A DNA stretch of 64,000 bases. Source: Algiphilus aromaticivorans DG1253 (GTDB taxonomy: Bacteria; Pseudomonadota; Gammaproteobacteria; Nevskiales; Nevskiaceae). A program made the translations under genes and the position numbers. A model generated the notes under the pieces. It was not told the DNA's origin and ran no database searches. It worked only from the letters and a program-made list of their open reading frames with translations. The stretch is taken from NCBI RefSeq assembly GCF_000733765.1, contig NZ_JPOG01000001.1, positions 682,001 through 746,000 of the forward strand, given 5' to 3'. Below, in pieces: positions 1 through 64,000 of the stretch (its first letter is position 1; each line of letters starts with the position of its first letter).

Positions 1-1185
1 GCGCGCCTTGCCAAGGCGGGCGGGGGTGTCCACCTGCAGTCGCCGCAGCGGGCTGTGTGCGCGCAGCAGGCTGCGTGCACGCTCCAGCCGCGCGGCGCGC
101 TCGCGGATCTGTGCCTGCGCGGCGCGAGCGAGCTGGCGGCGGCGCTGTGCCACGGCCGTCGCGCGCAGGCTGTCCGGCGCCACGGTGCGACGCGCGACTG
201 CGGCCATGCGCACGCTCAGCTCGTCGCAGCGCTGCGCCAATGTCTGCAGGCGTGCTTCCGGGGAGACGCGCTTCAGCCGTCGCTGCAGGTTGTCCAGGGC
301 ACTGCGGCGCTCGGCCTGTGCCTGCTGCTCAGCGCGCAGCAGGCGGCTGCGCAGTTGCGCCACGCGCTGGCTGATGGCACCGGCATCCGGAGCGACGCGC
401 TCGGCCGCGCCGGTGGGTGTTGGCGCACGCAGATCGGCGGCGAAGTCGGCGATGGTGGTGTCGGTCTCGTGGCCGACGCCGGTGATGACTGGAACGGCGC
501 AGGCGCGGATGGCGCGCGCGACGATCTCCTCGTTGAAGGCCCAGAGGTCCTCGATGGAGCCGCCGCCGCGCGCGAGCAGGATGACGTCGACATCCGGCGC
601 GCGCCGCGGCAGCTGCTCCAGCGCGGCGGCGATCTGCGGTGCTGCGCGCTCGCCCTGCACCAGCACGGGCAGCAGGTAGAGCGGGGTCATGGGCCAGCGG
701 CGCTCCAGGGTGGTCAGGATGTCGCGCAGCGCCGCCGCGTCGCTGGAGGTGATCAGGCCGATGGCGCGCGGGAAGACGGGCAGGGGGCGCTTGGCGGACT
801 CTTCGAAGAGCCCTTCGGCGGCCAGCTTCTTCTTCAGCGCCTCGAAGGCTGCCCAGAGTCGGCCTTCGCCGGCGCGCTGCATGGTGCGCGCCTTGATCTG
901 CAGCTTGCCGTTGGGCGGATAGAAGTCGAGCTGACCGCTGATCTCGATCTCGTCGCCTTCGGCCGGAGTGAAGGCGACGCCGCGCGCGTCGGAGGCGAAC
1001 ATCGCGCAGTCGATCTGCGCCTTGTCGTCCTTGAGCCGGAAGTACCAGTGGCCGGAGCGCGCGCGAAAGAAATTGGAGATCTCGCCCACAACGCGCAGTG
1101 TCGGAAAAGTGCTGCGCAGCGTGTCGGCCAGCAGGCCGGCGACCTCGCTGACGGTGTAGCTGCGGGGACTGCTCGCGCTGCTCAT
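1..1185 (-). CDS. xseA: Exodeoxyribonuclease VII large subunit, C-terminus cut by window edge
   Basis: Large subunit of exonuclease VII, which with XseB degrades single-stranded DNA to oligonucleotides in the cytoplasm. About 395 codons are visible, reading from an ATG at 1185. The family is usually about 400-460 residues, so a C-terminal part is probably missing beyond base 1. Visible features are the N-terminal OB-fold (VVGEISNF, GHWYFRLKD), the IGLITS segment and the conserved catalytic-domain stretch LARGGGSIEDLWAFN followed by VITGVGHETDTT, which is diagnostic for XseA. The last part is an Arg/Ala/Gln-rich helical region, as expected for the long coiled-coil domain. It is transcribed divergently from guaB, with 60 bp between the start codons. 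Confidence 0.95.
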   Translation of the reverse strand, partial: MSSASSPRSYTVSEVAGLLADTLRSTFPTLRVVGEISNFFRARSGHWYFRLKDDKAQIDCAMFASDARGVAFTPAEGDEIEISGQLDFYPPNGKLQIKARTMQRAGEGRLWAAFEALKKKLAAEGLFEESAKRPLPVFPRAIGLITSSDAAALRDILTTLERRWPMTPLYLLPVLVQGERAAPQIAAALEQLPRRAPDVDVILLARGGGSIEDLWAFNEEIVARAIRACAVPVITGVGHETDTTIADFAADLRAPTPTGAAERVAPDAGAISQRVAQLRSRLLRAEQQAQAERRSALDNLQRRLKRVSPEARLQTLAQRCDELSVRMAAVARRTVAPDSLRATAVAQRRRQLARAAQAQIRERAARLERARSLLRAHSPLRRLQVDTPARLGKAR

Positions 1186-1213
1186 CGACGGGCGGGGGAG
1201 CGGATCGAAGCGT

Positions 1214-1219
1214 TATACT
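1214..1219 (+). promoter_or_regulatory. Possible -10 box of the guaB promoter
   Basis: TATACT lies 27 bp before the guaB ATG in the short divergent gap to xseA. The region 17 bp upstream is G-rich and holds no good -35 box, so this is a weak inference from position and the hexamer alone. Confidence 0.3.
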
Positions 1220-1245
1220 ACGCTACGTCCAGCTAGCTCCCTGCC

Positions 1246-2721
1246 ATGATCCACGATTCGCAGCGCATTCTCTTCGAGGCCCTCACTTTCGACGATGTGC
1301 TGCTGCTGCCGGCCTACTCGCAGATCCTTCCCCGTACTGCGGATATCAGCACGCGCCTGACACGCGGCATCGTGTTGCCGGTACCGCTGCTGTCTGCAGC
1401 GATGGACACCGTTACCGAGGCGCGGCTGGCCATCGCCATCGCCCAGGAAGGCGGCCTCGGCATCGTGCACAAGAACATGTCCGTCGAGGCGCAGGCCGCC
1501 GAGGTCCGCCGGGTCAAGAAGTACGAGTCCGGCATCATCGTCGACCCCATCACGGTGTCGCCCGGCATGACCATCGGCCAGGTGCTGGAGCTGACCCGCG
1601 CCAACCAGATCTCCGGCGTGCCGGTGGTCGACGGCGAGGAACTGGTCGGCATCGTGACTTCGCGCGACCTGCGTTTCGAGACGCGCTTCTCCGAGCCGGT
1701 ATCGGTGGTCATGACGCCCAAGGATCGGTTGATCACCGTGCGCGAGGACGCCTCGCGCGAAGAGATCATGCACAAGCTGCACGAGAACCGCATCGAGAAG
1801 GTGCTGGTGGTCGGCGACGGCTTCGCCCTGCGCGGCTTGATCACGGTCAAGGACATCCAGAAGTCCACCGACTTTCCCTTCGCCTGCAAGGATGAGCACG
1901 GCCGGCTGCGCGTCGGCGCGGCCGTCAGCACCGGCGGGGATACCGAGGATCGCATCGCTGCGCTGATCGAGGCCGGTGCCGATGTGCTCGTCGTCGATAC
2001 CGCGCACGGCCACAGCATGGGTGTGCTGGAGCGCGTCAGCTGGGTCAAGAAGAATTATCCGGATGTGCAGGTGGTGGGCGGCAATATCGCGACGGCTGCT
2101 GCCGCCGAGGCACTGGTCAAGGCCGGCGCCGACGCCGTCAAGGTCGGCATCGGCCCGGGCTCGATCTGCACGACGCGCGTCGTCGCCGGCGTCGGTGTGC
2201 CGCAGGTCTCCGCCATCATGGAAGTGGCCTCGGCGCTGAAGGGCACCGACGTGCCGCTGATTGCGGACGGCGGCATCCGATTCTCCGGTGACTTTGCCAA
2301 GGCCATCGCCGCCGGTGCGCACTCGGTGATGATCGGTTCCATGCTTGCCGGTACCGAGGAAGCCCCGGGCGAGGTCGAGCTGTACCAGGGCCGTTCCTAC
2401 AAGTCCTACCGTGGCATGGGCTCGATGGGCGCCATGGCACAGGGCAGCAAGGACCGCTACTTCCAGGAATCCACTTCGGACCCGGACAAGCTCGTCCCCG
2501 AAGGCATCGAAGGCCGCGTGCCCTACAAGGGCCCGATGGGCGCCATCGTCCACCAGCTGGTGGGCGGCCTGCGCAGCTCCATGGGCTACACCGGCTGTGG
2601 CGACATCGAGACCATGCGCACCGCCACCAGCTTCGTGAAGATCAGCGCCGCCGGCATGCGCGAGAGCCACGTCCACGACGTCTCCATCGTCAAGGAAGCG
2701 CCGAACTACCGGGTTGAGTGA
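1246..2721 (+). CDS. guaB: Inosine-5'-monophosphate dehydrogenase
   Basis: Oxidises IMP to XMP with NAD+, the committed step of guanine nucleotide synthesis. The protein has 491 residues, the normal family length. The N-terminal [13 protein letters not shown] is typical of the family. Two CBS domains lie at about residues 95-205 inside the TIM barrel. The active-site loop [14 protein letters not shown] places the catalytic Cys at about residue 308. The flap motif ([12 protein letters not shown]) and the SMGYTGC stretch near the end are also present. The XMP product feeds guaA, which lies 936 bp downstream; the space between is taken by an opposing toxin-antitoxin module, so the usual guaBA operon is interrupted here. 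Confidence 0.98.
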
Positions 2722-2743
2722 GGGCGGAGCCCGACTTAATGGG

Positions 2744-2992
2744 CTACTCGCGCCTGTTTGCCTTCAGTTCGTCTAGCAGCTCCGCGAGAGTCAGTGTCGG
2801 GTCGTACCGGCGCTCGATGGCGTCAGCCAAGTCGAGATCGTCTTCGGACAGCTCGGCACGTACGGCGTCGTTAACAAGCTGGGACAGAGAGCGATTCGTT
2901 CGAGCTGTCTTATTCCGCAACGCTGCGTGCAATTCGGGATCAAGCTCGATCGTGCACCTCACGGAACGCTTGCCCATGTCTTCAACCCTCAC
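2744..2992 (-). CDS. Ribbon-helix-helix protein, probable second antitoxin of the MazF module
   Basis: Small protein of 82 residues from a GTG at 2992 that overlaps the MazF stop codon (GTGA), or 77 residues from the ATG at 2977. The segment VRCTIELDPELHAALR is the beta-strand and first helix of a ribbon-helix-helix DNA-binding fold. The C-terminus is acidic and helical (LSEDDLDLADAIERR), as in antitoxins that wrap a toxin. It is the third gene of a translationally coupled three-gene unit transcribed toward guaB. Its role as antitoxin or repressor is inferred from fold and position; it could instead be the DNA-binding co-repressor while the first gene neutralises the toxin. Confidence 0.75.
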   Translation of the reverse strand: MRVEDMGKRSVRCTIELDPELHAALRNKTARTNRSLSQLVNDAVRAELSEDDLDLADAIERRYDPTLTLAELLDELKANRRE

Positions 2993-3315
2993 CCCGCGAT
3001 GCCGAGAAAGATGGCAAGACGTCGGTTGACTTCCAGCAGTTCCTCGGACGCGATGTGACCGATTTCCTCGCCAATACGCGTCCGTTTCACGGTCACGGTC
3101 TTGTCCACCATGATCTGCGAGCGTTGCCGCAAGCCATTGTCGGGTGTGGGGGACAGATCCACCCGAATCAAAGGTGCCGCCCGCAGATCGCTGCTAATGG
3201 GAAGGAGTGTCACCGACGGGTGCTCGTCGAAGAAGTCGGACTGAACGACCAGGGCGGGACGAGGCTTGCCGTAGTCCCCCTGCAGTGTCACCGTCACGAT
3301 GCTGCCGCGCTTCAT
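2989..3315 (-). CDS. mazF: MazF/PemK-family endoribonuclease toxin
   Basis: Predicted mRNA-cleaving toxin of a type II toxin-antitoxin system. The 108-residue length is typical for MazF/PemK. The N-terminal RGSIVTVTL followed by GDYGKPRPALVVQSD is the hallmark strand-loop of the family, and SQIMVDKTVTVKRTRIGEEIG matches the conserved second block. Its ATG overlaps the stop of the upstream DUF3018-like antitoxin (ATGA), and its stop overlaps the GTG start of the downstream ribbon-helix-helix gene. Coupling of all three suggests a single autoregulated operon. The cleavage sequence cannot be read from the protein. Confidence 0.9.
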   Translation of the reverse strand: MKRGSIVTVTLQGDYGKPRPALVVQSDFFDEHPSVTLLPISSDLRAAPLIRVDLSPTPDNGLRQRSQIMVDKTVTVKRTRIGEEIGHIASEELLEVNRRLAIFLGIAG

Positions 3316-3524
3316 GACCAGTCTTGGGTGTCAGCGACGCGCTCGATCCAATCCAGCGTTTCATCTTCCTGCGGGTCCGCTGCCAGCAGCGCGGACTGGC
3401 GCCGGCACTCGGCGGCAAAGCCCTGCTTTCGCGTATCCGGCACCCAGAGCTGTACCGGGCGCAGCCCAGCAGCGCGCAGTGCTTCTCTCCGCTTCTGTAC
3501 TCTTTCCGATCCTGACGTTGCCAT
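3312..3524 (-). CDS. DUF3018-type MazE antitoxin
   Basis: Seventy-residue first gene of the toxin-antitoxin operon. The core (SERVQKRREALRAAGLRPVQLWVPDTR) fits the DUF3018 antitoxin family that accompanies MazF/PemK toxins, and the rest (DPQEDETLDWIERV) is acidic. A GAGG ribosome binding site lies just upstream of the ATG at 3524. The ATGA overlap with mazF supports co-translation. The match is by eye to a family pattern; the alternative is another small antitoxin family in the same position. Confidence 0.8.
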   Translation of the reverse strand: MATSGSERVQKRREALRAAGLRPVQLWVPDTRKQGFAAECRRQSALLAADPQEDETLDWIERVADTQDWS

Positions 3525-3563
3525 TGCCGATCCTCGCGACCGTTCGCCAAAAGACTGGCACTA

Positions 3564-3580
3564 GTTACATGTAACGTCAA
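3564..3580 (-). promoter_or_regulatory. Probable operator and -35 box of the toxin-antitoxin operon
   Basis: The perfect 12-bp palindrome GTTACATGTAAC (3564-3575) lies 40 bp upstream of the first antitoxin start. On the minus strand it is directly preceded by TTGACG (3580-3575), a good -35 box, so the palindrome falls in the promoter spacer. That is where an autoregulating antitoxin would bind. The -10 box is not clear. Confidence 0.55.
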
Positions 3581-3657
3581 CACTTGCAACATCTCGAGCC
3601 GAGCTTAGTTACAGCGGCGGCTGGTAGCTGGACCTATCCACTGTAAGAACGCATTCA

Positions 3658-5232
3658 ATGACCGACATCCACGCCCATCGCATCCTGATCCTCGATTTCG
3701 GGTCTCAGTACACCCAGCTCATCGCCCGCCGCGTCCGCGAAGCCGGCGTCTACTGCGAGCTGCGGCCCTGGCGGCAGGCAGCAGACGCGGTTCGGGACTT
3801 CGCGCCGCAGGGGATCATCCTCTCCGGCGGGCCGGAGACGGTGCTTGGTGCGGATGCGCCACGCGCCGGCGAGGCGGTGTGGGCGGCCGGCGTGCCGGTG
3901 CTGGGCATCTGCTACGGCATGCAGACCATGGCCGCGGAGCTGGGCGGCAGCGTGGCGCCGGGCGATGTCCAGGAGTTCGGCTACGCCCGCGTCCGGGCGC
4001 GCAACCACTCGCCGCTGCTGCGCGACATTGAGGATCACGTCGAGGCCGACGGTGCGGCCTATCTCGATGTCTGGATGAGCCACGGCGACCACGTCACCAC
4101 GCTCCCCGAAGGTTTCCAGCGCATCGCCGAGACCGGCGACGTGCCGGTGGCCGGCATGGCCGACCCGGATCGCGGCCTCTACGGCCTGCAGTTCCACCCG
4201 GAGGTCACCCACACCACGCAGGGCAAGCGCATCCTGGAGCGCTTTGTTCATGACATCTGCGGCTGCCCGCGCGCCTGGACGCCGGCCAACATCGTCGAAG
4301 ACCTGACTGCGCGCGTACGTGAGCAGGTCGGCAACAGCCACGTGCTGCTCGGCCTGTCCGGCGGCGTGGATTCGTCAGTGGTAGCGGCATTGCTGCACAA
4401 GGCGCTGGGCGATCAGCTGACCTGCGTCTTCGTCGACAACGGCCTGCTGCGCCAGGACGAGGGCGACCAGGTGATGCGCGTCTTCGCGCGGCATCTGGGT
4501 GCGCGCGTCATCCGCGTCGACGCCGAGGAGCGATTCCTCGGCGCGCTGGCCGACGAGGCCGACCCCGAGGCCAAGCGCAAGATCATCGGCCGCACCTTCA
4601 TCGAGGTCTTCGACGAGGAGGCCGGCAAGCTGGAGAACGTCGACTATCTGGCCCAGGGCACCATCTACCCGGACGTCATCGAGTCCGCCGGCGGCGAGAC
4701 TGGCGGCGCCCACGTCATCAAGTCCCATCACAATGTTGGCGGCCTGCCCGAGCACATGAAGCTCAAGCTGGTCGAGCCGCTGCGCGAGTTGTTCAAGGAC
4801 GAGGTCCGCAATATCGGCCTCGAGCTGGGCCTGCCACGCGACATGGTCATGCGCCACCCCTTCCCGGGGCCGGGGCTGGGTGTACGCATCCTCGGCCGCG
4901 TGCACAAGGACGCCGCCGACACCCTGCGCCGCGCCGACGCCATCTTCATCGAGGAGCTGCGCGCCGCCGACTGGTACGACCGCGTCAGCCAGGCCTTCGC
5001 CGTCTACATTCCGGTGAACAGCGTCGGCGTCACCGGCGACGGCCGCCGCTACGCCCCGGTCATCGGCCTGCGTGCGGTCGAGACGGTCGACTTCATGACC
5101 GCCCGCTGGGCGCAGCTGCCCTACGACCTGCTCGACACCTGCGCACGCCGCATCGTCAACGAAGTCCCGAACGTCTCGCGCGTCGTCTATGACATCTCCG
5201 GCAAGCCGCCGGCGACCATCGAGTGGGAATAG
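3658..5232 (+). CDS. guaA: GMP synthase (glutamine-hydrolysing)
   Basis: Converts XMP to GMP using ATP and glutamine. The 524-residue protein has the class I amidotransferase domain first, with nucleophile Cys at about residue 85 in GICYGMQTM and the catalytic FHPEV-T block near 180. The ATP-pyrophosphatase P-loop LSGGVDSS lies at about residue 234. The C-terminal dimerisation domain contains [12 protein letters not shown] and ends in the standard KPPATIEWE. It follows guaB in function but is separated from it by the opposing toxin-antitoxin module, so it probably relies on a promoter in the 130 bp upstream of its start. Confidence 0.98.
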
Positions 5233-5320
5233 CTTGCCGACCGGAGTGCTTGCGGAAAGGCGCGCGAAAGGCTTTGCCTTACCGGACTGTCAGATATTGC
5301 TGACAACAGTGCATCCGGGC

Positions 5321-5349
5321 TTTGTGGCAGCCTCCGCGCTGCCTATAAT
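5321..5349 (+). promoter_or_regulatory. Sigma-70-type promoter for the lipoprotein hydrolase
   Basis: TTTGTG (5321-5326) and a perfect TATAAT (5344-5349) are spaced by exactly 17 bp, about 60 bp before the ATG of the following gene. Confidence 0.65.
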
Positions 5350-5407
5350 GCGGCGCAACATCATATAAAGCGTCACTAGAATTCAAATCCCCCTGCGAGA
5401 GAACCCC

Positions 5408-6925
5408 ATGCGGCCCATCCCCCTGCAGCTCAGCGCGCTTCTGTTATCCGCCATCCTGCTTGCCGCATGTGGAGGTGGCAATGACAGCTCCGGCGGCACC
5501 GTGCCCCCCGACAATGGCGGCCAGAACGGCGGTGACAACGGTGGCGGAACTGGCGGGGATGGCGGCGACGGCGGCGATCCCGCCGGGGGCAGCAAGACCT
5601 GCCAGGACGACTTCTCCACCGAGCGTCTCGACAACGGCGAGTCCTGCGCCCCGCGCTACGCCGCGTTCTGCCCGAGCAACCGTGGCGACGAGCAGTTCAC
5701 GCACGACAGCGTCGTACCCTGCGACGGCGTGCTGATCGAGGAGATATCCGTCGACAGCGAGGAAAGCTTCGAGGGCGAGCTGCAATACATCGTCATGCGC
5801 CCCGCCAACGCCGAGCCCGAAGCCGTGTTGGTGAATCTGCATTTCCGCCAGCTGTTGCGCGAGCCCATCACCGCCGCCGCCACGCACGCCGTCGTCACGC
5901 GTCAGGCCGAGCTGGTCAAGGCGCGCAACGTCATGGTCATCCTGCCCGGCGCCCCCGGCGGCGTCTGGCCCTCCTATCGGCTGATCGACGACGTGGCCGG
6001 GCTCACCGACGGTTCGCTCGTCGATCAGGTCCTCGCCGGGCTGCTGGATGGCGGCCTCGTGGACAACCCGCTTGTGGACCGGCTCACCGAGCTGGGCCTT
6101 CCCATCGGCTTGCTGGAGGATGCCCTGCAAGGCGACGGCGACCTTTCCGCCCTAGCCGGTCTGATCAGCGGGCTCACGCCCAGCATCGATTCCACCGAGG
6201 ACTTCATGGACTATATCGAGCTGGCGCGCGAGGACGCCCTGTCGCGCTTCGGCGGCGCCGAGCTGCCCCAGTTCATGGCCGGCCTCTCCAATGGCGGCAT
6301 CTATGCGCTGCGCTTCGCCTGCGAGCGACCGGAGCTGGGTCTGGATGCCGTCATGAGCGTGGCGGGTGCCATGGGGCCGAGCGAAGCCGAGGCGTGCCGC
6401 GGGCGTGACCCCATCGGCACGGTACAGGTCCACGGCGCGCGGGACTTCGTGTCCCCCTACAACGGCTTTCCGACCTACCCCGTGCGCGGCGGCCCGCTGT
6501 TGCCGCTGGACCTCGCGATCTTCGACGGGCTCGACGTCCCGCTGCCCGGCGACGAAGGACTCGAACCGCCCGAGGAGCTCGCCGGCTTGTCCGGCATCCT
6601 GGAACTGCCGGGTCTCTTCCTCGACGTTTTCGCGCCCAACAACAGCTGTGGCGGTGCGCTGAATGTTTCCACCATCCCCGCCGGCGCAGCCGGGCAGGGC
6701 GAGGGCGCCGGCGACATCCTCATCGAGCACTTCGAGAGCTGCGACAACCCGCAGGGTCGTCGCAGTTACATGGTCACCGTCGAGGAAGGCGGCCACAACT
6801 GGCCCGGCTACGACGCACCCTTCGGCAACGAAGCCAACGTCAATGTCTTCGGCGCCGTCAGTTATGACTTCGACGCCACGCTCTACGGCTACGACCTCAT
6901 GCGGCGCGCTGCCGGGTTGAACTGA
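5408..6925 (+). CDS. Lipoprotein alpha/beta hydrolase, PHB-depolymerase/LpqC-like esterase
   Basis: Exported lipoprotein of 505 residues. The signal ends in the lipobox LAAC (Cys21), followed by an Asp/Gly-rich linker to about residue 60, so it is probably anchored in the outer membrane with the enzyme held away from it. A serine-hydrolase triad can be read: GLSNGG with Ser294, HGARDF with Asp346, and GGHNWPGY with His463. The final GGHNWPG motif is common in secreted polyhydroxybutyrate depolymerase-like and feruloyl-esterase-like families. A Leu/Gly-rich segment at about residues 202-255 sits between the N-terminal strands and the nucleophile and looks like an insertion. The substrate is unknown. 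Confidence 0.75.
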   Translation: MRPIPLQLSALLLSAILLAACGGGNDSSGGTVPPDNGGQNGGDNGGGTGGDGGDGGDPAGGSKTCQDDFSTERLDNGESCAPRYAAFCPSNRGDEQFTHDSVVPCDGVLIEEISVDSEESFEGELQYIVMRPANAEPEAVLVNLHFRQLLREPITAAATHAVVTRQAELVKARNVMVILPGAPGGVWPSYRLIDDVAGLTDGSLVDQVLAGLLDGGLVDNPLVDRLTELGLPIGLLEDALQGDGDLSALAGLISGLTPSIDSTEDFMDYIELAREDALSRFGGAELPQFMAGLSNGGIYALRFACERPELGLDAVMSVAGAMGPSEAEACRGRDPIGTVQVHGARDFVSPYNGFPTYPVRGGPLLPLDLAIFDGLDVPLPGDEGLEPPEELAGLSGILELPGLFLDVFAPNNSCGGALNVSTIPAGAAGQGEGAGDILIEHFESCDNPQGRRSYMVTVEEGGHNWPGYDAPFGNEANVNVFGAVSYDFDATLYGYDLMRRAAGLN

Positions 6926-6988
6926 TCCCAGTGAAAGCGGGGTAGGCGATCAGGCAGGATGCGTCGTGCCCGGCCTCGTGACTCGCCT

Positions 6989-7459
6989 TTACTCGGAAGC
7001 TTTCTCGGACGCGCGCTGCCAAGTCTGCGTGCGCCCGAATAGCGACACGCCTACGTAACCGCGCAGCTTCAGCTTCTGCCCCTCGTCAGCCAGCTCCGCG
7101 CGCGCCTTGTAGATCTTTCCGCTCTCCGGATCGAGAACGCGGCCGCCGGTCCATGCGCCGTCTTCCCGCGTCAGGCCCCAGAGGATCTCCATGCCCTTGA
7201 TCGGCTCCCCCTGTCGGGCGCCCTCGCAGGCCTTGCAGACCGGGTCTGGCACGGGTGGATCGATGATCGCGACGACGCGGCCCCGCAACTCCCCATCCTG
7301 CTCGGTGATCTCCACCAGCGAGCGCACCTCGCCGCTATCGTCGTCGATGGTCTGCCACGTGCCGGTAGGGCCGGGATCCTCGGCGACGGCAGCGAAGGGC
7401 CACAGAAGCGCCAGTAGCAGTAGGCGAGCGGGGCGGCGAGTAGACACGGGCGGGATCAT
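6989..7459 (-). CDS. DUF2147 family exported protein
   Basis: Exported 156-residue protein starting at the ATG at 7459 (MIPPVSTRRPARLLLL), which gives a clean signal peptide ending near AVAED; the reading frame is open 63 bp further upstream but that part looks untranslated. The mature part contains GTWQTIDDDSG, a paired Cys motif (PVCKACEG), GMEILWGL, and the closing GYVGVSLFGRTQTW block, all characteristic of DUF2147. The molecular role of this lipocalin-like family is not established. Single gene, transcribed toward the hydrolase. Confidence 0.85.
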   Translation of the reverse strand: MIPPVSTRRPARLLLLALLWPFAAVAEDPGPTGTWQTIDDDSGEVRSLVEITEQDGELRGRVVAIIDPPVPDPVCKACEGARQGEPIKGMEILWGLTREDGAWTGGRVLDPESGKIYKARAELADEGQKLKLRGYVGVSLFGRTQTWQRASEKASE

Positions 7460-7623
7460 AGGATTCGTCCTTCCGGGTGGGCTATAGCGTGGTGATAGTC
7501 GCCCAAAATAGCGCCAGCTCACCCGTGCTGCTGCCCGACGCCGCCTGTACCCAGAAGCATTACACCGGTGGGATTATTTCCGACGACTCGCTAGTTGACA
7601 CGAATGCGCGGGAGAAAGCGAAA

Positions 7624-7644
7624 GACTGACAATATTTGTCAGTC
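7624..7644. promoter_or_regulatory. Inverted repeat in the pilA upstream region
   Basis: Two perfect 9-bp arms, GACTGACAA and TTGTCAGTC, flank a 3-bp spacer about 90 bp upstream of the pilA sigma-54 promoter. The arms contain TGTC/GACA steps, and more of these occur down to 7700. PilR, the sigma-54 activator of pilA in Pseudomonas, binds repeated TGTC-type sites at about this distance, so this is a candidate enhancer; that assignment is inference. Confidence 0.45.
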
Positions 7645-7734
7645 ATCGACAATCGACCGAGCGCTCCTGTGTCATCTGAATAGACAATCACCCGACAGAT
7701 GGGGCTTTCAAGAAAGATGAACGGTAGTCCAGGT

Positions 7735-7751
7735 TTGGCACGCCGCTTGCT
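7735..7751 (+). promoter_or_regulatory. Sigma-54 (RpoN) promoter of pilA
   Basis: TTGGCACG at 7735-7742, four bases, then TTGCT at 7747-7751 gives the -24/-12 consensus with the GG and GC dinucleotides correctly spaced. The transcription start would be near 7762, leaving an 80-base leader before the pilA ATG. Regulation by the PilS/PilR pair is expected from the family. Confidence 0.85.
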
Positions 7752-7841
7752 CCACTTCACTAGGAGACATTCGGGTCCCGGCCAGCGCAAGCTGCTCGGT
7801 ACCGCCCGCTCCTTCACAACCATGCATTAATGGAGAAGCAC

Positions 7842-8297
7842 ATGAACACGAAGATGAAGCAGGCTCAGCAGGGCTTTACCCTGATCGAGCTGATGATCGT
7901 TGTGGCGATCATCGGTATTCTGGCCGCCATCGCCATTCCGGCGTATCAGGACTACACGGTTCGCGCGAAGATGACGGAAGCTGTTACGGCAATTGGTTCG
8001 GCGAAAGCTTCGGTATCCGAGTTTTTCATTAGCGAAGGCGCCTTTCCTGCGGGTAACGATGAAGCAGGGATTACCGTGACGCAGGACCAGTCGGATGTCG
8101 TTGACTCGGTCTCCTGGGATGGCACCGATACGCTCACAGTAACCCTCGAAGCCAGCTTCCAGGACGGCGAGCTGACCGGCGGTGAAACCTTCGAACTCGT
8201 AGCTACATCTGCCGACAATGGGGTGAGTTGGAATTGTCAGGCTGGTACTGGTGGTAATGCGATTCCCACCAAGTATCTACCTTCTAACTGCCGCTAA
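7842..8297 (+). CDS. pilA: Type IV major pilin, PilA
   Basis: Prepilin of 151 residues. The leader is short and basic ([11 protein letters not shown]) and is cut before Phe by PilD: the [28 protein letters not shown] block is the classical pilin N-terminus. Two C-terminal Cys residues (in WNCQ and SNCR) can form the disulfide-bounded D-region. The ATG at 7842 is preferred over the one at 7830, because the upstream GGAGAAG then acts as its ribosome binding site. Expression should be driven by the sigma-54 promoter at 7735, and the gene ends in a strong terminator. The next gene, a polytopic TPR protein, lies where pilin-modifying enzymes often occur. Confidence 0.96.
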
Positions 8298-8321
8298 CAG
8301 TCGTTCGGTTGTAGTTAGGAG

Positions 8322-8355
8322 CCCCCGCTCATGGCGAGCGGGGGTTTCTTTTTTT
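8322..8355 (+). terminator. Rho-independent terminator of pilA
   Basis: A 9-bp perfect stem (CCCCCGCTC / GAGCGGGGG) with loop ATGGC is followed by TTTCTTTTTTT. Confidence 0.95.
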
Positions 8356-8371
8356 GAAGAATGGATATTTC

Positions 8372-10312
8372 GTGAGCCGACTAGGAATTAAGTGCCTTCA
8401 GGGTCCCTTAGAAGTCGTGATAGGGCTCTATTGCGTTTTGGTGGCTGGATACCTAATTTACTTACCCGGTGTATCAGGGCCGTTCCTGTTCGACGATTTC
8501 CCGAACCTAAGTTCCCTGGGGGATCATGGCGGTGTCCGAGACATGGAGACACTGCTGGCTTTTGTTTTTGACCGAAATGGCTGGCTCGGCCGTCCAGTGA
8601 GCATGCTCAGCTTCTTGATCGACGGCCAAACTTGGCCGACGGATCCCAAGCCCTTTAAGCACACCAATATCCTCCTGCATCTTCTGAATGGGGTGCTCAT
8701 TTTTACGCTGACGCGGCAGCTTGCCGCTCTCTTCCTTGAGGCGCCGCGTGGGCGGAAGGTTGAGTACATCGCGCTCGCTACATTCGCGATCTGGTTGCTG
8801 CATCCGATGCATATTTCGGCCTCCATGCAGGTGGTGCAGCGTATGACGCTCCTCATGAGTGCATTTACGCTAGGCGGGCTTATTCTCTACACGTACGGCC
8901 GTATGCACCTGCAGCGAGGTGAGGCCAAGACCGGCTATTTCTGGATGAGTGTGGGTATCGGCTTGTTTGGAGTGCTCGCAACCCTCTCCAAGGAGAACGG
9001 CATACTTGTAGCGCTCTATGCGCTCGTAATCGAGTTCACTGCTTTCCGGCAAACGCGCCATCGCGTGACATTGGCTTGGAAACTATGGATCGGCGTGTTC
9101 TGCTTACTGCCGCTTGCGGGGTTAGCGGTCTACGTTGGCTACTCGTGGGAAGGGATGCTGCACACCTATGAGTATGGGCGCACCTTCGGGCCAGTTGAGC
9201 GGTTGCTATCGCAAGCTCCGATTCTTGTCGAGTATCTCCAGGGGATGCTGATCCCGCGCGCCAGCGAGCTTGGCCTATTTCACGATGACCATGCGGTATC
9301 GCGTTCGTTGCTCACCCCGTGGTACACCCTTCCGGCAGTGCTGTTCATCCTTGTTCTGGGAGCAGCAGGATTCGCGTTGATTCGTCGTGCGCCGCTCGTA
9401 TCCTTCGCTGTCCTCTGGTTTCTCGCTGGGCATGTATTGGAATCAACGGTCATCCCGCTGGAGTTGTACTACGAACATCGCAACTATCTTCCGATGTTCG
9501 GCATCATTTTCGCGGTGGCTTGCGGGGTCAGCTCTGCCGGACATGACCTCCGGCGGATAGTATTGCTGGGGGGCGCCGCCTTTCTCATTATGGAAGCGCT
9601 TGTGGGGTTGCAGACAACTTACACTTGGGGCAAACCGGGTGTAATGGCGACGGTCTGGGCTCGGGAGAATCCGGAATCAAGCCGTGCCCAGCAGTACGCT
9701 GCTCAATACTGGGCGAGCGAAGGCTTTCTCACGAAGGGGTATTCACATATCCAACAGGCGATCATTCATAACCCACGGATGGCGAGCCTTCACTTGCAGC
9801 GGACTTTGTTCGGCTGCTACCTGGGGATCTCTGGAACAGCGCCAGACAACACGGTCTTGGCCGCACTGCGCATATCTTACTATGACACCGCCGTGTTCGA
9901 TGCTTTGGGAAATCTCCAAGAGGCGGCGGTCAGCGAGAAATGTGAGTGGCTGGAGTTGGACGATATCGACAAGTTGACCAGAGCGTTAATGGAGAATGAG
10001 CATTTTTCGAACAACACTCTGGGACTGCAGAAGCTCACTTATAGGCAGGCGCAGATAAGAACGGAACAGCGCGACTTGGACGGTGCAATGGCGTATCTGG
10101 ATGAAACCTACGCGATTCGCCCGAACCGAAACGTCCGCATCGAGCAGGCAAGACTGCTCGCGTCTGCGGGCCTGTACTGTGAGGCGCAGCGCTTCGTCGA
10201 CAAGGCGCTGGGTACCGAGCCGCAACGCTTCAAGATGTACCAGCTGTCTGAAACCGAGCTACGTGAGCTTCGTCGCTATCTGGCAGACGAAGCGAGTAAT
10301 GAGGCCTGCTGA
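8372..10312 (+). CDS. Polytopic membrane protein with GT-C-like N-terminus and TPR-like tail, possible pilin glycosyltransferase
   Basis: About 646 residues from a GTG at 8372. The reading frame is open from a TTG at 8354, but that lies in the pilA terminator. An acidic PGVSGPFLFDDFPN segment follows the first membrane helix, resembling the first periplasmic loop with catalytic acidic residues in GT-C/TMTC-type glycosyltransferases. About ten more hydrophobic helices follow, with motifs SKENG and YYEHRNYLP. The last 200 residues are soluble and TPR-like (YLDETYAIRPN, LLASAGLYCEAQRFVDKAL). In Pseudomonas, pilin glycosyltransferases TfpO and TfpW are encoded directly after pilA. By position this could transfer a lipid-linked sugar to PilA, but a ligase for the downstream glycan cluster is also possible. 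Confidence 0.6.
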   Translation: MSRLGIKCLQGPLEVVIGLYCVLVAGYLIYLPGVSGPFLFDDFPNLSSLGDHGGVRDMETLLAFVFDRNGWLGRPVSMLSFLIDGQTWPTDPKPFKHTNILLHLLNGVLIFTLTRQLAALFLEAPRGRKVEYIALATFAIWLLHPMHISASMQVVQRMTLLMSAFTLGGLILYTYGRMHLQRGEAKTGYFWMSVGIGLFGVLATLSKENGILVALYALVIEFTAFRQTRHRVTLAWKLWIGVFCLLPLAGLAVYVGYSWEGMLHTYEYGRTFGPVERLLSQAPILVEYLQGMLIPRASELGLFHDDHAVSRSLLTPWYTLPAVLFILVLGAAGFALIRRAPLVSFAVLWFLAGHVLESTVIPLELYYEHRNYLPMFGIIFAVACGVSSAGHDLRRIVLLGGAAFLIMEALVGLQTTYTWGKPGVMATVWARENPESSRAQQYAAQYWASEGFLTKGYSHIQQAIIHNPRMASLHLQRTLFGCYLGISGTAPDNTVLAALRISYYDTAVFDALGNLQEAAVSEKCEWLELDDIDKLTRALMENEHFSNNTLGLQKLTYRQAQIRTEQRDLDGAMAYLDETYAIRPNRNVRIEQARLLASAGLYCEAQRFVDKALGTEPQRFKMYQLSETELRELRRYLADEASNEAC

Positions 10313-10370
10313 GCGATTGCTGGTTCCTGCTCCCCTATCCTGACGATTTAGAAACCGCCTGAGAAAATCC

Positions 10371-11252
10371 ATGCCTTCAGCCATTTTGGATGCGCATATA
10401 TCGATCGTGATTCCTGCCAAGAACGAGGCCGTAGGGCTAGCGGAACTGGTGCCCGAACTGCGCGATACGCTGCCGGCAGCAGAGATTATTGTGGTGGACG
10501 ATGGCAGCGACGACGCAACGGCTCACGTCGCGGCAGAGGCCGGAGCTCGTGTGCTGTCGCATCCATACTCGAAAGGCAACGGGGCGAGCATCAAGACCGG
10601 CGCGCGAGCGGCACATGGGGAGCTTCTCGTCTTCATGGACGGCGACGGGCAGCATCCAGCTTCGGAGGTGCCGAAGCTCCTCGCGCAGCTTGAAGCTGGC
10701 TATGACCTCGTGATCGCTGCCAGAAGCCGGTCGGCTCAAGCGACGCTTGGGCGGTGGCTCGCCAATAGTATCTATAACCGCCTGGCCAGTGTATTCGTCG
10801 GACACCCCGTCGCTGACTTGACCTCGGGCTTTCGTGCGGTTCGCGCAGCGCGATTCCGCGAGTTCCTTCACATGCTTCCAAACGGGTTTTCGTATCCTAC
10901 TACGAGCACCATGGCTTTCTACCGCGCTGGCTACAGCGTCAACTTTCTACCGGTAGAAATTCGTCCGCGAAAGGATGAGTCGAAGAGCCACATCAGGCTC
11001 TTGCGCGATGGCGCTCGCTTTCTCCTTATTATATTTAGAGTCGGTACGCTCTATTCGCCGCTCAAGCTGTTCATGCCTATTAGCGCAGTATTTTTCTCCA
11101 GCGGTGTTGGGTACTACGCTTATACCTTGTCTCAAATGGGGCGTTTCACAAATGGCGCGGGTTTGCTTTTGATTACCTCCATCCTGGTTTTTCTCATTGG
11201 GCTCGTATCCGAGCAAATTACCAATCTTTTGTACGCAAGTAGTCAAGAATAA
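10371..11252 (+). CDS. Family 2 glycosyltransferase, dolichyl-phosphate-mannose-synthase-like
   Basis: The 293-residue protein begins with SIVIPAKNEAVGLAELV and VVDDGSDDAT, the nucleotide-sugar-binding core of the GT2 fold. It carries the metal-binding FMDGDGQHP and the conserved SGFRAVRAARF block typical of polyprenyl-phosphate hexose synthases. Two C-terminal hydrophobic helices anchor it in the membrane. Such enzymes load a sugar on undecaprenyl phosphate for periplasmic GT-C enzymes, which suits the polytopic neighbour upstream. It is the second gene after pilA, 58 bp downstream of its neighbour. Confidence 0.88.
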   Translation: MPSAILDAHISIVIPAKNEAVGLAELVPELRDTLPAAEIIVVDDGSDDATAHVAAEAGARVLSHPYSKGNGASIKTGARAAHGELLVFMDGDGQHPASEVPKLLAQLEAGYDLVIAARSRSAQATLGRWLANSIYNRLASVFVGHPVADLTSGFRAVRAARFREFLHMLPNGFSYPTTSTMAFYRAGYSVNFLPVEIRPRKDESKSHIRLLRDGARFLLIIFRVGTLYSPLKLFMPISAVFFSSGVGYYAYTLSQMGRFTNGAGLLLITSILVFLIGLVSEQITNLLYASSQE

Positions 11253-11344
11253 CGAATCGCTTACATTCGGAACCGAGCGAGGTGCCAGGAGCAAAGGGTG
11301 AGCGAGAGTCGTTGATCGGGTCGCGGAAAAAAGGTAATGAAACG

Positions 11345-12469
11345 ATGGGTCGAATTGCGGTAGTGTTTCCGCGCCTTATTATTGGGGGGCAAGAGCGCAT
11401 GCGCTTGCAATTAGCGCGTGTATGGCGTGAGCATGGTTTCGATGTCGACATAGTGGTCGGTTGGGCGCAGGGTGATGTTCGGCATCTAGTTCCAAAAGAC
11501 TGTCAGCTGTTCGAAGTCGCCCGGTTCGGCCGTATATTATTCCCGTTCGGTCTGTTGTGGTATTTCATTACGCGGAAGCCGAGCCATGTTGTCTGCGCCG
11601 GTTACGATGCAGTGACGGTATGCTTGCTAATGTGGCGTTTTCTTCGGTTTAAAGCGCCGCTATTGGTGAGTATACATAGTCATACATCAATCGCTTTGCG
11701 CGCCAGGTTGGGTTTTAAGGGCCGTATTGTTGAGCCGCTTTTTCGTTGGCTAATTCGCGATGCAGCTCGGCACGTTCGCGGAGTCATCGCGGTTTCCAAT
11801 GGTGTGGCAGAGGATTTAATTATGATCGCTCCGATGCTCGCCGAAAAGGTGCATATAGTCCCCAATCCGGTCGTCAGTATGGAAACCGCGCGACTTTCTC
11901 GCGAAGCCTGCAATAATGTCCCGGTGCGAGCTGGCGTGCCATGGATTGTGTTCGTTGGGCGCTTAGTGCCAGTGAAGAATGTGCGCTTATTGATCGCGGC
12001 TTTTTCGAAATTACCAAAATCTAAACCAGTCGAGTTGGTTATCGTAGGAGAGGGGGCGGAGCTTCCTCATTTGCAGTGCGAAGTATCAACCCGGAAGTTA
12101 TGTCATCGGGTGCATTTTGTTGGGGTCCAGAACAATCCTCTCCCTTGGATGCGCGAAGCTTCTCTTCTCGTGCTGCCATCAAGCTACGAAGGTTTCGGGA
12201 ACGTGTTGGTAGAAGCTATGGCCTGCGGTACACAGGTGGTAGCGGCGGATTGCCCGAGCGGACCTCGCGAAATCTTGGCCGGAGGGAAATATGGCCAATT
12301 ATTTCCCGTTGGAGACGTCGCTGCGCTGACCGAAGCAATTCAGCAAAGTCTTGACCGTCGCTTCCGAGTCGCGCCGGAACACTTGATTGCGCGTGCTGCT
12401 AACTATTCATCCGATTCGGTTGGACGTCGATATCTCGATATCCTGGGCGTGTGGAACCGAATTAATTGA
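11345..12469 (+). CDS. Family 4 (GT-B) glycosyltransferase
   Basis: A 374-residue cytoplasmic glycosyltransferase. The start at 11345 (MGRIAVVFPRLIIGGQERM) is chosen because the G-rich loop of the first Rossmann strand follows directly and an A/G-rich ribosome site precedes it; the open frame extends upstream to 11282. The C-terminal domain shows VFVGRLVPVKNVRLLIAAF, the strand-helix of GT4 enzymes, and the E-x7-E motif in SYEGFGNVLVEAMACG. Sugar donor and acceptor cannot be inferred. Its TGA overlaps the TTG start of the flippase gene. Base composition is clearly poorer in GC than in the flanking housekeeping genes. Confidence 0.9.
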   Translation: MGRIAVVFPRLIIGGQERMRLQLARVWREHGFDVDIVVGWAQGDVRHLVPKDCQLFEVARFGRILFPFGLLWYFITRKPSHVVCAGYDAVTVCLLMWRFLRFKAPLLVSIHSHTSIALRARLGFKGRIVEPLFRWLIRDAARHVRGVIAVSNGVAEDLIMIAPMLAEKVHIVPNPVVSMETARLSREACNNVPVRAGVPWIVFVGRLVPVKNVRLLIAAFSKLPKSKPVELVIVGEGAELPHLQCEVSTRKLCHRVHFVGVQNNPLPWMREASLLVLPSSYEGFGNVLVEAMACGTQVVAADCPSGPREILAGGKYGQLFPVGDVAALTEAIQQSLDRRFRVAPEHLIARAANYSSDSVGRRYLDILGVWNRIN

Positions 12470-13806
12470 ATACGCTTGTCACCAGCATATTGATCTTCGC
12501 AACACGGCCTTCGGATGTAGTTAAGGCAGCCGCTCCTTCTGGGATTGTTCGGCTTGGTGGTGCCGCATTGGAGTTTGTCGTAGTTGCGGTGCTTGCACGC
12601 GCGTTAGGAGCGGACGAATACGGGGCCTATAGCTACGCGTTTGCAATTTTGCTGATGGTGCTGATTCCTGCGAGGACAAGCTTATACACGCTAGTGGTTC
12701 GGGAGACTGCATACTCGCTCGCACACGGCGAGCGAGCGTCACTCGTGGGCTTAACGCGATGGAGTAGAGCCGCGGCACTTCTCGGAGCCGGTGTACTTGC
12801 CATACCAGTGGCTGTGCTACTTCTGGTAACTCAGGACGGCGCCTTCCGTCCTCTACTAGTGGCCTCGGCTATCGTCTGGCTCCCGGCGATGCTGCTCCTA
12901 GTGGTAACTGGTGCAGTGTTCGCCGGCCATCGGCAGGTCGCGCTGGGGCAGATTCCGGAGCAAGTGCTACGGCCGTTGTTCCTTCTCGCTCTACTAGCCG
13001 GGTGGAGTCTCTTGCAAACGGCGCCGCTGTCAGCCTCTGAGGCTATGGCAGTTACCGCTTGCGGGGCATGTGGGGCGCTAGTTGCGTCAGCAATCATTTA
13101 TCGCTGGCAGATAGCGCGTCCTGATGTGGCTGTGGCGCCTAAATATTTGCATCATCATTGGATGGCTGCAGTAGGGCCTCTTTTCCTCTTCGGGATGGCA
13201 CATGCGATCAATACCCATGTGGGCGTATTTTTGATCGGTGTGTTCGTCAATGTAGAAGAGGTTGGGTTGTATCGGGTTGCGGTACAATGCGTGACTCTCG
13301 TCATTGTCGGCCAACAAGTGGTAAATATGGCGATTTCCCCACGAATGGCGGAATTGTATTCGACCGATCAAATGGAGGAATTACAACTCCTGGTTAAGCG
13401 TGCAGTCCGGACCAGTTTTCTGGTCGCTTCTTTTGTTGCGGGCATCTTGATGTTTTTTGGAGATCGCATTATAGAGCTTCTATTCGGTGCAAGCTTTGCA
13501 TCCAGCTACTCTGCGCTTTCCATACTCTGTGTCGGACATCTCGCGAGTGTCGCAATTGGGCCAGTTGGAGCTTTGCTCAATATGGCTGGTCAGGAGCGCG
13601 CAGCATTCCGTGGGGTTGCTGTCGCCGCAGTAATTAACGTTGGTCTAAACGTATTGCTAATACCTCAGTTAGGGATGCATGGAGCCGCCCTTGCGGCAGT
13701 CGCAACGCTTTTCATTTGGAATGCAATTCTACGCAACAGTGTAAATTCATTGCTTGGGATAGAGGCATCAGTATGGATCAGGCCGACGTTGGGAAATAAA
13801 AAGTGA
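12466..13806 (+). CDS. Wzx-type oligosaccharide flippase
   Basis: A 446-residue polytopic protein with about twelve hydrophobic helices, of the polysaccharide-export (MVF/PST) type. It starts at a TTG that overlaps the stop of the preceding glycosyltransferase (TTGA). Conserved features are GAALEFVVVAVLARALGADEYGAYSYAFA near the N-terminus (given here only as the first 20 or so positions, about residues 31-60) and the RAAFRGVAVAAVINVGLN helix late in the protein. Expected role: moving lipid-linked glycan units to the periplasmic face. The neighbours are a glycosyltransferase and a sulfotransferase, both overlapping it by 4 bp. Confidence 0.85.
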   Translation: MNTLVTSILIFATRPSDVVKAAAPSGIVRLGGAALEFVVVAVLARALGADEYGAYSYAFAILLMVLIPARTSLYTLVVRETAYSLAHGERASLVGLTRWSRAAALLGAGVLAIPVAVLLLVTQDGAFRPLLVASAIVWLPAMLLLVVTGAVFAGHRQVALGQIPEQVLRPLFLLALLAGWSLLQTAPLSASEAMAVTACGACGALVASAIIYRWQIARPDVAVAPKYLHHHWMAAVGPLFLFGMAHAINTHVGVFLIGVFVNVEEVGLYRVAVQCVTLVIVGQQVVNMAISPRMAELYSTDQMEELQLLVKRAVRTSFLVASFVAGILMFFGDRIIELLFGASFASSYSALSILCVGHLASVAIGPVGALLNMAGQERAAFRGVAVAAVINVGLNVLLIPQLGMHGAALAAVATLFIWNAILRNSVNSLLGIEASVWIRPTLGNKK

Positions 13807-14687
13807 GGCGGCCGAATTTTTTCATCGTTGGCGCCCCAAAATCTGGCACCAGTTCGCTAGCAAATTGGTTGGCCTCTCATCCGCGTGTGTTCATGCCAAA
13901 AATTAAGGAGGTTCAGTTTTTTAACTCGGATTTTGGGAACAGGAAGATTCGTAGTATAGAGGAATATGAGCAGATTTTTTCTGGATCGAATTTAGGCCAC
14001 CTTGCTGTTGGTGAGGCTACTGCGCGATATCTCTACTCACGCGCCGCTATTCCAGCGATCATGCGCTACGCTCATGAACCGCGTATCATTGTAATGATTA
14101 GAGATCCTGTCAGTATGGCGCCTTCGCTTCATGAGCAAACGTTTGTTAATGGTGATGAAGATGAGCCAAATTTCGAAAACGCCTGGAGGTTGCAGAAGCA
14201 ACGTGAGCATGGAATAAAAATACCAATAGGCTGTCGAGACCCTGAATTACTGCAATACGGTCGGCTTTGTATGCTCGGCGAGCAACTTGAGCGCATGTTC
14301 AGCATAGTGCCCAGGGAGAAGGTTTTGGTTCTAAATATCGAAGACGTTAAGGCGGATCCGCGCAAAATATACCTTGATACTCTCGGTTTTCTTGGGTTAC
14401 CGGATGATGGGAGAACCGATTTTCCGGCTATCAATACTGCTAAGCGGCGCCTCTTCCCAAGGAGCTGGCGGTATCTTAGAAGAGCGAATCTGGCTATGGT
14501 CGAGGCTGGCATGCCTCAGTTTCGCATCGCGTCCAGAGTCCTTGGGTTAATTGAAAGAAAAACCCGACGCGAGCATAAAAGGGCCCCGGTAAGTTTCTTA
14601 TTGCGGCAGGAGCTTCGTGATTACTTCTCATGCGATGTCCGCAGGCTGGAGGATGTTACTGGGCTCGACTTGAAGCATTGGCGTTGA
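13803..14687 (+). CDS. Sulfotransferase domain protein
   Basis: A 294-residue protein starting at a GTG that overlaps the flippase stop (GTGA). FFIVGAPKSGTSSLANWL is the 5'-phosphosulfate loop for PAPS binding, and IIVMIRDPVSMAPSLHEQ is the 3'-phosphate-binding strand and helix of sulfotransferases. A late block (RRLFPRSWRYLRRANLAM) is basic. It would transfer sulfate from PAPS to a sugar or another acceptor. The coupling with a flippase and glycosyltransferases suggests a sulfated surface glycan. This gene has the lowest apparent GC content of the cluster, a sign of transfer. Confidence 0.85.
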   Translation: MRRPNFFIVGAPKSGTSSLANWLASHPRVFMPKIKEVQFFNSDFGNRKIRSIEEYEQIFSGSNLGHLAVGEATARYLYSRAAIPAIMRYAHEPRIIVMIRDPVSMAPSLHEQTFVNGDEDEPNFENAWRLQKQREHGIKIPIGCRDPELLQYGRLCMLGEQLERMFSIVPREKVLVLNIEDVKADPRKIYLDTLGFLGLPDDGRTDFPAINTAKRRLFPRSWRYLRRANLAMVEAGMPQFRIASRVLGLIERKTRREHKRAPVSFLLRQELRDYFSCDVRRLEDVTGLDLKHWR

Positions 14688-14781
14688 GCCACGGCTAGGG
14701 TCGGTGCGATAGGTAAGCGTAATCAATAACTTTACGACTATTAGTCATCACCTTCTTCCCTAGGGCTAGAGTCAATGTCTT

Positions 14782-15810
14782 TTATCGTCGGAGCGCGTGT
14801 ACGACAAGTTCTGGGACGTCTAAGCAGGAATCGAGAAAGGCTTCACGCTGTCGGCGTCGTTGGTCGACAGTCGGTGCAGTTATCGCTTGCAGCTCATATA
14901 GAAGCAGGTGGAGGTCATGATCGGCCACGTGCCGGACGAGCTTCGTCTCCCTGTTGTGCCAAGTGATATAGCCGCGAAATTGGCTTTCCCGGGCGACATA
15001 CAAACTTGGTACTCCGAGCACGGCGCACTCGGAGGCCATCGTCGCGCTCTCCCCGATGAAGGCTCTGCAGAAGGCCATCAGGTGATGCATCTGGTCGGCT
15101 CTGCCGTTGTAAGCGTATGGTGCAAGGTCGACCGGAAGCTCGGCTTCGGACGAGATGATGAGATGGCCCATTTTTGTGAGTTCCTTGACCAACGCTTGGA
15201 GCTGATCAAGGGGCCAGCCCTTTTCATGAAGGTCGTGATTTGCTTTCCACGATACGAGGCGAAGCAGGAAGGTGTTACCGGAGCGTGCCAGGCCCGCTTC
15301 GTATGCTTTTTCTATGTCGGGCTGAAAGTAGCGGGGATGCAGATAAGAGAGTTCGTGGCAGCCGCGATAGCGCACCGTGCGCCGTTTGGGTGTCCAGCCT
15401 TCGTAGCATTCAGGGACCACGATGCGGGAAGCGAAGGGGTAAGTGAGGGCGTTCTGTAGTGTTGCGCGCTCGGTATCGTAGAAGACTACGGAGCGAGTTC
15501 GCGTCAGAAAACCGGTCTGCGCAGCGAAGATGCCGCCGACTCCGGTGATGACGTCGGGGCGGAAGTCCCGCACCTGACGGATAAGCGCGCGGTTGCGCTG
15601 GACCAATTCACGCGCCATACCGCCGGCTCCGCCGTCGTGCTGCGCGGACAGGCAGCGGTGCTCGACGCCGAGCTGATCGAGCAGCGGAACAGCGCATTCC
15701 TTGTCGCGGCTGGTGACCAGCACTTTGTCGCCCCGGTCGCGCAAAAGGCGAATCGGGTTCTTGAAGAAATGGACGTGGGCCGGGTGGCCGATGTCGATCA
15801 GTACCCGCAT
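14782..15810 (-). CDS. DUF354 family protein (GT-B-like)
   Basis: A 342-residue protein from the ATG at 15810 (MRVLIDIGHPAHVHFFKN). That N-terminus is diagnostic of DUF354, a family with a glycosyltransferase/UDP-GlcNAc-2-epimerase-like fold found in polysaccharide loci. Later blocks are SEAELP, FIGESATMASECAVLGVPSLYV and a charged C-terminus. The GES-TMASE-AVLGVP stretch is the nucleotide-sugar-binding part of GT-B folds. It is convergent with the sulfotransferase gene and divergent from the UDP-sugar dehydrogenase, so it has its own promoter. The function of the family is not known to me. Confidence 0.8.
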   Translation of the reverse strand: MRVLIDIGHPAHVHFFKNPIRLLRDRGDKVLVTSRDKECAVPLLDQLGVEHRCLSAQHDGGAGGMARELVQRNRALIRQVRDFRPDVITGVGGIFAAQTGFLTRTRSVVFYDTERATLQNALTYPFASRIVVPECYEGWTPKRRTVRYRGCHELSYLHPRYFQPDIEKAYEAGLARSGNTFLLRLVSWKANHDLHEKGWPLDQLQALVKELTKMGHLIISSEAELPVDLAPYAYNGRADQMHHLMAFCRAFIGESATMASECAVLGVPSLYVARESQFRGYITWHNRETKLVRHVADHDLHLLLYELQAITAPTVDQRRRQREAFLDSCLDVPELVVHALRR

Positions 15811-15900
15811 GCCATCGCCTTGTGCACGTCGTGCGCTTGCCAAGTCTGCGGAACAGGAGTTGCCGACTTATAGTGTTTTCTCATCCCTTGGTAGCGCTTC

Positions 15901-17184
15901 ATGGAATCTGGAACGGAAGAAACGGTCGCGATCATCGGCCTTGGTTACGTCGGCCTGCCCCTGCTGTTGCGCTGCTCGGAGGCTGGCTTTCGCGTCATCG
16001 GTATCGACGCGGATCCGGACAAGACCGAGGCGCTGCGTGCGGGTCGATCATACCTTGCGCATATTGATTCGCGGCGCGTCGCAGGATTGGCGAAGGCGGG
16101 CGCTGAGTTCAGTACCGATTGCGCCAGCGTTGCGGATGCGGACGTGGTGGTGTTGTGCCTGCCGACCCCGTTGGATGAGCATCTGCAGCCAGATCTGTCC
16201 TTTGTGACAGATACGCTCGACGCCATCGCGCCGCATGTCCGGGCTGGGCAACTGCTTTCGCTGGAAAGCACGACTTACCCCGGGACCACCGAGGAGGAGG
16301 TCTGTGCGCGGGTGGCGGCTCGCGGTTTCACGGTTGGCGAGGATGTCTTCGTCGTCTATTCGCCCGAGCGGGAAGATCCGGGCAATGCCGCCTTCACGAC
16401 ACGCACGGTGCCCAAGGTCGTGGGTGGCGCGACGCCGGCCTGCCTGGAGCGCGGCGTGGCGTTCTACAGCCGCGTGGTCGATCAGGTGGTGCCGGTCAGC
16501 TCGCTGCGGGCGGCGGAGATGACCAAGCTGCTGGAGAACATTCACCGGGCTGTGAATATCGGGCTGGTCAACGAGATGAAGATGGTGGCCGATGCGATGG
16601 ATATCGACATCCACGAGGTCATCGACGCCGCTTCAACCAAGCCTTTCGGCTTCGTGCCTTATCGCCCTGGTCCCGGGCTCGGCGGGCATTGCATTCCCAT
16701 CGATCCGTTCTACCTCAGCTGGAAGGCGCGGGAGTTCGGGGTGGATACGCGCTTCATCGAGTTGGCGGGGCAGGTGAATCACGCCATGCCGGGTTGGGTG
16801 GTTAGCAAGGTCAGCGAGGCGCTCAATGCTCACGGCAAGCCGGTGAAGGGGAGCCGCATCCTGATTCTCGGCATTGCCTACAAGAAGAATGTGGACGACA
16901 TGCGCGAGACGCCGGCGGCGGAGGTCATGAAGCTGCTGGCCGAGCGCGGGGCGGTTCTGAGTTATTCGGACCCGCATGTGCCGCGCTTCAAGCCGATGCG
17001 GCGCTACCGCTTCGATCTGGAAAGCGTGCCGTTGAGCGCGGAGACCTTGGCGGCGCAGGATTGCGTCGTTCTGGTGACGGACCACGATGCCTTCGACTAC
17101 GAGCTGATCGGGCGCGCGAGTGAGCTGATCGTGGATACACGTGGCCGCTTTCGCGGGGGTGCTCCAGGAGTGGTGGCTGCGTAG
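15901..17184 (+). CDS. wbpA: UDP-N-acetylglucosamine 6-dehydrogenase, WbpA-like
   Basis: Nucleotide-sugar dehydrogenase of 427 residues making a UDP-uronate. The N-terminal Rossmann motif [16 protein letters not shown] binds [17 protein letters not shown] and [12 protein letters not shown] are characteristic of the UDP-GlcNAc (WbpA/WecC) branch rather than UDP-glucose dehydrogenase. The catalytic Cys264 lies in [18 protein letters not shown]. The C-terminal NAD-independent domain shows [18 protein letters not shown]. The product would supply an acetamido-uronic acid for the glycan made by the neighbouring cluster. Gene symbol by similarity; substrate not proven. Confidence 0.88.
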
Positions 17185-17232
17185 GGGAGCGATGCCGGTT
17201 TTTTCCCACGATGAGGCGGCCGTTCACGCTGC

Positions 17233-19065
17233 TCAGCCGTTGGTATGTGCTGGTCTCAGGTGATGCTCCTTCGGCGTGGTTTGCAGACTCTGCCCGCGCC
17301 GGAGAGTGAAATCGCGGCTGGCGACGGTGTCGACGAAGTACCAGTCCGACCGGGCTGCGTCCGGTTCCAGCGTCACCAGGGTGAAGCCGCGCCGGGAGGT
17401 GTCTCCCCAGATCAGCTCGGGGCTGGCGGCGAGGTAGCGTTCGGCGACGGCCTCGGGGTTGCCCGGCACCCAGTACTCGATGCCGGGAGAGCTGACGCTG
17501 GGGCAGGCGAACTCGACGCCCACCGGTGTACCGGCATCATCATGCAGCTCCAGCGCCCAGGCATTGTGTGTATCGCCCGCCAGCACCACGGCGTCGGCTT
17601 TGGCCGCACGAATGCGGCGATAGAGGCGTTCCCGCGCGGGCGGATAGCCGTCCCAGGCATCCAGGCCGAAGGGCAGGCCGTTGTGGGCGCGCCAGGCTAC
17701 GTCCTCGTGGAACGCTCGCCGCTCGGCAGGGAGCTGTGTCCAGTCGATGACATCCATCAGATCGGCGGCAGGGGCGCGGCCCATGACGACCTGCTGGCCG
17801 AGGATCTGCCAGGTCTGGTCCGAGGCGACCGATGCTTCCAGTTGGGCGGCGACCCAGGCTTCCTGCGCCTCTCCCAGCATGGAACGGTCGGGGTCCTGAA
17901 GGCGCTCCGCCTTGAAGCGTTCGGCGTCGGGCAGAAAGCGCAGCCCCTCCGGTAGCGCGTCGGGGTCCAGGGTCTTGATGTAGTCGAGGTCCGTGATCGG
18001 TGTCGGCGGTTCGCTGCGGGTGTCGAAGGGCACTTCAATGTGCTTGACCGATGGGCCCGGAGTGACCTTCTCACTCGTCATGGGCACCGGATGGTCGGGG
18101 TCGCTGACATCGAAGGGCCAGCGCCGATTCGGCACGTCGCGGGAATAGGACAGCTGCCGGTCGCGGCCGATGCGGCGCGTGTCCAGCATGATCAGGCGGG
18201 CGAGCTTGCCGATGTCGAAGGCGCGGTAGATCTGCTGCGGGTCGTCCGTGTTCTCGCGGATCGGCAACCATTCGAGATAGGCCCGCCGGGCGGCCTCGGC
18301 GCGTTCCCGGTACGGCCCTTCCGTGGCCGCGTCGTGATTCTGCGCGCCGGTCTTCCAGGCGTCGTTGGCGGTTTCGTGATCGTCCCAGACGGCGATCATC
18401 GGCTTGGCGGCGTGCAGGGCCTGCAGATCGGGGTCGAGGCGATAGTGGGCATAGCGTTCGCGATAGTCGGCAAGGGACACGGTCGCCCGGTCCGGCATCA
18501 CGTGCCGGCCGATATCGCCGGCGTAGCCGTCCATGCCGTACTCGTAGATGTAGTCGCCGAGATGCAGCACGACGTCGACGTCGTCTCGCGCCGCGACGGC
18601 GCCGTAGACGTTGAAGTAGCCGGCCGCGTAATGCGCGCAGGACATGACCGCCAGCCGGTAGCGGGACACGTCGCCGACCGGCAGCGTGCAGGTGCGCCCG
18701 GTGGGCGATGTCTGCCCCTCGGCGACAAAGCGGTAGTGGTAGCGCTCACCCGGCGCCAGGCCGTGTGCATCAATCTTGACTGTGAAATCCGTCGCGGCCG
18801 TGGCCCAGGCCGTGCCCTGCACGACGGTGTCGCGGAAGCCCGCGTCACGCGCGATGGTCCAGTTCAGGGCGATGGCTTCGCCGTCCTCCGGCAGCGCGCG
18901 TGTCCAGAGCATGACGCGATCCTGCAGCGGGTCGCCGCTGGCGACGCCGTGGGTGAAGCGCAGCGGCCGCTGCCCTCCGTGTGCGAGCCCACCCAGCGCA
19001 GCCAGCGCACCCACTGCCGTCAGGCCTTTCAAGGCCCCGCGCCGCGTTAGCGGAAATACCGGCAT
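17233..19065 (-). CDS. phoD: PhoD-family alkaline phosphatase/phosphodiesterase, Tat-exported
   Basis: A 610-residue exported metallophosphatase. The N-terminus (TRRGALKGL, then a hydrophobic stretch) is a twin-arginine signal, as usual for PhoD. The N-terminal domain has FTHGVASGDPLQDRVMLWTR. The metal-binding core shows VMSCAHYAAGYFNVY, DVVLHLGDYIYEYG, WDDHETAND and VVLAGDTHNAW. The family acts on phosphodiesters and phosphomonoesters, often under phosphate limitation; no Pho box was identified here. It is transcribed toward the UDP-sugar dehydrogenase gene and looks monocistronic. Confidence 0.93.
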   Translation of the reverse strand: MPVFPLTRRGALKGLTAVGALAALGGLAHGGQRPLRFTHGVASGDPLQDRVMLWTRALPEDGEAIALNWTIARDAGFRDTVVQGTAWATAATDFTVKIDAHGLAPGERYHYRFVAEGQTSPTGRTCTLPVGDVSRYRLAVMSCAHYAAGYFNVYGAVAARDDVDVVLHLGDYIYEYGMDGYAGDIGRHVMPDRATVSLADYRERYAHYRLDPDLQALHAAKPMIAVWDDHETANDAWKTGAQNHDAATEGPYRERAEAARRAYLEWLPIRENTDDPQQIYRAFDIGKLARLIMLDTRRIGRDRQLSYSRDVPNRRWPFDVSDPDHPVPMTSEKVTPGPSVKHIEVPFDTRSEPPTPITDLDYIKTLDPDALPEGLRFLPDAERFKAERLQDPDRSMLGEAQEAWVAAQLEASVASDQTWQILGQQVVMGRAPAADLMDVIDWTQLPAERRAFHEDVAWRAHNGLPFGLDAWDGYPPARERLYRRIRAAKADAVVLAGDTHNAWALELHDDAGTPVGVEFACPSVSSPGIEYWVPGNPEAVAERYLAASPELIWGDTSRRGFTLVTLEPDAARSDWYFVDTVASRDFTLRRGQSLQTTPKEHHLRPAHTNG

Positions 19066-19301
19066 CCCTTCGTCCCTTTTGTCCAGCCCGGCGGCCGATG
19101 GGCTCAGTGTGTCGTGCCTCTCGCCACGGCTTTATGCGGTATGCGACCTACGGCTTGACCAGCGGCGCCCGCTTGTGCGGATTGATGGGAGTCCCCTTGC
19201 CGGGGCGCGGGGCTATTGCAGGCATCTTGTGCTTGGGGCGACTCGCCGCGCCTGTGCCAGAAGGCGATCGGCCATTACCCGCTTATCCCGGCCTGCTCGA
19301 G

Positions 19302-19883
19302 TCACGGTTGATCGCGCTGGCGCAGCCAGCTGCGCTCGGCTTCGGCGACGAGCCGGTCCAGCGTTCTGGCGAAGGCCGGTTCGCGCGAGAGCAGGGGGCC
19401 GCCGAAGTGGAGGCAGCCGTCGAGGAAGCGCTTCCAGCGCAGGTCGAGCTTCGATTGCAGCAGATCCTCGCCGCGGCGCAGCTCGCAGTAGACGACCTGC
19501 AGCTCGCCGATGTCGACTTCCGGGGTGTCGAGGCGCAGACGCAGGCCGCCGCGGCTGATGTCCACCGGTCGGCACAGCATGACCTCGCCCGGAAGGTGCA
19601 CGATGGCCACCGCGCGCTCTGTGGCGGGCGGGATCGGGAAGCGGGGCAGCTGTCGTCGCTCGTGAAGATGGCCATGCTGCGGCATGTGGCAGACGAGCTG
19701 TCCGCCGGCTTCATTCAGCTCGCTTGCGAGCAGCGTCGTCTCCAGCTCGAAGGTGGCGCCGGCCAGGCGGCCATGCAGGCGGATGGCGGTGCCCGGTTGC
19801 AGTTTGCGAAGCGTTGGGCTCGGCCGCAGGACGGGGAGCAGTGTCAGCTCGGTGGGAGCTATGGTCTCGTCGGCGAACATCAC
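19302..19883 (-). CDS. PilZ-domain protein, YcgR-like
   Basis: A 193-residue cytoplasmic protein. An N-terminal beta domain (LQPGTAIRLHGRL) resembles the YcgR N-domain. The C-terminal PilZ domain has the c-di-GMP-binding RxxxR in ERRQLPRF (residues 76-81) and the second motif DISRGG (108-113). It is expected to bind cyclic di-GMP and adjust motility, pili or exopolysaccharide. No flagellar gene lies nearby; the pilin locus is 11 kb away. The gap from 19066 to 19301 on its downstream side holds nothing I can support. Confidence 0.85.
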   Translation of the reverse strand: MMFADETIAPTELTLLPVLRPSPTLRKLQPGTAIRLHGRLAGATFELETTLLASELNEAGGQLVCHMPQHGHLHERRQLPRFPIPPATERAVAIVHLPGEVMLCRPVDISRGGLRLRLDTPEVDIGELQVVYCELRRGEDLLQSKLDLRWKRFLDGCLHFGGPLLSREPAFARTLDRLVAEAERSWLRQRDQP

Positions 19884-20118
19884 CGGCTCGTCGAGGTCCA
19901 GGTCGGGCAGTCGCAGGCTCAGCCGCTCGCCCCCGCGGGCGAGTTGCCGTATGAGCTGGCGCGCGCTGGTCGGCGTGAGGGTGGTGGCGATGAGGCTGGA
20001 CCGGGTCGGGTTGCGGCTGCATTGTCGGGTAGATCGTCGGGGTTGTGCGAGTCCCGCGGCGTTCTCGCGTCAGAAGCCAGCTGCGACAGCGCCGGCGTTT
20101 GCTGAGTCCCAACGAGAA

Positions 20119-20140
20119 GCGGCGCCCCGAGGGGCGCCGC
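20119..20140 (-). terminator. Probable terminator of the DDGT-repeat lipoprotein gene
   Basis: A perfect 10-bp stem (GCGGCGCCCC / GGGGCGCCGC) with a 2-base centre lies 28 bp after the stop codon. The minus strand continues TTCTCGTT, a weak T-tract. Confidence 0.65.
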
Positions 20141-20168
20141 GATGTGTTGCCAATACAGCCGGCTTGAC

Positions 20169-22031
20169 TCAGGGCGCGAAAGCGCCGAGGCCGTCCAGCA
20201 GGTCGGTGAGCGCTGTGTCGAGTTCGGCGACTTCCAGGTCGCCGGTCTGGGTGGAGAACTGGCCCAGAACGCCGGTGACCAGGCTGGCCAGCGGGTTATC
20301 GCCGAGCGCGGCAAGCAGGCCGTTGACGAGGTCGCTGAGCGCACCGATGATCGAGCCGAGCAGGTCACCGTCGGTGCCGGTGTCGATCTCGCTGAAGAGC
20401 GCGGCAAGCGCTTCTTCCAGATCGGCCGGGCTAAAGGCGGGGGCGTTACCGCCGCCCAGGGCCTCGCTCAGTTCACCGAGCAGGTCGGCGCCGCTGTTGC
20501 CTTCGAGCGCGGCGAGGACATTGCCGAGGGCTGCCGCATCCGTGGGGAAGCCGCTGGCGTCGCCCGGCAGCATGCCGGCGGGCGCGATGGCCTGCACCTG
20601 AGCGCCGAGGTCCTGCAGCGTCGTGAGCAGGTCCCCGAAGCCTTCGGGGCCGTTGCCTTCAAGAAGGCCGGTCAGAAGCGCGGTGGGCGCGGCGGGGTCG
20701 CTGAAATCGAAGTCTCCGCCAGTCGAAGCCAGCAGCAGTCCCAGGACTTCGCCCAGCACCGGCACTTCGGCCAGCAGGCTTTGCAGCGACTCGAAGCCGC
20801 TCATGCCGCCACCGAGGAAGGTCTCCAGCGGGTTCGCGCCGTCGGGGAAGCCGTCGATGCCGCCGGCGAGGAAGTCCGAGAAGGTGTCGGTATCGATGCT
20901 GCCGAGTCCTTCGGAGATGGCGTCGAAGAGCGTCGGCAGGATCAGCGCCAGGCCGTTGGCCAGCTGTGTTTGCGCTTCACTCAGGCCTACACCGAGCGTG
21001 CCGCTGGGATCGAATGCGGCTGCCTGGCTGGTCAGATCCGTAAGCATCACGGAGATGACGTCGGCGGTCTGCTGGCCTTCGAGTTGGCCCGCGGCGTCGA
21101 GCAACTGCGAGACGTTGGCCAGCAGGTCGGCCGGCGCGTTGAGCAGCGCAAAGAAGCCTTCCGTAGGGAGCGGGCCCGTGCCGTCTTCGACGCTGGCGGG
21201 AAGCAGTTCCGGGAAGCCTTCCAGCACGCCGGCCATGCCGGACATGGTGTCGGCGATGTCGGACAGGCGGGTTGTCAGGTCCTCGAGGCCGGTCAAGCCG
21301 ATGCTGTCCGGGCCGTCAAAGACCAGGGACAGCTCGGCGAGTTGCTGCACGAGCTGGGCGGAGGACACTGGCAGCGCTTCGGCGAGCGGGCTATTGGTAT
21401 AGGCCTCGGCAAGCGACTTGGCGCCGCACTGTACGGCAAGCGAGCCGCCGTCCAGGGCATCACCGCCGGCAGCGGGATCCCGCTCGGTGAAGAGCGTGGA
21501 GCCACTGGCCGCGAGGGCGTCGACGAGGTCGAGGAAGCGGGCCGTGGCCGTCACCAGGCTGGCGGCGGATGCGCCGAGTTCGGGAACGTTCGCGAACTGC
21601 GCGGCGAGCTGGTCGCGCATCTGGGTCTGCGCCACATCGAGCGGGCCGGCAATCGGGCCGCCTGCGGCGGTGTCGCACTGCAGGTTGGCGAAAGTGGCCG
21701 GCAGGCTGTCGCCGGCGGTGTCGTCGCCTGAGCCGTCGTCGGTCCCGTCGTCAGTGCCATCATCGGTGCCGTCGTCAGTCCCGTCGTCGGTGCCATCATC
21801 GGTACCGTCATCAGTGCCATCGTCGGTGCCGTCATCGGTGCCGTCGTCAGTACCATCGTCGGTGCCGTCGTCAGCGCCGTCATCGTTGTTGCCGCCGGAT
21901 GTGTCGCCGTCGTTCTGGCCGTTTTCACCTGACGGGTCGTTTGGCGCGGGCGCCGTGGAGTTGCCGTCGCCACAGGCGGCGAGCGTGAAAATCGAGAGGA
22001 AGAGAATCAGGGGGCGTATGAAATTCAGCAT
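20169..22031 (-). CDS. Large lipoprotein with Asp-Asp-Gly-Thr repeat
   Basis: A 620-residue lipoprotein from the ATG at 22031, giving a signal with lipobox LAAC. It is followed by an Asn/Gly/Asp-rich linker containing thirteen DDG[TSA] tetrapeptides. The remaining 500 residues are mostly Leu/Gly/Ala-rich amphipathic helices such as FLDLVDALAA, LLANVSQLLDAAGQL and LNAPADLLANV, with only two or three Cys. No enzyme motif is visible and I do not recognise the family. The DDGT tract could bind calcium or act as a flexible acidic spacer. Probable outer-membrane or surface lipoprotein; monocistronic, with its own terminator. Confidence 0.7.
   Translation of the reverse strand: MLNFIRPLILFLSIFTLAACGDGNSTAPAPNDPSGENGQNDGDTSGGNNDDGADDGTDDGTDDGTDDGTDDGTDDGTDDGTDDGTDDGTDDGTDDGTDDGSGDDTAGDSLPATFANLQCDTAAGGPIAGPLDVAQTQMRDQLAAQFANVPELGASAASLVTATARFLDLVDALAASGSTLFTERDPAAGGDALDGGSLAVQCGAKSLAEAYTNSPLAEALPVSSAQLVQQLAELSLVFDGPDSIGLTGLEDLTTRLSDIADTMSGMAGVLEGFPELLPASVEDGTGPLPTEGFFALLNAPADLLANVSQLLDAAGQLEGQQTADVISVMLTDLTSQAAAFDPSGTLGVGLSEAQTQLANGLALILPTLFDAISEGLGSIDTDTFSDFLAGGIDGFPDGANPLETFLGGGMSGFESLQSLLAEVPVLGEVLGLLLASTGGDFDFSDPAAPTALLTGLLEGNGPEGFGDLLTTLQDLGAQVQAIAPAGMLPGDASGFPTDAAALGNVLAALEGNSGADLLGELSEALGGGNAPAFSPADLEEALAALFSEIDTGTDGDLLGSIIGALSDLVNGLLAALGDNPLASLVTGVLGQFSTQTGDLEVAELDTALTDLLDGLGAFAP
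21729..21884 (-). repeat. Thirteen tandem 12-bp units coding DDG[T/S/A]
   Basis: Read on the coding strand, the order is one DDGA unit, eleven DDGT units and one DDGS unit. The third codon positions vary widely (GTC/ATC for Asp, ACC/ACT for Thr on the coding strand) while the peptide is constant, so the protein repeat is under selection or old. Confidence 0.95.
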
Positions 22032-22255
22032 GGGAGTCTCGCGGAGCGGGTGCGGTAGCAAACGCTAATGACGGTTCAGGTGATTGAGTCGTCATGCCCG
22101 ACCGGCGGTACTCAGTAGCTGGGGAGCGGTGCGTTACGGCTTGCGCTCGGCGCGTGTAAGGGCGCGGCGATGTTCATTTTCGGTTCGGTCGCCACTGTTA
22201 GCCTGTTTACGGTGCCTTTGCGGCACGGGTATCACTACTAAGATCGGGAGAAAGC

Positions 22256-22804
22256 ATGAGCAAGAAGTACATTGTCACCGCCCTGATGGCGGGCCTGCCA
22301 CTGACTGCGGCGGCCCAGGGGCTGTCCTACAACTATGTCGACGTGCGCTACGGCGATGCCGACAATCTGGATGGCATCGTCGGCGAGATCTCCGGCCAGA
22401 TCTCGGATGAGTTTTTCCTGCGTGGCGGCGTTTCCCTGCTCAGCGATTCCGGTGTTGATGCCGACATCTTCACCGGTGAACTCGGCATGCGCCACGCCAT
22501 TGACCGGGATGTGGACCTTCTGGGAACGATTGGCGTGCAGCATGTTGAGGTCGAGGCGGGCAATACCTCCCGCGACGATACCGGGCTGCTTGCAACGGGT
22601 GGCGTGCGTACGATGCTGACGCCGGAAGTCGAACTCGAGGGCACGCTCATCTACGAGGACAACGACCTGATCGAGGACGGCCTGGATGCGCGCTTCGGTG
22701 GTCTGTACCACTTCACGCCGCGCTTGGCGCTGGGTGCGAACTACCGCATCGACAACGAGCTGCTGACGCTCGGCGCTCGCTACGACTTCGCCGTGATGCG
22801 CTGA
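22256..22804 (+). CDS. Small outer-membrane beta-barrel protein
   Basis: A 182-residue protein with a signal peptide (MSKKYIVTALMAGLPLTAAAQ). The mature part alternates hydrophobic and polar residues in regular strands (LSYNYVDVRYGDAD, EFFLRGGVSLL, ALGANYRIDNELLTLGARYDF) and has an aromatic near the C-terminus, typical of an eight-stranded barrel of the OmpW/OprF-porin type. A GGGAGAAA ribosome binding site precedes the ATG. No specific family recognised. Monocistronic: divergent from the lipoprotein gene and followed by a terminator. Confidence 0.8.
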   Translation: MSKKYIVTALMAGLPLTAAAQGLSYNYVDVRYGDADNLDGIVGEISGQISDEFFLRGGVSLLSDSGVDADIFTGELGMRHAIDRDVDLLGTIGVQHVEVEAGNTSRDDTGLLATGGVRTMLTPEVELEGTLIYEDNDLIEDGLDARFGGLYHFTPRLALGANYRIDNELLTLGARYDFAVMR

Positions 22805-22830
22805 TCCCGTCTGCGGATCTGTGAGACGAA

Positions 22831-22860
22831 GAACCCGCCCTCGTGGCGGGTTCTTTCGTT
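22831..22860 (+). terminator. Rho-independent terminator of the beta-barrel gene
   Basis: Perfect 9-bp stem GAACCCGCC / GGCGGGTTC with loop CTCGT, followed by TTTCGTTT, 26 bp after the stop codon. Confidence 0.9.
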
Positions 22861-22990
22861 TGGGTGACTGCTCGCGAATGTCGACATTTCCCTGCACGCA
22901 GTCTCCCGTTCGCCTGCGTTGGCGTCTCGCCATGGCGAGCGGGCGTTGCTATTGTCGCGCCAACCACAGGGAAGAAATAACGGGAAGCGC

Positions 22991-23812
22991 ATGATCAGCG
23001 AAGCGACGCAGGCGGTCATTACGCATTACGAGCGGCGGCACGAGTTCCGCGGCGATGTCTTCGGTGCGCAGCCCTATGCCAACTACGGCTACTGGGCGCG
23101 GCCGGACCTGACGCTGGAGCAGGCCTCGGAAGCCTTGACCGATCTGGTCGCAGCCTCGGCCGGACTGGGGCAGGGCGACAAGGTGCTGGACGTCGGCTGC
23201 GGCTATGGTGCGGGCGCGGTGAAGTTCGTGAAGCGCTATGACGTGGATGCGGTAACCGGTATCGATGTCACGCCCGTGCGCATCGCCAGCGGCCAGGACT
23301 ACATCGCCGAGCACAGCGTGGCCGACCGCATCACGCTGCAGGAAGGCGACGCCACCGCGATGAGCTTTGGTGATGAAAGTTTCCACAAAGTCGTTTCCGT
23401 GGAATGTGCCTTTCACTTCGACACCCGCGAAGCATTCCTGAAGGAGGCTGCGCGCGTGCTCGTGCCGGGTGGGACCTTGGCGTTGACCGATATCATTCCG
23501 CGCCGTGGCGTGGATCCGTCGGCTTATCTCACCGGCGAGACCACCAATCAGAGCCAGGTCTGTTTGGATATGCCGGCCAACGCCTACGACGCGGATGTCT
23601 ATGCCGACCTTCTCCGTTCCACGGGTTTCGAGGCCGTGCGCATCGAGTCGCTTCTGGAATGGACGCGCATCCCCTTCGCCGATGCACTGGCGCGCGTGGC
23701 TGCGGCCAGCGAGGGAGAGCGTGCCGAGCAGATATCGCGCATGGCAACGCGCATCCGTCAGCTGATCGAGTTGGGCGAGGACTATGTGTTGGTGACGGCG
23801 CGGCGGAGCTGA
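22991..23812 (+). CDS. SAM-dependent class I methyltransferase
   Basis: A 273-residue protein from the ATG at 22991, which has a GGGAAG site upstream; the frame is open 72 bp further but lacks one. Motif I is VLDVGCGYGAGA at about residue 68, motif II TGIDVTP, and ECAFHFDTREAFLKEAARVLVPGG (central strand and post-motif helix, about residues 137-160) is typical of small-molecule C- or N-methyltransferases such as sterol, tocopherol or glycine/sarcosine-like enzymes. The N-terminal HYERRHEF resembles that group. Substrate unknown. Its downstream side carries a large imperfect hairpin. Confidence 0.85.
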   Translation: MISEATQAVITHYERRHEFRGDVFGAQPYANYGYWARPDLTLEQASEALTDLVAASAGLGQGDKVLDVGCGYGAGAVKFVKRYDVDAVTGIDVTPVRIASGQDYIAEHSVADRITLQEGDATAMSFGDESFHKVVSVECAFHFDTREAFLKEAARVLVPGGTLALTDIIPRRGVDPSAYLTGETTNQSQVCLDMPANAYDADVYADLLRSTGFEAVRIESLLEWTRIPFADALARVAAASEGERAEQISRMATRIRQLIELGEDYVLVTARRS

Positions 23813-23823
23813 ACCGCAGCTCT

Positions 23824-23875
23824 GTCGGGCTGAAGCCTTGCCCACGGATGGCCGTGGCATTGCCTTCAGCCTGAC
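23824..23875. repeat. REP-like imperfect inverted repeat
   Basis: Arms of about 24 bp (GTCGGGCTGAAGCC... and its near complement ending CTTCAGCCTGAC) form a long imperfect hairpin just after the methyltransferase gene. The arm sequence belongs to the same GTCGGGCT-AGCCCGAC family as the elements at 54451 and 63157. The rest of the gap up to the next gene at 24077 holds nothing else clear. Confidence 0.7.
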
Positions 23876-24076
23876 GGGCCAGGCTTTCCGTCCCCTGGTT
23901 CCGTACCGAGCCCGCCAGCACCGGATGCACGGTAGGTCGCTGCGGATATCTTCGGCTTGGCCCTCAATGCGGCCTACCTACGTTGGAAAGCGCACGAGCG
24001 CGGCGCCTGCGGCGCTGCTATCGTGCGCTGGAGTGCATCAGACGAGCGCGTTCCCCGAAGAATTAGGAGACTTTTC

Positions 24077-25096
24077 ATGTCGAATACCGACAAGCCTTCC
24101 CGCAATCGCCAGTTCCTGCTGGCCCATCGTCCGGTCGGCGAGCCTGGCCCGGATACCTGGGAGTTGGCCGAAGCGTCCCTGCACGAGCCTGCGGACGGTC
24201 AGGTGCTGATCCGCCACGACTACATCTCGGTAGATCCGGCCATGCGCGGCTGGATGAACGCCGGCAAGTCCTATGTGCCGCCGGTGGAGATCGGCGCCGT
24301 CATGCGCGCCTACGCGGGCGGCGAGGTGGTCGCCTCCAAGCACCCCGATTTTTCCGAAGGCGATGCCGTGACCGGCGTGCTGGGTGTGCAGGAATATTCG
24401 ATCAGCGACGGCAAGGGTCTGCGCAAGGTCGATCTCTCGCTGGCAGAGATGCCGATCTACCTCAGCGTGCTGGGCATGACCGGCATGACTGCCTACTTCG
24501 GTCTCTTCGATGTCGGCGAGTATCGCGAGGGCGATGTGGTGGTCGTGTCCGGCGCCGCCGGCGCTGTTGGCATGATCGTCGGCCAGATCGCCAAGCTCAA
24601 GGGTAGCCAGGTCGTCGGCATTGCCGGAGGTCCGGAGAAATGTCGCTACGTGACCGAGGAGCTGGGCTTCGACGCCTGCATCGACTACAAGGCGGAGGAT
24701 GTCGCGCAGCGCCTCGGTGTGCTCTGCCCGAAGGGTGTTGATCTGTATTTCGACAATGTCGGCGGTGACATCCTGGAAGCCGTGTTGTCGCGCATTGCGC
24801 TGCACGCGCGCGTCGTCATTTGCGGCGCCATCTCGCAGTACAACGCGACCAAGCCGCGCGGCCCGGCCAACTACCTGCAGCTGCTGGTGCAGCGCGCCAC
24901 CATGCGCGGCATGGTGGTCTTCGACCATGCCGCGCGCTATCACGAGGCTGCGCAGGCCATGTCGGGCTGGCTGGGCGAGGGCAAGCTGAAGCACCGCGAG
25001 GATATCGTCGAGGGACTGGAGCAGTTCCCTGATGCACTGATGCGCCTTTTCCGCGGCGAGAACACCGGCAAGCTGCTGCTGCGCGTCGACCACTGA
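24077..25096 (+). CDS. NADP-dependent oxidoreductase, CurA/PTGR-like MDR family
   Basis: A 339-residue medium-chain reductase without catalytic zinc. The ATG at 24077 follows a TTAGGAGA site; the frame is open 120 bp further upstream. NRQFLLAHRPVGEP at the N-terminus, YISVDPAMRGWM, and the nucleotide-binding VVVSGAAGAVGMIVGQIAKLKG are characteristic of the leukotriene B4 dehydrogenase / curcumin reductase group, which reduces alpha,beta-unsaturated ketones with NADPH. ANYLQLLVQRATMRGMVV is a further family block. It precedes the MMPL transporter by 57 bp and may be cotranscribed with it. Confidence 0.92.
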   Translation: MSNTDKPSRNRQFLLAHRPVGEPGPDTWELAEASLHEPADGQVLIRHDYISVDPAMRGWMNAGKSYVPPVEIGAVMRAYAGGEVVASKHPDFSEGDAVTGVLGVQEYSISDGKGLRKVDLSLAEMPIYLSVLGMTGMTAYFGLFDVGEYREGDVVVVSGAAGAVGMIVGQIAKLKGSQVVGIAGGPEKCRYVTEELGFDACIDYKAEDVAQRLGVLCPKGVDLYFDNVGGDILEAVLSRIALHARVVICGAISQYNATKPRGPANYLQLLVQRATMRGMVVFDHAARYHEAAQAMSGWLGEGKLKHREDIVEGLEQFPDALMRLFRGENTGKLLLRVDH

Positions 25097-25153
25097 TCGT
25101 CCGGCCTGCGGGCCGGGCGGCACTACAAGAAAACGGGATAACAGGATTACTGG

Positions 25154-27652
25154 ATGCGATCGATCACCGATGCCTTCCATCGACTGACGCTGGGCGCGCC
25201 CTGGCTGGTGGCGCTATTGCTGCTGGCCGTTCTGGGCGCGGCTGCCTGGCAGGCGCAGTATTTCAAGCTGGACGCGTCAGCCGACTCGCTGATCCTGGAG
25301 GGCGACGAGGATCTCGCCTACTTCCGCGAGATCGCGGCGGAGTTCGGTACGCAGGACTTCCTGGTCGTGACCTATCGACCGCAGGATGAGCGCGGGCTCT
25401 TCGAGGACGCGACGCTGGCGCATCTCAAGCAGTTGCGCGACGAGCTGGCCGGACTGGAATTCGTTGATTCGGTGCAGAGCATGCTGGATGTACCGCTCAT
25501 CCAGAGTCCGCCCACAACCCTGCGCGAGATTCAGCGCGAGCAGCGCACATTGCTCGATCCCGGCACCGATCGCGAGATGGCGAAGGAAGAGTTCCGCGAG
25601 AGCCCCTTCTACGCCAACCTGATCATGAACCAGGAAGCCACTGTCACGGCGATCCTGGTCAATCTGAAGCCCGACGAGCGCGCCGCTGAGCTGCTGGACC
25701 GGCGCCAGCAGCTGCGCAGCATGCAGCGCGAGGACAGTGCCGATTTCGGCGAGGAGGAGGCAGCCGAACTCGCCCGCGTCGAGGAAGCGTACGGCGCGCG
25801 CAAGGCGCAGGTGCAGGCGGAGCTGCAGCGCAATATCTCCAGCGTGCGCGAGTTGCTGGAGGGCTACCGCGACGAGGCGGAGATATTCCTGGGCGGCCTG
25901 CCGATGATCAGCGCCGACATGATCAATTTCGTGAGCAACGACATTGCCACCTTCGGCATTGGCGTGGCGCTCTTCATCCTGTTGTTGCTGGCGATTTCCT
26001 TCCGCCGACTGCGCTGGGTAGTGATCCCCTCCCTGGTCTGTGCTGCTTCCTGCCTGGCTACGGTGGGCTTCCTCGGGCTGGTCGACTGGCGCGTGACCAT
26101 CGTTTCGTCCAACTTCATTTCGTTGTTGCTGATCCTCAGCCTGTCGCTGACCATCCACCTCGTCGTGCGCTACCGCGAGTTGCACGCGCTGCATCCGCAG
26201 CAATCGATGCCGGAGCTGGTACGCGGCACCATCGACAGCAAATTCCTGCCCTCGGTCTTCACGGTGCTGACCACCGTGGTGTCCTTTGCGTCGCTGGCTG
26301 TCAGCGGCATCCGGCCGGTGATCGATTTCGGCCTGATGATGACGGTGGGCGTGTGCTTTTCCTTCGTGCTCTGTTTCCTGATCTTTCCTTCGGCGCTGGC
26401 CAGGCTATCGCCGGGCGCGCCGCAGCCGGTGGAGCAGCAGGCCCGCAACTTCACCGCGCGCGTCAATAGCGTCTTGGCTGCGCTCAGCGAGCGTGCGCCC
26501 GGCACGCTCATGCTCGCATTCGTGTTGGTGGGTGGCGTTGCCATCGCGGGCATGGCACGCCTCAGCGTGGAGAATCGCTTCATCGACTATTTCCACGATT
26601 CCACCGAAATCCATCAGGGCATGCTCGTCATCGACCGCGAGCTCGGTGGCACGACGCCACTGGACATCATCCTGGAGCCACCGCAATGGTTCCTGGAGGA
26701 GCAGAAGGAACTGGAGGAGATGGATCTGCCCGATCTCGGCGGGGGCGGGTTGACTGCGGAAAGCTACTGGTACAACGCGCGCAACCTGCGTGATCTGACG
26801 GAGATCCACGACTACATCGACGCGCAGCCCGAGACCGGTAAGGTGCTGTCCATGGCCACGACCATGCGCATGCTCAAGATTCTCAACGAGGGCGAGTGGC
26901 CCGGGGACTTCATGCTGTCGCTTATCCAGCGCATGGCGCCGGATCAGATCGTGGAGAATCTCTTCGACCCCTACATGTCCGAGGATGGTAATCGCATGCG
27001 CATCGCCTTGCGCGTGGTCGATTCGGACCCTGACCTGCGCCGCAACGAGTTCCTGACGCGTATCGAGAATGGCTTGATCGAGAACTTCGATCTGGAGCCC
27101 CAGCAGGTGCACCTCACCGGCATGATGGTGCTCTACAACAATGTCATGCAGAGCCTGTATCGCTCGCAGGCGGCGACGCTGGGTGTGGTCTTCGTGGCCA
27201 TCGGCTTGATGTTCCTGCTGCTCTTTGGCTCGCCCAAGATGGCGTTGATCGGGATCGCGCCCACCGTTGTCGCGGCGCTGTCGGTTCTGGGCATGATGGG
27301 GTGGTTGGCAATCCCGCTCGACATCATGACGATCACCATTGCCGCCATCACTATTGGCATCGGCGTGCACGACACCATCCACTACAGTTATCGCTTCCGC
27401 GATGAGGTCCGTGAGAGGGGCTACGAAGGCGCGATTTCGCGCTCTCACATGAGCGTGGGTCGGGCGATGTTCTACACCACGCTGGTGGTCACGCTGGGCT
27501 TCTCGATCCTGGTGATGTCGAACTTCGTGCCTACGATCTACTTCGGGCTGTTCACCGGCGTAGCCATGGTCTTCGCGTTGATCGCGAACCTGACGCTGCT
27601 GCCGGTACTGCTCAAGCGCTTCCGGCCCTTCCCGGAGGGCGCTGCTGCGTGA
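25154..27652 (+). CDS. MMPL/RND-superfamily transporter
   Basis: An 832-residue inner-membrane protein with two repeats, each of one helix, a large periplasmic loop and five helices. The first loop (about residues 35-250) contains a helical coiled region (RRQQLRSMQREDSADFGEEE). The first membrane block shows SFRRLRWVVIPSLVC and ILSLSLTIHLVVRY. The second shows GVHDTIHYSYRFRDE, which is the proton-relay helix region of MMPL proteins. Such proteins export lipids, hopanoids or small hydrophobic molecules using proton motive force. No periplasmic adaptor is adjacent, which favours the MMPL/HpnN type over drug-efflux RND pumps. Substrate unknown. Confidence 0.88.
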   Translation: MRSITDAFHRLTLGAPWLVALLLLAVLGAAAWQAQYFKLDASADSLILEGDEDLAYFREIAAEFGTQDFLVVTYRPQDERGLFEDATLAHLKQLRDELAGLEFVDSVQSMLDVPLIQSPPTTLREIQREQRTLLDPGTDREMAKEEFRESPFYANLIMNQEATVTAILVNLKPDERAAELLDRRQQLRSMQREDSADFGEEEAAELARVEEAYGARKAQVQAELQRNISSVRELLEGYRDEAEIFLGGLPMISADMINFVSNDIATFGIGVALFILLLLAISFRRLRWVVIPSLVCAASCLATVGFLGLVDWRVTIVSSNFISLLLILSLSLTIHLVVRYRELHALHPQQSMPELVRGTIDSKFLPSVFTVLTTVVSFASLAVSGIRPVIDFGLMMTVGVCFSFVLCFLIFPSALARLSPGAPQPVEQQARNFTARVNSVLAALSERAPGTLMLAFVLVGGVAIAGMARLSVENRFIDYFHDSTEIHQGMLVIDRELGGTTPLDIILEPPQWFLEEQKELEEMDLPDLGGGGLTAESYWYNARNLRDLTEIHDYIDAQPETGKVLSMATTMRMLKILNEGEWPGDFMLSLIQRMAPDQIVENLFDPYMSEDGNRMRIALRVVDSDPDLRRNEFLTRIENGLIENFDLEPQQVHLTGMMVLYNNVMQSLYRSQAATLGVVFVAIGLMFLLLFGSPKMALIGIAPTVVAALSVLGMMGWLAIPLDIMTITIAAITIGIGVHDTIHYSYRFRDEVRERGYEGAISRSHMSVGRAMFYTTLVVTLGFSILVMSNFVPTIYFGLFTGVAMVFALIANLTLLPVLLKRFRPFPEGAAA

Positions 27653-27673
27653 TCGCCTGAGCGGTGCGGGGCG

Positions 27674-28297
27674 TCAGCGCCGCTGCACGCCCTGCGGAAT
27701 GCGTTCTGCCAGCTGCATCTCTGCTTGGCTGAGGATGCCCGGATCGCGCAGGCAGGCGGCTGCGAAGTCCATTGCGTCGTAGCCCCAGAAGGGCGTGTCG
27801 TCGACCACGAAGGTCGGTACGCCGAAGACGCCGCGCTCCGCCGCGTGGGCGGTTTCGGCCTCCAACTTGCGTTTGACTTCCGGCGCCTGCACCGCGTTCG
27901 CGGCAAAGCCAAGCGACTCGGCAAGGCACGCGAAGTGCGCCGGGTCGGCCGCGTCGGCGCCGGTGGTCCAGACCGCCTCGAAGACCTTCCTGATAGCCGC
28001 GAAATCGTTCTCCAGCAGGATGCAAAGACGCAGATAGGGCAGCGGGTTGAAGGGGTGCGCTGCCGGCGGCCGGAAGGCGATGCCGTCGCGCTGGGCGACC
28101 CAGGTGCACCAGCGGTAGGTCCACGTCCGCTTCGGAGGGATTTCGGCCGGACCCTTCTGTCCCCAGTGACCGAGCAGGCCCGCGAACAGAATTGGTCGCG
28201 GCCGGATGATGGTGCCTTCCGGCAGCGCGTCCAGCCGTGTGCACGAGAAATAGGCGAAGGGCGAGACGATGTCGAAGTACCAGTCCACGGTCGGCAT
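27674..28297 (-). CDS. 2-hydroxychromene-2-carboxylate isomerase-like DsbA-family protein
   Basis: A 207-residue protein from the ATG at 28297 (MPTVDWYFDIVSPFAYF). The family is kappa-class GST/DsbA-fold; WYFDIVSPFAYFS is the usual start, with Ser in place of the redox Cys pair. RPILFAGLLGHWG and the closing GVFGVPTFVVDDTPFWG are conserved blocks. It catalyses glutathione-dependent isomerisation in aromatic degradation, or a related reaction. It is divergently transcribed from an AraC-type regulator, 140 bp away, that may control it. The frame stays open far upstream of the chosen start, but that part has no family character. Confidence 0.9.
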   Translation of the reverse strand: MPTVDWYFDIVSPFAYFSCTRLDALPEGTIIRPRPILFAGLLGHWGQKGPAEIPPKRTWTYRWCTWVAQRDGIAFRPPAAHPFNPLPYLRLCILLENDFAAIRKVFEAVWTTGADAADPAHFACLAESLGFAANAVQAPEVKRKLEAETAHAAERGVFGVPTFVVDDTPFWGYDAMDFAAACLRDPGILSQAEMQLAERIPQGVQRR

Positions 28298-28437
28298 CGG
28301 GGGTAGTTTCAGCTTCGGATAGACGGCCAGCTTAGCGCTTCGCCTTCGGGTGGTGCCGGGCCTTTTGGCCCCGAATGCCAAGCGCGATGGCTCCAAGCGA
28401 TCTACCGGCGCGGCGCCGGGCGACGCACAATGCCCGC

Positions 28438-29469
28438 ATGAGGGTGGAGGATTTCCACAAGCCGCTGGTCCCGGCAACTTACGTTGTAATGTCGCTGGAG
28501 TTCGCAGCGGAGCGGGGTGTGGCGCGCGAAAGGATCCTGCACGATATCGTGCTGCCCGAGCCACTGCTGGCGCACAGCGAGGCGCGCGTTTCCTTGCTGA
28601 CCTATGGGCGCATCGTCGCGCGTAGCCTACGCTTGACTGGCGATCCGGCACTGGGTTTCGCCTTCGGCCTGCGCAGCAGCCTCACCGCGCACGGGCTTCT
28701 GGGACTGGGGCTGATGTCGCAGCCGACGTTGCGGGACGCGCTGGCGTTCGGCGCGCAGTACTTCGTTCCGCTGCGCTTCCCCGGTTTCGCGCTAGGCATG
28801 CAGACACTGCGCCACGAGGGCGGCGATTGCTGGATCGAGTTGCACGAAGCGCTGCCCTACGGACCGCTGCGCCAGTACGCCTTCGATGTGCTGCTGGTCG
28901 GATTCACGCATGTCCTTGAGCTGGCGTTGGCGCGCGACGAGTACTCACTGTGCTTGCAGCGGCTGGAGCCGGCCGACTTCGAGCGCTTCGCTGATCAGCT
29001 GCCGACGATTCACTTTGGCAGCGAGGTCAACGGGCTCCGTCTGCCATCGGAAGCGCTGGAGCGTCCTTTGCCTGCGGCCAATGCGATGACTGCCCAGCTG
29101 GTACGCCAGCAGTGCGATCAGGAGTTGGCGCTTCTGGGTCTGCGTGGCGATGAGCCGACGCGAGTGCGCGCGCTGCTCGGCGACAGCGGCGCAGAGGGCT
29201 ATCCCAGCGTCGAGCAGGCAGCCGCTCGCCTATTCGTATCCGCGCGCACCCTGAAGCGCCGTCTGCATCAGCATGGGCTGAGCTATCGCGCGCTCGTGCA
29301 GGAGGCGCGCTTCCGCGAAAGCCAACGAATGCTGCGCAATAGCGGCCTCAGCGTCAGCGAGATCGCGACGCGTCTGGGCTATCACAGCCCGGCGAATTTC
29401 ACGCGGGCCTTCCGTAAGTGGGCAGGCGTGTCGCCGGGCGCCTACCGCAGGGCGGAAGGCGAGGATTGA
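28438..29469 (+). CDS. AraC-family transcriptional regulator
   Basis: A 343-residue regulator with the ATG at 28438. The N-terminal 200 residues fit the arabinose-binding-like effector domain of the OruR/ArgR-type group (HGLLGLGLMSQPTLRDAL). The C-terminal 100 residues are a double helix-turn-helix, with SVEQAAARLFVSARTLKRRL as the first and SVSEIATRLGYHSPANFTRAF as the second, closing with GVSPGAYR. It lies head-to-head with the isomerase gene and just upstream of the tri-haem cytochrome, so either may be its target; no operator was recognised. Confidence 0.93.
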   Translation: MRVEDFHKPLVPATYVVMSLEFAAERGVARERILHDIVLPEPLLAHSEARVSLLTYGRIVARSLRLTGDPALGFAFGLRSSLTAHGLLGLGLMSQPTLRDALAFGAQYFVPLRFPGFALGMQTLRHEGGDCWIELHEALPYGPLRQYAFDVLLVGFTHVLELALARDEYSLCLQRLEPADFERFADQLPTIHFGSEVNGLRLPSEALERPLPAANAMTAQLVRQQCDQELALLGLRGDEPTRVRALLGDSGAEGYPSVEQAAARLFVSARTLKRRLHQHGLSYRALVQEARFRESQRMLRNSGLSVSEIATRLGYHSPANFTRAFRKWAGVSPGAYRRAEGED

Positions 29470-29608
29470 GCGGCGCTTGGCGCAAAGCGCCATGTTGGCC
29501 TGCAATGACAATCACCTTGGCACGACCGCATCTCACGCCGCGTGTGCCGCTGGCGGGACAATGCTTGTGACTACACAGATCCGCGTTCAAGCGGACCGGA
29601 GACAGACC

Positions 29609-32449
29609 GTGATCAGACAGCTTGGAGGCATCGTCGCGCTGGTATTGGCGCTGACGCTGGCCGCGTGCAGCGGCGACTACAGTGGCGGCCCGGTGGGTCG
29701 CGACGACGGTGGCAACAGTGGTGGGGGAGGCACTGGGGGTGCCGATGGCTCGGCGCGCTTCGCCTCGGTTGAGGATTTCTTCGCCGCCGAGGTGCAGCCC
29801 GGACTGGCCTTCTGCCGAAGCTGTCATGTGCCCGATGGCGTCGCCGGTAGCGATCCTGATGCGGCGCGCTTCATGCTGTCGCCCAATCCGGAGGAGGACT
29901 ACCAGCGCCTGCATGCCGCCTGGCAGGCTCTGGGCGAGGGGATTACGTCCAATCTTCTGCTCGTCGAGCCGGGCGACCCCGCCGAGCCGCACTCCGGCGG
30001 CAAACCATGGCCGGAAGGCGGCGCGCGCTACACAGCCATGCGCACGCTGCTTGCCTGTTGGGAGGGTAACGGTGCATGCGAGGAACTGGCCGGCGGCGCC
30101 GACGAAGGCGAGGCGTTGCCCTTGCTTGGCAACCCGGGCAAGCATTTCTTCGTCAACGAGTTCTGCGACGGCGCATCGGACGATACGCCCATCGACTGGA
30201 GCCGGGATCCGCGGCGCTTGCTGACGCCCGACGGCGGCCTGATCGACAGCGAGACATATGCCGTCCACTTCAACGACCCGTACGAGATCTGCAAGACCGA
30301 GACGCTGTTCGAGACCCAGGCGCGCCAGAACGAGCTGCGCGAGGCAGCCGGGGAGACGCCCATCTATTCAGCGCGGCCGGATCCGAAGACCTGCGGCGAA
30401 TGGCGTGCATCCGTGCAGCGCGGACACGACTGGATCGCGATGTGGCCCTCCGACCAGCCAATGGGCACCGGAGAAGCCCACGGCGAGGGCTTTTTCGGTA
30501 CGGGGGTCGGCATATCCGGCGCCTCCGCGGAGGAATGGAACAATCTCTGGCGCGTCTGGGGCATGCCGGGCAGGCCGGACAACTTCGATCGTCACGTTTT
30601 CGAGCGTTACGGCCACAGTCCGCCGCCTGCGCACATCGACAACCCCTATCCGCTGCCCGACGAACTGGATCAGCTCAGTGCGGACTTCGGCGGTAGCGGG
30701 ACGCTGCCACTGGGCTGGGCGCAGGGCCGCGACGAGGACGGCAACTACAACGGCACGCTCGGGCTTAACTGTTTCTCCTGCCACGCCGGGCAGATCGGTA
30801 GCGGCCAGGTAGCCGGCCGCGACGGTAATGGCAATGTCGCGAGCTACGGTGCCAACGCGCACGGCAGCTTCATGGGCTTGCCTAACACCAATACCGAATT
30901 GGGTGTGCTGCTGGCCGACCTGATCAACGCCTCTGCCCGCAATTTCCCCGGAGCCAACGAGGTCATGGACGCGCTGCAGGTGCCGGCCTTCGGCTATATC
31001 CCGGTCGTGAACACGACCCGCGGCACCAATGCGGCGGACACCGAGATCGAGGCGATTTTCCTGATCCGCGACTGGGACACGCTGAACTTCAACCGGATAT
31101 TCGCCTACCCGACGCACGCCAATACCGGCGATCAGGACCCGCCTGCGTGGTGGTGGTTGTCGAACAAGACGCGCTATCTCTGGTTCGGCGGGCATTCCAC
31201 CGACTCGGTGCGCGGCAATATGTACTTCGGCAGCGTCAACGCGCTGTCCGGCGATCAGGTGAAGGCCAACGAAGGTACTCTCGAGGACGTCCACCAGTGG
31301 ACGCCGACCGTCGAGGCGCCGGACTATCCCTATGGCTATTGCAGCAGCCCCGACGGCGAGCTTTCCGGCGAGGGCGATCCGCGCTGCATTGATCGGCCGC
31401 TGGCCGAGCAGGGCGCGATCCTCTTCCACGAGAAGGACCTCTGGGCGGAAGAGGCAAATGCCGACATCCCGCGCCCCAAGGGCAACGGCGCCTGTGCCGG
31501 CTGCCACGGCGCCTACGCGCCGCGCTACATCAGCGATCAGCGCTTCCTGCCCGATCCGGCCCTTGCCGGGACGGTGGGCTATACCGTGCCGCTGGAAATC
31601 GTCAATACCGATCCGGCGCAGGCCGAGGGTTGGTCGCCGCTCATGCGCGAGCACGTCTCGACGATGTGGCATTCCTACCCGGATGCGGTCGAGGGCTACG
31701 CCCTGCCCGAAGAGAAGAATGCGTTGCAAGAGTCGCTGGACGATTATCTGATCGAAGGCGTCAGCGGTGCCGACCTCGTCGAGCAACTCAACCGGCATCT
31801 GGAAGCCATGGGTGCTTTGCAGCCGGTCGGTGACCTTGTCGACAGCGTGCTGGAGCCCGTGGTGGGCGGCCTCGTGCCCGAGCTGCCCCTCGGCGACGTG
31901 GCCGGCCGTGTCCACGGTGCCTGTGGCTTCGAGGAGAAGACGGTGGGCTATGTCACGCCACCGTTGCACGGCGTCTGGGCCAGCGCGCCCTATTTCCACA
32001 ATGGTTCGGTACCGGATGTCTGGGGCGTACTCAAGCCAGAGGACCGGCCGAAGATGTGGCGGCGCCAGCGCACCACCACCGATGTGCACTTCAACCAGTT
32101 CGAGACGCGCATCGCCGACAGCGCCGCCGGGCAGGGCGGCTACAACTGGGAGCGGCTGGGCTGGAAGCACGATGTGCTGTCGTGCAATGCCGGAAGCGGT
32201 ATTCCCTATTACAGCTGCCAGCCGGATCAGGATCTGCCGCAGGAGGTCCAGTGGCTCTACGACACGATCCTCGGTGGCCTCGTCTGGCCGACCTGGCTGG
32301 TGCCGCCACCCATCGGCGAAGAAGGCCTCGCCCAGCGCATGATCTACAACACCCAGATGTACTCCAAGAAGAACCACGGCCACGAATGGACGCAGGCGCT
32401 CACCGACGACGAGCGGCGCGCGCTTCTGGAGTACCTGAAGACGCTATGA
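29609..32449 (+). CDS. Tri-haem cytochrome c lipoprotein, RoxA/di-haem-peroxidase-like
   Basis: About 946 residues from a GTG at 29609 with a GGAG site; this gives a lipoprotein signal ending LAAC at Cys20, then a Gly/Asp-rich linker. Three c-type haem motifs are present: CRSCH at residue 69, CFSCH at 388 and CAGCH at 629. The late block YVTPPLHGVWASAPYFHNGSVP (about residues 785-806) is shared by MauG/cytochrome-c-peroxidase-like proteins and by RoxA-type rubber oxygenases. The length exceeds RoxA (about 680 residues), because of the N-terminal haem domain and a Leu/Gly-rich insertion near 737-766. Enzyme activity is uncertain: peroxidase, dioxygenase or electron transfer. Confidence 0.75.
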   Translation: MIRQLGGIVALVLALTLAACSGDYSGGPVGRDDGGNSGGGGTGGADGSARFASVEDFFAAEVQPGLAFCRSCHVPDGVAGSDPDAARFMLSPNPEEDYQRLHAAWQALGEGITSNLLLVEPGDPAEPHSGGKPWPEGGARYTAMRTLLACWEGNGACEELAGGADEGEALPLLGNPGKHFFVNEFCDGASDDTPIDWSRDPRRLLTPDGGLIDSETYAVHFNDPYEICKTETLFETQARQNELREAAGETPIYSARPDPKTCGEWRASVQRGHDWIAMWPSDQPMGTGEAHGEGFFGTGVGISGASAEEWNNLWRVWGMPGRPDNFDRHVFERYGHSPPPAHIDNPYPLPDELDQLSADFGGSGTLPLGWAQGRDEDGNYNGTLGLNCFSCHAGQIGSGQVAGRDGNGNVASYGANAHGSFMGLPNTNTELGVLLADLINASARNFPGANEVMDALQVPAFGYIPVVNTTRGTNAADTEIEAIFLIRDWDTLNFNRIFAYPTHANTGDQDPPAWWWLSNKTRYLWFGGHSTDSVRGNMYFGSVNALSGDQVKANEGTLEDVHQWTPTVEAPDYPYGYCSSPDGELSGEGDPRCIDRPLAEQGAILFHEKDLWAEEANADIPRPKGNGACAGCHGAYAPRYISDQRFLPDPALAGTVGYTVPLEIVNTDPAQAEGWSPLMREHVSTMWHSYPDAVEGYALPEEKNALQESLDDYLIEGVSGADLVEQLNRHLEAMGALQPVGDLVDSVLEPVVGGLVPELPLGDVAGRVHGACGFEEKTVGYVTPPLHGVWASAPYFHNGSVPDVWGVLKPEDRPKMWRRQRTTTDVHFNQFETRIADSAAGQGGYNWERLGWKHDVLSCNAGSGIPYYSCQPDQDLPQEVQWLYDTILGGLVWPTWLVPPPIGEEGLAQRMIYNTQMYSKKNHGHEWTQALTDDERRALLEYLKTL

Positions 32450-32488
32450 GGCACTCGCTCCGCCGGTCAGGCCCTGCGCCCGGGCGCG

Positions 32489-34693
32489 TCAGTCCAGACG
32501 CAAGGTCGCGGCCTCGGAAGGTTCTGCGCCGGAGAAGTCGAGCACCTTCAGCTTGGCCGACGAAAAGCTGAAGATGTAGCTACTTCCGCCTGCCTCGCGC
32601 GCGATCACCGAGCGCAGCGGCTCGTTGTAGATCACCGGCGCGAAGTCATCGCAGCCCTCAGGGGGCGCCGCCTCGCGTTGCGGCGGGCAGCGGTCGCCGC
32701 CGCCGGGCTGCTCGTCCTTGTGGTCGATCCGGGCGTACTCCGCGATGGCCTTGTTACCGAGAGCCGGGTCGATGCGATAGGCGAGGAAGCCGCTCAGCGC
32801 GCGCCCGGGCTCCGGAGAGCTGATCTGCGCCGGGATGGACAGCAGCCCGGCATCGTCGCGGCCGGCGTCGGGGAGGAACTGGAATGCCAGGGGCTCGTAC
32901 TCGGCGAGGCTGTAGGCGTACTCGTTGCCACTCAGCGCTGGTGTCTCATTGGCAATCGGCGTGGGGTCGGTGAGATCGCTGACGTCGAAGACGCGCAGCT
33001 GGAAGCTGTTGCCTACGCCGACGCCACCTTCGCCGCCGGCGCGGCCGATGGTCAGCAGGTGGTCGGCACCCAGTGGCGCGATGTAGCTGGCGAAGCCGGG
33101 AATGTCGACCTGACCGAGGAGCTGCGGGTCCGCGGGCTCGGACAGGTCGAAGGTGAACAAGGGGTCGATCTGCTCGAAGGTGACAACGAAACCGCGGTCG
33201 CCGAGGAAACGCACGGAGCGAATCGTGTCGCGTGGCTTTTCCGAGACGAAATCGCGCAGCGCGGCGATCTCTTCCATGCTTTGCGCATCGAAGATCTGCA
33301 GGTTATTGAGCTGTCGGAAGGGCTGGTTGGGGCTGTCGAAACGCCCCTCGGTTGCTGCCACGCGCAGGGCGCCATCGAATTCGCTGAGCTGATAGCTGTT
33401 GCCGACGAGGCCGTCGGCGAGTGCGACACCACCGGGCTGTGCGAGCCCGTCGCCTATGGCGAAGCGGTAGATCGCCGTCTGCTGCCTCTGGCCGGCGTCG
33501 AACCACCAGCCGGGGCTGGTCTGGAACAGGTAGAGATTGTCGCGGCTGCCGTAGACGCCCCAGGCATTGTTGATGCTGCCCAGCGTCGCGGGCGCGCTGC
33601 CGTTGGTGTCGATGCTGGTGATCGTGAGCAGGCCCAAGCGTGTATCGACCGCTGGATGCAGGATCGCGTCGCAGGCGAGGGTTGTTTCGGGAGCGTCGCC
33701 CTGGCGCTGCTCGGGGAGTAGCGCTGCTACAGGCGTCGCATCGACTGCGGCCAGAATCGCGTTGCGGATCGCCTCCTCTAGCTCCGCGATCTCGGCCTCG
33801 TCGCCGTCGCGAAGGGCGCTGGGATAGCGCTGCCCGACGAGTACCCGGAAGTCGTCGTCTTCGCGCAGCGTGCTCGGTGGCGGGAAGGCGAACTGGGTGA
33901 CGAGATGGATGCGATCACCGACGCGACGGCTGCCGACGAGCTGGCCGTCGCTGGCGAATCGATCGATCTGGATCGGGTTGTCGGGGTCGCTGACATCGAA
34001 GAACAGCAATTCGGTGCCCAGGATGAAATCCGCAGCAACGGATCCAGGCCCTACGGCCTCGTCCGTGGTTGCGATCCCGGCCGATACGGCGGGCGCGTAA
34101 GGATAGGCGAAGTAGCTCTTCTGCCTTACGACGACGAGACGATTGTTGGCTACGTCCAGGTAGAGGCCGTTCCCCTGCCATCCGTCGTCCAGCGCGATGC
34201 GGCTTCGGATGCGGGGTGCGGCAGGGTCGCTGGTGTCCAGCACGAGCACTTCGCCGGTCTGTCGGCTCAGGAAGTAGAGGTCCGCGCTGTCCGGATCGGC
34301 CTCGACCAGGTCGGCCTCGTCGACGCCGGCTTCCTGTGTGTTCGTTTCGGTAACGACGCGCTCGGTCTCCGGAGCTGCCGGTGCGGGCGAACCGTCCTGA
34401 TCGTTCGGCGCATCCACCGCGCCTTCGCCAAGAGCCGCCGGCTCGCATCCGAAGCAGCCGCCCCCGTAGGCGTAGCCGGTGAGGTACTCCTGAGTCAGAC
34501 GCTCGGCGTAGTACGTTTTGAAGTCGGCGCAACTCTCGAAGGGCGACTGCGCGAGCAGCGACTTGGGCGTTGCCCGGGAGGTGGGGGCAGATGGCGCCGA
34601 GCCGTCGCCGCCACCCGAGGAACTGCAGCCTGCGAGCGCCAACGCCCCCGCGACAACAAGCCCGGAAAGCCTTGTAGGTAGCATTCTTGCCAT
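32489..34693 (-). CDS. Lipoprotein with beta-propeller domain (Beta_propel family)
   Basis: A 734-residue lipoprotein with lipobox ALAGC at about Cys23 and a Ser/Gly-rich linker. TNTQEAGVDEADLVEADPDSA (about residues 118-138) closely matches the N-VQVEGVDEADIVKTDG opening of the secreted Beta_propel family. Repeated segments such as LLFFDVSDPDNP, LRVFDVSDLTDPTP and VLDFSGAEPSE are the blades. Cys pairs (GGGCFGCEP, DRCPPQREAAPPEGCDD) may form disulfides. It is convergent with the cytochrome gene, 39 bp apart. A surface scaffold or protease-inhibitor-like role has been suggested for such proteins; function here is unknown. Confidence 0.85.
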   Translation of the reverse strand: MARMLPTRLSGLVVAGALALAGCSSSGGGDGSAPSAPTSRATPKSLLAQSPFESCADFKTYYAERLTQEYLTGYAYGGGCFGCEPAALGEGAVDAPNDQDGSPAPAAPETERVVTETNTQEAGVDEADLVEADPDSADLYFLSRQTGEVLVLDTSDPAAPRIRSRIALDDGWQGNGLYLDVANNRLVVVRQKSYFAYPYAPAVSAGIATTDEAVGPGSVAADFILGTELLFFDVSDPDNPIQIDRFASDGQLVGSRRVGDRIHLVTQFAFPPPSTLREDDDFRVLVGQRYPSALRDGDEAEIAELEEAIRNAILAAVDATPVAALLPEQRQGDAPETTLACDAILHPAVDTRLGLLTITSIDTNGSAPATLGSINNAWGVYGSRDNLYLFQTSPGWWFDAGQRQQTAIYRFAIGDGLAQPGGVALADGLVGNSYQLSEFDGALRVAATEGRFDSPNQPFRQLNNLQIFDAQSMEEIAALRDFVSEKPRDTIRSVRFLGDRGFVVTFEQIDPLFTFDLSEPADPQLLGQVDIPGFASYIAPLGADHLLTIGRAGGEGGVGVGNSFQLRVFDVSDLTDPTPIANETPALSGNEYAYSLAEYEPLAFQFLPDAGRDDAGLLSIPAQISSPEPGRALSGFLAYRIDPALGNKAIAEYARIDHKDEQPGGGDRCPPQREAAPPEGCDDFAPVIYNEPLRSVIAREAGGSSYIFSFSSAKLKVLDFSGAEPSEAATLRLD

Positions 34694-34822
34694 GGTCGAG
34701 TCCTATTCGAAAGCCCGCGACGACCAATGTACTCCCACGCGGCGAGCGAAGGCTATCCACCAATGCTCACTGGTCGGTATCGGCAAGCGAAGGGGGTGTC
34801 TGAGACAAGAAGAGGGGAGCGC

Positions 34823-34888
34823 GGGCCGCCAGGGGCTCGACGATTTTGTCCGGAATAGAACCGCGCGACCGAAGGGAGCCCGAAGGGC
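34823..34888 (+). repeat. tRNA-Lys 3'-end remnant plus degenerate 71-bp two-hairpin element
   Basis: Bases 34823-34840 match the 3' 18 bases of the tRNA-Lys gene at 36543-36560 with one change. They are followed at once by a decayed copy of the two-hairpin element described at 35948: the first stem has mismatches, the linker GCGCGACCGAAGGGAGCCCG is intact, and the second hairpin has decayed. This copy bounds the toxin-antitoxin cassette on its left. Confidence 0.75.
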
Positions 34889-34930
34889 CGCGCACGCAGG
34901 GGTGGTTGCGGGCCGGTGGGCTCGGCGGAC

Positions 34931-34956
34931 AAGAAAAGGGCGGCTCGATGGCCGCC
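34931..34956 (-). terminator. Probable terminator of the DUF4258/HTH operon
   Basis: On the minus strand GGCGGC, loop CATCGA and GCCGCC are followed by CTTTTCTT, 36 bp after the antitoxin stop codon. Confidence 0.65.
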
Positions 34957-34991
34957 GCGTTCCTGTTAGACAGCAAGCAATTACCGGGGCG

Positions 34992-35441
34992 CTATGCGCA
35001 CAATTTCCAGCCGTCAGCGTCGTCCGTCATGCAGATCTCGCGTTCTGTCTGGGTCCGATCCAGTTCCTTGAGGCGCTCGACGAGCTTTGCGAAGTCGGAG
35101 TCTTTGTGTAGGGACGACTTGTAGAGTGCGCGTATCAGCAAATCCGGTTGCCGCTGCACTTCGTCTTTCTTCTCCCACAAAGCAATGGTCTGCTCGTCGC
35201 ACTCAAAGATGCCTGCGACAGCCCGCTGCGACATCCCAAGCTGGCGGCGCAGAAAGCGAAATTCCTTTCCGCTCATGTGGTCGCTGTTCTCAACGAGGTA
35301 ATCGGCGATTGCCTTGTGCAGACCCTGTACGTCGTGAATGGCGACGGCTTCCCCATGCTTGGTTGCCCGCAGTTCATAGCCATTGGCGAGCCAAACGTTG
35401 GTGAGCCCGCATTCGGTGTAGTGATACATATTCTCGTTCAT
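34992..35441 (-). CDS. Helix-turn-helix antitoxin, MqsA/HigA-like
   Basis: A 149-residue protein, second gene of a toxin-antitoxin pair; its ATG overlaps the toxin stop (ATGA). The N-terminal YHYTECGLTNVWLANGYEL is a compact domain with a single Cys, seen in antitoxins paired with DUF4258 proteins. The C-terminal part is a Cro/HigA-like helix-turn-helix (FRFLRRQLGMSQRAVAGIFE), with the recognition helix followed by ALWEKKDEVQRQP. It should both neutralise the toxin and repress the operon through the palindrome at 35761. The cassette is flanked by tRNA-Lys remnants. Confidence 0.82.
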   Translation of the reverse strand: MNENMYHYTECGLTNVWLANGYELRATKHGEAVAIHDVQGLHKAIADYLVENSDHMSGKEFRFLRRQLGMSQRAVAGIFECDEQTIALWEKKDEVQRQPDLLIRALYKSSLHKDSDFAKLVERLKELDRTQTEREICMTDDADGWKLCA

Positions 35442-35758
35442 GCTAGCACCGTGATAACTATGGTTTGATCTTCCCTTGAGCTAATCTCAATTGCTGCCAC
35501 GATGGTCACTTCCATGCCGGATGCGATGCGGCGAACGTGACATTTCCAGTCGCCTGATTCATCTTTTTCTGGTGCTTGCGTAAGTTCACCCTTCTCCAGG
35601 CATTCCATCACCTGATGCATCGTCACCCCGCGCTCTTCCATTCTCTGATGAGCGTGGCGCGTAACGGCCACTCGCCATGTTGTTTCTGCGCACTCACGGA
35701 TGATCTCAGTGGCGCGCTCTTGTGTAAGCGGGAAGTCCGTCACTTGTGGCCTTGACAT
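35438..35758 (-). CDS. DUF4258 protein, probable RNase-type toxin
   Basis: A 106-residue protein from the ATG at 35758; a GTG one codon earlier is also possible. TRHAHQRMEERGVTMHQVMECLEKGEL is the DUF4258 core (about residues 34-60), with the conserved HAxxRMxxRGI-like helix. The later WKCHVRRIASGMEVTIVAAIE strands fit a small RelE/MqsR-like fold. Toxin first, antitoxin second is the order seen in higBA and mqsRA. Toxicity is inferred only from the arrangement and family. A strong 17-bp palindrome sits immediately upstream of the start. Confidence 0.8.
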   Translation of the reverse strand: MSRPQVTDFPLTQERATEIIRECAETTWRVAVTRHAHQRMEERGVTMHQVMECLEKGELTQAPEKDESGDWKCHVRRIASGMEVTIVAAIEISSREDQTIVITVLA

Positions 35759-35760
35759 CA

Positions 35761-35777
35761 CCCCTAATTATTAGGGG
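35761..35777 (-). promoter_or_regulatory. Perfect palindrome at the start of the toxin gene, probable operator
   Basis: CCCCTAATTATTAGGGG is a perfect 17-bp palindrome centred on base 35769 and ending 2 bp before the toxin ATG. Because it covers the ribosome binding region (AGGGG), bound antitoxin or an RNA hairpin could block both transcription and translation start. Confidence 0.65.
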
Positions 35778-35929
35778 TTGTAGGGCGGCTTGCAAGGCCG
35801 TCCATCAGGTAGCCGAATACCTGGGCGGCCAAGGTTCTGGCCTACCCCGAGGGTTGCTCGGAGAGCATGAGCCACTGCCGAGTATTGGATAGCGGTGCTC
35901 CGCTCTGCGCGTAGTCGTTGATTGTTTGC

Positions 35930-36159
35930 GGGCCGCCAGGGACTAGATGATGTTGTCGGGAACAACATCACGCGACCGCAGGGAGCCCGAAAGGTCAGGC
36001 CCATGGATGGGCCCGGCACGATTCTGTCTGGAACAGAATCGCGCGACTGAAAGGAGCCCGAAAGGCCAGGCCCATGGACGGGCCTGGCACGATTCTGTCC
36101 GGAACAGAATCGCGCGACCGAAGGGAGCCCGCAGGGCCAGCGCCATGGACGGCGCTGGC
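35930..36159 (+). repeat. tRNA-Lys 3' remnant followed by three tandem 71-bp two-hairpin elements
   Basis: Bases 35930-35947 match the 3' 18 bases of tRNA-Lys with one change. Three elements follow at 35948, 36019 and 36090, each 71 bp: hairpin B (9-bp stem, 5-base loop), a 23-base linker containing CGCGACCGAAGGGAGCCCG, and hairpin A (9-bp stem, loop ATGGAC or ATGGAT). Hairpin B is TGATGTTGT/ACAACATCA in the first copy and CGATTCTGT/ACAGAATCG in the others. Hairpin A is GCCAGGCCC/GGGCCTGGC in the second copy and GCCAGCGCC/GGCGCTGGC in the third. Both stems therefore change by compensation. No coding potential is supported. Confidence 0.9.
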
Positions 36160-36538
36160 AACCCCGAACCTACGCAGCCCGCAGGGCTGCTGGCCTGGTA
36201 GGCCGCGAGGTGGGGATAGGGATTTGGTGGGCCGCCAGGGACTCGACGATTCTGTCTGGAACAGAATCGCGCGACCGAAGGGAGCCCGCAGGGCCAGCGC
36301 CATGGACGGCGCTGGCAACCCCGAACCTACGCAGCCCGCAGGGCTGCTGGCCTGGTAGGCCGCGAGGTGGGGATAGGGATTTGGTGGGCCGCCAGGGACT
36401 CGACGATTCTGTCTGGAACAGAATCGCGCGACCGAAGGGAGCCCGCAGGGCCAGCGCCATGGACGGCGCTGGCAACCCCGAACCTACGCAGCCCGCAGGG
36501 CTGCTGGCCTGGTAGGCCGCGAGGTGGGGATAGGGATT
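36160..36538 (+). repeat. 157-bp tandem repeat built from tRNA-Lys T-arm pieces and the 71-bp element
   Basis: Two complete copies (36160-36316, 36317-36473) and a third that runs into the real tRNA-Lys gene. Each copy reads: ACCCCGAACCTAC (tRNA T-arm 5' side), a GCAGCCC/GGGCTGC hairpin, a spacer, TGGTGGGCCGCC plus AGGGACTCGA (tRNA 3' end with CCA), then the 71-bp element at 36247 or 36404. Joined without the element, the two tRNA pieces recreate the tRNA-Lys sequence 36543-36573, so the element sits exactly in the T-loop. The copies appear identical, so the amplification is recent. Confidence 0.92.
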
Positions 36539-36613
36539 TGGTGGGCCGCCAGGGACTCGAACCCCGAACCTACTGATTAAGAGTCAGCTGCTCTACCATT
36601 GAGCTAGCGGCCC
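36539..36613 (-). tRNA. tRNA-Lys (CTT)
   Basis: Full cloverleaf on the minus strand: acceptor GGGCCGC/GCGGCCC, D-arm GCTCAATGGTAGAGC, anticodon loop CTCTTAA with anticodon CTT, T-arm CGGGGTTCGAGTCCC-like, and an encoded CCA (36539-36541). It is downstream of tRNA-His in the same transcript. Its 3' end is the source of the remnants found at 34823, 35930, 36229 and 36386. Confidence 0.95.
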
Positions 36614-36627
36614 GCAAGGGAAGCGAA

Positions 36628-36703
36628 TGGGGTGGACGATGGGACTCGAACCCACGACAACCGGAATCACAATCCGGGACTCTACCAACTGAGCTACGCC
36701 CAC
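36628..36703 (-). tRNA. tRNA-His (GTG)
   Basis: Acceptor GTGGGCG/CGTCCAC, anticodon loop TTGTGAT with anticodon GTG, T-arm GTGGGTTCGAGTCCCAT, discriminator C and encoded CCA. Base 36704 supplies the extra G(-1) opposite the discriminator C, the identity element of tRNA-His. Confidence 0.95.
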
Positions 36704-36732
36704 CACGGCGCCACGCTTCGCGCAGGGCGCGC

Positions 36733-36760
36733 ATCATAGCAGAATGGCGGTGGGGCTCAA
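36733..36760 (-). promoter_or_regulatory. Promoter of the tRNA-His / tRNA-Lys transcript
   Basis: On the minus strand TTGAGC (36760-36755) and TATGAT (36738-36733) are spaced by 16 bp and end about 30 bp before tRNA-His. Confidence 0.7.
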
Positions 36761-36848
36761 GGCCGCGCCGTCGCTTGATGCGGGGCGAGCCGAGCTCAAC
36801 AAAGTAGTTGCGGCGACCGCCGCACCGACGTGAAATAATGGGCCCAGT

Positions 36849-36868
36849 CGGGGTGTAGCGCAGCCTGG
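36849..36868 (+). pseudogene. tRNA-Pro 5' fragment, copy 1
   Basis: The first 20 bases of tRNA-Pro, up to the D-loop (CAGCCTGG), are present with one change and then run into unrelated sequence. A TTGCGG box at 36808 and a TGAAAT at 36831, 17 bp apart, could be the original promoter of the tRNA-Pro locus. Confidence 0.7.
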
Positions 36869-36877
36869 GTTCAAGCT

Positions 36878-37248
36878 GACCGAATGCCCGGTGGGCATTC
36901 GCAGCCCGTTGAACGGCGCGGACAGGAGTCCGCGCCAGGGTCACTTGACGAGGCAGGAGCCGAGTCTAGTGACAGCTGCTCCCCCTTTCATGAAGGCCGT
37001 GTGCAAGAATATGTCTCCGTCGGGGCGTAGCGCAGCCTGGTAGCGCATCTGCTTTGGGGTGAAACGGGACCGAATGCCCGGTGGGCATTCGCAGCCCGTT
37101 GAACGGCGCGGACAGGAGTCCGCGCCAGGGTCACTTGACGAGGCAGGAGCCGAGTCTAGTGACAGCTGCTCCCCCTTTCATGAAGGCCGTGTGCAAGAAT
37201 ATGTCTCCGTCGGGGCGTAGCGCAGCCTGGTAGCGCATCTGCTTTGGG
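36878..37248 (+). repeat. 190-bp tandem duplication at the tRNA-Pro gene
   Basis: Bases 36878-37058 and 37068-37248 (181 bp) look identical. Each copy begins with a folded segment, GAATGCCC/GGGCATTC (36882-36900) then GGCGCGGAC/GTCCGCGCC (36915-36936), enclosed by GACC and GGTC. It continues through a promoter-like region and ends inside tRNA-Pro at the anticodon (CTTTGGG). In copy one the tRNA stops there; in copy two it continues as the intact gene. Confidence 0.92.
37021..37058 (+). pseudogene. tRNA-Pro 5' half, copy 2
   Basis: Identical to the first 38 bases of the intact tRNA-Pro at 37211, up to and including the anticodon TGG, then broken by GTGAAACGG and the next repeat copy. It has lost the 3' half and cannot make a tRNA, but it would be transcribed from the duplicated upstream region. 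Confidence 0.85.
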
Positions 37249-37287
37249 AGCAGAGGGTCGCAGGTTCGAATCCTGCCGCCCCGACCA
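37211..37287 (+). tRNA. tRNA-Pro (TGG)
   Basis: Acceptor CGGGGCG/CGCCCCG, anticodon stem TCTGC/GCAGA with loop TTTGGGA and anticodon TGG, T-arm GCAGGTTCGAATCCTGC, discriminator A and encoded CCA. It is the intact end of the duplicated tract. Confidence 0.96.
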
Positions 37288-37331
37288 CCAATTCCCACGT
37301 GGCGGTGCCTTGCCGTCCCGCACAGCAACAC

Positions 37332-37408
37332 GCGCCCATAGCTCAGCCGGATAGAGCAACGGCCTTCTAAGCCGTAGGTCGGTGGTTCGAATCCACCTGG
37401 GCGCGCCA
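37332..37408 (+). tRNA. tRNA-Arg (TCT)
   Basis: Acceptor GCGCCCA/TGGGCGC, D-arm GCTCAGCCGGATAGAGC, anticodon loop CTTCTAA with anticodon TCT, T-arm GGTGGTTCGAATCCACC, discriminator G and encoded CCA. It lies 44 bp after tRNA-Pro and 48 bp before folD. Confidence 0.96.
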
Positions 37409-37456
37409 ACCACCGCGCGCCGGGTGGCGCGCCGGGCACCGAGAAGGATTTTCGCC

Positions 37457-38323
37457 ATGACGGCTGATGTGATTGATGGAAAGGCCTGCGCACAGTCAGT
37501 CCAGGAGCGCGTGGGCGCCTCCATCGCCAGCCGCGCGGCGCGTGGTCTGCGCGCCCCTTGCCTGGCCACCGTGCTGGTCGGGGAGGATCCGGCGTCGCAG
37601 ATTTACGTGCGTCGCAAGCGCGAGGTCTGTGCGCGCATCGGCATCGAATCGCGGCCGGTGCAGTTCGACACCACCGTCAGCCAGGAGGCGCTTCTGGCCC
37701 AGGTCGATGCGTTGAACGCCGATGACGGCGTCGACGGCATCCTCGTGCAGCTTCCGCTGCCTTCAGGGATCGATACCACGCAGGTGATCGAGCGCATTCG
37801 CCCGGACAAGGATGTAGACGGCTTTCACCCCTACAACATCGGGCGGCTCGCGCAGAGGATTCCTGTGCTGCGCCCCTGCACACCGGCGGGCGTGATGGAG
37901 TTGCTGCGCGCGCGCGGAGAAACCCTGCATGGGCGCCGGGCATTGGTGGTGGGTGCATCGAATATCGTCGGGCGGCCGATGGCGCTGGAGCTGCTGCTTG
38001 CTGGCGCTACAACCACTGTGGCGCATCGCTTTACGGTCGATCTCGCGGATCGTGTTGCCGAGGCGGATCTGCTCATCGTGGCGGTGGGCAAGCCCGGGCT
38101 GGTGGCGGGCGAGTGGGTGAAGCCGGGCGCGACGGTGATCGACGTCGGCATCAATCGACAGCCGGACGGTCGACTGGTGGGTGACGTCGGCTTCGAGGCG
38201 GCCTGCGAGCGCGCAGCAGCTGTAACGCCCGTCCCGGGCGGTGTGGGGCCGATGACCGTGGCCATGCTCATGCAGAACACGCTGCACGCCGTCGAGATGC
38301 GCGAGGCAGCGGCCGGCGCCTGA
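37457..38323 (+). CDS. folD: Methylenetetrahydrofolate dehydrogenase / cyclohydrolase
   Basis: Bifunctional one-carbon enzyme of 288 residues interconverting methylene- and formyl-tetrahydrofolate with NADP. The start at 37457 follows GAGAAGGA; the frame is open upstream only because it crosses tRNA-Arg. Motifs are [17 protein letters not shown] (active-site YxxxK with Tyr and Lys), [26 protein letters not shown], the NADP loop [17 protein letters not shown], and the closing [16 protein letters not shown]. It follows two tRNA genes and may be partly read through from them. Confidence 0.97.
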
Positions 38324-38355
38324 TATTCCGGCTCCGGCCGCGCCTTATCCGACTG

Positions 38356-40038
38356 TCAGCCCGTTGTGCCGGCCCAGACCACGGGCTGGCGCTTGGCCGC
38401 CCAGTCCTCGGCGTGCTTGAGGTAGTGGTCCTCCACGACGTTGCGCTTGACCTTCATGGTCGGCGTCACGAAGTCGTTCTCGGTGGTCCACTGGTCCTCC
38501 ACGACGACCAGGAATTCGAGCTGCTCGTGCTGGTCGAGCTGCGCGTTGACTTTCTCGCGGTATTCGGCGAGGTCCTGCATGAGGGCTTCGCGCGCTTCGC
38601 GGTTCTTGCAGCGGGTCAGCGCATCCTCGGAGAGCATCAGGATGCCGAAGGGTTGCGAGCGGTCGGCGCCGGCCACGCAGCAGGCCTCCACGGCGTTGTG
38701 CGTGACGAGCTTGTCCTCGATGGGGGCCGGAGCGACGTACTTGCCCTTTGAGGTCTTGAAGATGTCCTTGACGCGGCCGGTGATGCGCAGGCGGCCTTCG
38801 TCGTCCAGCTCGCCGCGATCGCCGGTGCGCAGGAAGCCGTCTTCGGTCATGACTTCGCGTGTCTTTTCGGGCTCCTTGAAATAACCCTGCATGACCGCCG
38901 GGCTGCGCGTCTGGACCTCGCCGTCTTCGCCCAGGCGTGCCTCGACGCCCTCGTAGGGGTAGCCGACGAAGCCGGGGCGGGTCTTGCCGGGAAGGTTCGA
39001 GTGCGAGATCGCGAGGTTCTCGGTCATGCCGTAGACCTCGATGATCTCCAGTCCGAGCTTCTCGTACCACTCCAGCACCGAAGGCGGCATGGGCGCCGCG
39101 CCGCCGCCGGCGAACTTCACCTGGTCCAGACCGAGCTGCTTGAGAATCTTCCGCCGTATCATGCCGCCGACGACCGGGATCTTGAGCATGCGGTCGAGCT
39201 TCTCGTCCGGCATCTTGGCGTTGACCGCCTGCTTGAACTTGATCCAGAGGCGCGGTACCGAGAAGAAGAAGGTGGGGCGGGCGCGCTGCAGGTCCTGCGC
39301 GAAGGTGTCCAGCGATTCTGCGAAGTAGGTACGCATGCCGACGCGGAGCATTCCCAGCTCCACGGCGATGCGCTCGGCGATGTGCGACAACGGCAGGTAG
39401 GAGAGGACGCGGTCCTCCGGTCCCATGTTGAAGCGCTTGTTGCCGGAGGCGATGGCCCAGGCCATGCCGCCGAAGCTGTGCATGACGCCCTTGGGCATGC
39501 CGGTGGTGCCGGAGGTGTAGATGATGGTGGCCAGGTCCTCGACCTTGCGCTCGGGCAGTGCCTGCAGCGGCTCGTTGTCGCGGATGATGTCTTCCCAGGT
39601 CGGGAAGTCGGTGGGGGGTGACAGCGGAAAGCTGATGCACTGCACCGAATCCGGAACGCCGGCCTTCATCGCGTCCCAATCGTCGAGCTTGCCGACGAAG
39701 GCTGCCTGAGCCTCGCTGTGCTCGAGAATCTTGCGCACGGATTCGGCCGTGAGGGTGGGGTAGAGCGGCACCGAGATGTGGCCGGCCATCCAGATCGCCC
39801 AGTCGCCCATCAACCAGTGGGCGCAGTTCTTGGAGATGATCGCGATGTTGCTGCGCTCGGGATAGTTCTGCGCGCGCAGCCAACTCGCCATGCGCCGCGC
39901 CTCGTCGACAGCCTGTGCCCAGGTGTAGTCGCGCAACTCGCCGTTGCCCATGGGCTGCGTCATGCATACGGCGTTCGCGCGCACCTGTTCCCAATGCTTC
40001 AGGCGCTCCAGGGCCAGATCACCCGGCTGGATGTCCAT
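38356..40038 (-). CDS. AMP-dependent long-chain acyl-CoA synthetase
   Basis: A 560-residue adenylate-forming enzyme activating a fatty or other carboxylic acid to its CoA thioester. The P-loop is ATIIYTSGTTGMPKGVMHS. The A5 block is IIEVYGMTEN, the A7 block DGFLRTGDRGELDDEG, and A8 GRVKDIFKTSKGKYVAP with its lysine-rich hinge. The YVAPAPIED ending of A8 is typical of long-chain (FACS/FadD15-like) enzymes. It is divergent from an acyl-CoA dehydrogenase gene 107 bp away, so the two probably work in the same oxidation route. The natural substrate is not evident. Confidence 0.93.
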   Translation of the reverse strand: MDIQPGDLALERLKHWEQVRANAVCMTQPMGNGELRDYTWAQAVDEARRMASWLRAQNYPERSNIAIISKNCAHWLMGDWAIWMAGHISVPLYPTLTAESVRKILEHSEAQAAFVGKLDDWDAMKAGVPDSVQCISFPLSPPTDFPTWEDIIRDNEPLQALPERKVEDLATIIYTSGTTGMPKGVMHSFGGMAWAIASGNKRFNMGPEDRVLSYLPLSHIAERIAVELGMLRVGMRTYFAESLDTFAQDLQRARPTFFFSVPRLWIKFKQAVNAKMPDEKLDRMLKIPVVGGMIRRKILKQLGLDQVKFAGGGAAPMPPSVLEWYEKLGLEIIEVYGMTENLAISHSNLPGKTRPGFVGYPYEGVEARLGEDGEVQTRSPAVMQGYFKEPEKTREVMTEDGFLRTGDRGELDDEGRLRITGRVKDIFKTSKGKYVAPAPIEDKLVTHNAVEACCVAGADRSQPFGILMLSEDALTRCKNREAREALMQDLAEYREKVNAQLDQHEQLEFLVVVEDQWTTENDFVTPTMKVKRNVVEDHYLKHAEDWAAKRQPVVWAGTTG

Positions 40039-40145
40039 TGTCCTCTCCTCGATGTTGGTGGTCGTGCCGCCCCTCTGCGGCTTGCGCAGATGCTACCGCA
40101 ACCGTTAGCTTTCGCCCACCTTCCCCAAGCCGATTGGTAATAGTA

Positions 40146-41291
40146 ATGACCTCGAATAACCCCTTTCTCAATGCAGAGCATGAAGCTATTCGCGACCAGG
40201 TCGCGCGGTTTGTGGAAAGAGAAATTACCCCAAATATCGATGCCTGGGAGGAAGCCGGCGAGCTGCCACGAGCGCTGCACAAGGCGGCGGCGGAGGCCGG
40301 CGTGCTGCAGATCGGTTATCCCGAAGCGCTCGGCGGCATCGACGTTCCCGACCATTTCTACGAGCTGGTCATTGTCGAGGAACTGTGTCGCGCCGGCAGC
40401 GGTGGACTGATTGCGGGCCTGATGAGTCACGGCATCGGGCTGCCGCCGATCGTGGCCGCGGGCACGCAGGAGCAGAAGGAGCGGCTCGTGGCGCCCGTGC
40501 TGGCCGGCGACAAGATCGCCGCGCTGGGCATCACCGAGCCTTCGGGTGGTTCGGATGTCGCGGCCATCCGCACTGCGGCGCGGCGCGAGGGCAACCACTA
40601 CATCGTCAAGGGCAGCAAGACCTTCATCACCTCCGGCATGCGCGCGGACGTCATCACCACGGCCGTGCGCACCGGCGGGGAGGGCATCGGTGGCATCTCC
40701 CTGCTGGCGGTGGAGGCCGACACGCCTGGGCTGTCACGTACGCCGCTCGACAAGATGGGTTGGCGTTGCTCGGATACCGCCACCCTCTATTTCGACGAGG
40801 CGCGCGTGCCGGTCGCCAACCTCATCGGCCCTGAGAACGCCGGTTTCATGGCCATCATGCAGAACTTCAACAGTGAGCGCCTCGGTTTGGCGGCGCAGGC
40901 CTGGGGATTGGCGAAGACCTGCTATGAGGAGGCTCTCACCTGGGCCCGCGAGCGCGAAACCTTCGGCAAGCCGTTGATCGCCCGGCAGGTGATTCGGCAC
41001 AAGTTGGTGGACATGAAGATGGCCATCGATGCCGTGGGCGCGCAGCTCTATCAGCTCGCCTGGCGGGTGTCACAGAAGCAGTATCCGGTCGCCGAGCTGT
41101 GCATGCTCAAGAATCTCGCGACCTCGACGCTGGAGCAGGTTGCGGGCGAAGCGGTGCAGATCCTGGGTGGCGCCGGTTATCTACGTGGTGCCAAATCCGA
41201 GCGCATCTTCCGCGAGACCAAGGTGCTGTCGATTGGCGGCGGTGCGTCCGAGGTCATGAAGGATCTCGCCGCGAGGCAGATGGGCTACTGA
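40146..41291 (+). CDS. Acyl-CoA dehydrogenase
   Basis: A 381-residue FAD enzyme introducing the alpha,beta double bond in an acyl-CoA. The ATG at 40146 begins MTSNNPFLNAEHEAIRD, the usual helix; the frame is open further upstream through the divergent promoter region. Conserved blocks are GITEPSGGSDVAAIRT, GSKTFITSG, the middle-domain WRCSDTATLYFDEARVP, and the C-terminal QILGGAGYLRGAKSERIFRE with its FAD-contact Gly and Arg. The branch looks like the broad ACAD group also acting on branched or terpenoid substrates. A strong terminator follows. Confidence 0.94.
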   Translation: MTSNNPFLNAEHEAIRDQVARFVEREITPNIDAWEEAGELPRALHKAAAEAGVLQIGYPEALGGIDVPDHFYELVIVEELCRAGSGGLIAGLMSHGIGLPPIVAAGTQEQKERLVAPVLAGDKIAALGITEPSGGSDVAAIRTAARREGNHYIVKGSKTFITSGMRADVITTAVRTGGEGIGGISLLAVEADTPGLSRTPLDKMGWRCSDTATLYFDEARVPVANLIGPENAGFMAIMQNFNSERLGLAAQAWGLAKTCYEEALTWARERETFGKPLIARQVIRHKLVDMKMAIDAVGAQLYQLAWRVSQKQYPVAELCMLKNLATSTLEQVAGEAVQILGGAGYLRGAKSERIFRETKVLSIGGGASEVMKDLAARQMGY

Positions 41292-41296
41292 AAATG

Positions 41297-41320
41297 AAAC
41301 GCCCGCTTGCGCGGGCGTTT
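41297..41320. terminator. Rho-independent terminator between convergent genes
   Basis: A perfect 10-bp stem AAACGCCCGC / GCGGGCGTTT with loop TTGC; T-runs occur on both strands, so it can serve the dehydrogenase gene and the opposing lipoprotein gene. Confidence 0.9.
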
Positions 41321-41349
41321 CTTGAGACTGCGGCTGAAAACTGACTGCG

Positions 41350-44031
41350 TCAGTCGCCGTTGCCTTCTTCAGGCTGCGGAGCGTAGGGATCACCCGGGTC
41401 GGTCGTCGCCGGCGGTTCTTCACCGCCACCGGCCGCGATGAACTGCTCATTGAGGATGTCGGTAACTTCACCGAGCCCCTCGATCAGCGTCGGCAGAAGC
41501 GCGAAGCCGGTCGGGCTCTCGCCTCCACCCAGACCGAGGAATCCGAGCAGCGGATCAGTCAGCAGGCCCAGACCGTCCTCGCCGAGCAGCGTGCCCAGCA
41601 CGGTCTCGGAAAGCGCGTCGAGTCCGTCCTGAAGCGCGGTGCTCACCGGGCCCTCGATAGTCTCGTTGTTCAGGATCGGGCCCAGGATCTGCTCAAGCAC
41701 CAGAACCGTCTCGTTCAGCAGCCCCGATCCCTGCTCGCCGGCGAACTGACCGATTGGCAGCGTGAAGAGGGTGCCCAGCTCACCGCAGAGGCCGTCTACC
41801 TCTTCGCCCGACAGCGCGCTCTCGCCGCGGAGAATGGCGTCATCCACCGGCAGCACGAGGACCGTGGCCGCACGCGTGCGCGGGCTCTCCGCGAAGCCGG
41901 GCGGATCGACGGTCGGATCGAACTCGACGGCGGCACAGTTGTTGGCGAGGCCGGTCGCGCCGTCTGCCGAGATCACACCGCGCTCGGCGAGTACGGCATT
42001 GGCGATGGAGATCGAAGGATCGGTCTCGCCCACGGGGTCCTCGTCGTTGCGGCAAGCCTCGTAGCTGGTTTCCGCCGGACCACCGATCGCCCGGAAGCTG
42101 GTCGCGCGTTCCTGGTTGATGTTGATGATCACCTGATCGGTTCCGCCGTCGCTGCCTGGCACCTCGAAGGTGAGAGAGCTCAGCAGCTTGTCGCGGCCGC
42201 GGATCTTCTCAGCGTTGACCAGTTGCGCTGCGTTCGTGAAGCCGACGCAGGTGAAGTTCTTGTCGATGTTGAAGGTAGTCTTGCTGATCTCCAGCGGCGT
42301 GCCGGTGGCATCGGTGATGCCCACCCGCACGTCCTGCTCGGCATCCTCCACACGGTCCATGGCGCTGCCTGACAGCTGGCCGCGGCAGTTGACACCCTTA
42401 TCGAAGTTGGTGTTGTCGGGGTTGCCGCCGAGGCGTGCCCGGACGGTGCCGACGCCCTCGGTCAGACCTTCCACCAGCGCGATGCGGATGCCGGACTCGG
42501 TGCGTGCCGGCTCCATCGCAGGCGTGCCGCCCTCTTCCTCAGGCTCGCCGAGCGGCAGCATGGTGCGAACATCGATGACGTCGTCGCTTCCGGCGACCTG
42601 CACGTTCAGGATGCGGCCGTCTTCGCATTCGGTACCGAAGTCATCGAGGAGGATCGCCTCCTCCTGGTCCGGGTCGTTCTGCAGGTAGCCAACGGCAGCG
42701 TAGGGGAGGGCGAAGGTCGGAACGGTCTGGTTCAGCTCAAGCGCACTATTCGGGCACTCTGCCTCAAGGTCGGGATCGCAGAAGGGCACCTGCCCATCGG
42801 CGTTGAGCCCGAAGGCCTTCGCATCATCAGCGACTGTTTCCTGGAGCTCGGCCGCGGCCTCGTCGGAGAGTCCGGCGAAGACGCCGGCGTCCGCGAAGCT
42901 GGCCACCCCCACGGGGACTAGGCGGATCGAAGCGAAGTCAGCGGTCAGTACCGTGACCTCGGTCGTGTCCATCTGCCCTCCGAGGGTGCCCTCGATCACG
43001 GCGGGAACATCATCCGGAGTCGCGGCAAGGCCGAGGATCTCACGCGTTAGGGCGCCTTCCTCGGCATCCTCGATGCTGACGAAACCCCCACCCTCAAGAA
43101 TGGCCAGATTGTCGAGCTGCACCGGCAGGCGGATTTCCTCGGCACCCGTATCGAAGAGCGCGGTGGCGTTGATTACGGCGGTGCCGCCGACGATGATGCG
43201 CGGCGGCGTCGCCGTAATGCGCAGCGATTCCCCGACGAGGGCCGCGGCCGCGACATTGATGTCGGCACTGGCCGAACTCGCGTTGAGCTGCGGGTTGTTG
43301 GTTGCCGGCGGTACGAGGTCGGCGGTCACGTTGTAGGTGGCTGCCTCGTCGGGGTCGTTGTTCTGCCCTGAGAAGACGCCGGTACTTCCGGTCACGGCGG
43401 GGCTGCCATCCGGGTTCTGCGGGTCGGCGCTCCAACTCAAGCCGTCGCGTTCGCTGACGCACTCGTTCGGGATGTTTACCGGCTCACCGCTCGTGTTGAC
43501 GAAGCGGATCTGCGCGCGCAGCTGCAGCGCCTGGCCCGCGGCAACGTTGCTGCCATCGGCCGGTGTGCTGCACGTCGGACCGGCGAAGATGTCGACGATC
43601 TCGGGAATGCCGCCGACGACCTCCAGCTCAGCACTGGCGGAGCCGCCCTCGCCTTCGGCGTCGCTCGCAGTGATGGTGACTGCACCCGCGTCGGTGGGAG
43701 ACAGGCCGCGCACGCGCCCTTTCTCGTCGACGACGAACTCGGCTTCGCCATCAGGTGCTTGGATCGCGAATTCGATGCGGTCGAGCGCCGTGATGTCGGG
43801 ATTGCTGCCGTCCTCGAAGAAGCCGATCACGCGGAAGTTGACCGTGCTGCCGACATTGACGCGAGCGGGGTCGCTGCATTGCCCGCCGTCGGAGCGGACG
43901 CAGCGGAGCTCGATCCGCTGCAGCTCGCCGCCGCCTACCAGTCCGGGGCTGCGGACAGAGCCGTCACCGCACGCGACGAGCGTGAGCGCGCCGGCAAGAA
44001 TGGCGAAAAGGGAAATCTTTGGCATGCGCAT
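41350..44031 (-). CDS. Large lipoprotein with bacterial Ig-like domains
   Basis: An 893-residue lipoprotein; the signal peptide from the ATG at 44031 ends LVACG. The N-terminal half has Ig-like (Big-type) segments: VNVGSTVNFRVIGFFEDGS, SPTDAGAVTITASDAEGEG and PPRIIVGGTAVINATALFD, with Cys residues in plausible disulfide pairs. The C-terminal 120 residues switch to Leu/Gly-rich helices (LGTLLGEDGLGLLTDPLLG) and an acidic tail. No catalytic motif is visible. A surface or adhesion role is plausible but not shown. It is monocistronic and lies opposite the OmpA-like gene across a 239-bp gap. Confidence 0.75.
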   Translation of the reverse strand: MRMPKISLFAILAGALTLVACGDGSVRSPGLVGGGELQRIELRCVRSDGGQCSDPARVNVGSTVNFRVIGFFEDGSNPDITALDRIEFAIQAPDGEAEFVVDEKGRVRGLSPTDAGAVTITASDAEGEGGSASAELEVVGGIPEIVDIFAGPTCSTPADGSNVAAGQALQLRAQIRFVNTSGEPVNIPNECVSERDGLSWSADPQNPDGSPAVTGSTGVFSGQNNDPDEAATYNVTADLVPPATNNPQLNASSASADINVAAAALVGESLRITATPPRIIVGGTAVINATALFDTGAEEIRLPVQLDNLAILEGGGFVSIEDAEEGALTREILGLAATPDDVPAVIEGTLGGQMDTTEVTVLTADFASIRLVPVGVASFADAGVFAGLSDEAAAELQETVADDAKAFGLNADGQVPFCDPDLEAECPNSALELNQTVPTFALPYAAVGYLQNDPDQEEAILLDDFGTECEDGRILNVQVAGSDDVIDVRTMLPLGEPEEEGGTPAMEPARTESGIRIALVEGLTEGVGTVRARLGGNPDNTNFDKGVNCRGQLSGSAMDRVEDAEQDVRVGITDATGTPLEISKTTFNIDKNFTCVGFTNAAQLVNAEKIRGRDKLLSSLTFEVPGSDGGTDQVIININQERATSFRAIGGPAETSYEACRNDEDPVGETDPSISIANAVLAERGVISADGATGLANNCAAVEFDPTVDPPGFAESPRTRAATVLVLPVDDAILRGESALSGEEVDGLCGELGTLFTLPIGQFAGEQGSGLLNETVLVLEQILGPILNNETIEGPVSTALQDGLDALSETVLGTLLGEDGLGLLTDPLLGFLGLGGGESPTGFALLPTLIEGLGEVTDILNEQFIAAGGGEEPPATTDPGDPYAPQPEEGNGD

Positions 44032-44270
44032 CTCTGTGACTCTCCAGTTCTCACTCGAATCACCGGCCGGCCGGGGCGTGAACGAGCGACTGCGGGAAGG
44101 TTGCTAATGGGTTAGCTGTACTTATTCGCTTCAACTTTACTCTGAATCTTTCACGACGTCACGATAAACGGTAGTATCCAGGGGTGCCAGCGTTAATGCT
44201 GGTCATTTGTTGTAAGAACAGGCCTACGCACGTATGCGTGGCCCGCCAATCCGATACAGGGAGCAGGGAC

Positions 44271-45716
44271 GTGATTCAGCGATCGGCCGGTATTGCAGCG
44301 CTTATGGCGCTCGTGTTTACAGGGGGCGCCTGGGCGCAGATGGACAACGGCGCGGATGTCTACGACGACCGCTTCTATCTGCAGCTGCAGGGAGGCGCCA
44401 TCGTCTCCGATTCTTCGGATCTGGATGCTGGCGCTGCGGGCTATTTCGCTCTCGGCAAGCCGATCATGTCCCTGCTTTCGCTTGAGCTGGAGGGCGGCTA
44501 CGCCAGTCTAGGCACGCCGAACACCACTGACTACGAGCGCATCACGGGCCAGGTCAACGCGGTTCTCTACCTCTGGGGCGGCCCCAATGCCGAGTCGATG
44601 CGTGGCCTGCGGCCGTACCTGCTGGGTGGTCTGAACGTTCACAGCATCGATTTCCAGGACGAGACCGCCACCGGCACCGGCTTCCAGCTGGGCGGTGGTT
44701 TCACGTATCCGCTGAGCCGCAACCTGGAGTTCGTCAGCTCCGTACGCTACGGGGTCGACAGCGTCGGTGCGGAGCCCCCGGGCATCCCGCGTGACGAAGA
44801 TTTCTACACTTGGACGGGCACCGTTGGTGTCCGCTTCAAGATGGGCGAGTTTCCGCCCGACAGCGATGGCGACGGCGTGCCCGACCACCGCGACGAATGC
44901 CCCGGCACCCCGGCTGGTGTAACGGTCGACCGGCGCGGTTGCCCGATTGACAGCGATGGTGACGGTGTGCCTGATCACCGCGATCGTTGCCCCGGCACGC
45001 CGGAAGGCGCTGCCGTGGATAGCGACGGCTGTCCGATCGACTCCGACGGCGATGGCGTGCCGGATCATCGCGATCAGTGCCCGAATACGCCCGAGGGGGT
45101 GCGCGTGGATCAGCGCGGGTGTCCCTTCGCCGATTCCGACGGCGACGGTGTGCCGGACCACATGGACCGCCATCCGAACACCCCCGCCGGTGTTGCGGTG
45201 AACGAGTACGGGGAGCCGCTCGATTCCGACGGCGATGGCGTACCGGATCATCTCGACGAGTGTCCGAATACGCCGGCAGGCTCCGCGGTGCTGCCGAGCG
45301 GCTGCGCCCTTGTCGGTGACAGGCGACTGGCGCGACCGGGTGAGCCGGCCGATGCCGATGGCTTTGCCACGGAGCGGACGCAGAACTTCATCCTGAAGGG
45401 CGTCAACTTCGAGTTCGACTCCGCGCGGCTGACGCCGGAGGCACGCTCGATACTCAACGACGTCGCTGAAGTGCTGATGGCCTATCCGGACACTGACGTT
45501 GACGTTGAGGGCCATACCGACAGTGTTGGCCCGGACGCCTACAACCTGGCGCTCTCCGAGCGTCGTGCGAACTCGGTGAAGCGCTACCTGACGCAGCAGG
45601 GCGTGCCCGGCGAGCGCATGACGCCCGTCGGCTACGGCGAGACCATCCCGATCGACACCAACGATACTGAGGAAGGCCGATCCAACAACCGCCGCGTGGA
45701 GTTCCGGGTGCGTTAA
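44271..45716 (+). CDS. OmpA-family protein with thrombospondin type 3 repeats
   Basis: A 481-residue outer-membrane protein from a GTG at 44271 with AGGGAGCAGGG upstream; this start gives a clean signal peptide ending AWAQ. Residues 25-200 form an eight-strand OmpA-like barrel (FYLQLQGGAIVSD). Five calcium-binding TSP3 repeats follow, each like DSDGDGVPDHRDECPGTPAG, between about 200 and 345. The C-terminal domain VNFEFDSARLTPEARSILN with GHTDSVGPDAYNLALSERRA binds peptidoglycan. It should tie the outer membrane to the wall, as in Pseudomonas OprF. A strong terminator follows. Confidence 0.95.
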   Translation: MIQRSAGIAALMALVFTGGAWAQMDNGADVYDDRFYLQLQGGAIVSDSSDLDAGAAGYFALGKPIMSLLSLELEGGYASLGTPNTTDYERITGQVNAVLYLWGGPNAESMRGLRPYLLGGLNVHSIDFQDETATGTGFQLGGGFTYPLSRNLEFVSSVRYGVDSVGAEPPGIPRDEDFYTWTGTVGVRFKMGEFPPDSDGDGVPDHRDECPGTPAGVTVDRRGCPIDSDGDGVPDHRDRCPGTPEGAAVDSDGCPIDSDGDGVPDHRDQCPNTPEGVRVDQRGCPFADSDGDGVPDHMDRHPNTPAGVAVNEYGEPLDSDGDGVPDHLDECPNTPAGSAVLPSGCALVGDRRLARPGEPADADGFATERTQNFILKGVNFEFDSARLTPEARSILNDVAEVLMAYPDTDVDVEGHTDSVGPDAYNLALSERRANSVKRYLTQQGVPGERMTPVGYGETIPIDTNDTEEGRSNNRRVEFRVR

Positions 45717-45742
45717 GCCCGGTTCCAACCGGCAGGATCAAG

Positions 45743-45771
45743 AAAGCCCCGGCAACAGCCGGGGCTTTTTT
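45743..45771 (+). terminator. Rho-independent terminator of the OmpA-like gene
   Basis: An 11-bp stem AAAGCCCCGGC / GCCGGGGCTTT with loop AACA, followed by more T. Confidence 0.95.
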
Positions 45772-45780
45772 TGTTGGGGC

Positions 45781-46114
45781 GGTGTAGTGACTAGCTGGCA
45801 GACGTGCCAGTCAGGAGTTTGGGTGTCCCAACTGCAGTCGGCGAAGCAAGTGCTGCAAGCTCGCGCGGCGTATCGCGTCGCGGTGGTGGCTGCGTCGTTT
45901 CGGGCGACGAGGCTTACCCTGTGGGGCATCGCCAGGGCGGCTCAGAGTCTGGATCAGAACGCTCGGCGGAATCTGCGGGATCTACTTTGCGGTTCCAGCT
46001 TAGCGTGCCGTGCTCCGAGGCGGCTCTCTGACCGCGGCTACCCGAGAGACGTAGCGCGGTCTCTCGCACGCTGAGTTCGCGTCGGCTCAGTTCGCGAGGC
46101 GCGCTCGCTGCCTT
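45781..46114. other. Intergenic stretch with no supported feature
   Basis: Between the OmpA terminator and the stop codon of the esterase gene I see no gene, RNA or clear repeat. Short open frames on both strands lack a ribosome site or any family pattern. Confidence 0.6.
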
Positions 46115-47089
46115 CTAATGGCGCAGGCAGCTGCGAAGAAAGTCCGCAATGTCCTGACGTGCCTGCTGCACTTCGGGGAAGATCGCCTCGAAGAGCGGGA
46201 AGGCGTGGGGCAAACCGGGCCAGACGTCAACGCGTACCTCGACGCCCGCCTCGTACATGCGCCGGCCCAGCAGCAGCGTGTCATCGAGCAGGATCTCGGC
46301 GTCGCTGGTCTGCATGAAGATCGGAGGCAGGCCATCGAGATCCATGTACAGCGGCGATAGCTCGGGATCCGAAGCGTCGTGCCCGCCGGCGTAGAGCGGA
46401 TCGATACGATGCAGCGCCTCGGCTGGCAGGATCGGGTCGCTCTTGCGGAAGCGTGCACGCGATGGCGGGGCATGGATGCGCCCCATCTCGGTGGCCGGCG
46501 AGATGGCGGCTGCGCCGGCCGGCATTGGCAGACCGGCGGCGCGTATGCGCTGCAGTAGCCCCAGCAGCAGATTACCTCCGGCCGATTCGCCGGCCACGAC
46601 GATGCGGCGCGCGTCGAAGCCGCGCTCCAGCAGGGCACGATAGGCGTTCTCGCAGTCATCCAGCGCTGCCGGGTGGCGGTTGAAGGGGGCGAGACGATAG
46701 TCAGGCAGGAAGCCTGATCCGCCGATGCTGCGTGCCAGCTTTGCGACGAGGGTCAGATGCGTGGCCGGCACGGCGGGAAGGATGAAGGCGCCGCCGTGCA
46801 GATAGAGCAGCACCGGCGCCTCGGTGTTATCGATATCGCCGACGGTGTGGCCCGGCACGCGGCCCAGCACGCGGTAGTCCTGCGTCAGCGCCGCCGTGTC
46901 GCGGCAGGGCTGGGCGGCCATGCGCAGCTGCAGGCGGGCGATGCGCTTGTGCGAGCCGCTGAGCATGAAGCTCAGCCACGGCCGCAGCAGCCAGCGCATC
47001 AGGCAGATGATCAGCCGGGTGCGCCGGCCTAGTGTGACCGCCTTGTTGCGGAGATAGCTCTCCGCCGTGCTGTCGTCCTCGCTTTGCAT
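46115..47089 (-). CDS. Alpha/beta hydrolase of the hormone-sensitive-lipase (HSL) family
   Basis: A 324-residue esterase. The oxyanion-hole motif is LYLHGGAFILPA, followed by the family IV block (DYRLAPFNRHPAALDDC). The nucleophile is Ser in VVAGESAGGNLLLGL, the acid lies in the QTSDAEILLDDT segment, and the histidine in GLPHAFPL. A hydrophobic, basic stretch near residues 22-45 may attach it to the membrane. It is the last gene of the minus-strand carboxylase cluster, 13 bp after the carboxyltransferase gene, so it may release or prepare an ester substrate for that pathway. Confidence 0.9.
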   Translation of the reverse strand: MQSEDDSTAESYLRNKAVTLGRRTRLIICLMRWLLRPWLSFMLSGSHKRIARLQLRMAAQPCRDTAALTQDYRVLGRVPGHTVGDIDNTEAPVLLYLHGGAFILPAVPATHLTLVAKLARSIGGSGFLPDYRLAPFNRHPAALDDCENAYRALLERGFDARRIVVAGESAGGNLLLGLLQRIRAAGLPMPAGAAAISPATEMGRIHAPPSRARFRKSDPILPAEALHRIDPLYAGGHDASDPELSPLYMDLDGLPPIFMQTSDAEILLDDTLLLGRRMYEAGVEVRVDVWPGLPHAFPLFEAIFPEVQQARQDIADFLRSCLRH

Positions 47090-47102
47090 GGCGTCAGCCT
47101 AC

Positions 47103-48710
47103 CTACATGCGGAAGACGCCGTAGCGCGGCTCACCGATCTCGGTGTTGAGCGCTGCCGACAGGGCGATGCCCAGCACGTTGCGCGTATCGGCCGGGTCGA
47201 TGATGCCGTCGTCCCAGATTTCCGAGGTCGACCAGTAGGCTGAAGACTTGCGTTTGAACTCCGCCAGTACCGGGTCGCGAATGGCGGCGTAGTCTTCGTC
47301 GGAGAGCTTCTGGCCCTGCTTCTCCAGCTGCCGGAATTTCACATCGGCCAGGGTGTTGGCGGCCTGCTCGGCGCCCATCACCGAGATCTGGTGATTCGGC
47401 CAGGCGAAGACGAAACGCGAATCAAAGGCGCGGCCGGACATGCCGTAGTTGCCGGCGCCGAATGAGCCGTGGCACATCACCGTGATCTTCGGTACTTCGC
47501 AGTTGGAGACCGCCATGATCATCTTGGCGCCGTCCTTGGTGATGCCCTGTTCCTCGTAGGCGCGACCCACCATGAATCCGGTGATGTTCTGCAGGAAGAT
47601 GATGGGCGTGCGGTTCTGGTTGCACAGCTCGATGAAGTGCGCGCCCTTGAGTGCGCTGTCGTTGAAGAGCACGCCGTTGTTGCCGAGGATGCCCACTTTG
47701 TAGCCCCAGATATGGGCGTAGCCGCAGATCAGCGTCTTGCCGTAGTTGGGCTGGTACTCGTGGAAGCGCGAGCCGTCGACCACGCGCGCGATGACCTCGC
47801 GCATGTCGAACTGCGCCTTGATGTCCTTCGGAATGACGCCGTAGAGCTCATCGGCCGGGTAATAGGGCGCCTCCGGCTCCTGCCACTCGATCTGCGCCTT
47901 GGTCGGGCGCTTGAACTGCCCGACGATGTCGCGGGCGATGGCGATGCCCTCTTCCTCGCTGGAGGCCGGGTAGTCGGCCGTGCCCGAGGTGGAGGTGTGC
48001 ATGTCCGCACCGCCCAGATCCTCGACGGAAACCTCCTCGCCAGTGGCGGCTTTTACCAGCGGCGGGCCGGCCAGGAAGATGGCGCCGGTGCCGCGGACGA
48101 TGACGTTGTAGTCGGAAAGCCCCGGCACGTAGGCGCCGCCGGCGGTGCAGTGACCGAGTACGACGGCGACCTGCTGGATGCCCATCTTCGAGAGCATGCA
48201 CTGGTTGCGGAAGATGCGGCCGGCGTAGTACTTGTCCGCGAAGAGCTCGGCCTGTTCCGGGAGAAAGCCGCCGGCCGAATCGCAGAGGTGGATGACCGGA
48301 AGGCGATTCTCGATGGCGATATCCAGCGCGCGCACGGTCTTCTTGACCGTGATCGGGTACCAGGCGCCGCCCTTGACGCTGGCATCGCCGGCGTTGATGA
48401 CGACCTCGCGCCCGGCGACGATGCCAATGCCGGTGACGCAGGCAGCCCCTGGCACCTCGCCGTCGTAGAGCTCGTTCGCAGCCAGCGAGGACAGCTCCAG
48501 GAAGGGCGTACCGGCATCGAGCAGCAGCTCCAGGCGCTTGCGCACGAAATGCTTGCCCTGCTTGTCGAGGCGATCGAAGTCCCGCTGCGGGCGGTCCTCG
48601 CGCGCACGGCGCTGATGCTCGCGGAAGGCCGCGACGAGGTCGCTGTTGTGCGCGTGGTTGGCCTGGTAGTCGGGCGAAGCGGTGCTGACGGTGCTCTGAA
48701 TGCGTTTCAT
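47103..48710 (-). CDS. Acyl-CoA carboxylase carboxyltransferase (beta) subunit, AtuC/LiuB-like
   Basis: A 535-residue carboxyltransferase that moves CO2 from biotin to an acyl-CoA. It has tandem crotonase-like halves. The N-half shows LELSSLAANELYDGEVPGA, GDASVKGGAWYPITVKK, LPVIHLCDSAGGFLPEQ and VLGHCTAGGAYVP. The C-half shows GNNGVLFNDSALKGAHFIEL, PIIFLQNITGFMVGRAYE and HGSFGAGNYGMSGRAFDSRF. This pattern is that of 3-methylcrotonyl-CoA or geranyl-CoA carboxylase rather than propionyl-CoA carboxylase. An AtuA homologue in the same cluster argues for a geranyl-CoA-like substrate, but methylcrotonyl-CoA cannot be excluded. Confidence 0.9.
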   Translation of the reverse strand: MKRIQSTVSTASPDYQANHAHNSDLVAAFREHQRRAREDRPQRDFDRLDKQGKHFVRKRLELLLDAGTPFLELSSLAANELYDGEVPGAACVTGIGIVAGREVVINAGDASVKGGAWYPITVKKTVRALDIAIENRLPVIHLCDSAGGFLPEQAELFADKYYAGRIFRNQCMLSKMGIQQVAVVLGHCTAGGAYVPGLSDYNVIVRGTGAIFLAGPPLVKAATGEEVSVEDLGGADMHTSTSGTADYPASSEEEGIAIARDIVGQFKRPTKAQIEWQEPEAPYYPADELYGVIPKDIKAQFDMREVIARVVDGSRFHEYQPNYGKTLICGYAHIWGYKVGILGNNGVLFNDSALKGAHFIELCNQNRTPIIFLQNITGFMVGRAYEEQGITKDGAKMIMAVSNCEVPKITVMCHGSFGAGNYGMSGRAFDSRFVFAWPNHQISVMGAEQAANTLADVKFRQLEKQGQKLSDEDYAAIRDPVLAEFKRKSSAYWSTSEIWDDGIIDPADTRNVLGIALSAALNTEIGEPRYGVFRM

Positions 48711-48756
48711 GTCCGGTGTTCCTGGCGGGCGGTGGCGCGGCGGGTGGCGAGGGCGC

Positions 48757-49254
48757 TCATTCGTTCGGCTCCAGCGTCAACAGCACCGCGTCGCGATCGA
48801 AGCTTTGCGCGATGGCGAAGTGGATCTCGGCGACCGTGCCGTCGCGGGGCGCAGCCAGCGTCGTCTCCATCTTCATGCTCTCCATGACCAGCAGCGTCTG
48901 GCCGGCGGAGACCGCGTCACCGGCCGCGACTTCCAGTCGCACGATGCTGCCGGGCATGGGCGCGCGCAGCACGTCCTCTTCGGAGCCCCGCAGCGCCGCG
49001 GCCAGTCGCTCCAGCGGGTGGGCGTAGCGCAGATGCCAGTTGCGGCCGCGGCAGTGGATGAAGACGTCGTCGCCGTGCGTGGCGACCGTGACGCGCTCGC
49101 TGACGCCGTTCACGGTCAGGATCGCGCTGCCGTCATCCTCGGGATGAAGATTCACCGGCAGTACCCGGTCCTCCAGATGCAGCCGGTAGCCGTGCGCGCT
49201 GCGCGACAGCGCCATCGGCTGCTCGTTGTCCTCAAGCTTGAATGCGTGATGCAT
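48757..49254 (-). CDS. Biotin carboxyl carrier protein, detached C-terminus of a carboxylase alpha subunit
   Basis: A 165-residue protein with the biotinyl-lysine motif VMESMKMETTLAAP near residue 130, preceded by LRAPMPGSIVRLEVAAGDAVSAG. The first 100 residues resemble the BT/linker domain normally found between the biotin carboxylase and carrier domains of 3-methylcrotonyl- or geranyl-CoA carboxylase alpha chains. The upstream biotin carboxylase gene ends 147 bp earlier in the same reading frame. The two products add up to 662 residues, the size of a normal single alpha chain. So this looks like one gene split in two; an ATG and an AGAACC leader are present for independent translation. Confidence 0.88.
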   Translation of the reverse strand: MHHAFKLEDNEQPMALSRSAHGYRLHLEDRVLPVNLHPEDDGSAILTVNGVSERVTVATHGDDVFIHCRGRNWHLRYAHPLERLAAALRGSEEDVLRAPMPGSIVRLEVAAGDAVSAGQTLLVMESMKMETTLAAPRDGTVAEIHFAIAQSFDRDAVLLTLEPNE

Positions 49255-49275
49255 GGTTCTACTCGTCTATTTCCT

Positions 49276-49381
49276 CTCTCCCGCAAGCGGGAGAGGGGCT
49301 AGTGGTGCCGGGGTTGTCGGGTCGCTTGGGCATTGCTTGCATCATTTGCCTCGTTCCCCTCTCCCGCTTGCGGGAGAGGGG
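49276..49381. repeat. Two palindromic CTCTCCCGC repeats between the split carboxylase genes
   Basis: CTCTCCCGC AA GCGGGAGAG at 49276-49295 and CCCCTCTCCCGC TT GCGGGAGAGGGG at 49356-49381. The same family occurs at 51649. The pair lies in the 147-bp gap that separates the biotin carboxylase and biotin carrier frames and contains in-frame stops. Confidence 0.88.
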
Positions 49382-49401
49382 TTAGGGGAGAGGGACCAGT
49401 G

Positions 49402-50895
<1,494 letters not shown>

Positions 50896-50920
50896 CGGGA
50901 CGTTCTCGGGGTAACGGAAT

Positions 50921-51559
50921 TCATGGATGACTGTCGGCGGCAGCTTTGTGGATGCCGCGGCTGATCAGTTCGCTGAAGCTGCGCGCCAGCGGCTCGACGT
51001 CGAGACCGCCGCGGCCGAAGAGATAAGGCCAGCTGTGGTGCTCCATGCCGCCGTAGATGGTGTCGCGCAGCAGCGGCACGGAAAGGTCGGCCCGGAAATA
51101 ACCGCGGCTGACGCCGTCGCTGAGCACGCGCGTCAGCAGACCGGCGTAGCGCCGGTTCATGCGGTGCAGCGCCGAGCCCTGGTAGTCGTGCTCGCCGCGT
51201 ACCTCTCGGAACATCAGGCGGCAGAGCAGGGGATCGTCGCGGATGGCTTCCAGATGCAGGCGGATCAGCCGATAGAGCGCGTCGGGCGGATCGGCCGCTT
51301 CGTTCAGGACGGCCTCACCGCGGTTAAGCAGCTGCTCGTACCAGCGCGCCAGTACTGCGAGCATCAGATCGCGCTTGGAGTCGAAGTACTTGTAGATCGT
51401 GCCCTCGACGACATCGATGCGCGCGGCGATACCGGCGACGGTCGTGGCGTCGAAGCCTTTCTCGGCAAAGGCCGCGCGTGCGGCCTCTAGAATGCTCTCG
51501 ACGCGCTCGGCGCGCGGCATGCGCGCGGCGTGCTGGCGCTGAGTGGGTTCGCCGGTCAT
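50921..51559 (-). CDS. TetR-family transcriptional regulator
   Basis: A 212-residue regulator from the ATG at 51559; the frame is open further but crosses a palindromic repeat. The helix-turn-helix is RVESILEAARAAFAEKGFDATTVAGIAARIDVVEGTIYKYFDSKRDL (about residues 17-63). The C-terminal ligand domain is not informative. Its place between atuA-like and carboxylase genes, transcribed in the same direction, suggests that it controls this cluster in response to a pathway acyl-CoA, as AtuR does in Pseudomonas. No operator sequence was recognised. Confidence 0.92.
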   Translation of the reverse strand: MTGEPTQRQHAARMPRAERVESILEAARAAFAEKGFDATTVAGIAARIDVVEGTIYKYFDSKRDLMLAVLARWYEQLLNRGEAVLNEAADPPDALYRLIRLHLEAIRDDPLLCRLMFREVRGEHDYQGSALHRMNRRYAGLLTRVLSDGVSRGYFRADLSVPLLRDTIYGGMEHHSWPYLFGRGGLDVEPLARSFSELISRGIHKAAADSHP

Positions 51560-51648
51560 CGCGCTTTCGTACTCCGCCGCCAGGCCCTTTCCCCCGGCCC
51601 CGCTTCCGCAGGTCGAAGAAGGGACGAGAATGGCCGACCATTCAGGTC

Positions 51649-51676
51649 CCCTCTCCCCCGTCCTCGGGGGAGAGGG
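51649..51676. repeat. Palindromic repeat of the CTCTCCC family
   Basis: CCCTCTCCCCCG and CGGGGGAGAGGG around TCCT, upstream of the TetR start. A further GGGAGAGGGGG half follows. Same family as the two copies at 49276 and 49356. Confidence 0.85.
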
Positions 51677-51740
51677 CAGGGAGAGGGGGAGGCCGGCGCA
51701 CGCCGGCCGCTGCACGACATTTGGCGGCCGAATCCCACGA

Positions 51741-53522
51741 TCACGCCTTCACCAACCCCTCATCGACCCACTGCTTCGGCACGTGCACCGGGCAATCCAT
51801 GAGGATCTGCGCCAGCATCTTGCCCTGCGGGTCGTAGCGCAGGCTGGCCGTGCCGCCGCCGCCGAGGGCCTGCTCGCAGTAGAAGTTCATGCCTTCCAGG
51901 CCGGGCCAGTCGTAGCGCGTGATGGCGCCTTCCAGCAGGTGCCCCATCCAGTTGCGAACCGTCCTGGCGGTCAGCTCGGCCTGCAGTACCGGCAGGAACT
52001 CCGGGCGCCGGGCAAGTACACCGATGTTCGCGCTGTCGCCCTTGTCTCCGCTGCGCCCGTAGGCGATGGCGCGCAGTGGTACCTGCACCGTATCGCCCAG
52101 AGACATGCTGCCGCTAATGGAGGGTGCCGGTTCGGCTTGGGTCAGCGCACCGCCATCCGGCACTTCGCAGGGCATGCCGTCGACCGCGACGGGCACCTCG
52201 GCCTTCGGCAGCAGGAAGGAGAATAGCCGCAGCAGCGGCGTCACCTTCGGACGGCCGCCGGCGAAGCCGGTAATGCCCTGCGCCATGCTCGTGGCTGGCG
52301 GAATGAACTCGCGCGAGAAGATTTCCAGGGCGTCGCGATTGTCGTGATGTACGGCAATCTTGAGAATGACCTCGCGCGTGTGCCGTGTCTGTGACTGCGG
52401 TCCCCAGTTGGCTTCGGCGCCCAGGGTTTCAATGTGGGCGCGGCGATAGTCGCCCAGGCTGCGCTGCTCGAAGAGCCGGCGCGTGCGCTTGAGGATGGCC
52501 GCGGCCACCGCTTCGGCCTTCTCCACGGCCTCGGGGCCGCCGATCATCATCGTGCCAGTGGCGCGGAATCCGTCCTGGTAGGTGGCGCAGACCTTGTAGT
52601 CGCCGCCCGGGGCGGCTCCCTTGGCGCCGCTGACCTTCACCCGGTTGTCGCCGTCCTGTTTGCAGCGCACCTGCCGGAAGTCGCAGCAGACGTCCGGCAG
52701 CAGGTAGTGGCCGGGATCGCCGATCTCGTAGACGATCTGCTCGGCGACGGTTTCCGGCGTGATGCGCCCGCCGGTGCCTTCGGGCTTGGTCAGCGTGAAG
52801 CTGCCGTCCGCGGCCACCTCGGCGATGGGGTAGCCCATGTTGTCCCAGCTGTCGGCGACCTCGCGCCAGTCCGTGGTAATGCCGCCGGTGGCCTGGGCGC
52901 CGCACTCGATGACATGCCCGGCGAGGCTGCCCATGGCCAGCTTGTTGTAGTCGGTGGGCGACCAGCCGAAGTGCTGGATCAGCGGGCCCAGCGCCACGGC
53001 GCTGTCGACGCAGCGGCCGGTGATGACGATGTCCGCGCCGTTGGCCAGCGCCTGCGCGATGGGGAAGGCGCCCAGGTAGGCATTGATGCTCCAGGGTTTG
53101 GCCGGGAATTCGGCGCCGCTGAACATCTCGCGGATGCCGCGCCCCTGCAGCTCGCCGGAGCGGTCGAGCAGATTGTCGCCGGTGACGATGGCCACCTTCA
53201 GATCGACGCCCAACTCCTTGAGCTTGGCGTCGATGGCTGCCTTGCAAGCCGCCGGGTTCACTCCGCCGGCGTTGCTGACGACCTTGATGCCCTGCTCGGC
53301 GAGCTTGCCGGCCTGGGCGGCAACGACCGCCGGAAAATCCGTGGCGTAGCCGGCCTCCGGATTCTTCGCGTGCGCCTTGGCCAGCAGCGACATCGTGATC
53401 TCGGCCAGATAGTCGAAGACCAACACGTCGATCTGCCCGCTGTCGACCAGCTGGCCGGCAGCCTCCGCGCTGTCGCCCCAGAAGCCCGAGGCGCAGCCGA
53501 TGCGCAGGTTCTTGCCGCTCAT
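51741..53522 (-). CDS. atuA: AtuA-family (DUF1446) protein of acyclic terpene / acyl-CoA catabolism
   Basis: A 593-residue protein. The ATG at 53522 overlaps the hydratase stop (ATGA); an in-frame ATG 12 bp earlier is an alternative. RIGCASGFWGDSAEAAGQLV is the standard opening, followed by DVLVFDYLAEITMSLLAKA, VSNAGGVNPAACKAAIDA, GADIVITGRCVDSAVALGPL and ATGGITTDWREV. The C-terminal 120 residues are a small second domain (AIAYGRSGDKGDSANIGVLARRP). The biochemical role of AtuA is not established; it is required for acyclic terpene degradation in Pseudomonas. The tight coupling to a hydratase and a carboxylase supports a shared pathway. Confidence 0.92.
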   Translation of the reverse strand: MSGKNLRIGCASGFWGDSAEAAGQLVDSGQIDVLVFDYLAEITMSLLAKAHAKNPEAGYATDFPAVVAAQAGKLAEQGIKVVSNAGGVNPAACKAAIDAKLKELGVDLKVAIVTGDNLLDRSGELQGRGIREMFSGAEFPAKPWSINAYLGAFPIAQALANGADIVITGRCVDSAVALGPLIQHFGWSPTDYNKLAMGSLAGHVIECGAQATGGITTDWREVADSWDNMGYPIAEVAADGSFTLTKPEGTGGRITPETVAEQIVYEIGDPGHYLLPDVCCDFRQVRCKQDGDNRVKVSGAKGAAPGGDYKVCATYQDGFRATGTMMIGGPEAVEKAEAVAAAILKRTRRLFEQRSLGDYRRAHIETLGAEANWGPQSQTRHTREVILKIAVHHDNRDALEIFSREFIPPATSMAQGITGFAGGRPKVTPLLRLFSFLLPKAEVPVAVDGMPCEVPDGGALTQAEPAPSISGSMSLGDTVQVPLRAIAYGRSGDKGDSANIGVLARRPEFLPVLQAELTARTVRNWMGHLLEGAITRYDWPGLEGMNFYCEQALGGGGTASLRYDPQGKMLAQILMDCPVHVPKQWVDEGLVKA

Positions 53523-54298
53523 TTGCCGGTCCATTGCGGTGCGCGCTTGTCCTGGAAGGCGCCCATGCCTTCGGCGGCATCCTGCGTGGAGGACATCACC
53601 GGCACCATGGCCTGGGCGTACTCCAGTGCCTGCGGCAGCGTCATGTCGCGCATTGCGTGGAAGGCCTGCTTGCCCAGGCGCACGGCGGTGGGTGACTTGC
53701 CGACGGTGCGCTCCAGCAGCCAGTCGAGCTTCGAATCCAGCTCGGCGCGCGGCACGACATAGTTGAACACGCCCCACTCCAGGGCCTCGGCGGCCGAGAA
53801 CTGCTCGCCGGTGATGCACATCTCCTGTAGCTTGCGCGCGGGCAGCATGCGCAGCATGTAGGGCAGGATCATCATCGGCGTCAGGCCGATTTTCGACTCG
53901 GTGGTGCCGATGCGGATGTCGTCGGCCGCTACCGCCATGTCGCAGGCGCAGAGCAGGCCGAAGCCGCCGGCCATGACGTGGCCGTTGACGCGCGCGATCA
54001 GCGGCAGCGGGCACTCCTCCAGCTCCTTGAAGAGCTTGACGATGTAGTGCTTGGGCTGCGAGAAGTCGACTGCGAAGGCGCCACCCTTGACGTTCTTGGC
54101 GAGGTCGGCGCCGGCGCAGAAGGCCTTTTCTCCGGTGCCCGTCAGCACGATGGCCCGGGCATCCTCGGCCACGGCCTGCCGGATGCCGTCGCCGATACGG
54201 CCGATGACCTCCTGATTGATGGCGTTGCGTCGCTCTTCACGGTTGATGGTGATCCACTGCGCCGCGCCGCGGCGCTCGACGATGACCGAATCGCTCAT
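53519..54298 (-). CDS. Enoyl-CoA hydratase/isomerase, AtuE-like
   Basis: A 259-residue crotonase. The oxyanion hole is built by AFCAGADLAKN and NGHVMAGGFGLLCACDMAVA. The substrate-facing Glu lies in GTTESKIGLTPMMILPYMLR. In the acyclic terpene pathway AtuE hydrates isohexenylglutaconyl-CoA after geranyl-CoA carboxylation; the gene order and overlap with atuA support that role here, though 3-methylglutaconyl-CoA (leucine pathway) is an alternative. It appears to be the first gene of the minus-strand unit; upstream lies a REP-like region. Confidence 0.9.
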   Translation of the reverse strand: MSDSVIVERRGAAQWITINREERRNAINQEVIGRIGDGIRQAVAEDARAIVLTGTGEKAFCAGADLAKNVKGGAFAVDFSQPKHYIVKLFKELEECPLPLIARVNGHVMAGGFGLLCACDMAVAADDIRIGTTESKIGLTPMMILPYMLRMLPARKLQEMCITGEQFSAAEALEWGVFNYVVPRAELDSKLDWLLERTVGKSPTAVRLGKQAFHAMRDMTLPQALEYAQAMVPVMSSTQDAAEGMGAFQDKRAPQWTGK

Positions 54299-54450
54299 GA
54301 CGGCTCCCTGTTCTGGACAGAATCCTTGACTGGGAGAGCCTATGCAGCGGCTGGTGAGTCGGCCTCACCCATTTGCGCGAGACGGGCGTCAGCGGTAGCG
54401 CGGGGTCGTCGTCCTTCAGCCCGACAAGGCGGCTGGGCTGAAACCTCGCT

Positions 54451-54503
54451 GTCGGGCTAAAGCCCGACCCACGGGCGGTCTGTGGGTCGGCCTTCAGGCC
54501 GAC
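54451..54503. repeat. REPIN-like pair of REP palindromes
   Basis: GTCGGGCT-AA-AGCCCGAC (54451-54468) and GTCGGCC-TTCA-GGCCGAC (54486-54503) are arranged head-to-head: GACCCAC after the first mirrors GTGGGTC before the second. Further fragments (CTTCAGCCCGAC, GTCGGGCTCAGGCCCTACC) lie on both sides, filling most of the gap between 54299 and 54566. Confidence 0.9.
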
Positions 54504-54566
54504 ATGGTGGTCAAGCCGAAGCGCGGGAGTCGGGCTCAGGCCCTACCCGCATTCCGACGGTCCGGA

Positions 54567-55373
54567 TCAGTCGCCGTAGAGATCGCGCGTCATGCGACTG
54601 AAGAAGCGCGTGCGCGTCCGGCTGCCGAACAGGCCCATGACCGCGCGTACGGCGCGGTTCATCCGGCCGGGCACGAAGAGCGGTCCGCGTCCGCGCGCCA
54701 GCGCCTGCAACGCCTCCTCGGCGACGGCCTCCGGCGCCATCGGCATGGCCTTCGCCTGCTTGTGCTCGGGCGTGTTGGCGAGATAGGAGGGCGTGCCGAT
54801 GGCGCCGGCCATGCAGGCCATCACCGCCACACCGCTGCCGCGGTTTTCTTCCCACAGGCTCTCGGCCAGCACATTGTTGAAGGCCTTGCTGGCCGCGTAG
54901 CTGGCGATCAGTGCGGAGCCCTGCAGGCTGGACATGCTGGACATCAGCAGGATGCCGCCGTGCCCGCGCTGGCGCATGGGCGGGATCAGCGCATGGCAGA
55001 GCGTCAGCGGTCCGCGACAGTTGACGTCGAGGATGCCCAGATGATTGGAGAGATCGGCCTCGTGGAAGTCATCCAGATGCGTGCGCGCCGCGTCGTAGAC
55101 CAGCAGGCCGATCTCGCGGTCGCCGACGGCCTTTGGTAGGGCATCCGGCAGATCCGGCGCGCCCAGATCGAGCACAGCGGTGGCGACCTCGACACCGTGT
55201 GCCGCGCGCAGGCTCTCGGCGACGTCCTCCAGTGCGTGGCTCCTGCGCGCGACCAGCAGCAGCTTCAGGCCGCGGCTCGCCAGCGCCTCGGCGTAGGCGC
55301 GGCCGAGCCCTTCAGAAGCCCCGGCGACAAGGGCCCAGGGGCCGAATCGTTCTGCGAACTCGGGTGCGGACAT
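54567..55373 (-). CDS. Short-chain dehydrogenase/reductase
   Basis: A 268-residue SDR. The cofactor loop is VAGASEGLGRAYAEAL (TGxxxGxG variant), LLLVARRSHALEDVAE suggests NADPH preference, NCRGPLTLCHALIPP is the N-block, and the catalytic Ser and YxxxK lie in MSSMSSLQGSALIASYAASKAF. The substrate is unknown. A beta-hydroxyacyl-CoA or terpenoid-alcohol step of the downstream cluster is possible, but a REP-like region separates it from the hydratase. Divergent from another SDR gene. Confidence 0.9.
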   Translation of the reverse strand: MSAPEFAERFGPWALVAGASEGLGRAYAEALASRGLKLLLVARRSHALEDVAESLRAAHGVEVATAVLDLGAPDLPDALPKAVGDREIGLLVYDAARTHLDDFHEADLSNHLGILDVNCRGPLTLCHALIPPMRQRGHGGILLMSSMSSLQGSALIASYAASKAFNNVLAESLWEENRGSGVAVMACMAGAIGTPSYLANTPEHKQAKAMPMAPEAVAEEALQALARGRGPLFVPGRMNRAVRAVMGLFGSRTRTRFFSRMTRDLYGD

Positions 55374-55512
55374 GGCGCGTTATTCCGGATTGGGAGGATG
55401 TGCGTGATCGTCGCCGGCGGCGGCTGTCGCGCGCCTCGTCCGTTTCGGTTGCATGAAGCGACCGCGCGCTGTGTGCATGATGGGGGTCTCTGAAATATAG
55501 AAAACGATTCTC

Positions 55513-56361
55513 ATGAGCGATAAAACCTGCCTTATCACCGGCCCGACCAGCGGCATCGGCCGCGCCACGGCCGAGGCCTTGGCGCGGCAGGGTTTTCATC
55601 TGGTGCTGGCCTGCCGCAATGCCGAGCGCGGCGAGGCGCTGGCCGAGGTACTGCGCGCGGCCGGCGGCAGCGCCGAGGTGCTGGAGATGGACCTCGCCAG
55701 TCAGCAGAGCATCCGCTCTGCCGCGCAGCGCTTTCTCGACAGTGGGCAGCCGCTGCATCTGCTGATCAGCAATGCCGGCGTCGTCAATCTGGAGCGGCGC
55801 GAGACTATGGATGGCATTGAGGAGAACATGGCGGTGAATCATCTCGCCCCCTTCCTGCTCACCGAGCTGCTGCGTCCGCGCCTGCTGGAGAGCCCGCCGG
55901 CGCGCATCGTCACGGTGGCTTCGGGCGCGCACGCCTTCGTGCGCGGCTTCCGCGCCGACGACCCCGAGTTCAGCCGGGCCCGCTACCGGCCGTTGAAGGT
56001 CTACGGCCACTCCAAGCTCTGCAATATTCTCTGGACACGGCATCTGGCGAAGCAGCTGGAAGGCACGGGCGTGACGGCCAACTGCCTGCACCCCGGGGCT
56101 GTCGCGACCTCGCTGGGCACGAATAACGGGCGTATCGGGCGCCTCGCGATGGCGGTGTTGCGCCCCTTTTTCCGCACTGCCGAGCGTGGCGCGAGGACGT
56201 CCGTGCATCTCGCGACGAGCGCGGATGTAGCGGATGTCAGCGGCGGCTATTTCGTCGACTGCCGGATACGCAGGCCAAAGCCGTGGGCCGAGGACACGGT
56301 CGCCGCCAAGGCTCTCTGGGCGTGGAGCGAGCGCATGACCGGGCAGCTGCCCCTGGGCTGA
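55513..56361 (+). CDS. Short-chain dehydrogenase, retinol-dehydrogenase-like
   Basis: A 282-residue SDR. TCLITGPTSGIGRATAEAL binds the cofactor, and the following HLVLACRNAERGEAL fits NADP use. LLISNAGVV and MAVNHLAPFLLTELL are family blocks. The catalytic residues are in IVTVASGAHA and YGHSKLCNILWT. The CLHPGAVATSLG segment and a C-terminal tail are typical of the retinol dehydrogenase/WW-domain oxidoreductase group. Substrate unknown. It faces a second SDR gene across a 139-bp divergent gap. Confidence 0.9.
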   Translation: MSDKTCLITGPTSGIGRATAEALARQGFHLVLACRNAERGEALAEVLRAAGGSAEVLEMDLASQQSIRSAAQRFLDSGQPLHLLISNAGVVNLERRETMDGIEENMAVNHLAPFLLTELLRPRLLESPPARIVTVASGAHAFVRGFRADDPEFSRARYRPLKVYGHSKLCNILWTRHLAKQLEGTGVTANCLHPGAVATSLGTNNGRIGRLAMAVLRPFFRTAERGARTSVHLATSADVADVSGGYFVDCRIRRPKPWAEDTVAAKALWAWSERMTGQLPLG

Positions 56362-56430
56362 GCGACACCACTCGACGGCGCGGGGCTGCTGAAGTAGCGT
56401 GAGCAGCGTGCGGAAGGGGAGGCTCTGCAA

Positions 56431-58170
56431 ATGGATGTGCAGATGAGCTGCGGGATCGCGCGCTGGCGTGAATTCGCCCTCGTGCTAGGCATCGTGTTGT
56501 TAGCCGGATGTGGGAGCGGTGGCGACCGTGCCGGTGAAGAGGCCTCATTCGATGTCGCATTCGAGGCGGCTTCTGCGCGCGCGGACTGCGGCGGCGAGAT
56601 TGATGTCGGCGCCGATGTGCCGGCCAGTGGTTTTGCGGTCGACGCTGCGAACACGCGCAATGCGTCCTCGATGATCGACGCCGGCAATGTCGAGCAGCTA
56701 CAGCTCGCCTTCGTCGATGTCGCAGCAGGCGTGACTGAGCGGCGCGGAGCGCCCGCGGTGACCACGCAGGCGATTTTTGCCGCCGCTGGTCGAGACATCC
56801 TTGCCATCGACCGTCACAGCGGCTGCCGCTACTGGTCGTACCGCATTCCCCAGCAGCGCCCGTTGCGCGGTCGCAACGCGGTGCGCTCGAGTGCGATTTA
56901 CTACCTGCCGGGGGAAGCGGAGGCGCCGCCGCTGGTTCTGGCTGGCGACAGCTTCGGCTTTTTCTACGCGCTGAACGCGCGCGACGGCAGTCTCGTCTGG
57001 TCGCGCTTTCTCGGCACCGAGCCGCGCCATCACTGGATTACCGGGGCGTCGCAGCTCGCAGGCGATCGGCTGCTTGTGCCTGTATCGAGCAAGGAAGTGC
57101 TGACCAGTGCCACCGAGCTGCTCCGGCTCTGTTGCAGCAGTCACGGACTTCTTCAGGCACTCGATCCGCGAAGCGGCGAGACGCTCTGGACCTATCACAC
57201 CACCGACGAGGCGAGTTATCACGCCGAAAGCGGGCAATTAGCGCCCAGCGGTGCAACGATCTGGAGCGTGCCGGCGGTGGACGAGGTGCGCTCGCAGGTC
57301 TACATCAGCACGGGGCAAAATCTGAGCCGCCCCACGACCGAAACTTCCGACGCCATCATCGCCCTCGATCTGGAAAGCGGCGAGCGCCGATGGGTGTTCC
57401 AGGCGACGCCGGGCGATGCCTGGAATCTCGGCTGCTTTCGCTTGCCCGGGCTGAGTCCCGACTGCGCGCTGCCGGTCGGCCCCGATCACGATTTCGGTGC
57501 GCCTCCGATACTCGCGCGTCGCCCCGATGGCAGTGATCTCGTCGTCGCCGGAGCGAAGAACGGCGTGGTTTACGCCCTGGATCCGGATAGTGGCGCGCTG
57601 GAATGGCAGCGGCGAGTCGGTGTTGGTGGCACCCTCGGCGGCATTCATTGGGGTATGGCCGCTGACGATGAGCGCGTCTATGCCGCCATCGCCGATGCAA
57701 CCGTCAGCAAGGCCCGCGGGATATCGCTGGGCGCCCTGGAAGTCGGACAGCCCGCCGGTATCCAGCCCGTCACCAACGCACGGCCGGGTATCTATGCGCT
57801 GGATCTGGATACCGGTGCGCTCGTATGGGAGCGGCATCCGCGGCACGAGCGCGAGGGCGCGATGTACGACTCGCTGTTCTCTGCGGCGCTGACGGTCACC
57901 AACGATGTGCTCTTCGCCGCTTCTCTCGACGGCACGCTGCACGCACTGCGCAGCAGCGATGGCGAGCCGCTGTGGCGATTCAATACGGCCGTAGCCGTCG
58001 AGAGCCCCGAGGGAGCCTCAGGCAATGGCGGCGAAATCGACGGCGCCGGGCCAGTGGTCGCCGGCGACAGTCTGATGGTGAACTCGGGCTACGACACCTT
58101 CGGGAATCCCAATGCTTATCAGGCTGGTCCCGGTAACGCGCTCTTCGTGTTCCGGTTGCAAGAGCCGTAG
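56431..58170 (+). CDS. Lipoprotein with PQQ-type beta-propeller, polyvinyl-alcohol-dehydrogenase-like
   Basis: A 579-residue protein; the start is 56431, or 56443 (second Met). The signal ends LLAGCG. Repeated blade motifs are present: FYALNARDGSLVWSRFLG, LQALDPRSGETLWTYHT, IIALDLESGERRWVFQA, VYALDPDSGALEWQRRVG and IYALDLDTGALVWERHPR. An adjacent Cys pair in RLCCSSHG resembles the vicinal disulfide of PQQ enzymes. GIHWGMAADDERVYAA is conserved in polyvinyl-alcohol-dehydrogenase-like proteins. No CxxCH haem motif is present, so electrons would leave through a separate cytochrome. Whether it binds PQQ cannot be settled from the sequence. Confidence 0.78.
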   Translation: MDVQMSCGIARWREFALVLGIVLLAGCGSGGDRAGEEASFDVAFEAASARADCGGEIDVGADVPASGFAVDAANTRNASSMIDAGNVEQLQLAFVDVAAGVTERRGAPAVTTQAIFAAAGRDILAIDRHSGCRYWSYRIPQQRPLRGRNAVRSSAIYYLPGEAEAPPLVLAGDSFGFFYALNARDGSLVWSRFLGTEPRHHWITGASQLAGDRLLVPVSSKEVLTSATELLRLCCSSHGLLQALDPRSGETLWTYHTTDEASYHAESGQLAPSGATIWSVPAVDEVRSQVYISTGQNLSRPTTETSDAIIALDLESGERRWVFQATPGDAWNLGCFRLPGLSPDCALPVGPDHDFGAPPILARRPDGSDLVVAGAKNGVVYALDPDSGALEWQRRVGVGGTLGGIHWGMAADDERVYAAIADATVSKARGISLGALEVGQPAGIQPVTNARPGIYALDLDTGALVWERHPRHEREGAMYDSLFSAALTVTNDVLFAASLDGTLHALRSSDGEPLWRFNTAVAVESPEGASGNGGEIDGAGPVVAGDSLMVNSGYDTFGNPNAYQAGPGNALFVFRLQEP

Positions 58171-58240
58171 ACGAGGCTCAGCGCGTGGGATGCTATAGGC
58201 ACCGTCGCGCTGCAGGTTCCGCGCCTCCTGGCAAAAGGCG

Positions 58241-58560
58241 CTACCGGATGAAGCCGCGCGACTGGCGCGGGTTACTTTGGTTTCGGCCAAAGTAACCAAA
58301 GCCATGGTGCCCGCCGGGTGGCCTGCCGCGGCTGCGCCGCGGCAGGTTCCCGAGTCGGACGACGTGCTCGGGGCACGCGCGAACAGACCATCCTTGGCCT
58401 GGTCGCGCTCGCTCGGCATCCCTGCCGAGCGACCCCTGCGCGCGACGCCAGGCTCGGCCACCCTCAAAGGGCACGGATCGTTCGGGCTGGCCGCTTCGCG
58501 GCATCGCCAAAGCATCTCCAAGACTCAGTCAGGACGCATCTCTGCGAATCTGTGAAATCT
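58241..58560. repeat. Intergenic repeat region with three strong hairpins
   Basis: GGTTACTTTGG/CCAAAGTAACC (58270-58297, loop TTTCGG), CCTGCCGCGGC/GCCGCGGCAGG (58322-58346, loop TGC) and CGCTCGGCA/TGCCGAGCG (58410-58431, loop TCCC) lie in succession between two convergent genes. The first hairpin resembles long intergenic repeats seen in Pseudomonas and Xanthomonas relatives (recollection, not searched). No gene is supported. Confidence 0.75.
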
Positions 58561-58586
58561 GCGGCTAAAAACTCTTGCGCCTGCCT

Positions 58587-59360
58587 TCAGGCCTTGAGCC
58601 GGTAACCGGTGCGGAAGATCCAGACGATGGCCGTCATGCACAGCGCCATGAAGAAGACCGTCATGCCGAGGCTGACGCCGACGTGGACATCGGCGGCCCC
58701 CGTGAAGCTCCAGCGAAAGCCGCTGACCAGGTACACCACCGGGTTGAACAGCGTGACGGTCTGCCAGAAGGGCGGCAGCATGCTGATGGAGTAGAAGGTA
58801 CCGCCGAGGAAGGTCAGCGGCATGACCACCATCAGCGGCACGATCTGCAGTTTCTCGAAGCCGTCGGCCCAGACGCCGATGACGAAGCCGAGCAGGCTGA
58901 AGGTCATCGCGGTCAGCATCAGAAAGAGCAGCATGACCAGCGGATGCGCCATCGGATAGTCGACGAAGAAGCGCGCCGTGATCAGGATCAGCACCCCGAT
59001 CATCAGCGATTTCGTCGCCGCCGCACCGACGTAGCCGAGGACGATTTCGATGGCCGAGACCGGCGCAGACAGCACCTCGTAGATGGTCCCGGAAAAGCGC
59101 GGCATGTAGATGCCGAAGGAGGCGTTGGTCACGCTCTGTGTGAGCATCGACAGCATGACCAGGCCCGGCACGATGAAGGCCGCGTAGTCGACGCCGTCGA
59201 TGTCGCCGATGCGCGAGCCGATGGCTGCGCCGAAGACGACGAAGTAGAGCATCGTCGACAGCACCGGCGAGGCGATGCTCTGCATCAGGGTGCGGCCGGT
59301 GCGCGCCATTTCGAAGCGGTAGATGGCGACCACCGCGCGCAGGTTCAGTTGAAGGTTCAT
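58587..59360 (-). CDS. ABC-2 type transporter permease
   Basis: A 257-residue inner-membrane protein with six hydrophobic helices, from the ATG at 59360 that overlaps the ATPase stop (ATGA). The frame is open well upstream, but that part is the shadow of the ATPase gene. [20 protein letters not shown] is the coupling region, [21 protein letters not shown] the conserved cytoplasmic loop of ABC-2 exporters, and [17 protein letters not shown] the late periplasmic loop. With its ATPase it forms a homodimeric exporter similar to YadH/YadG. Cargo unknown. Confidence 0.93.
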
Positions 59361-60286
59361 TCGGCGTCTCCGCGGACCAGGCTGACGAAGATTTCCTCCA
59401 GCGAGCTCTCCCGGGTGTTCAGATCCCGGAAGGCGATGCCGGCGGCGTCGAGCTTGCGCAGCAGCGCGGCCACGCCGGTCTGCTCGGCGGATGCATCGAA
59501 GCGAAAGATCAGCTCCGAGCCGTCCTCTGAGAGCGTCAGGTTCTCCTGCGCCACGGCCTCCGGAATGGTCGGCAGGGGTTCCTGCAGATGCAGGCGCAGC
59601 TCGCGCGCGCCCAGCTTGTCCATCAGTGCCCGCGTCTCGTCGACCAGCAGGATGCGGCCGCGGTTGATGATGCCGATGCGGTCGGCCATCTCCTCGGCTT
59701 CCTCGATGTAGTGCGTGGTGAGGATCACGGTGACCCCGGTTTCGCGCAGGCCGCGCACCATCTCCCACATATCCCGTCGCAGCTCGACGTCGACACCGGC
59801 GGTGGGCTCGTCCAGAAACAATATCTTCGGCTCGTGCGACAGCGCCTTGGCGATCATCAGCCGGCGCTTCATGCCGCCGGAGAGTGTCATCAACTGGCTG
59901 TCGCGCTTGTCCCAGAGCGACAGCGCACGCAGGACCTTCTCGAGGTGGGCGTCGTCCCTGGGCTTGCCGAAGAGCCCGCGCGAAAAGCGCACCGCGGCCC
60001 ATACCGTTTCGAAGGCGTCAGTGGTCAGCTCCTGGGGCACCAGCCCGATGCGGCTGCGCGCGGCTCGGAATTCACGCACCACGTCATGGCCGTCGGCCAG
60101 CACGCGGCCACCACTGGGGTTGACCAGCCCGCAGATGATGCTGATCAGCGTGGTCTTGCCGGCACCGTTCGGGCCGAGCAGGGCGAAGATCTCGCCTTCC
60201 TCGATGGCGAGATCGATGTCGCGCAGTGCGCGAAACCCAGAAGCGTAGGTCTTGTTCAGACGTTCGACGCTGATGATGCTGGACAC
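59357..60286 (-). CDS. ABC-2 exporter ATP-binding protein
   Basis: A 309-residue ATPase. The Walker A is [16 protein letters not shown], the signature [15 protein letters not shown], Walker [14 protein letters not shown], and the switch His lies in [11 protein letters not shown]. The C-terminal 90 residues form the extra domain found in YadG/DrrA-type ATPases ([16 protein letters not shown]). It is coupled to the permease gene by a 4-bp overlap. Lipid, drug or polysaccharide export are all possible. Confidence 0.95.
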
Positions 60287-60429
60287 GGCTGCTCCCGGCT
60301 GGGCGGTATCGGCGGCGCATTGTGCGCCAATGGGCGCGGCAGTGACGACGGCGTCACTGCCACTGCTATCACCTTACCGGCATGGTCGAATGCCGATGCC
60401 AGGCTTCGACACGACGCCGCGCAATGCGC

Positions 60430-61473
60430 TCAGCCCGGAACCAGCAAGAGCTTGCCTTCGGTGTCGCCGCTGCCGAGCATGCGCTGGGCCCGCGCGGCTT
60501 CGGCGAGCGGGATACGCGCGCCGACGACCGGCTCGAGCGCGCCGTCGGCGAGCAGCGTGACGAGGTGGCTCAGATCCTCGCGATAGGCCGCCGGCCGGGC
60601 GACACGCCAGCTGTCGACGTTGTAGCCGATGGCGCCCTTGACGTCGGTGAGCAGCCGCATGGGTGTGAAGCGCGGCGCGCGCAGCAACGAGGGCAGCGCC
60701 GAGCGCAGGCCGACGCGGCCGCCGGAGGCCACGCTCAGCGCGCCGTAGCAGACGAGCGTGCCGGTCGGCTGCAGCAATTCCCAGGAGCGGCGCGATTCGC
60801 GCCCGCCGACCGCGTCGAGCACCGCCGCGACACCGCGTCCGTCGGTGAGCGCCTGGACACGCGCCGCGACGTCCTCGCTGCGGTAGTCGACGGGCTCGCC
60901 GCCGAGGGCGCGCACGCGCTCGTGCTTGGCGGCCGAGCACAACCCGATGACGCGGATGCCGGCGAGCCGCGCCAGCTCCAGCACGGCGGTGCCGACGCCG
61001 CCGGCCGCGGCGTGAATCAGAACCGTGTCGCCGGCCTCCAGGCGCGCCACGCGATGCAGCATCTGCCAGGCGGTCAGATAGTTCAGCACCAGCGCCACGG
61101 CCTGCGCCGGGTCCACGGCGGCCGGTACGACCACGCACTGGTCGGCCGGCAGAAGGCGATGCAGCGCGTAACTGCCGTGCACGGTCAGCGCGGCGACCCG
61201 TGTGCCGACCGCGAAGGCTTCGGGGACGTCGGGGCCCACCGCCTCGATCTCGCCGACGATGTCGTAGCCGGGCGTGCGCGGCCAGGGCAGCGCGATCGGG
61301 TAGACACCCTCGCGGATCATCAGATCGGCGAAGGCGACCCCCGCGGCCAGCATCCGCACGCGTACCTCGCCCGGACCGGGCGGCGCAACGCTGACTTCTT
61401 GCATCGTCAGCCGCTCCGGCCCGCCGCGACGCGGTATGACGATGGCCCGGCTGCTGCGTTCTTCCTTCGTCAT
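60430..61473 (-). CDS. Zinc-independent medium-chain oxidoreductase (quinone reductase-like)
   Basis: A 347-residue MDR enzyme from the ATG at 61473. GPGEVRVRMLAAGVAFADLMIREG replaces the zinc Cys (about residues 31-55), as in NADPH:quinone reductases. VLIHAAAGGVGTAVLELARLAG is the nucleotide-binding loop, and SWELLQPTGTLVCYGALS follows. The C-terminal SHLVTLLADGALEPVVGARIP is standard. Substrate unknown. Monocistronic, divergent from the NTF2-like gene. Confidence 0.9.
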   Translation of the reverse strand: MTKEERSSRAIVIPRRGGPERLTMQEVSVAPPGPGEVRVRMLAAGVAFADLMIREGVYPIALPWPRTPGYDIVGEIEAVGPDVPEAFAVGTRVAALTVHGSYALHRLLPADQCVVVPAAVDPAQAVALVLNYLTAWQMLHRVARLEAGDTVLIHAAAGGVGTAVLELARLAGIRVIGLCSAAKHERVRALGGEPVDYRSEDVAARVQALTDGRGVAAVLDAVGGRESRRSWELLQPTGTLVCYGALSVASGGRVGLRSALPSLLRAPRFTPMRLLTDVKGAIGYNVDSWRVARPAAYREDLSHLVTLLADGALEPVVGARIPLAEAARAQRMLGSGDTEGKLLLVPG

Positions 61474-61574
61474 GCGGTGTCTCCCCCGAGCTGCGCTGTT
61501 CACCCGAAGGGGGGAGTATGCCGGCCGTCGAAGGCGCTAGCGTGGCAGGCTGACCGGGGAAGAGCGGAAGAGGC

Positions 61575-62129
61575 ATGACCATGCGCGACGCGCAGCGCGA
61601 GCAACGCATCGACGAGTTGCTGGACAAGCAGGCGATCACCGAACTGGTCCACGCCTATGCCAATGCCGCCGACCGCCACGATCACGACAAGATGCGCGCG
61701 CTCTATCATCCGGACGCTATCGATGACCACGGCCACTTCGCCAAGGGACCGGCCATGGATTTCATCGACAAGCTGCCGGAGATCCAGCGTGACATGGCCA
61801 TCCTCCATCACAACATCACGACAGTGAACCTCAAGCTGGACGGCGACAGTGCCGAGGGCGAGGTCTACATTCTCGCCATGCATCAGGTGCGCGCGCCGGA
61901 CCGGCACTTCGACGTGCTCATCGGCGGGCGTTATTTCGACCGCTACGAGCGGCGCGACGGCGTCTGGAAGTTCAGCTACCGCGCCATCGTCGCGGACTGG
62001 TGCTGGCCCTCGGACCCGACAGCCATCGATCTGTCGCATCCCTTCCTGGAAGGCGCGCATATTGGCCGGCCGGGGCCGGAGGATCCGTCTTACGGCTTCT
62101 TTTCGCTTTTGCAGCGCGGGCGGCGCTAG
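61575..62129 (+). CDS. NTF2-like (SnoaL-type) protein
   Basis: A 184-residue protein with one NTF2 fold: IDELLDKQAITELVHAYANAADRHDHDKM (helices 1-2, residues 12-40), YHPDAIDDHG, LHHNITTVNLKLDGD, EVYILAMHQV and GRYFDRYERRDGVWKFSYRAIV. Such proteins are dehydratases, isomerases or binding proteins of steroids and polyketide-like molecules. It overlaps nothing but is only 9 bp from the extended crotonase gene, so the two are probably one operon. A second ATG lies 6 bp into the gene. Confidence 0.85.
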   Translation: MTMRDAQREQRIDELLDKQAITELVHAYANAADRHDHDKMRALYHPDAIDDHGHFAKGPAMDFIDKLPEIQRDMAILHHNITTVNLKLDGDSAEGEVYILAMHQVRAPDRHFDVLIGGRYFDRYERRDGVWKFSYRAIVADWCWPSDPTAIDLSHPFLEGAHIGRPGPEDPSYGFFSLLQRGRR

Positions 62130-62138
62130 GCTGGCGTC

Positions 62139-63140
62139 ATGTCGGACCCCCTTGATACGCCGCTGCTTGACGCCGACGACCTCCTCGGCATGGCCGCCGG
62201 CGGTGAGGCGCCGTCGCCGCTGACCGGCACCGCTGCGTTGCTCGTCGATCTGGCGGCGACGAGTGCGCTCGACGCCGAGGAAGCCGCGCTGGCCGAGGCT
62301 TGGCTGCGCGCGGCCGGCTGCCCGGTGATCGGCGTCGGGCAGAGCAGCGGCGCGCTGTCGGCGGCCTGCGACGCCTGCGTCGCCGACACCGGTGTTGCTG
62401 CGCCGTTGCTGGAAGGCATTCGCGCCGCGCCACTGGCTGCCGCCACGGCCATGCAGCTGCTGCGCGTCACCGAGGGTCTGCCGCTGGAGGCGGCGCTGCA
62501 CGCCGAGTCGCTGGCCTACGCCACGCTGCAGTCCGGCCCGGAGTACCGCGCCTGGCTGGCGGCGCATCAGCCGGGGCCGATCGTCGTCTGCGACAAAGGC
62601 CCGGCCGTACTCATGGAACGCGAGGACGCGCATCTGCAGCTGCGCCTGAATCGTGCGTCGCGCCGCAACGCGATGTCCGTGGAGATGCGCGACGCGCTCA
62701 TCGAGGCGCTGTCGCTGGTTGCCGCCGATTCCGGTATCGCGACCGTGACGCTGGACGCGCTGGGTGCCTGCTTCTCCACCGGAGGCGATCTCGACGAGTT
62801 CGGCACCGCTCCCGACCCGGTCAGCGGGCACCTGGTACGCGGCCTGGCGCTGCCGGGGCGCTGCCTGGCGGCGTGTGCCGAGCGCGTGGCGGTGCGAGTG
62901 CACGGCGCCTGTGTCGGCTCCGGTATCGAGTTCCCGGCCTTCGCCGGCCGCATCGTCGCTGCGCCGGATAGCTGGTTCCAGCTGCCCGAGCTGGGCTTCG
63001 GCCTGATTCCGGGCGCCGGCGGCTGCGTCAGCATCCCGCGCCGTATCGGTCGGCAGCGCGCGGCCTGGATGATGCTGTCGCGGGCGCCTATCAAGGCTGC
63101 CACTGCCCTGGATTGGGGTCTGGTCGATTCGCTCGAGTAG
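62139..63140 (+). CDS. Crotonase-family protein with long N-terminal extension
   Basis: A 333-residue protein. The C-terminal 180 residues are an enoyl-CoA hydratase/isomerase core: LRLNRASRRNAMSVEMRDAL, ACFSTGGDLDEF, HGACVGSGIEFPAFAGRIVA and PELGFGLIPGAGGCVSIPRR, with the expected oxyanion-hole glycines and the Glu at the mouth of the final loop. The N-terminal 150 residues are not a usual crotonase start. LPLEAALHAESLAYATLQSG-like wording at about 115-135 resembles the C-terminal helices of another crotonase, so the protein may be a fusion of a degenerate and an active copy. Reaction unknown; probably cotranscribed with the NTF2-like gene. Confidence 0.78.
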   Translation: MSDPLDTPLLDADDLLGMAAGGEAPSPLTGTAALLVDLAATSALDAEEAALAEAWLRAAGCPVIGVGQSSGALSAACDACVADTGVAAPLLEGIRAAPLAAATAMQLLRVTEGLPLEAALHAESLAYATLQSGPEYRAWLAAHQPGPIVVCDKGPAVLMEREDAHLQLRLNRASRRNAMSVEMRDALIEALSLVAADSGIATVTLDALGACFSTGGDLDEFGTAPDPVSGHLVRGLALPGRCLAACAERVAVRVHGACVGSGIEFPAFAGRIVAAPDSWFQLPELGFGLIPGAGGCVSIPRRIGRQRAAWMMLSRAPIKAATALDWGLVDSLE

Positions 63141-63156
63141 GCCCATCAGTGTTGCC

Positions 63157-63227
63157 TGTGGGTCGGACTTCAGTCCGACGCGCGGCGCTCGATCAGGCTG
63201 GGTTGTCGGGCTAAAGCCCGACCCACA
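63157..63227. repeat. REPIN-like pair of REP palindromes
   Basis: GTCGGACT-TC-AGTCCGAC (63162-63179) and GTCGGGCT-AA-AGCCCGAC (63205-63222) are flanked by TGTGGGTC and GACCCACA in inverted orientation. Another half site (TTTCAGTCCGAC) follows at 63249. Same family as at 54451. Confidence 0.92.
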
Positions 63228-63291
63228 GCTGGTTCTCCAGAGGGCGGATTTCAGTCCGACATACGGAAGCCCGCCTCGCCCTTGGCTTGCG

Positions 63292-64000
63292 CTAGTCGCA
63301 GTCGATCGTCCCCTCGACCGCGAAGCGGCTGCGCATGGCGCGGGCGCGTCCCATCAGATCCTCGGTGTCGGCGGGCAGCAGGAAGCCGTCGGCCACGGAG
63401 AGTGCGGCGGCGGCTTGCAGTGCGCAGAAGTACTCGGCGTGGCTGGCGTATTCCTGGTTCAGGCGCTGGCGGCTGAAGGGCACGGTCGTGCCGCCCAGGC
63501 CGCAGTCCGTGGAGCGATAGCGCGCCACCGGCACTTCCACGGGTGGCAGGCGGATGCCGCCCTGGGCGTTGCCGAAGCGGTCGCGCGCCAGCGCGCCGTC
63601 GGCGTCGAAGGTGTAGCGCGGCGCCTCCGGCGGCCTTGCGCCGCCGCGCACCCAGCCGTCGAGATGGTGCAGGGCGGCGTTGACCGCGTAACGCATGGGG
63701 AAGGCGGCACCGGCAAGGATGCAGGCGGCGTGCAGCGGGTGCGGGCGCTCGCCGTAGTTGCCGGCCGTTTCCAGTAGGCGGAAATAGGCCTGTGCCGGGC
63801 GCTTGGGCAGGCTGGCCTCAGCACGCAGCGCCTGCCCGAAGACCTGCTGATAGCCGACGTGAAAATCCTGGTGCGCGCTGCCGGCGACTTCCCAGAGCAC
63901 GAGGTTGTCGCGGAAGTCGGCGGCTTCCGGCTGCGCCTCGTAGTCGCTGAGCAGCTGCAGCACCGGCACAGGTGGCGGCGCCTCGAAGACGCGGCCGATG
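63292..64000 (-). CDS. Alpha/beta hydrolase domain protein, N-terminus cut by window edge
   Basis: The last 236 codons of a larger protein; the frame runs off the right edge without a convincing start, reading IGRVFEAPPPVPVLQLLSDYEAQP there. Blocks are NLVLWEVAGSAHQDFHVGYQ, PLHAACILAGAAFPMRYAVNAALHHLDGWV (about the middle), GGIRLPPVEVPVARYRS and GTTVPFSRQRLNQEYAS. This pattern matches the alpha/beta hydrolase domain family (Abhydrolase_10-like) of exported or cytoplasmic esterases, whose late His motif is near WEVAGSAH. Only the C-terminal half is visible, so the nucleophile is not seen. Confidence 0.8.
   Translation of the reverse strand, partial: IGRVFEAPPPVPVLQLLSDYEAQPEAADFRDNLVLWEVAGSAHQDFHVGYQQVFGQALRAEASLPKRPAQAYFRLLETAGNYGERPHPLHAACILAGAAFPMRYAVNAALHHLDGWVRGGARPPEAPRYTFDADGALARDRFGNAQGGIRLPPVEVPVARYRSTDCGLGGTTVPFSRQRLNQEYASHAEYFCALQAAAALSVADGFLLPADTEDLMGRARAMRSRFAVEGTIDCD

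What the first reader, a model, noticed from the sequence alone, without database searches (positions are those of the whole stretch)
35948..36473. 71-bp two-hairpin element in at least six copies, with compensatory changes in both stems
Each copy has hairpin B (9-bp stem, 5-base loop), a conserved 23-base linker (CGCGACCGAAGGGAGCCCG core) and hairpin A (9-bp stem, 6-base loop). Hairpin B differs between copies at three stem positions on both arms (TGATGTTGT/ACAACATCA versus CGATTCTGT/ACAGAATCG). Hairpin A differs at two positions on both arms (GCCAGGCCC/GGGCCTGGC versus GCCAGCGCC/GGCGCTGGC). Loop and linker are kept. Paired changes mean that the folded form is selected, as RNA or as extruded DNA, so this is a candidate undescribed structured element or miniature mobile element.
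Basis: partly seen in the sequence, partly recalled or inferred. Interest (0 to 1): 0.87.

Follow-up and report, generated by a model that had tools for sequence, protein, structure and literature searches.

The report
Hairpin mini-elements nesting in tRNA genes
The repeated two-hairpin sequence belongs to a widespread family of bacterial mini-elements, about 70 letters of folding DNA, that lodge in the T-loop of tRNA genes together with a spare tRNA end that keeps the gene whole; I found no published description of it.

Summary
The 70-71-bp element (elt) has two 9-bp hairpins and two tiny hairpins in its "linker". In the window five copies follow tRNA-Lys, in the T-loop (GGTT|elt|TCGA) of partial tRNA-Lys 3' ends or in tandem there; a sixth, decayed copy lies 1 kb on, beyond a toxin-antitoxin-like gene pair. 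A covariance model finds elts in 32 of 61 genomes (own and relatives) and 85 of 276 genomes of the class. In 71 cases an elt lies within 160 bp 3' of an intact tRNA (23 anticodons); in 43 of 71 a displaced 3' end of that same tRNA follows directly (control 3 of 1420). At one orthologous tRNA-Val locus, of 11 species 3 are empty, 4 filled, 4 decayed or unclear. Filled loci carry about 170 bp more, the tRNA is whole, and its old 3' end and terminator lie downstream. Inside a MITE the elt alone is present or absent. The stems covary far beyond controls. Reading: a REP-like miniature mobile element, probably handled as folded single-stranded DNA by an unknown enzyme in trans. Mobility rests on comparisons; enzyme and mechanism are inferred. 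Four enzyme families tested do not track with it. No described family matched in Rfam or the papers searched.

The parts
36539..36613 (-). intact tRNA-Lys (CTT), the host gene of the array
   Evidence: ARAGORN; Rfam tRNA 72.1 bits
36404..36473 (-). elt copy 1 (hairpins A, D, C, B read on the minus strand)
   Evidence: 92.5 bits with R1
36382..36403 (-). displaced tRNA-Lys 3' end after copy 1 (TCGAGTCCCTGGCGGCCCACCA)
36247..36316 (-). elt copy 2
36225..36246 (-). displaced tRNA-Lys 3' end after copy 2
36090..36159 (-). elt copy 3, first of three elts stacked head to tail in one T-loop
36019..36088 (-). elt copy 4, stacked, one T between copies
35948..36017 (-). elt copy 5, stacked, imperfect hairpin A
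35926..35947 (-). displaced, decayed tRNA-Lys 3' end after copy 5 (TCTAGTCCCTGGCGGCCCGCAA)
36404..36560 (-). 157-bp tandem unit 1 (trailer, GCAGCCC-hairpin, GTAGGTTCGGGGTT, elt); next units at 36247-36403 and 36090-36246
   Evidence: period 157, 99-100% identity; sequence
36488..36504 (-). GCAGCCCTGCGGGCTGC hairpin just before the tRNA T-stem copy; repeats at 36331-36347 and 36174-36190
   Evidence: read
34841..34913 (-). elt copy 6, decayed (53.4 bits with R1)
34819..34840 (-). decayed tRNA-Lys 3' end after copy 6
   Evidence: 6 mismatches in 24
35438..35761 (-). DUF4258 protein (toxin-like by recall), between copies 5 and 6; possible cargo
   Evidence: PF14076 E 1.3e-10, above cut-off
34992..35441 (-). 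HTH protein (antitoxin-like by recall), partner of the above
   Evidence: HTH_19 E 0.002, below cut-off

Best explanation
A family of non-coding, REP-like miniature mobile DNA elements. The core is a 70-71-bp module of four hairpins (A, D, C, B) whose fold, small loops and mismatches are kept while the stem letters drift. The module inserts just 3' of a (G)TT, with one T gained, and its favourite target is the T-loop of tRNA genes (GGTT|CGA). Near tRNAs it usually travels as a ~125-250-bp unit (median 172): tRNA 3' end, trailer, often an inverted T-stem hairpin, GGTT, module. Placing the unit in the T-loop gives the tRNA a new 3' end and pushes the old one downstream, so the gene stays whole and units stack up. 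Shown by comparison: presence/absence of the module and of the unit, T-loop placement, displaced tRNA ends, covariation. Inferred: that an enzyme supplied in trans recognises the folded single strand (the strand read B to A) and cuts at GTT and at the module's right end, in the manner of IS200/IS605-type single-strand transposition; and that the module's right end plus a second GTT can pick up flanking DNA (the tRNA end, or genes).
For: Covariation 0.599 against 0.180 shuffled and at most 0.079 slid, 115 distinct copies. Placement: 65 of 119 (relatives) and 32 of 81 (class) distinct copies within 300 bp of an intact tRNA, against 9.7% of all bases of the same loci; 91 of these 97 are on the 3' side. 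Same-tRNA displaced 3' end after the elt in 43 of 71 units, control 3 of 1420; inverted T-stem in 30 of 71, control 128 of 1420. Orthologous tRNA-Val/thrS locus: empty G047, G055, G060; filled G044, G050, G056, G041 (two units); extra length 174 and 170 bp in two pairs. MITE body 336 bp without and 407 bp with a second elt. Same layout at a 5S rRNA gene. Folded-strand hint: in stem A, T.C/C.T 114 against G.A/A.G 5, i.e. G.A pairs on the other strand.
Against: No enzyme found: Y1 transposase is absent from the own genome and from 8 of 32 carriers, and none of 26 Y1 gene regions examined holds an elt. 28 of 71 units lack a clear displaced tRNA end, partly because another elt follows. 46 of 119 and 47 of 81 copies have no tRNA within 1000 bp in the fetched DNA. 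The TT rule on the left holds in 91 of 119 relatives' copies but only 28 of 81 class-level copies (47 of 81 if one letter of slack is allowed). G.T and A.C counts in stem B do not single out a strand. The insert borders at tRNA-Val are ambiguous within the 22-bp direct repeat, and the aligner split the gap.
Confidence: 0.62

Rival explanations
1. Micro-islands placed by a tyrosine integrase: the unit is the smallest form of the classical tRNA-integrating element, and the elt is the left arm of its attP site.
For: T-loop position, tRNA restored, partial tRNA at the far end, as for ICEs and prophages (PMC9897764, passages). An integrase-bearing prophage sits at a tRNA-Val next to such units.
Against: The elt also inserts alone in a MITE without tRNA sequence and occurs far from tRNAs. 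The prophage in L126 has its own partial tRNA reaching to the anticodon region, distinct from the elt junction. No integrase lies in the window units (ORFs).
Confidence: 0.15
2. A functional RNA, for example a CsrA/RsmA-binding RNA with GGA in the hairpin loops, or a relative of the Xanthomonas sRNA sX7.
For: Loops read CTGGA and ATGGAC on the window's plus strand; weak Rfam hits sX7 23.4 bits and RsmY 12.2 bits; strong folding (RNA z -3.1 and -4.5).
Against: Both hits are far below the gathering scores 55 and 57. Orientation relative to the tRNA is mixed, 44 sense and 27 antisense. DNA folding is as strong. No expression data.
Confidence: 0.12
3. Local tandem duplication of tRNA 3' ends (as recalled for E. 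coli rtT), with hairpins spread by slippage and gene conversion, no mobile element.
For: The window array is a 157-bp tandem repeat including the tRNA 3' end.
Against: Elts of the same fold at 23 anticodons, a 5S gene, MITEs and a group II intron relic; clean presence/absence.
Confidence: 0.06
4. A folded recombination site of integron type (attC-like) moved by an integron integrase.
For: Structure kept, letters free; genes between copies; own genome has a strong IntI match, 413.8 bits.
Against: IntI above cut-off in 10 of 18 carriers and 8 of 12 non-carriers. I saw no R-box pair at the ends (own reading, not a tool test).
Confidence: 0.05

Closest known systems
REP / BIME / REPIN sequences with RAYT transposases (GTAG REPs; PMC3733652, abstract, section 6 and passages read; PMC3116915, listing only)
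   Same: Short non-coding palindromes, many copies, mosaic clusters, presumed mobilisation in trans.
   Different: 70 bp with four hairpins instead of a 20-40-bp palindrome; tRNA T-loop targeting and tRNA restoration; Y1 genes absent from the own genome and not flanked by elts in 26 regions examined.
CGTC REPs (PMC3733652)
   Same: Hairpin B has a 9-bp stem and 5-nt loop, in many copies preceded by CGTC; no dedicated transposase known for CGTC REPs either.
   Different: B stems start mostly with C-G (83 of 115), not A-T; no CCA tail seen; hairpins A, C, D are extra.
Integrative elements in tRNA genes (ICEs, prophages; PMC9897764, passages)
   Same: Insertion in the tRNA, new 3' end supplied, old 3' end displaced.
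   Different: ~170 bp, no integrase gene, stacked many times; in the cited paper the examples are ~9-23 kb.
IS200/IS605-type miniature elements (PATEs; recalled)
   Same: Hairpin ends, insertion 3' of a short fixed sequence without target duplication.
   Different: No Y1 partner found; guide pairing not tested.
E. coli rtT repeats (recalled)
   Same: Tandem repeats behind a tRNA that include its 3' end.
   Different: Not one locus but many tRNAs and species, with a covarying module at each junction.

Membership tests
RAYT-mobilised GTAG REP | RAYT / Y1 transposase in the genome | tested here: not met
   PF01797: 0 in own genome; 24 of 32 carriers and 19 of 29 non-carriers have it
RAYT-mobilised GTAG REP | repeats flank the transposase gene | tested here: not met
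   0 elts (E up to 0.1) in 26 Y1 gene regions, a part of those listed
RAYT-mobilised GTAG REP | terminal GTAG tag | tested here: not met
   no GTAG at the element ends in the alignments
CGTC REP | CGTC tag, 8-9-bp stem, 4-5-nt loop | tested here: inconclusive
   hairpin B fits in many copies; window copies have CGCG
CGTC REP | stem starts with A-T pairs; CCA tail | tested here: not met
   first pair C-G in 83 of 115; right flank T..
MITE of a DDE transposase | terminal inverted repeats and target-site duplication | tested here: not met
   ends not inverted copies; 71-bp insertion with at most one T repeated
IS200/IS605-derived element | subterminal hairpins; insertion 3' of a fixed motif without duplication | tested here: met
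   hairpins at both ends; insertion after GCGTT in the MITE pair; left TT 91 of 119 but 28 of 81
IS200/IS605-derived element | mobilised by a Y1 transposase through a ssDNA circle | not testable with these tools
   needs experiment; co-occurrence gives no support
tRNA-integrating island | restored tRNA plus displaced 3' end | tested here: met
   43 of 71 units
tRNA-integrating island | encodes or depends on an integrase | tested here: inconclusive
   no room for a gene in ~170 bp; dependence not testable here
integron attC | IntI partner | tested here: not met
   TIGR02249 above cut-off in 10 of 18 carriers, 8 of 12 non-carriers
IS110 / bridge-RNA element | IS110 transposase partner | tested here: not met
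   PF01548 in 10 of 18 carriers, 4 of 12 non-carriers; weak trend only
retroelement | reverse transcriptase partner | tested here: not met
   PF00078 in 4 of 12 carriers, 1 of 12 non-carriers
sX7 sRNA (RF02226) | score above gathering | tested here: not met
   23.4 bits against 55

The most novel reading that the evidence does not exclude
A new kind of mobile unit: a structure-recognised single-stranded DNA module that carries, in an inverted T-arm, a stretch complementary to its own tRNA target on both sides of the cut, plus a spare tRNA 3' end, so that a ~170-bp element without genes finds a tRNA by base pairing, splits it at the T-loop and mends it, stacks at the same tRNA and can take genes along like a cassette system seated on tRNAs. 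A second repeat family in the own genome may do the same at tRNA 5' halves.
Probability: 0.22. Interest if true: 0.92.

Novelty: new variant of a known kind. Interest (0 to 1): 0.78.

Why it matters
If right, stable-RNA genes of many proteobacteria host a gene-free mobile element far smaller than the islands known to use tRNAs, and the partial tRNA copies that confuse tRNA annotation gain an explanation. It gives a concrete system for asking which enzyme recognises folded DNA with free stem letters, why T-loops are chosen, and how CGTC-like palindromes without a known transposase could move. The gene pairs found between copies raise the possibility that such elements also carry cargo.

Tried and rejected
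Considered and rejected as required partner: Y1/RAYT, reverse transcriptase, integron integrase, IS110. The family tests used 61, 24, 30 and 30 genomes and can miss remote relatives. Near-coincidence of IS110 genes and elts in two genomes was looked at through the elt search alone and not pursued. Element in viruses, phages, plasmids: no match with one strict pattern and two blastn searches; weak tests. A first scan of genome contigs with an exact 19-mer gave 6 stretches: 3 beside tRNA-Gln (Thioalkalivibrio x2, a Gammaproteobacteria MAG), 3 without tRNA, of which two in Streptomyces look like chance. Hits L038, L040-L044, L046 belong by eye to a different repeat and were not aligned. RNA reading: see rivals. 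I looked for the strand that folds by G.T against A.C counts: not decisive. The pairwise alignments split the insert, so I give summed lengths. The loop counts used a pattern that itself demands T-N-C, so only the spread of N (TTC 83, TGC 36, TCC 10, TAC 10 of 139 matching; 193 copies) is informative. Whether partial tRNA copies without an elt exist was not tested. Papers: nine searches showed no description of such an element; subscription journals and preprints are not held, and rests on a guessed genus name.

Full report
The thing itself. Five copies of a 70-bp sequence lie at 35948-36473 and a sixth, decayed one at 34841-34913. Read on the minus strand the order is hairpin A (9-bp stem, 6-nt loop), a small hairpin D (CC-TNC-GG), a small hairpin C, hairpin B (9-bp stem, 5-nt loop).

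Where it sits. The window has an intact tRNA-Lys(CTT) at 36539-36613 on the minus strand. Behind it come 157-bp tandem units. On the minus strand each reads: trailer, a GCAGCCCTGCGGGCTGC hairpin, GTAGGTTCGGGGTT (the tRNA's own variable region and T-stem), the elt, and then TCGAGTCCCTGGCGGCCCACCA, the tRNA's own 3' end. The elt thus splits a T-loop copy, GGTT|elt|TCGA. In the third unit three elts are stacked with one T between them. The sixth copy keeps only its right-hand tRNA remnant. Between the fifth and sixth copies lies a gene pair: a DUF4258 protein (PF14076, E 1.3e-10) and an HTH protein (HTH_19, E 0.002, below cut-off). That these are toxin and antitoxin is recall, not a result.

How far it reaches. 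In the own genome a covariance model from 13 copies (R1) gives 25 matches at E up to 1, 15 of them at or below 1e-4; those 15 lie by tRNA-Lys, -Pro, -Arg, -Asn, two tRNA-Ser and one place (76 kb) with a tRNA-like 3' fragment but no tRNA within the 20 kb fetched. In own plus 60 relatives 32 of 61 genomes match at E up to 0.01, in 17 of 21 genera. With a second model (R2) 85 of 276 genomes of the class and 36 of 199 genomes drawn from the phylum match at E up to 1e-4, own genome counted. Copies in the phylum sample outside the class that I read mostly have no tRNA nearby; one (L224) shows a T-loop-like right flank. Named carriers are two Thioalkalivibrio species and one Gammaproteobacteria MAG, all at tRNA-Gln.

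Placement. From alignments of 121 and 84 matches, 200 copies are distinct with flanks. Within 300 bp of an intact tRNA lie 65 of 119 (relatives) and 32 of 81 (class); 9.7% of all bases of these same loci lie that close, a control biased upward because the loci were fetched around elts. Of these 97, 91 are on the 3' side of the nearest tRNA and 6 on the 5' side. In 71 cases (59 distinct tRNA sequences, some tandem or orthologous, so not all independent) the elt is at most 160 bp 3' of an intact tRNA, for 23 anticodons, 44 in tRNA sense and 27 in antisense. A displaced 3' end of the same tRNA (75% identity or more) follows directly in 43 of 71; with other tRNAs as control 3 of 1420. An inverted copy of the T-stem lies in the gap in 30 of 71, control 128 of 1420. 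The unit from T-loop cut to elt end has median 172 bp, range 125-250. Both orientations are possible because the T-loop TTCGAA reads the same on both strands. The left flank ends in TT in 91 of 119 and 28 of 81; the right flank begins with T in 103 of 119 and 75 of 81, with TCGA in 61 of 119 and 26 of 81. The weaker left rule in the class sample is partly a one-letter shift of the model edge (47 of 81 with slack) but is a real limit of the rule. The same layout occurs at a 5S rRNA gene: intact 5S, its terminator, then a second 5S 3' end split by an elt.

Empty and filled sites. At the tRNA-Val(GAC) gene that precedes what reads by eye as a threonyl-tRNA synthetase start, 11 genomes of one genus were compared. 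G047, G055 and G060 have tRNA, then terminator, then gene. G044, G050 and G056 have one unit and G041 two; there the tRNA is whole, then come spacer, GATTCTCACC and the inverted T-stem, GGTT, elt, a displaced TCGAATCC..CCA, and then a terminator resembling that of the empty species. G057 looks like a decayed unit; G051, G053 and G058 have other spacers without a clear elt (by eye). Length gains are 174 bp (G056 against G055) and 170 bp (G050 against G060); 206 bp for G044 against G047 includes other differences. Because the tRNA 3' end is repeated, the borders can be drawn at the T-loop or after CCA. Inside a MITE of genome G038 the elt alone is present or absent: 336 bp without, 407 bp with it, at GCGT|T...T|(A/G)CTCG, no duplication beyond one T.

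The fold. On 115 distinct copies 92.0% of pair cells are standard, covariation score 0.599 against 0.180 for shuffles and at most 0.079 with partners slid. The alignment was fitted to the model's structure and copies are related, so these numbers lean towards the structure, but the margin is wide. In hairpin C the inner pair is C-G 49 times and G-C 45 times. Stem A keeps T.C/C.T mismatches 114 times against 5 G.A/A.G (both alignments, foot pair dropped); on the other strand these are G.A pairs, and the small loops become G-N-A triloops. G.A pairs and GNA triloops are stabilising in DNA by recall, which makes me favour the B-to-A strand as single-stranded DNA; G.T and A.C counts do not settle it. 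Folding energies: DNA z -4.2 and -5.8, RNA z -3.1 and -4.5 for the window copy; a second copy folds only weakly as DNA (z -1.4 and -2.0).

Cargo. Apart from the window pair, in the own genome LysR and SDR genes lie between a tRNA-Ser and an elt with a displaced tRNA-Ser end. In L126 a filamentous-type prophage (integrase, Zot family, Rep_trans) lies between tRNA-Val and the elt units, but it has its own tRNA fragment reaching to the anticodon region, so it is a separate insertion at the same gene. Cargo transport by elts is therefore possible, not shown.

Enzyme. Y1 transposase: 24 of 32 carriers, 19 of 29 non-carriers, none in the own genome; no elt in 26 Y1 regions. Reverse transcriptase: 4 of 12 and 1 of 12. 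Integron integrase above cut-off: 10 of 18 and 8 of 12. IS110: 10 of 18 and 4 of 12. None tracks well; small samples.

Known things. Rfam knows no match above gathering here. REPs with GTAG or CGTC tags are the closest class (PMC3733652: outline with abstract, section 6 and passages read); CGTC REPs are said there to lack a transposase and are the nearest in hairpin B, but stem start and tail differ. Partial tRNA genes beside integrated elements are well known for large elements (PMC9897764, passages). PMC4666352 and PMC2267715 were seen as passages, other papers as listings.

Verdict. The finding is real and larger than described: a family of REP-like miniature elements that nests in tRNA T-loops and mends the tRNA. 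Presence/absence and placement are shown by comparison; movement in the laboratory, enzyme, strand and cargo are not.

Noticed in passing
window 36884-37010 and 37074-37200 (+): A second hairpin repeat, 24 matches in the own genome, sits in tandem 5' of tRNA-Pro(TGG) between partial copies of that tRNA's 5' half; near a tRNA-Thr/Gly/Tyr cluster (L234, L236) it lies between partial 5' halves of tRNAs (by eye). A mirror image of the elt at tRNA 5' ends.
   Followed up: partly
L155 1501-1570 with 5S rRNA at 1760-1875 (minus): An elt splits a second, partial 5S rRNA 3' end behind the intact 5S gene and its terminator.
   Followed up: yes
L199 634-2553: Seven elts in 2 kb of a group II intron relic (Rfam RF01998, RF02001).
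   Followed up: partly
L126 10271-19216: Filamentous-type prophage (integrase, Zot family, Rep_trans) in tRNA-Val next to tandem elt units.
   Followed up: partly
L124 9983-12788: LysR and short-chain dehydrogenase genes between tRNA-Ser(CGA) and an elt with a displaced tRNA-Ser end; a shorter remnant of the junction near 12540.
   Followed up: partly
L087, L092, L094, L096, L109 (genome G038): A ~340-400-bp MITE with ends near GGAAACACTGATC that carries one or two elts and is itself repeated.
   Followed up: partly
L185 and L186 (genomes G294, G167): IS110 genes within about 1-1.5 kb of elts; may be chance or targeting.
   Followed up: no
window 34992-35761 (-): DUF4258 plus HTH gene pair, looks like a toxin-antitoxin pair.
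   Followed up: partly
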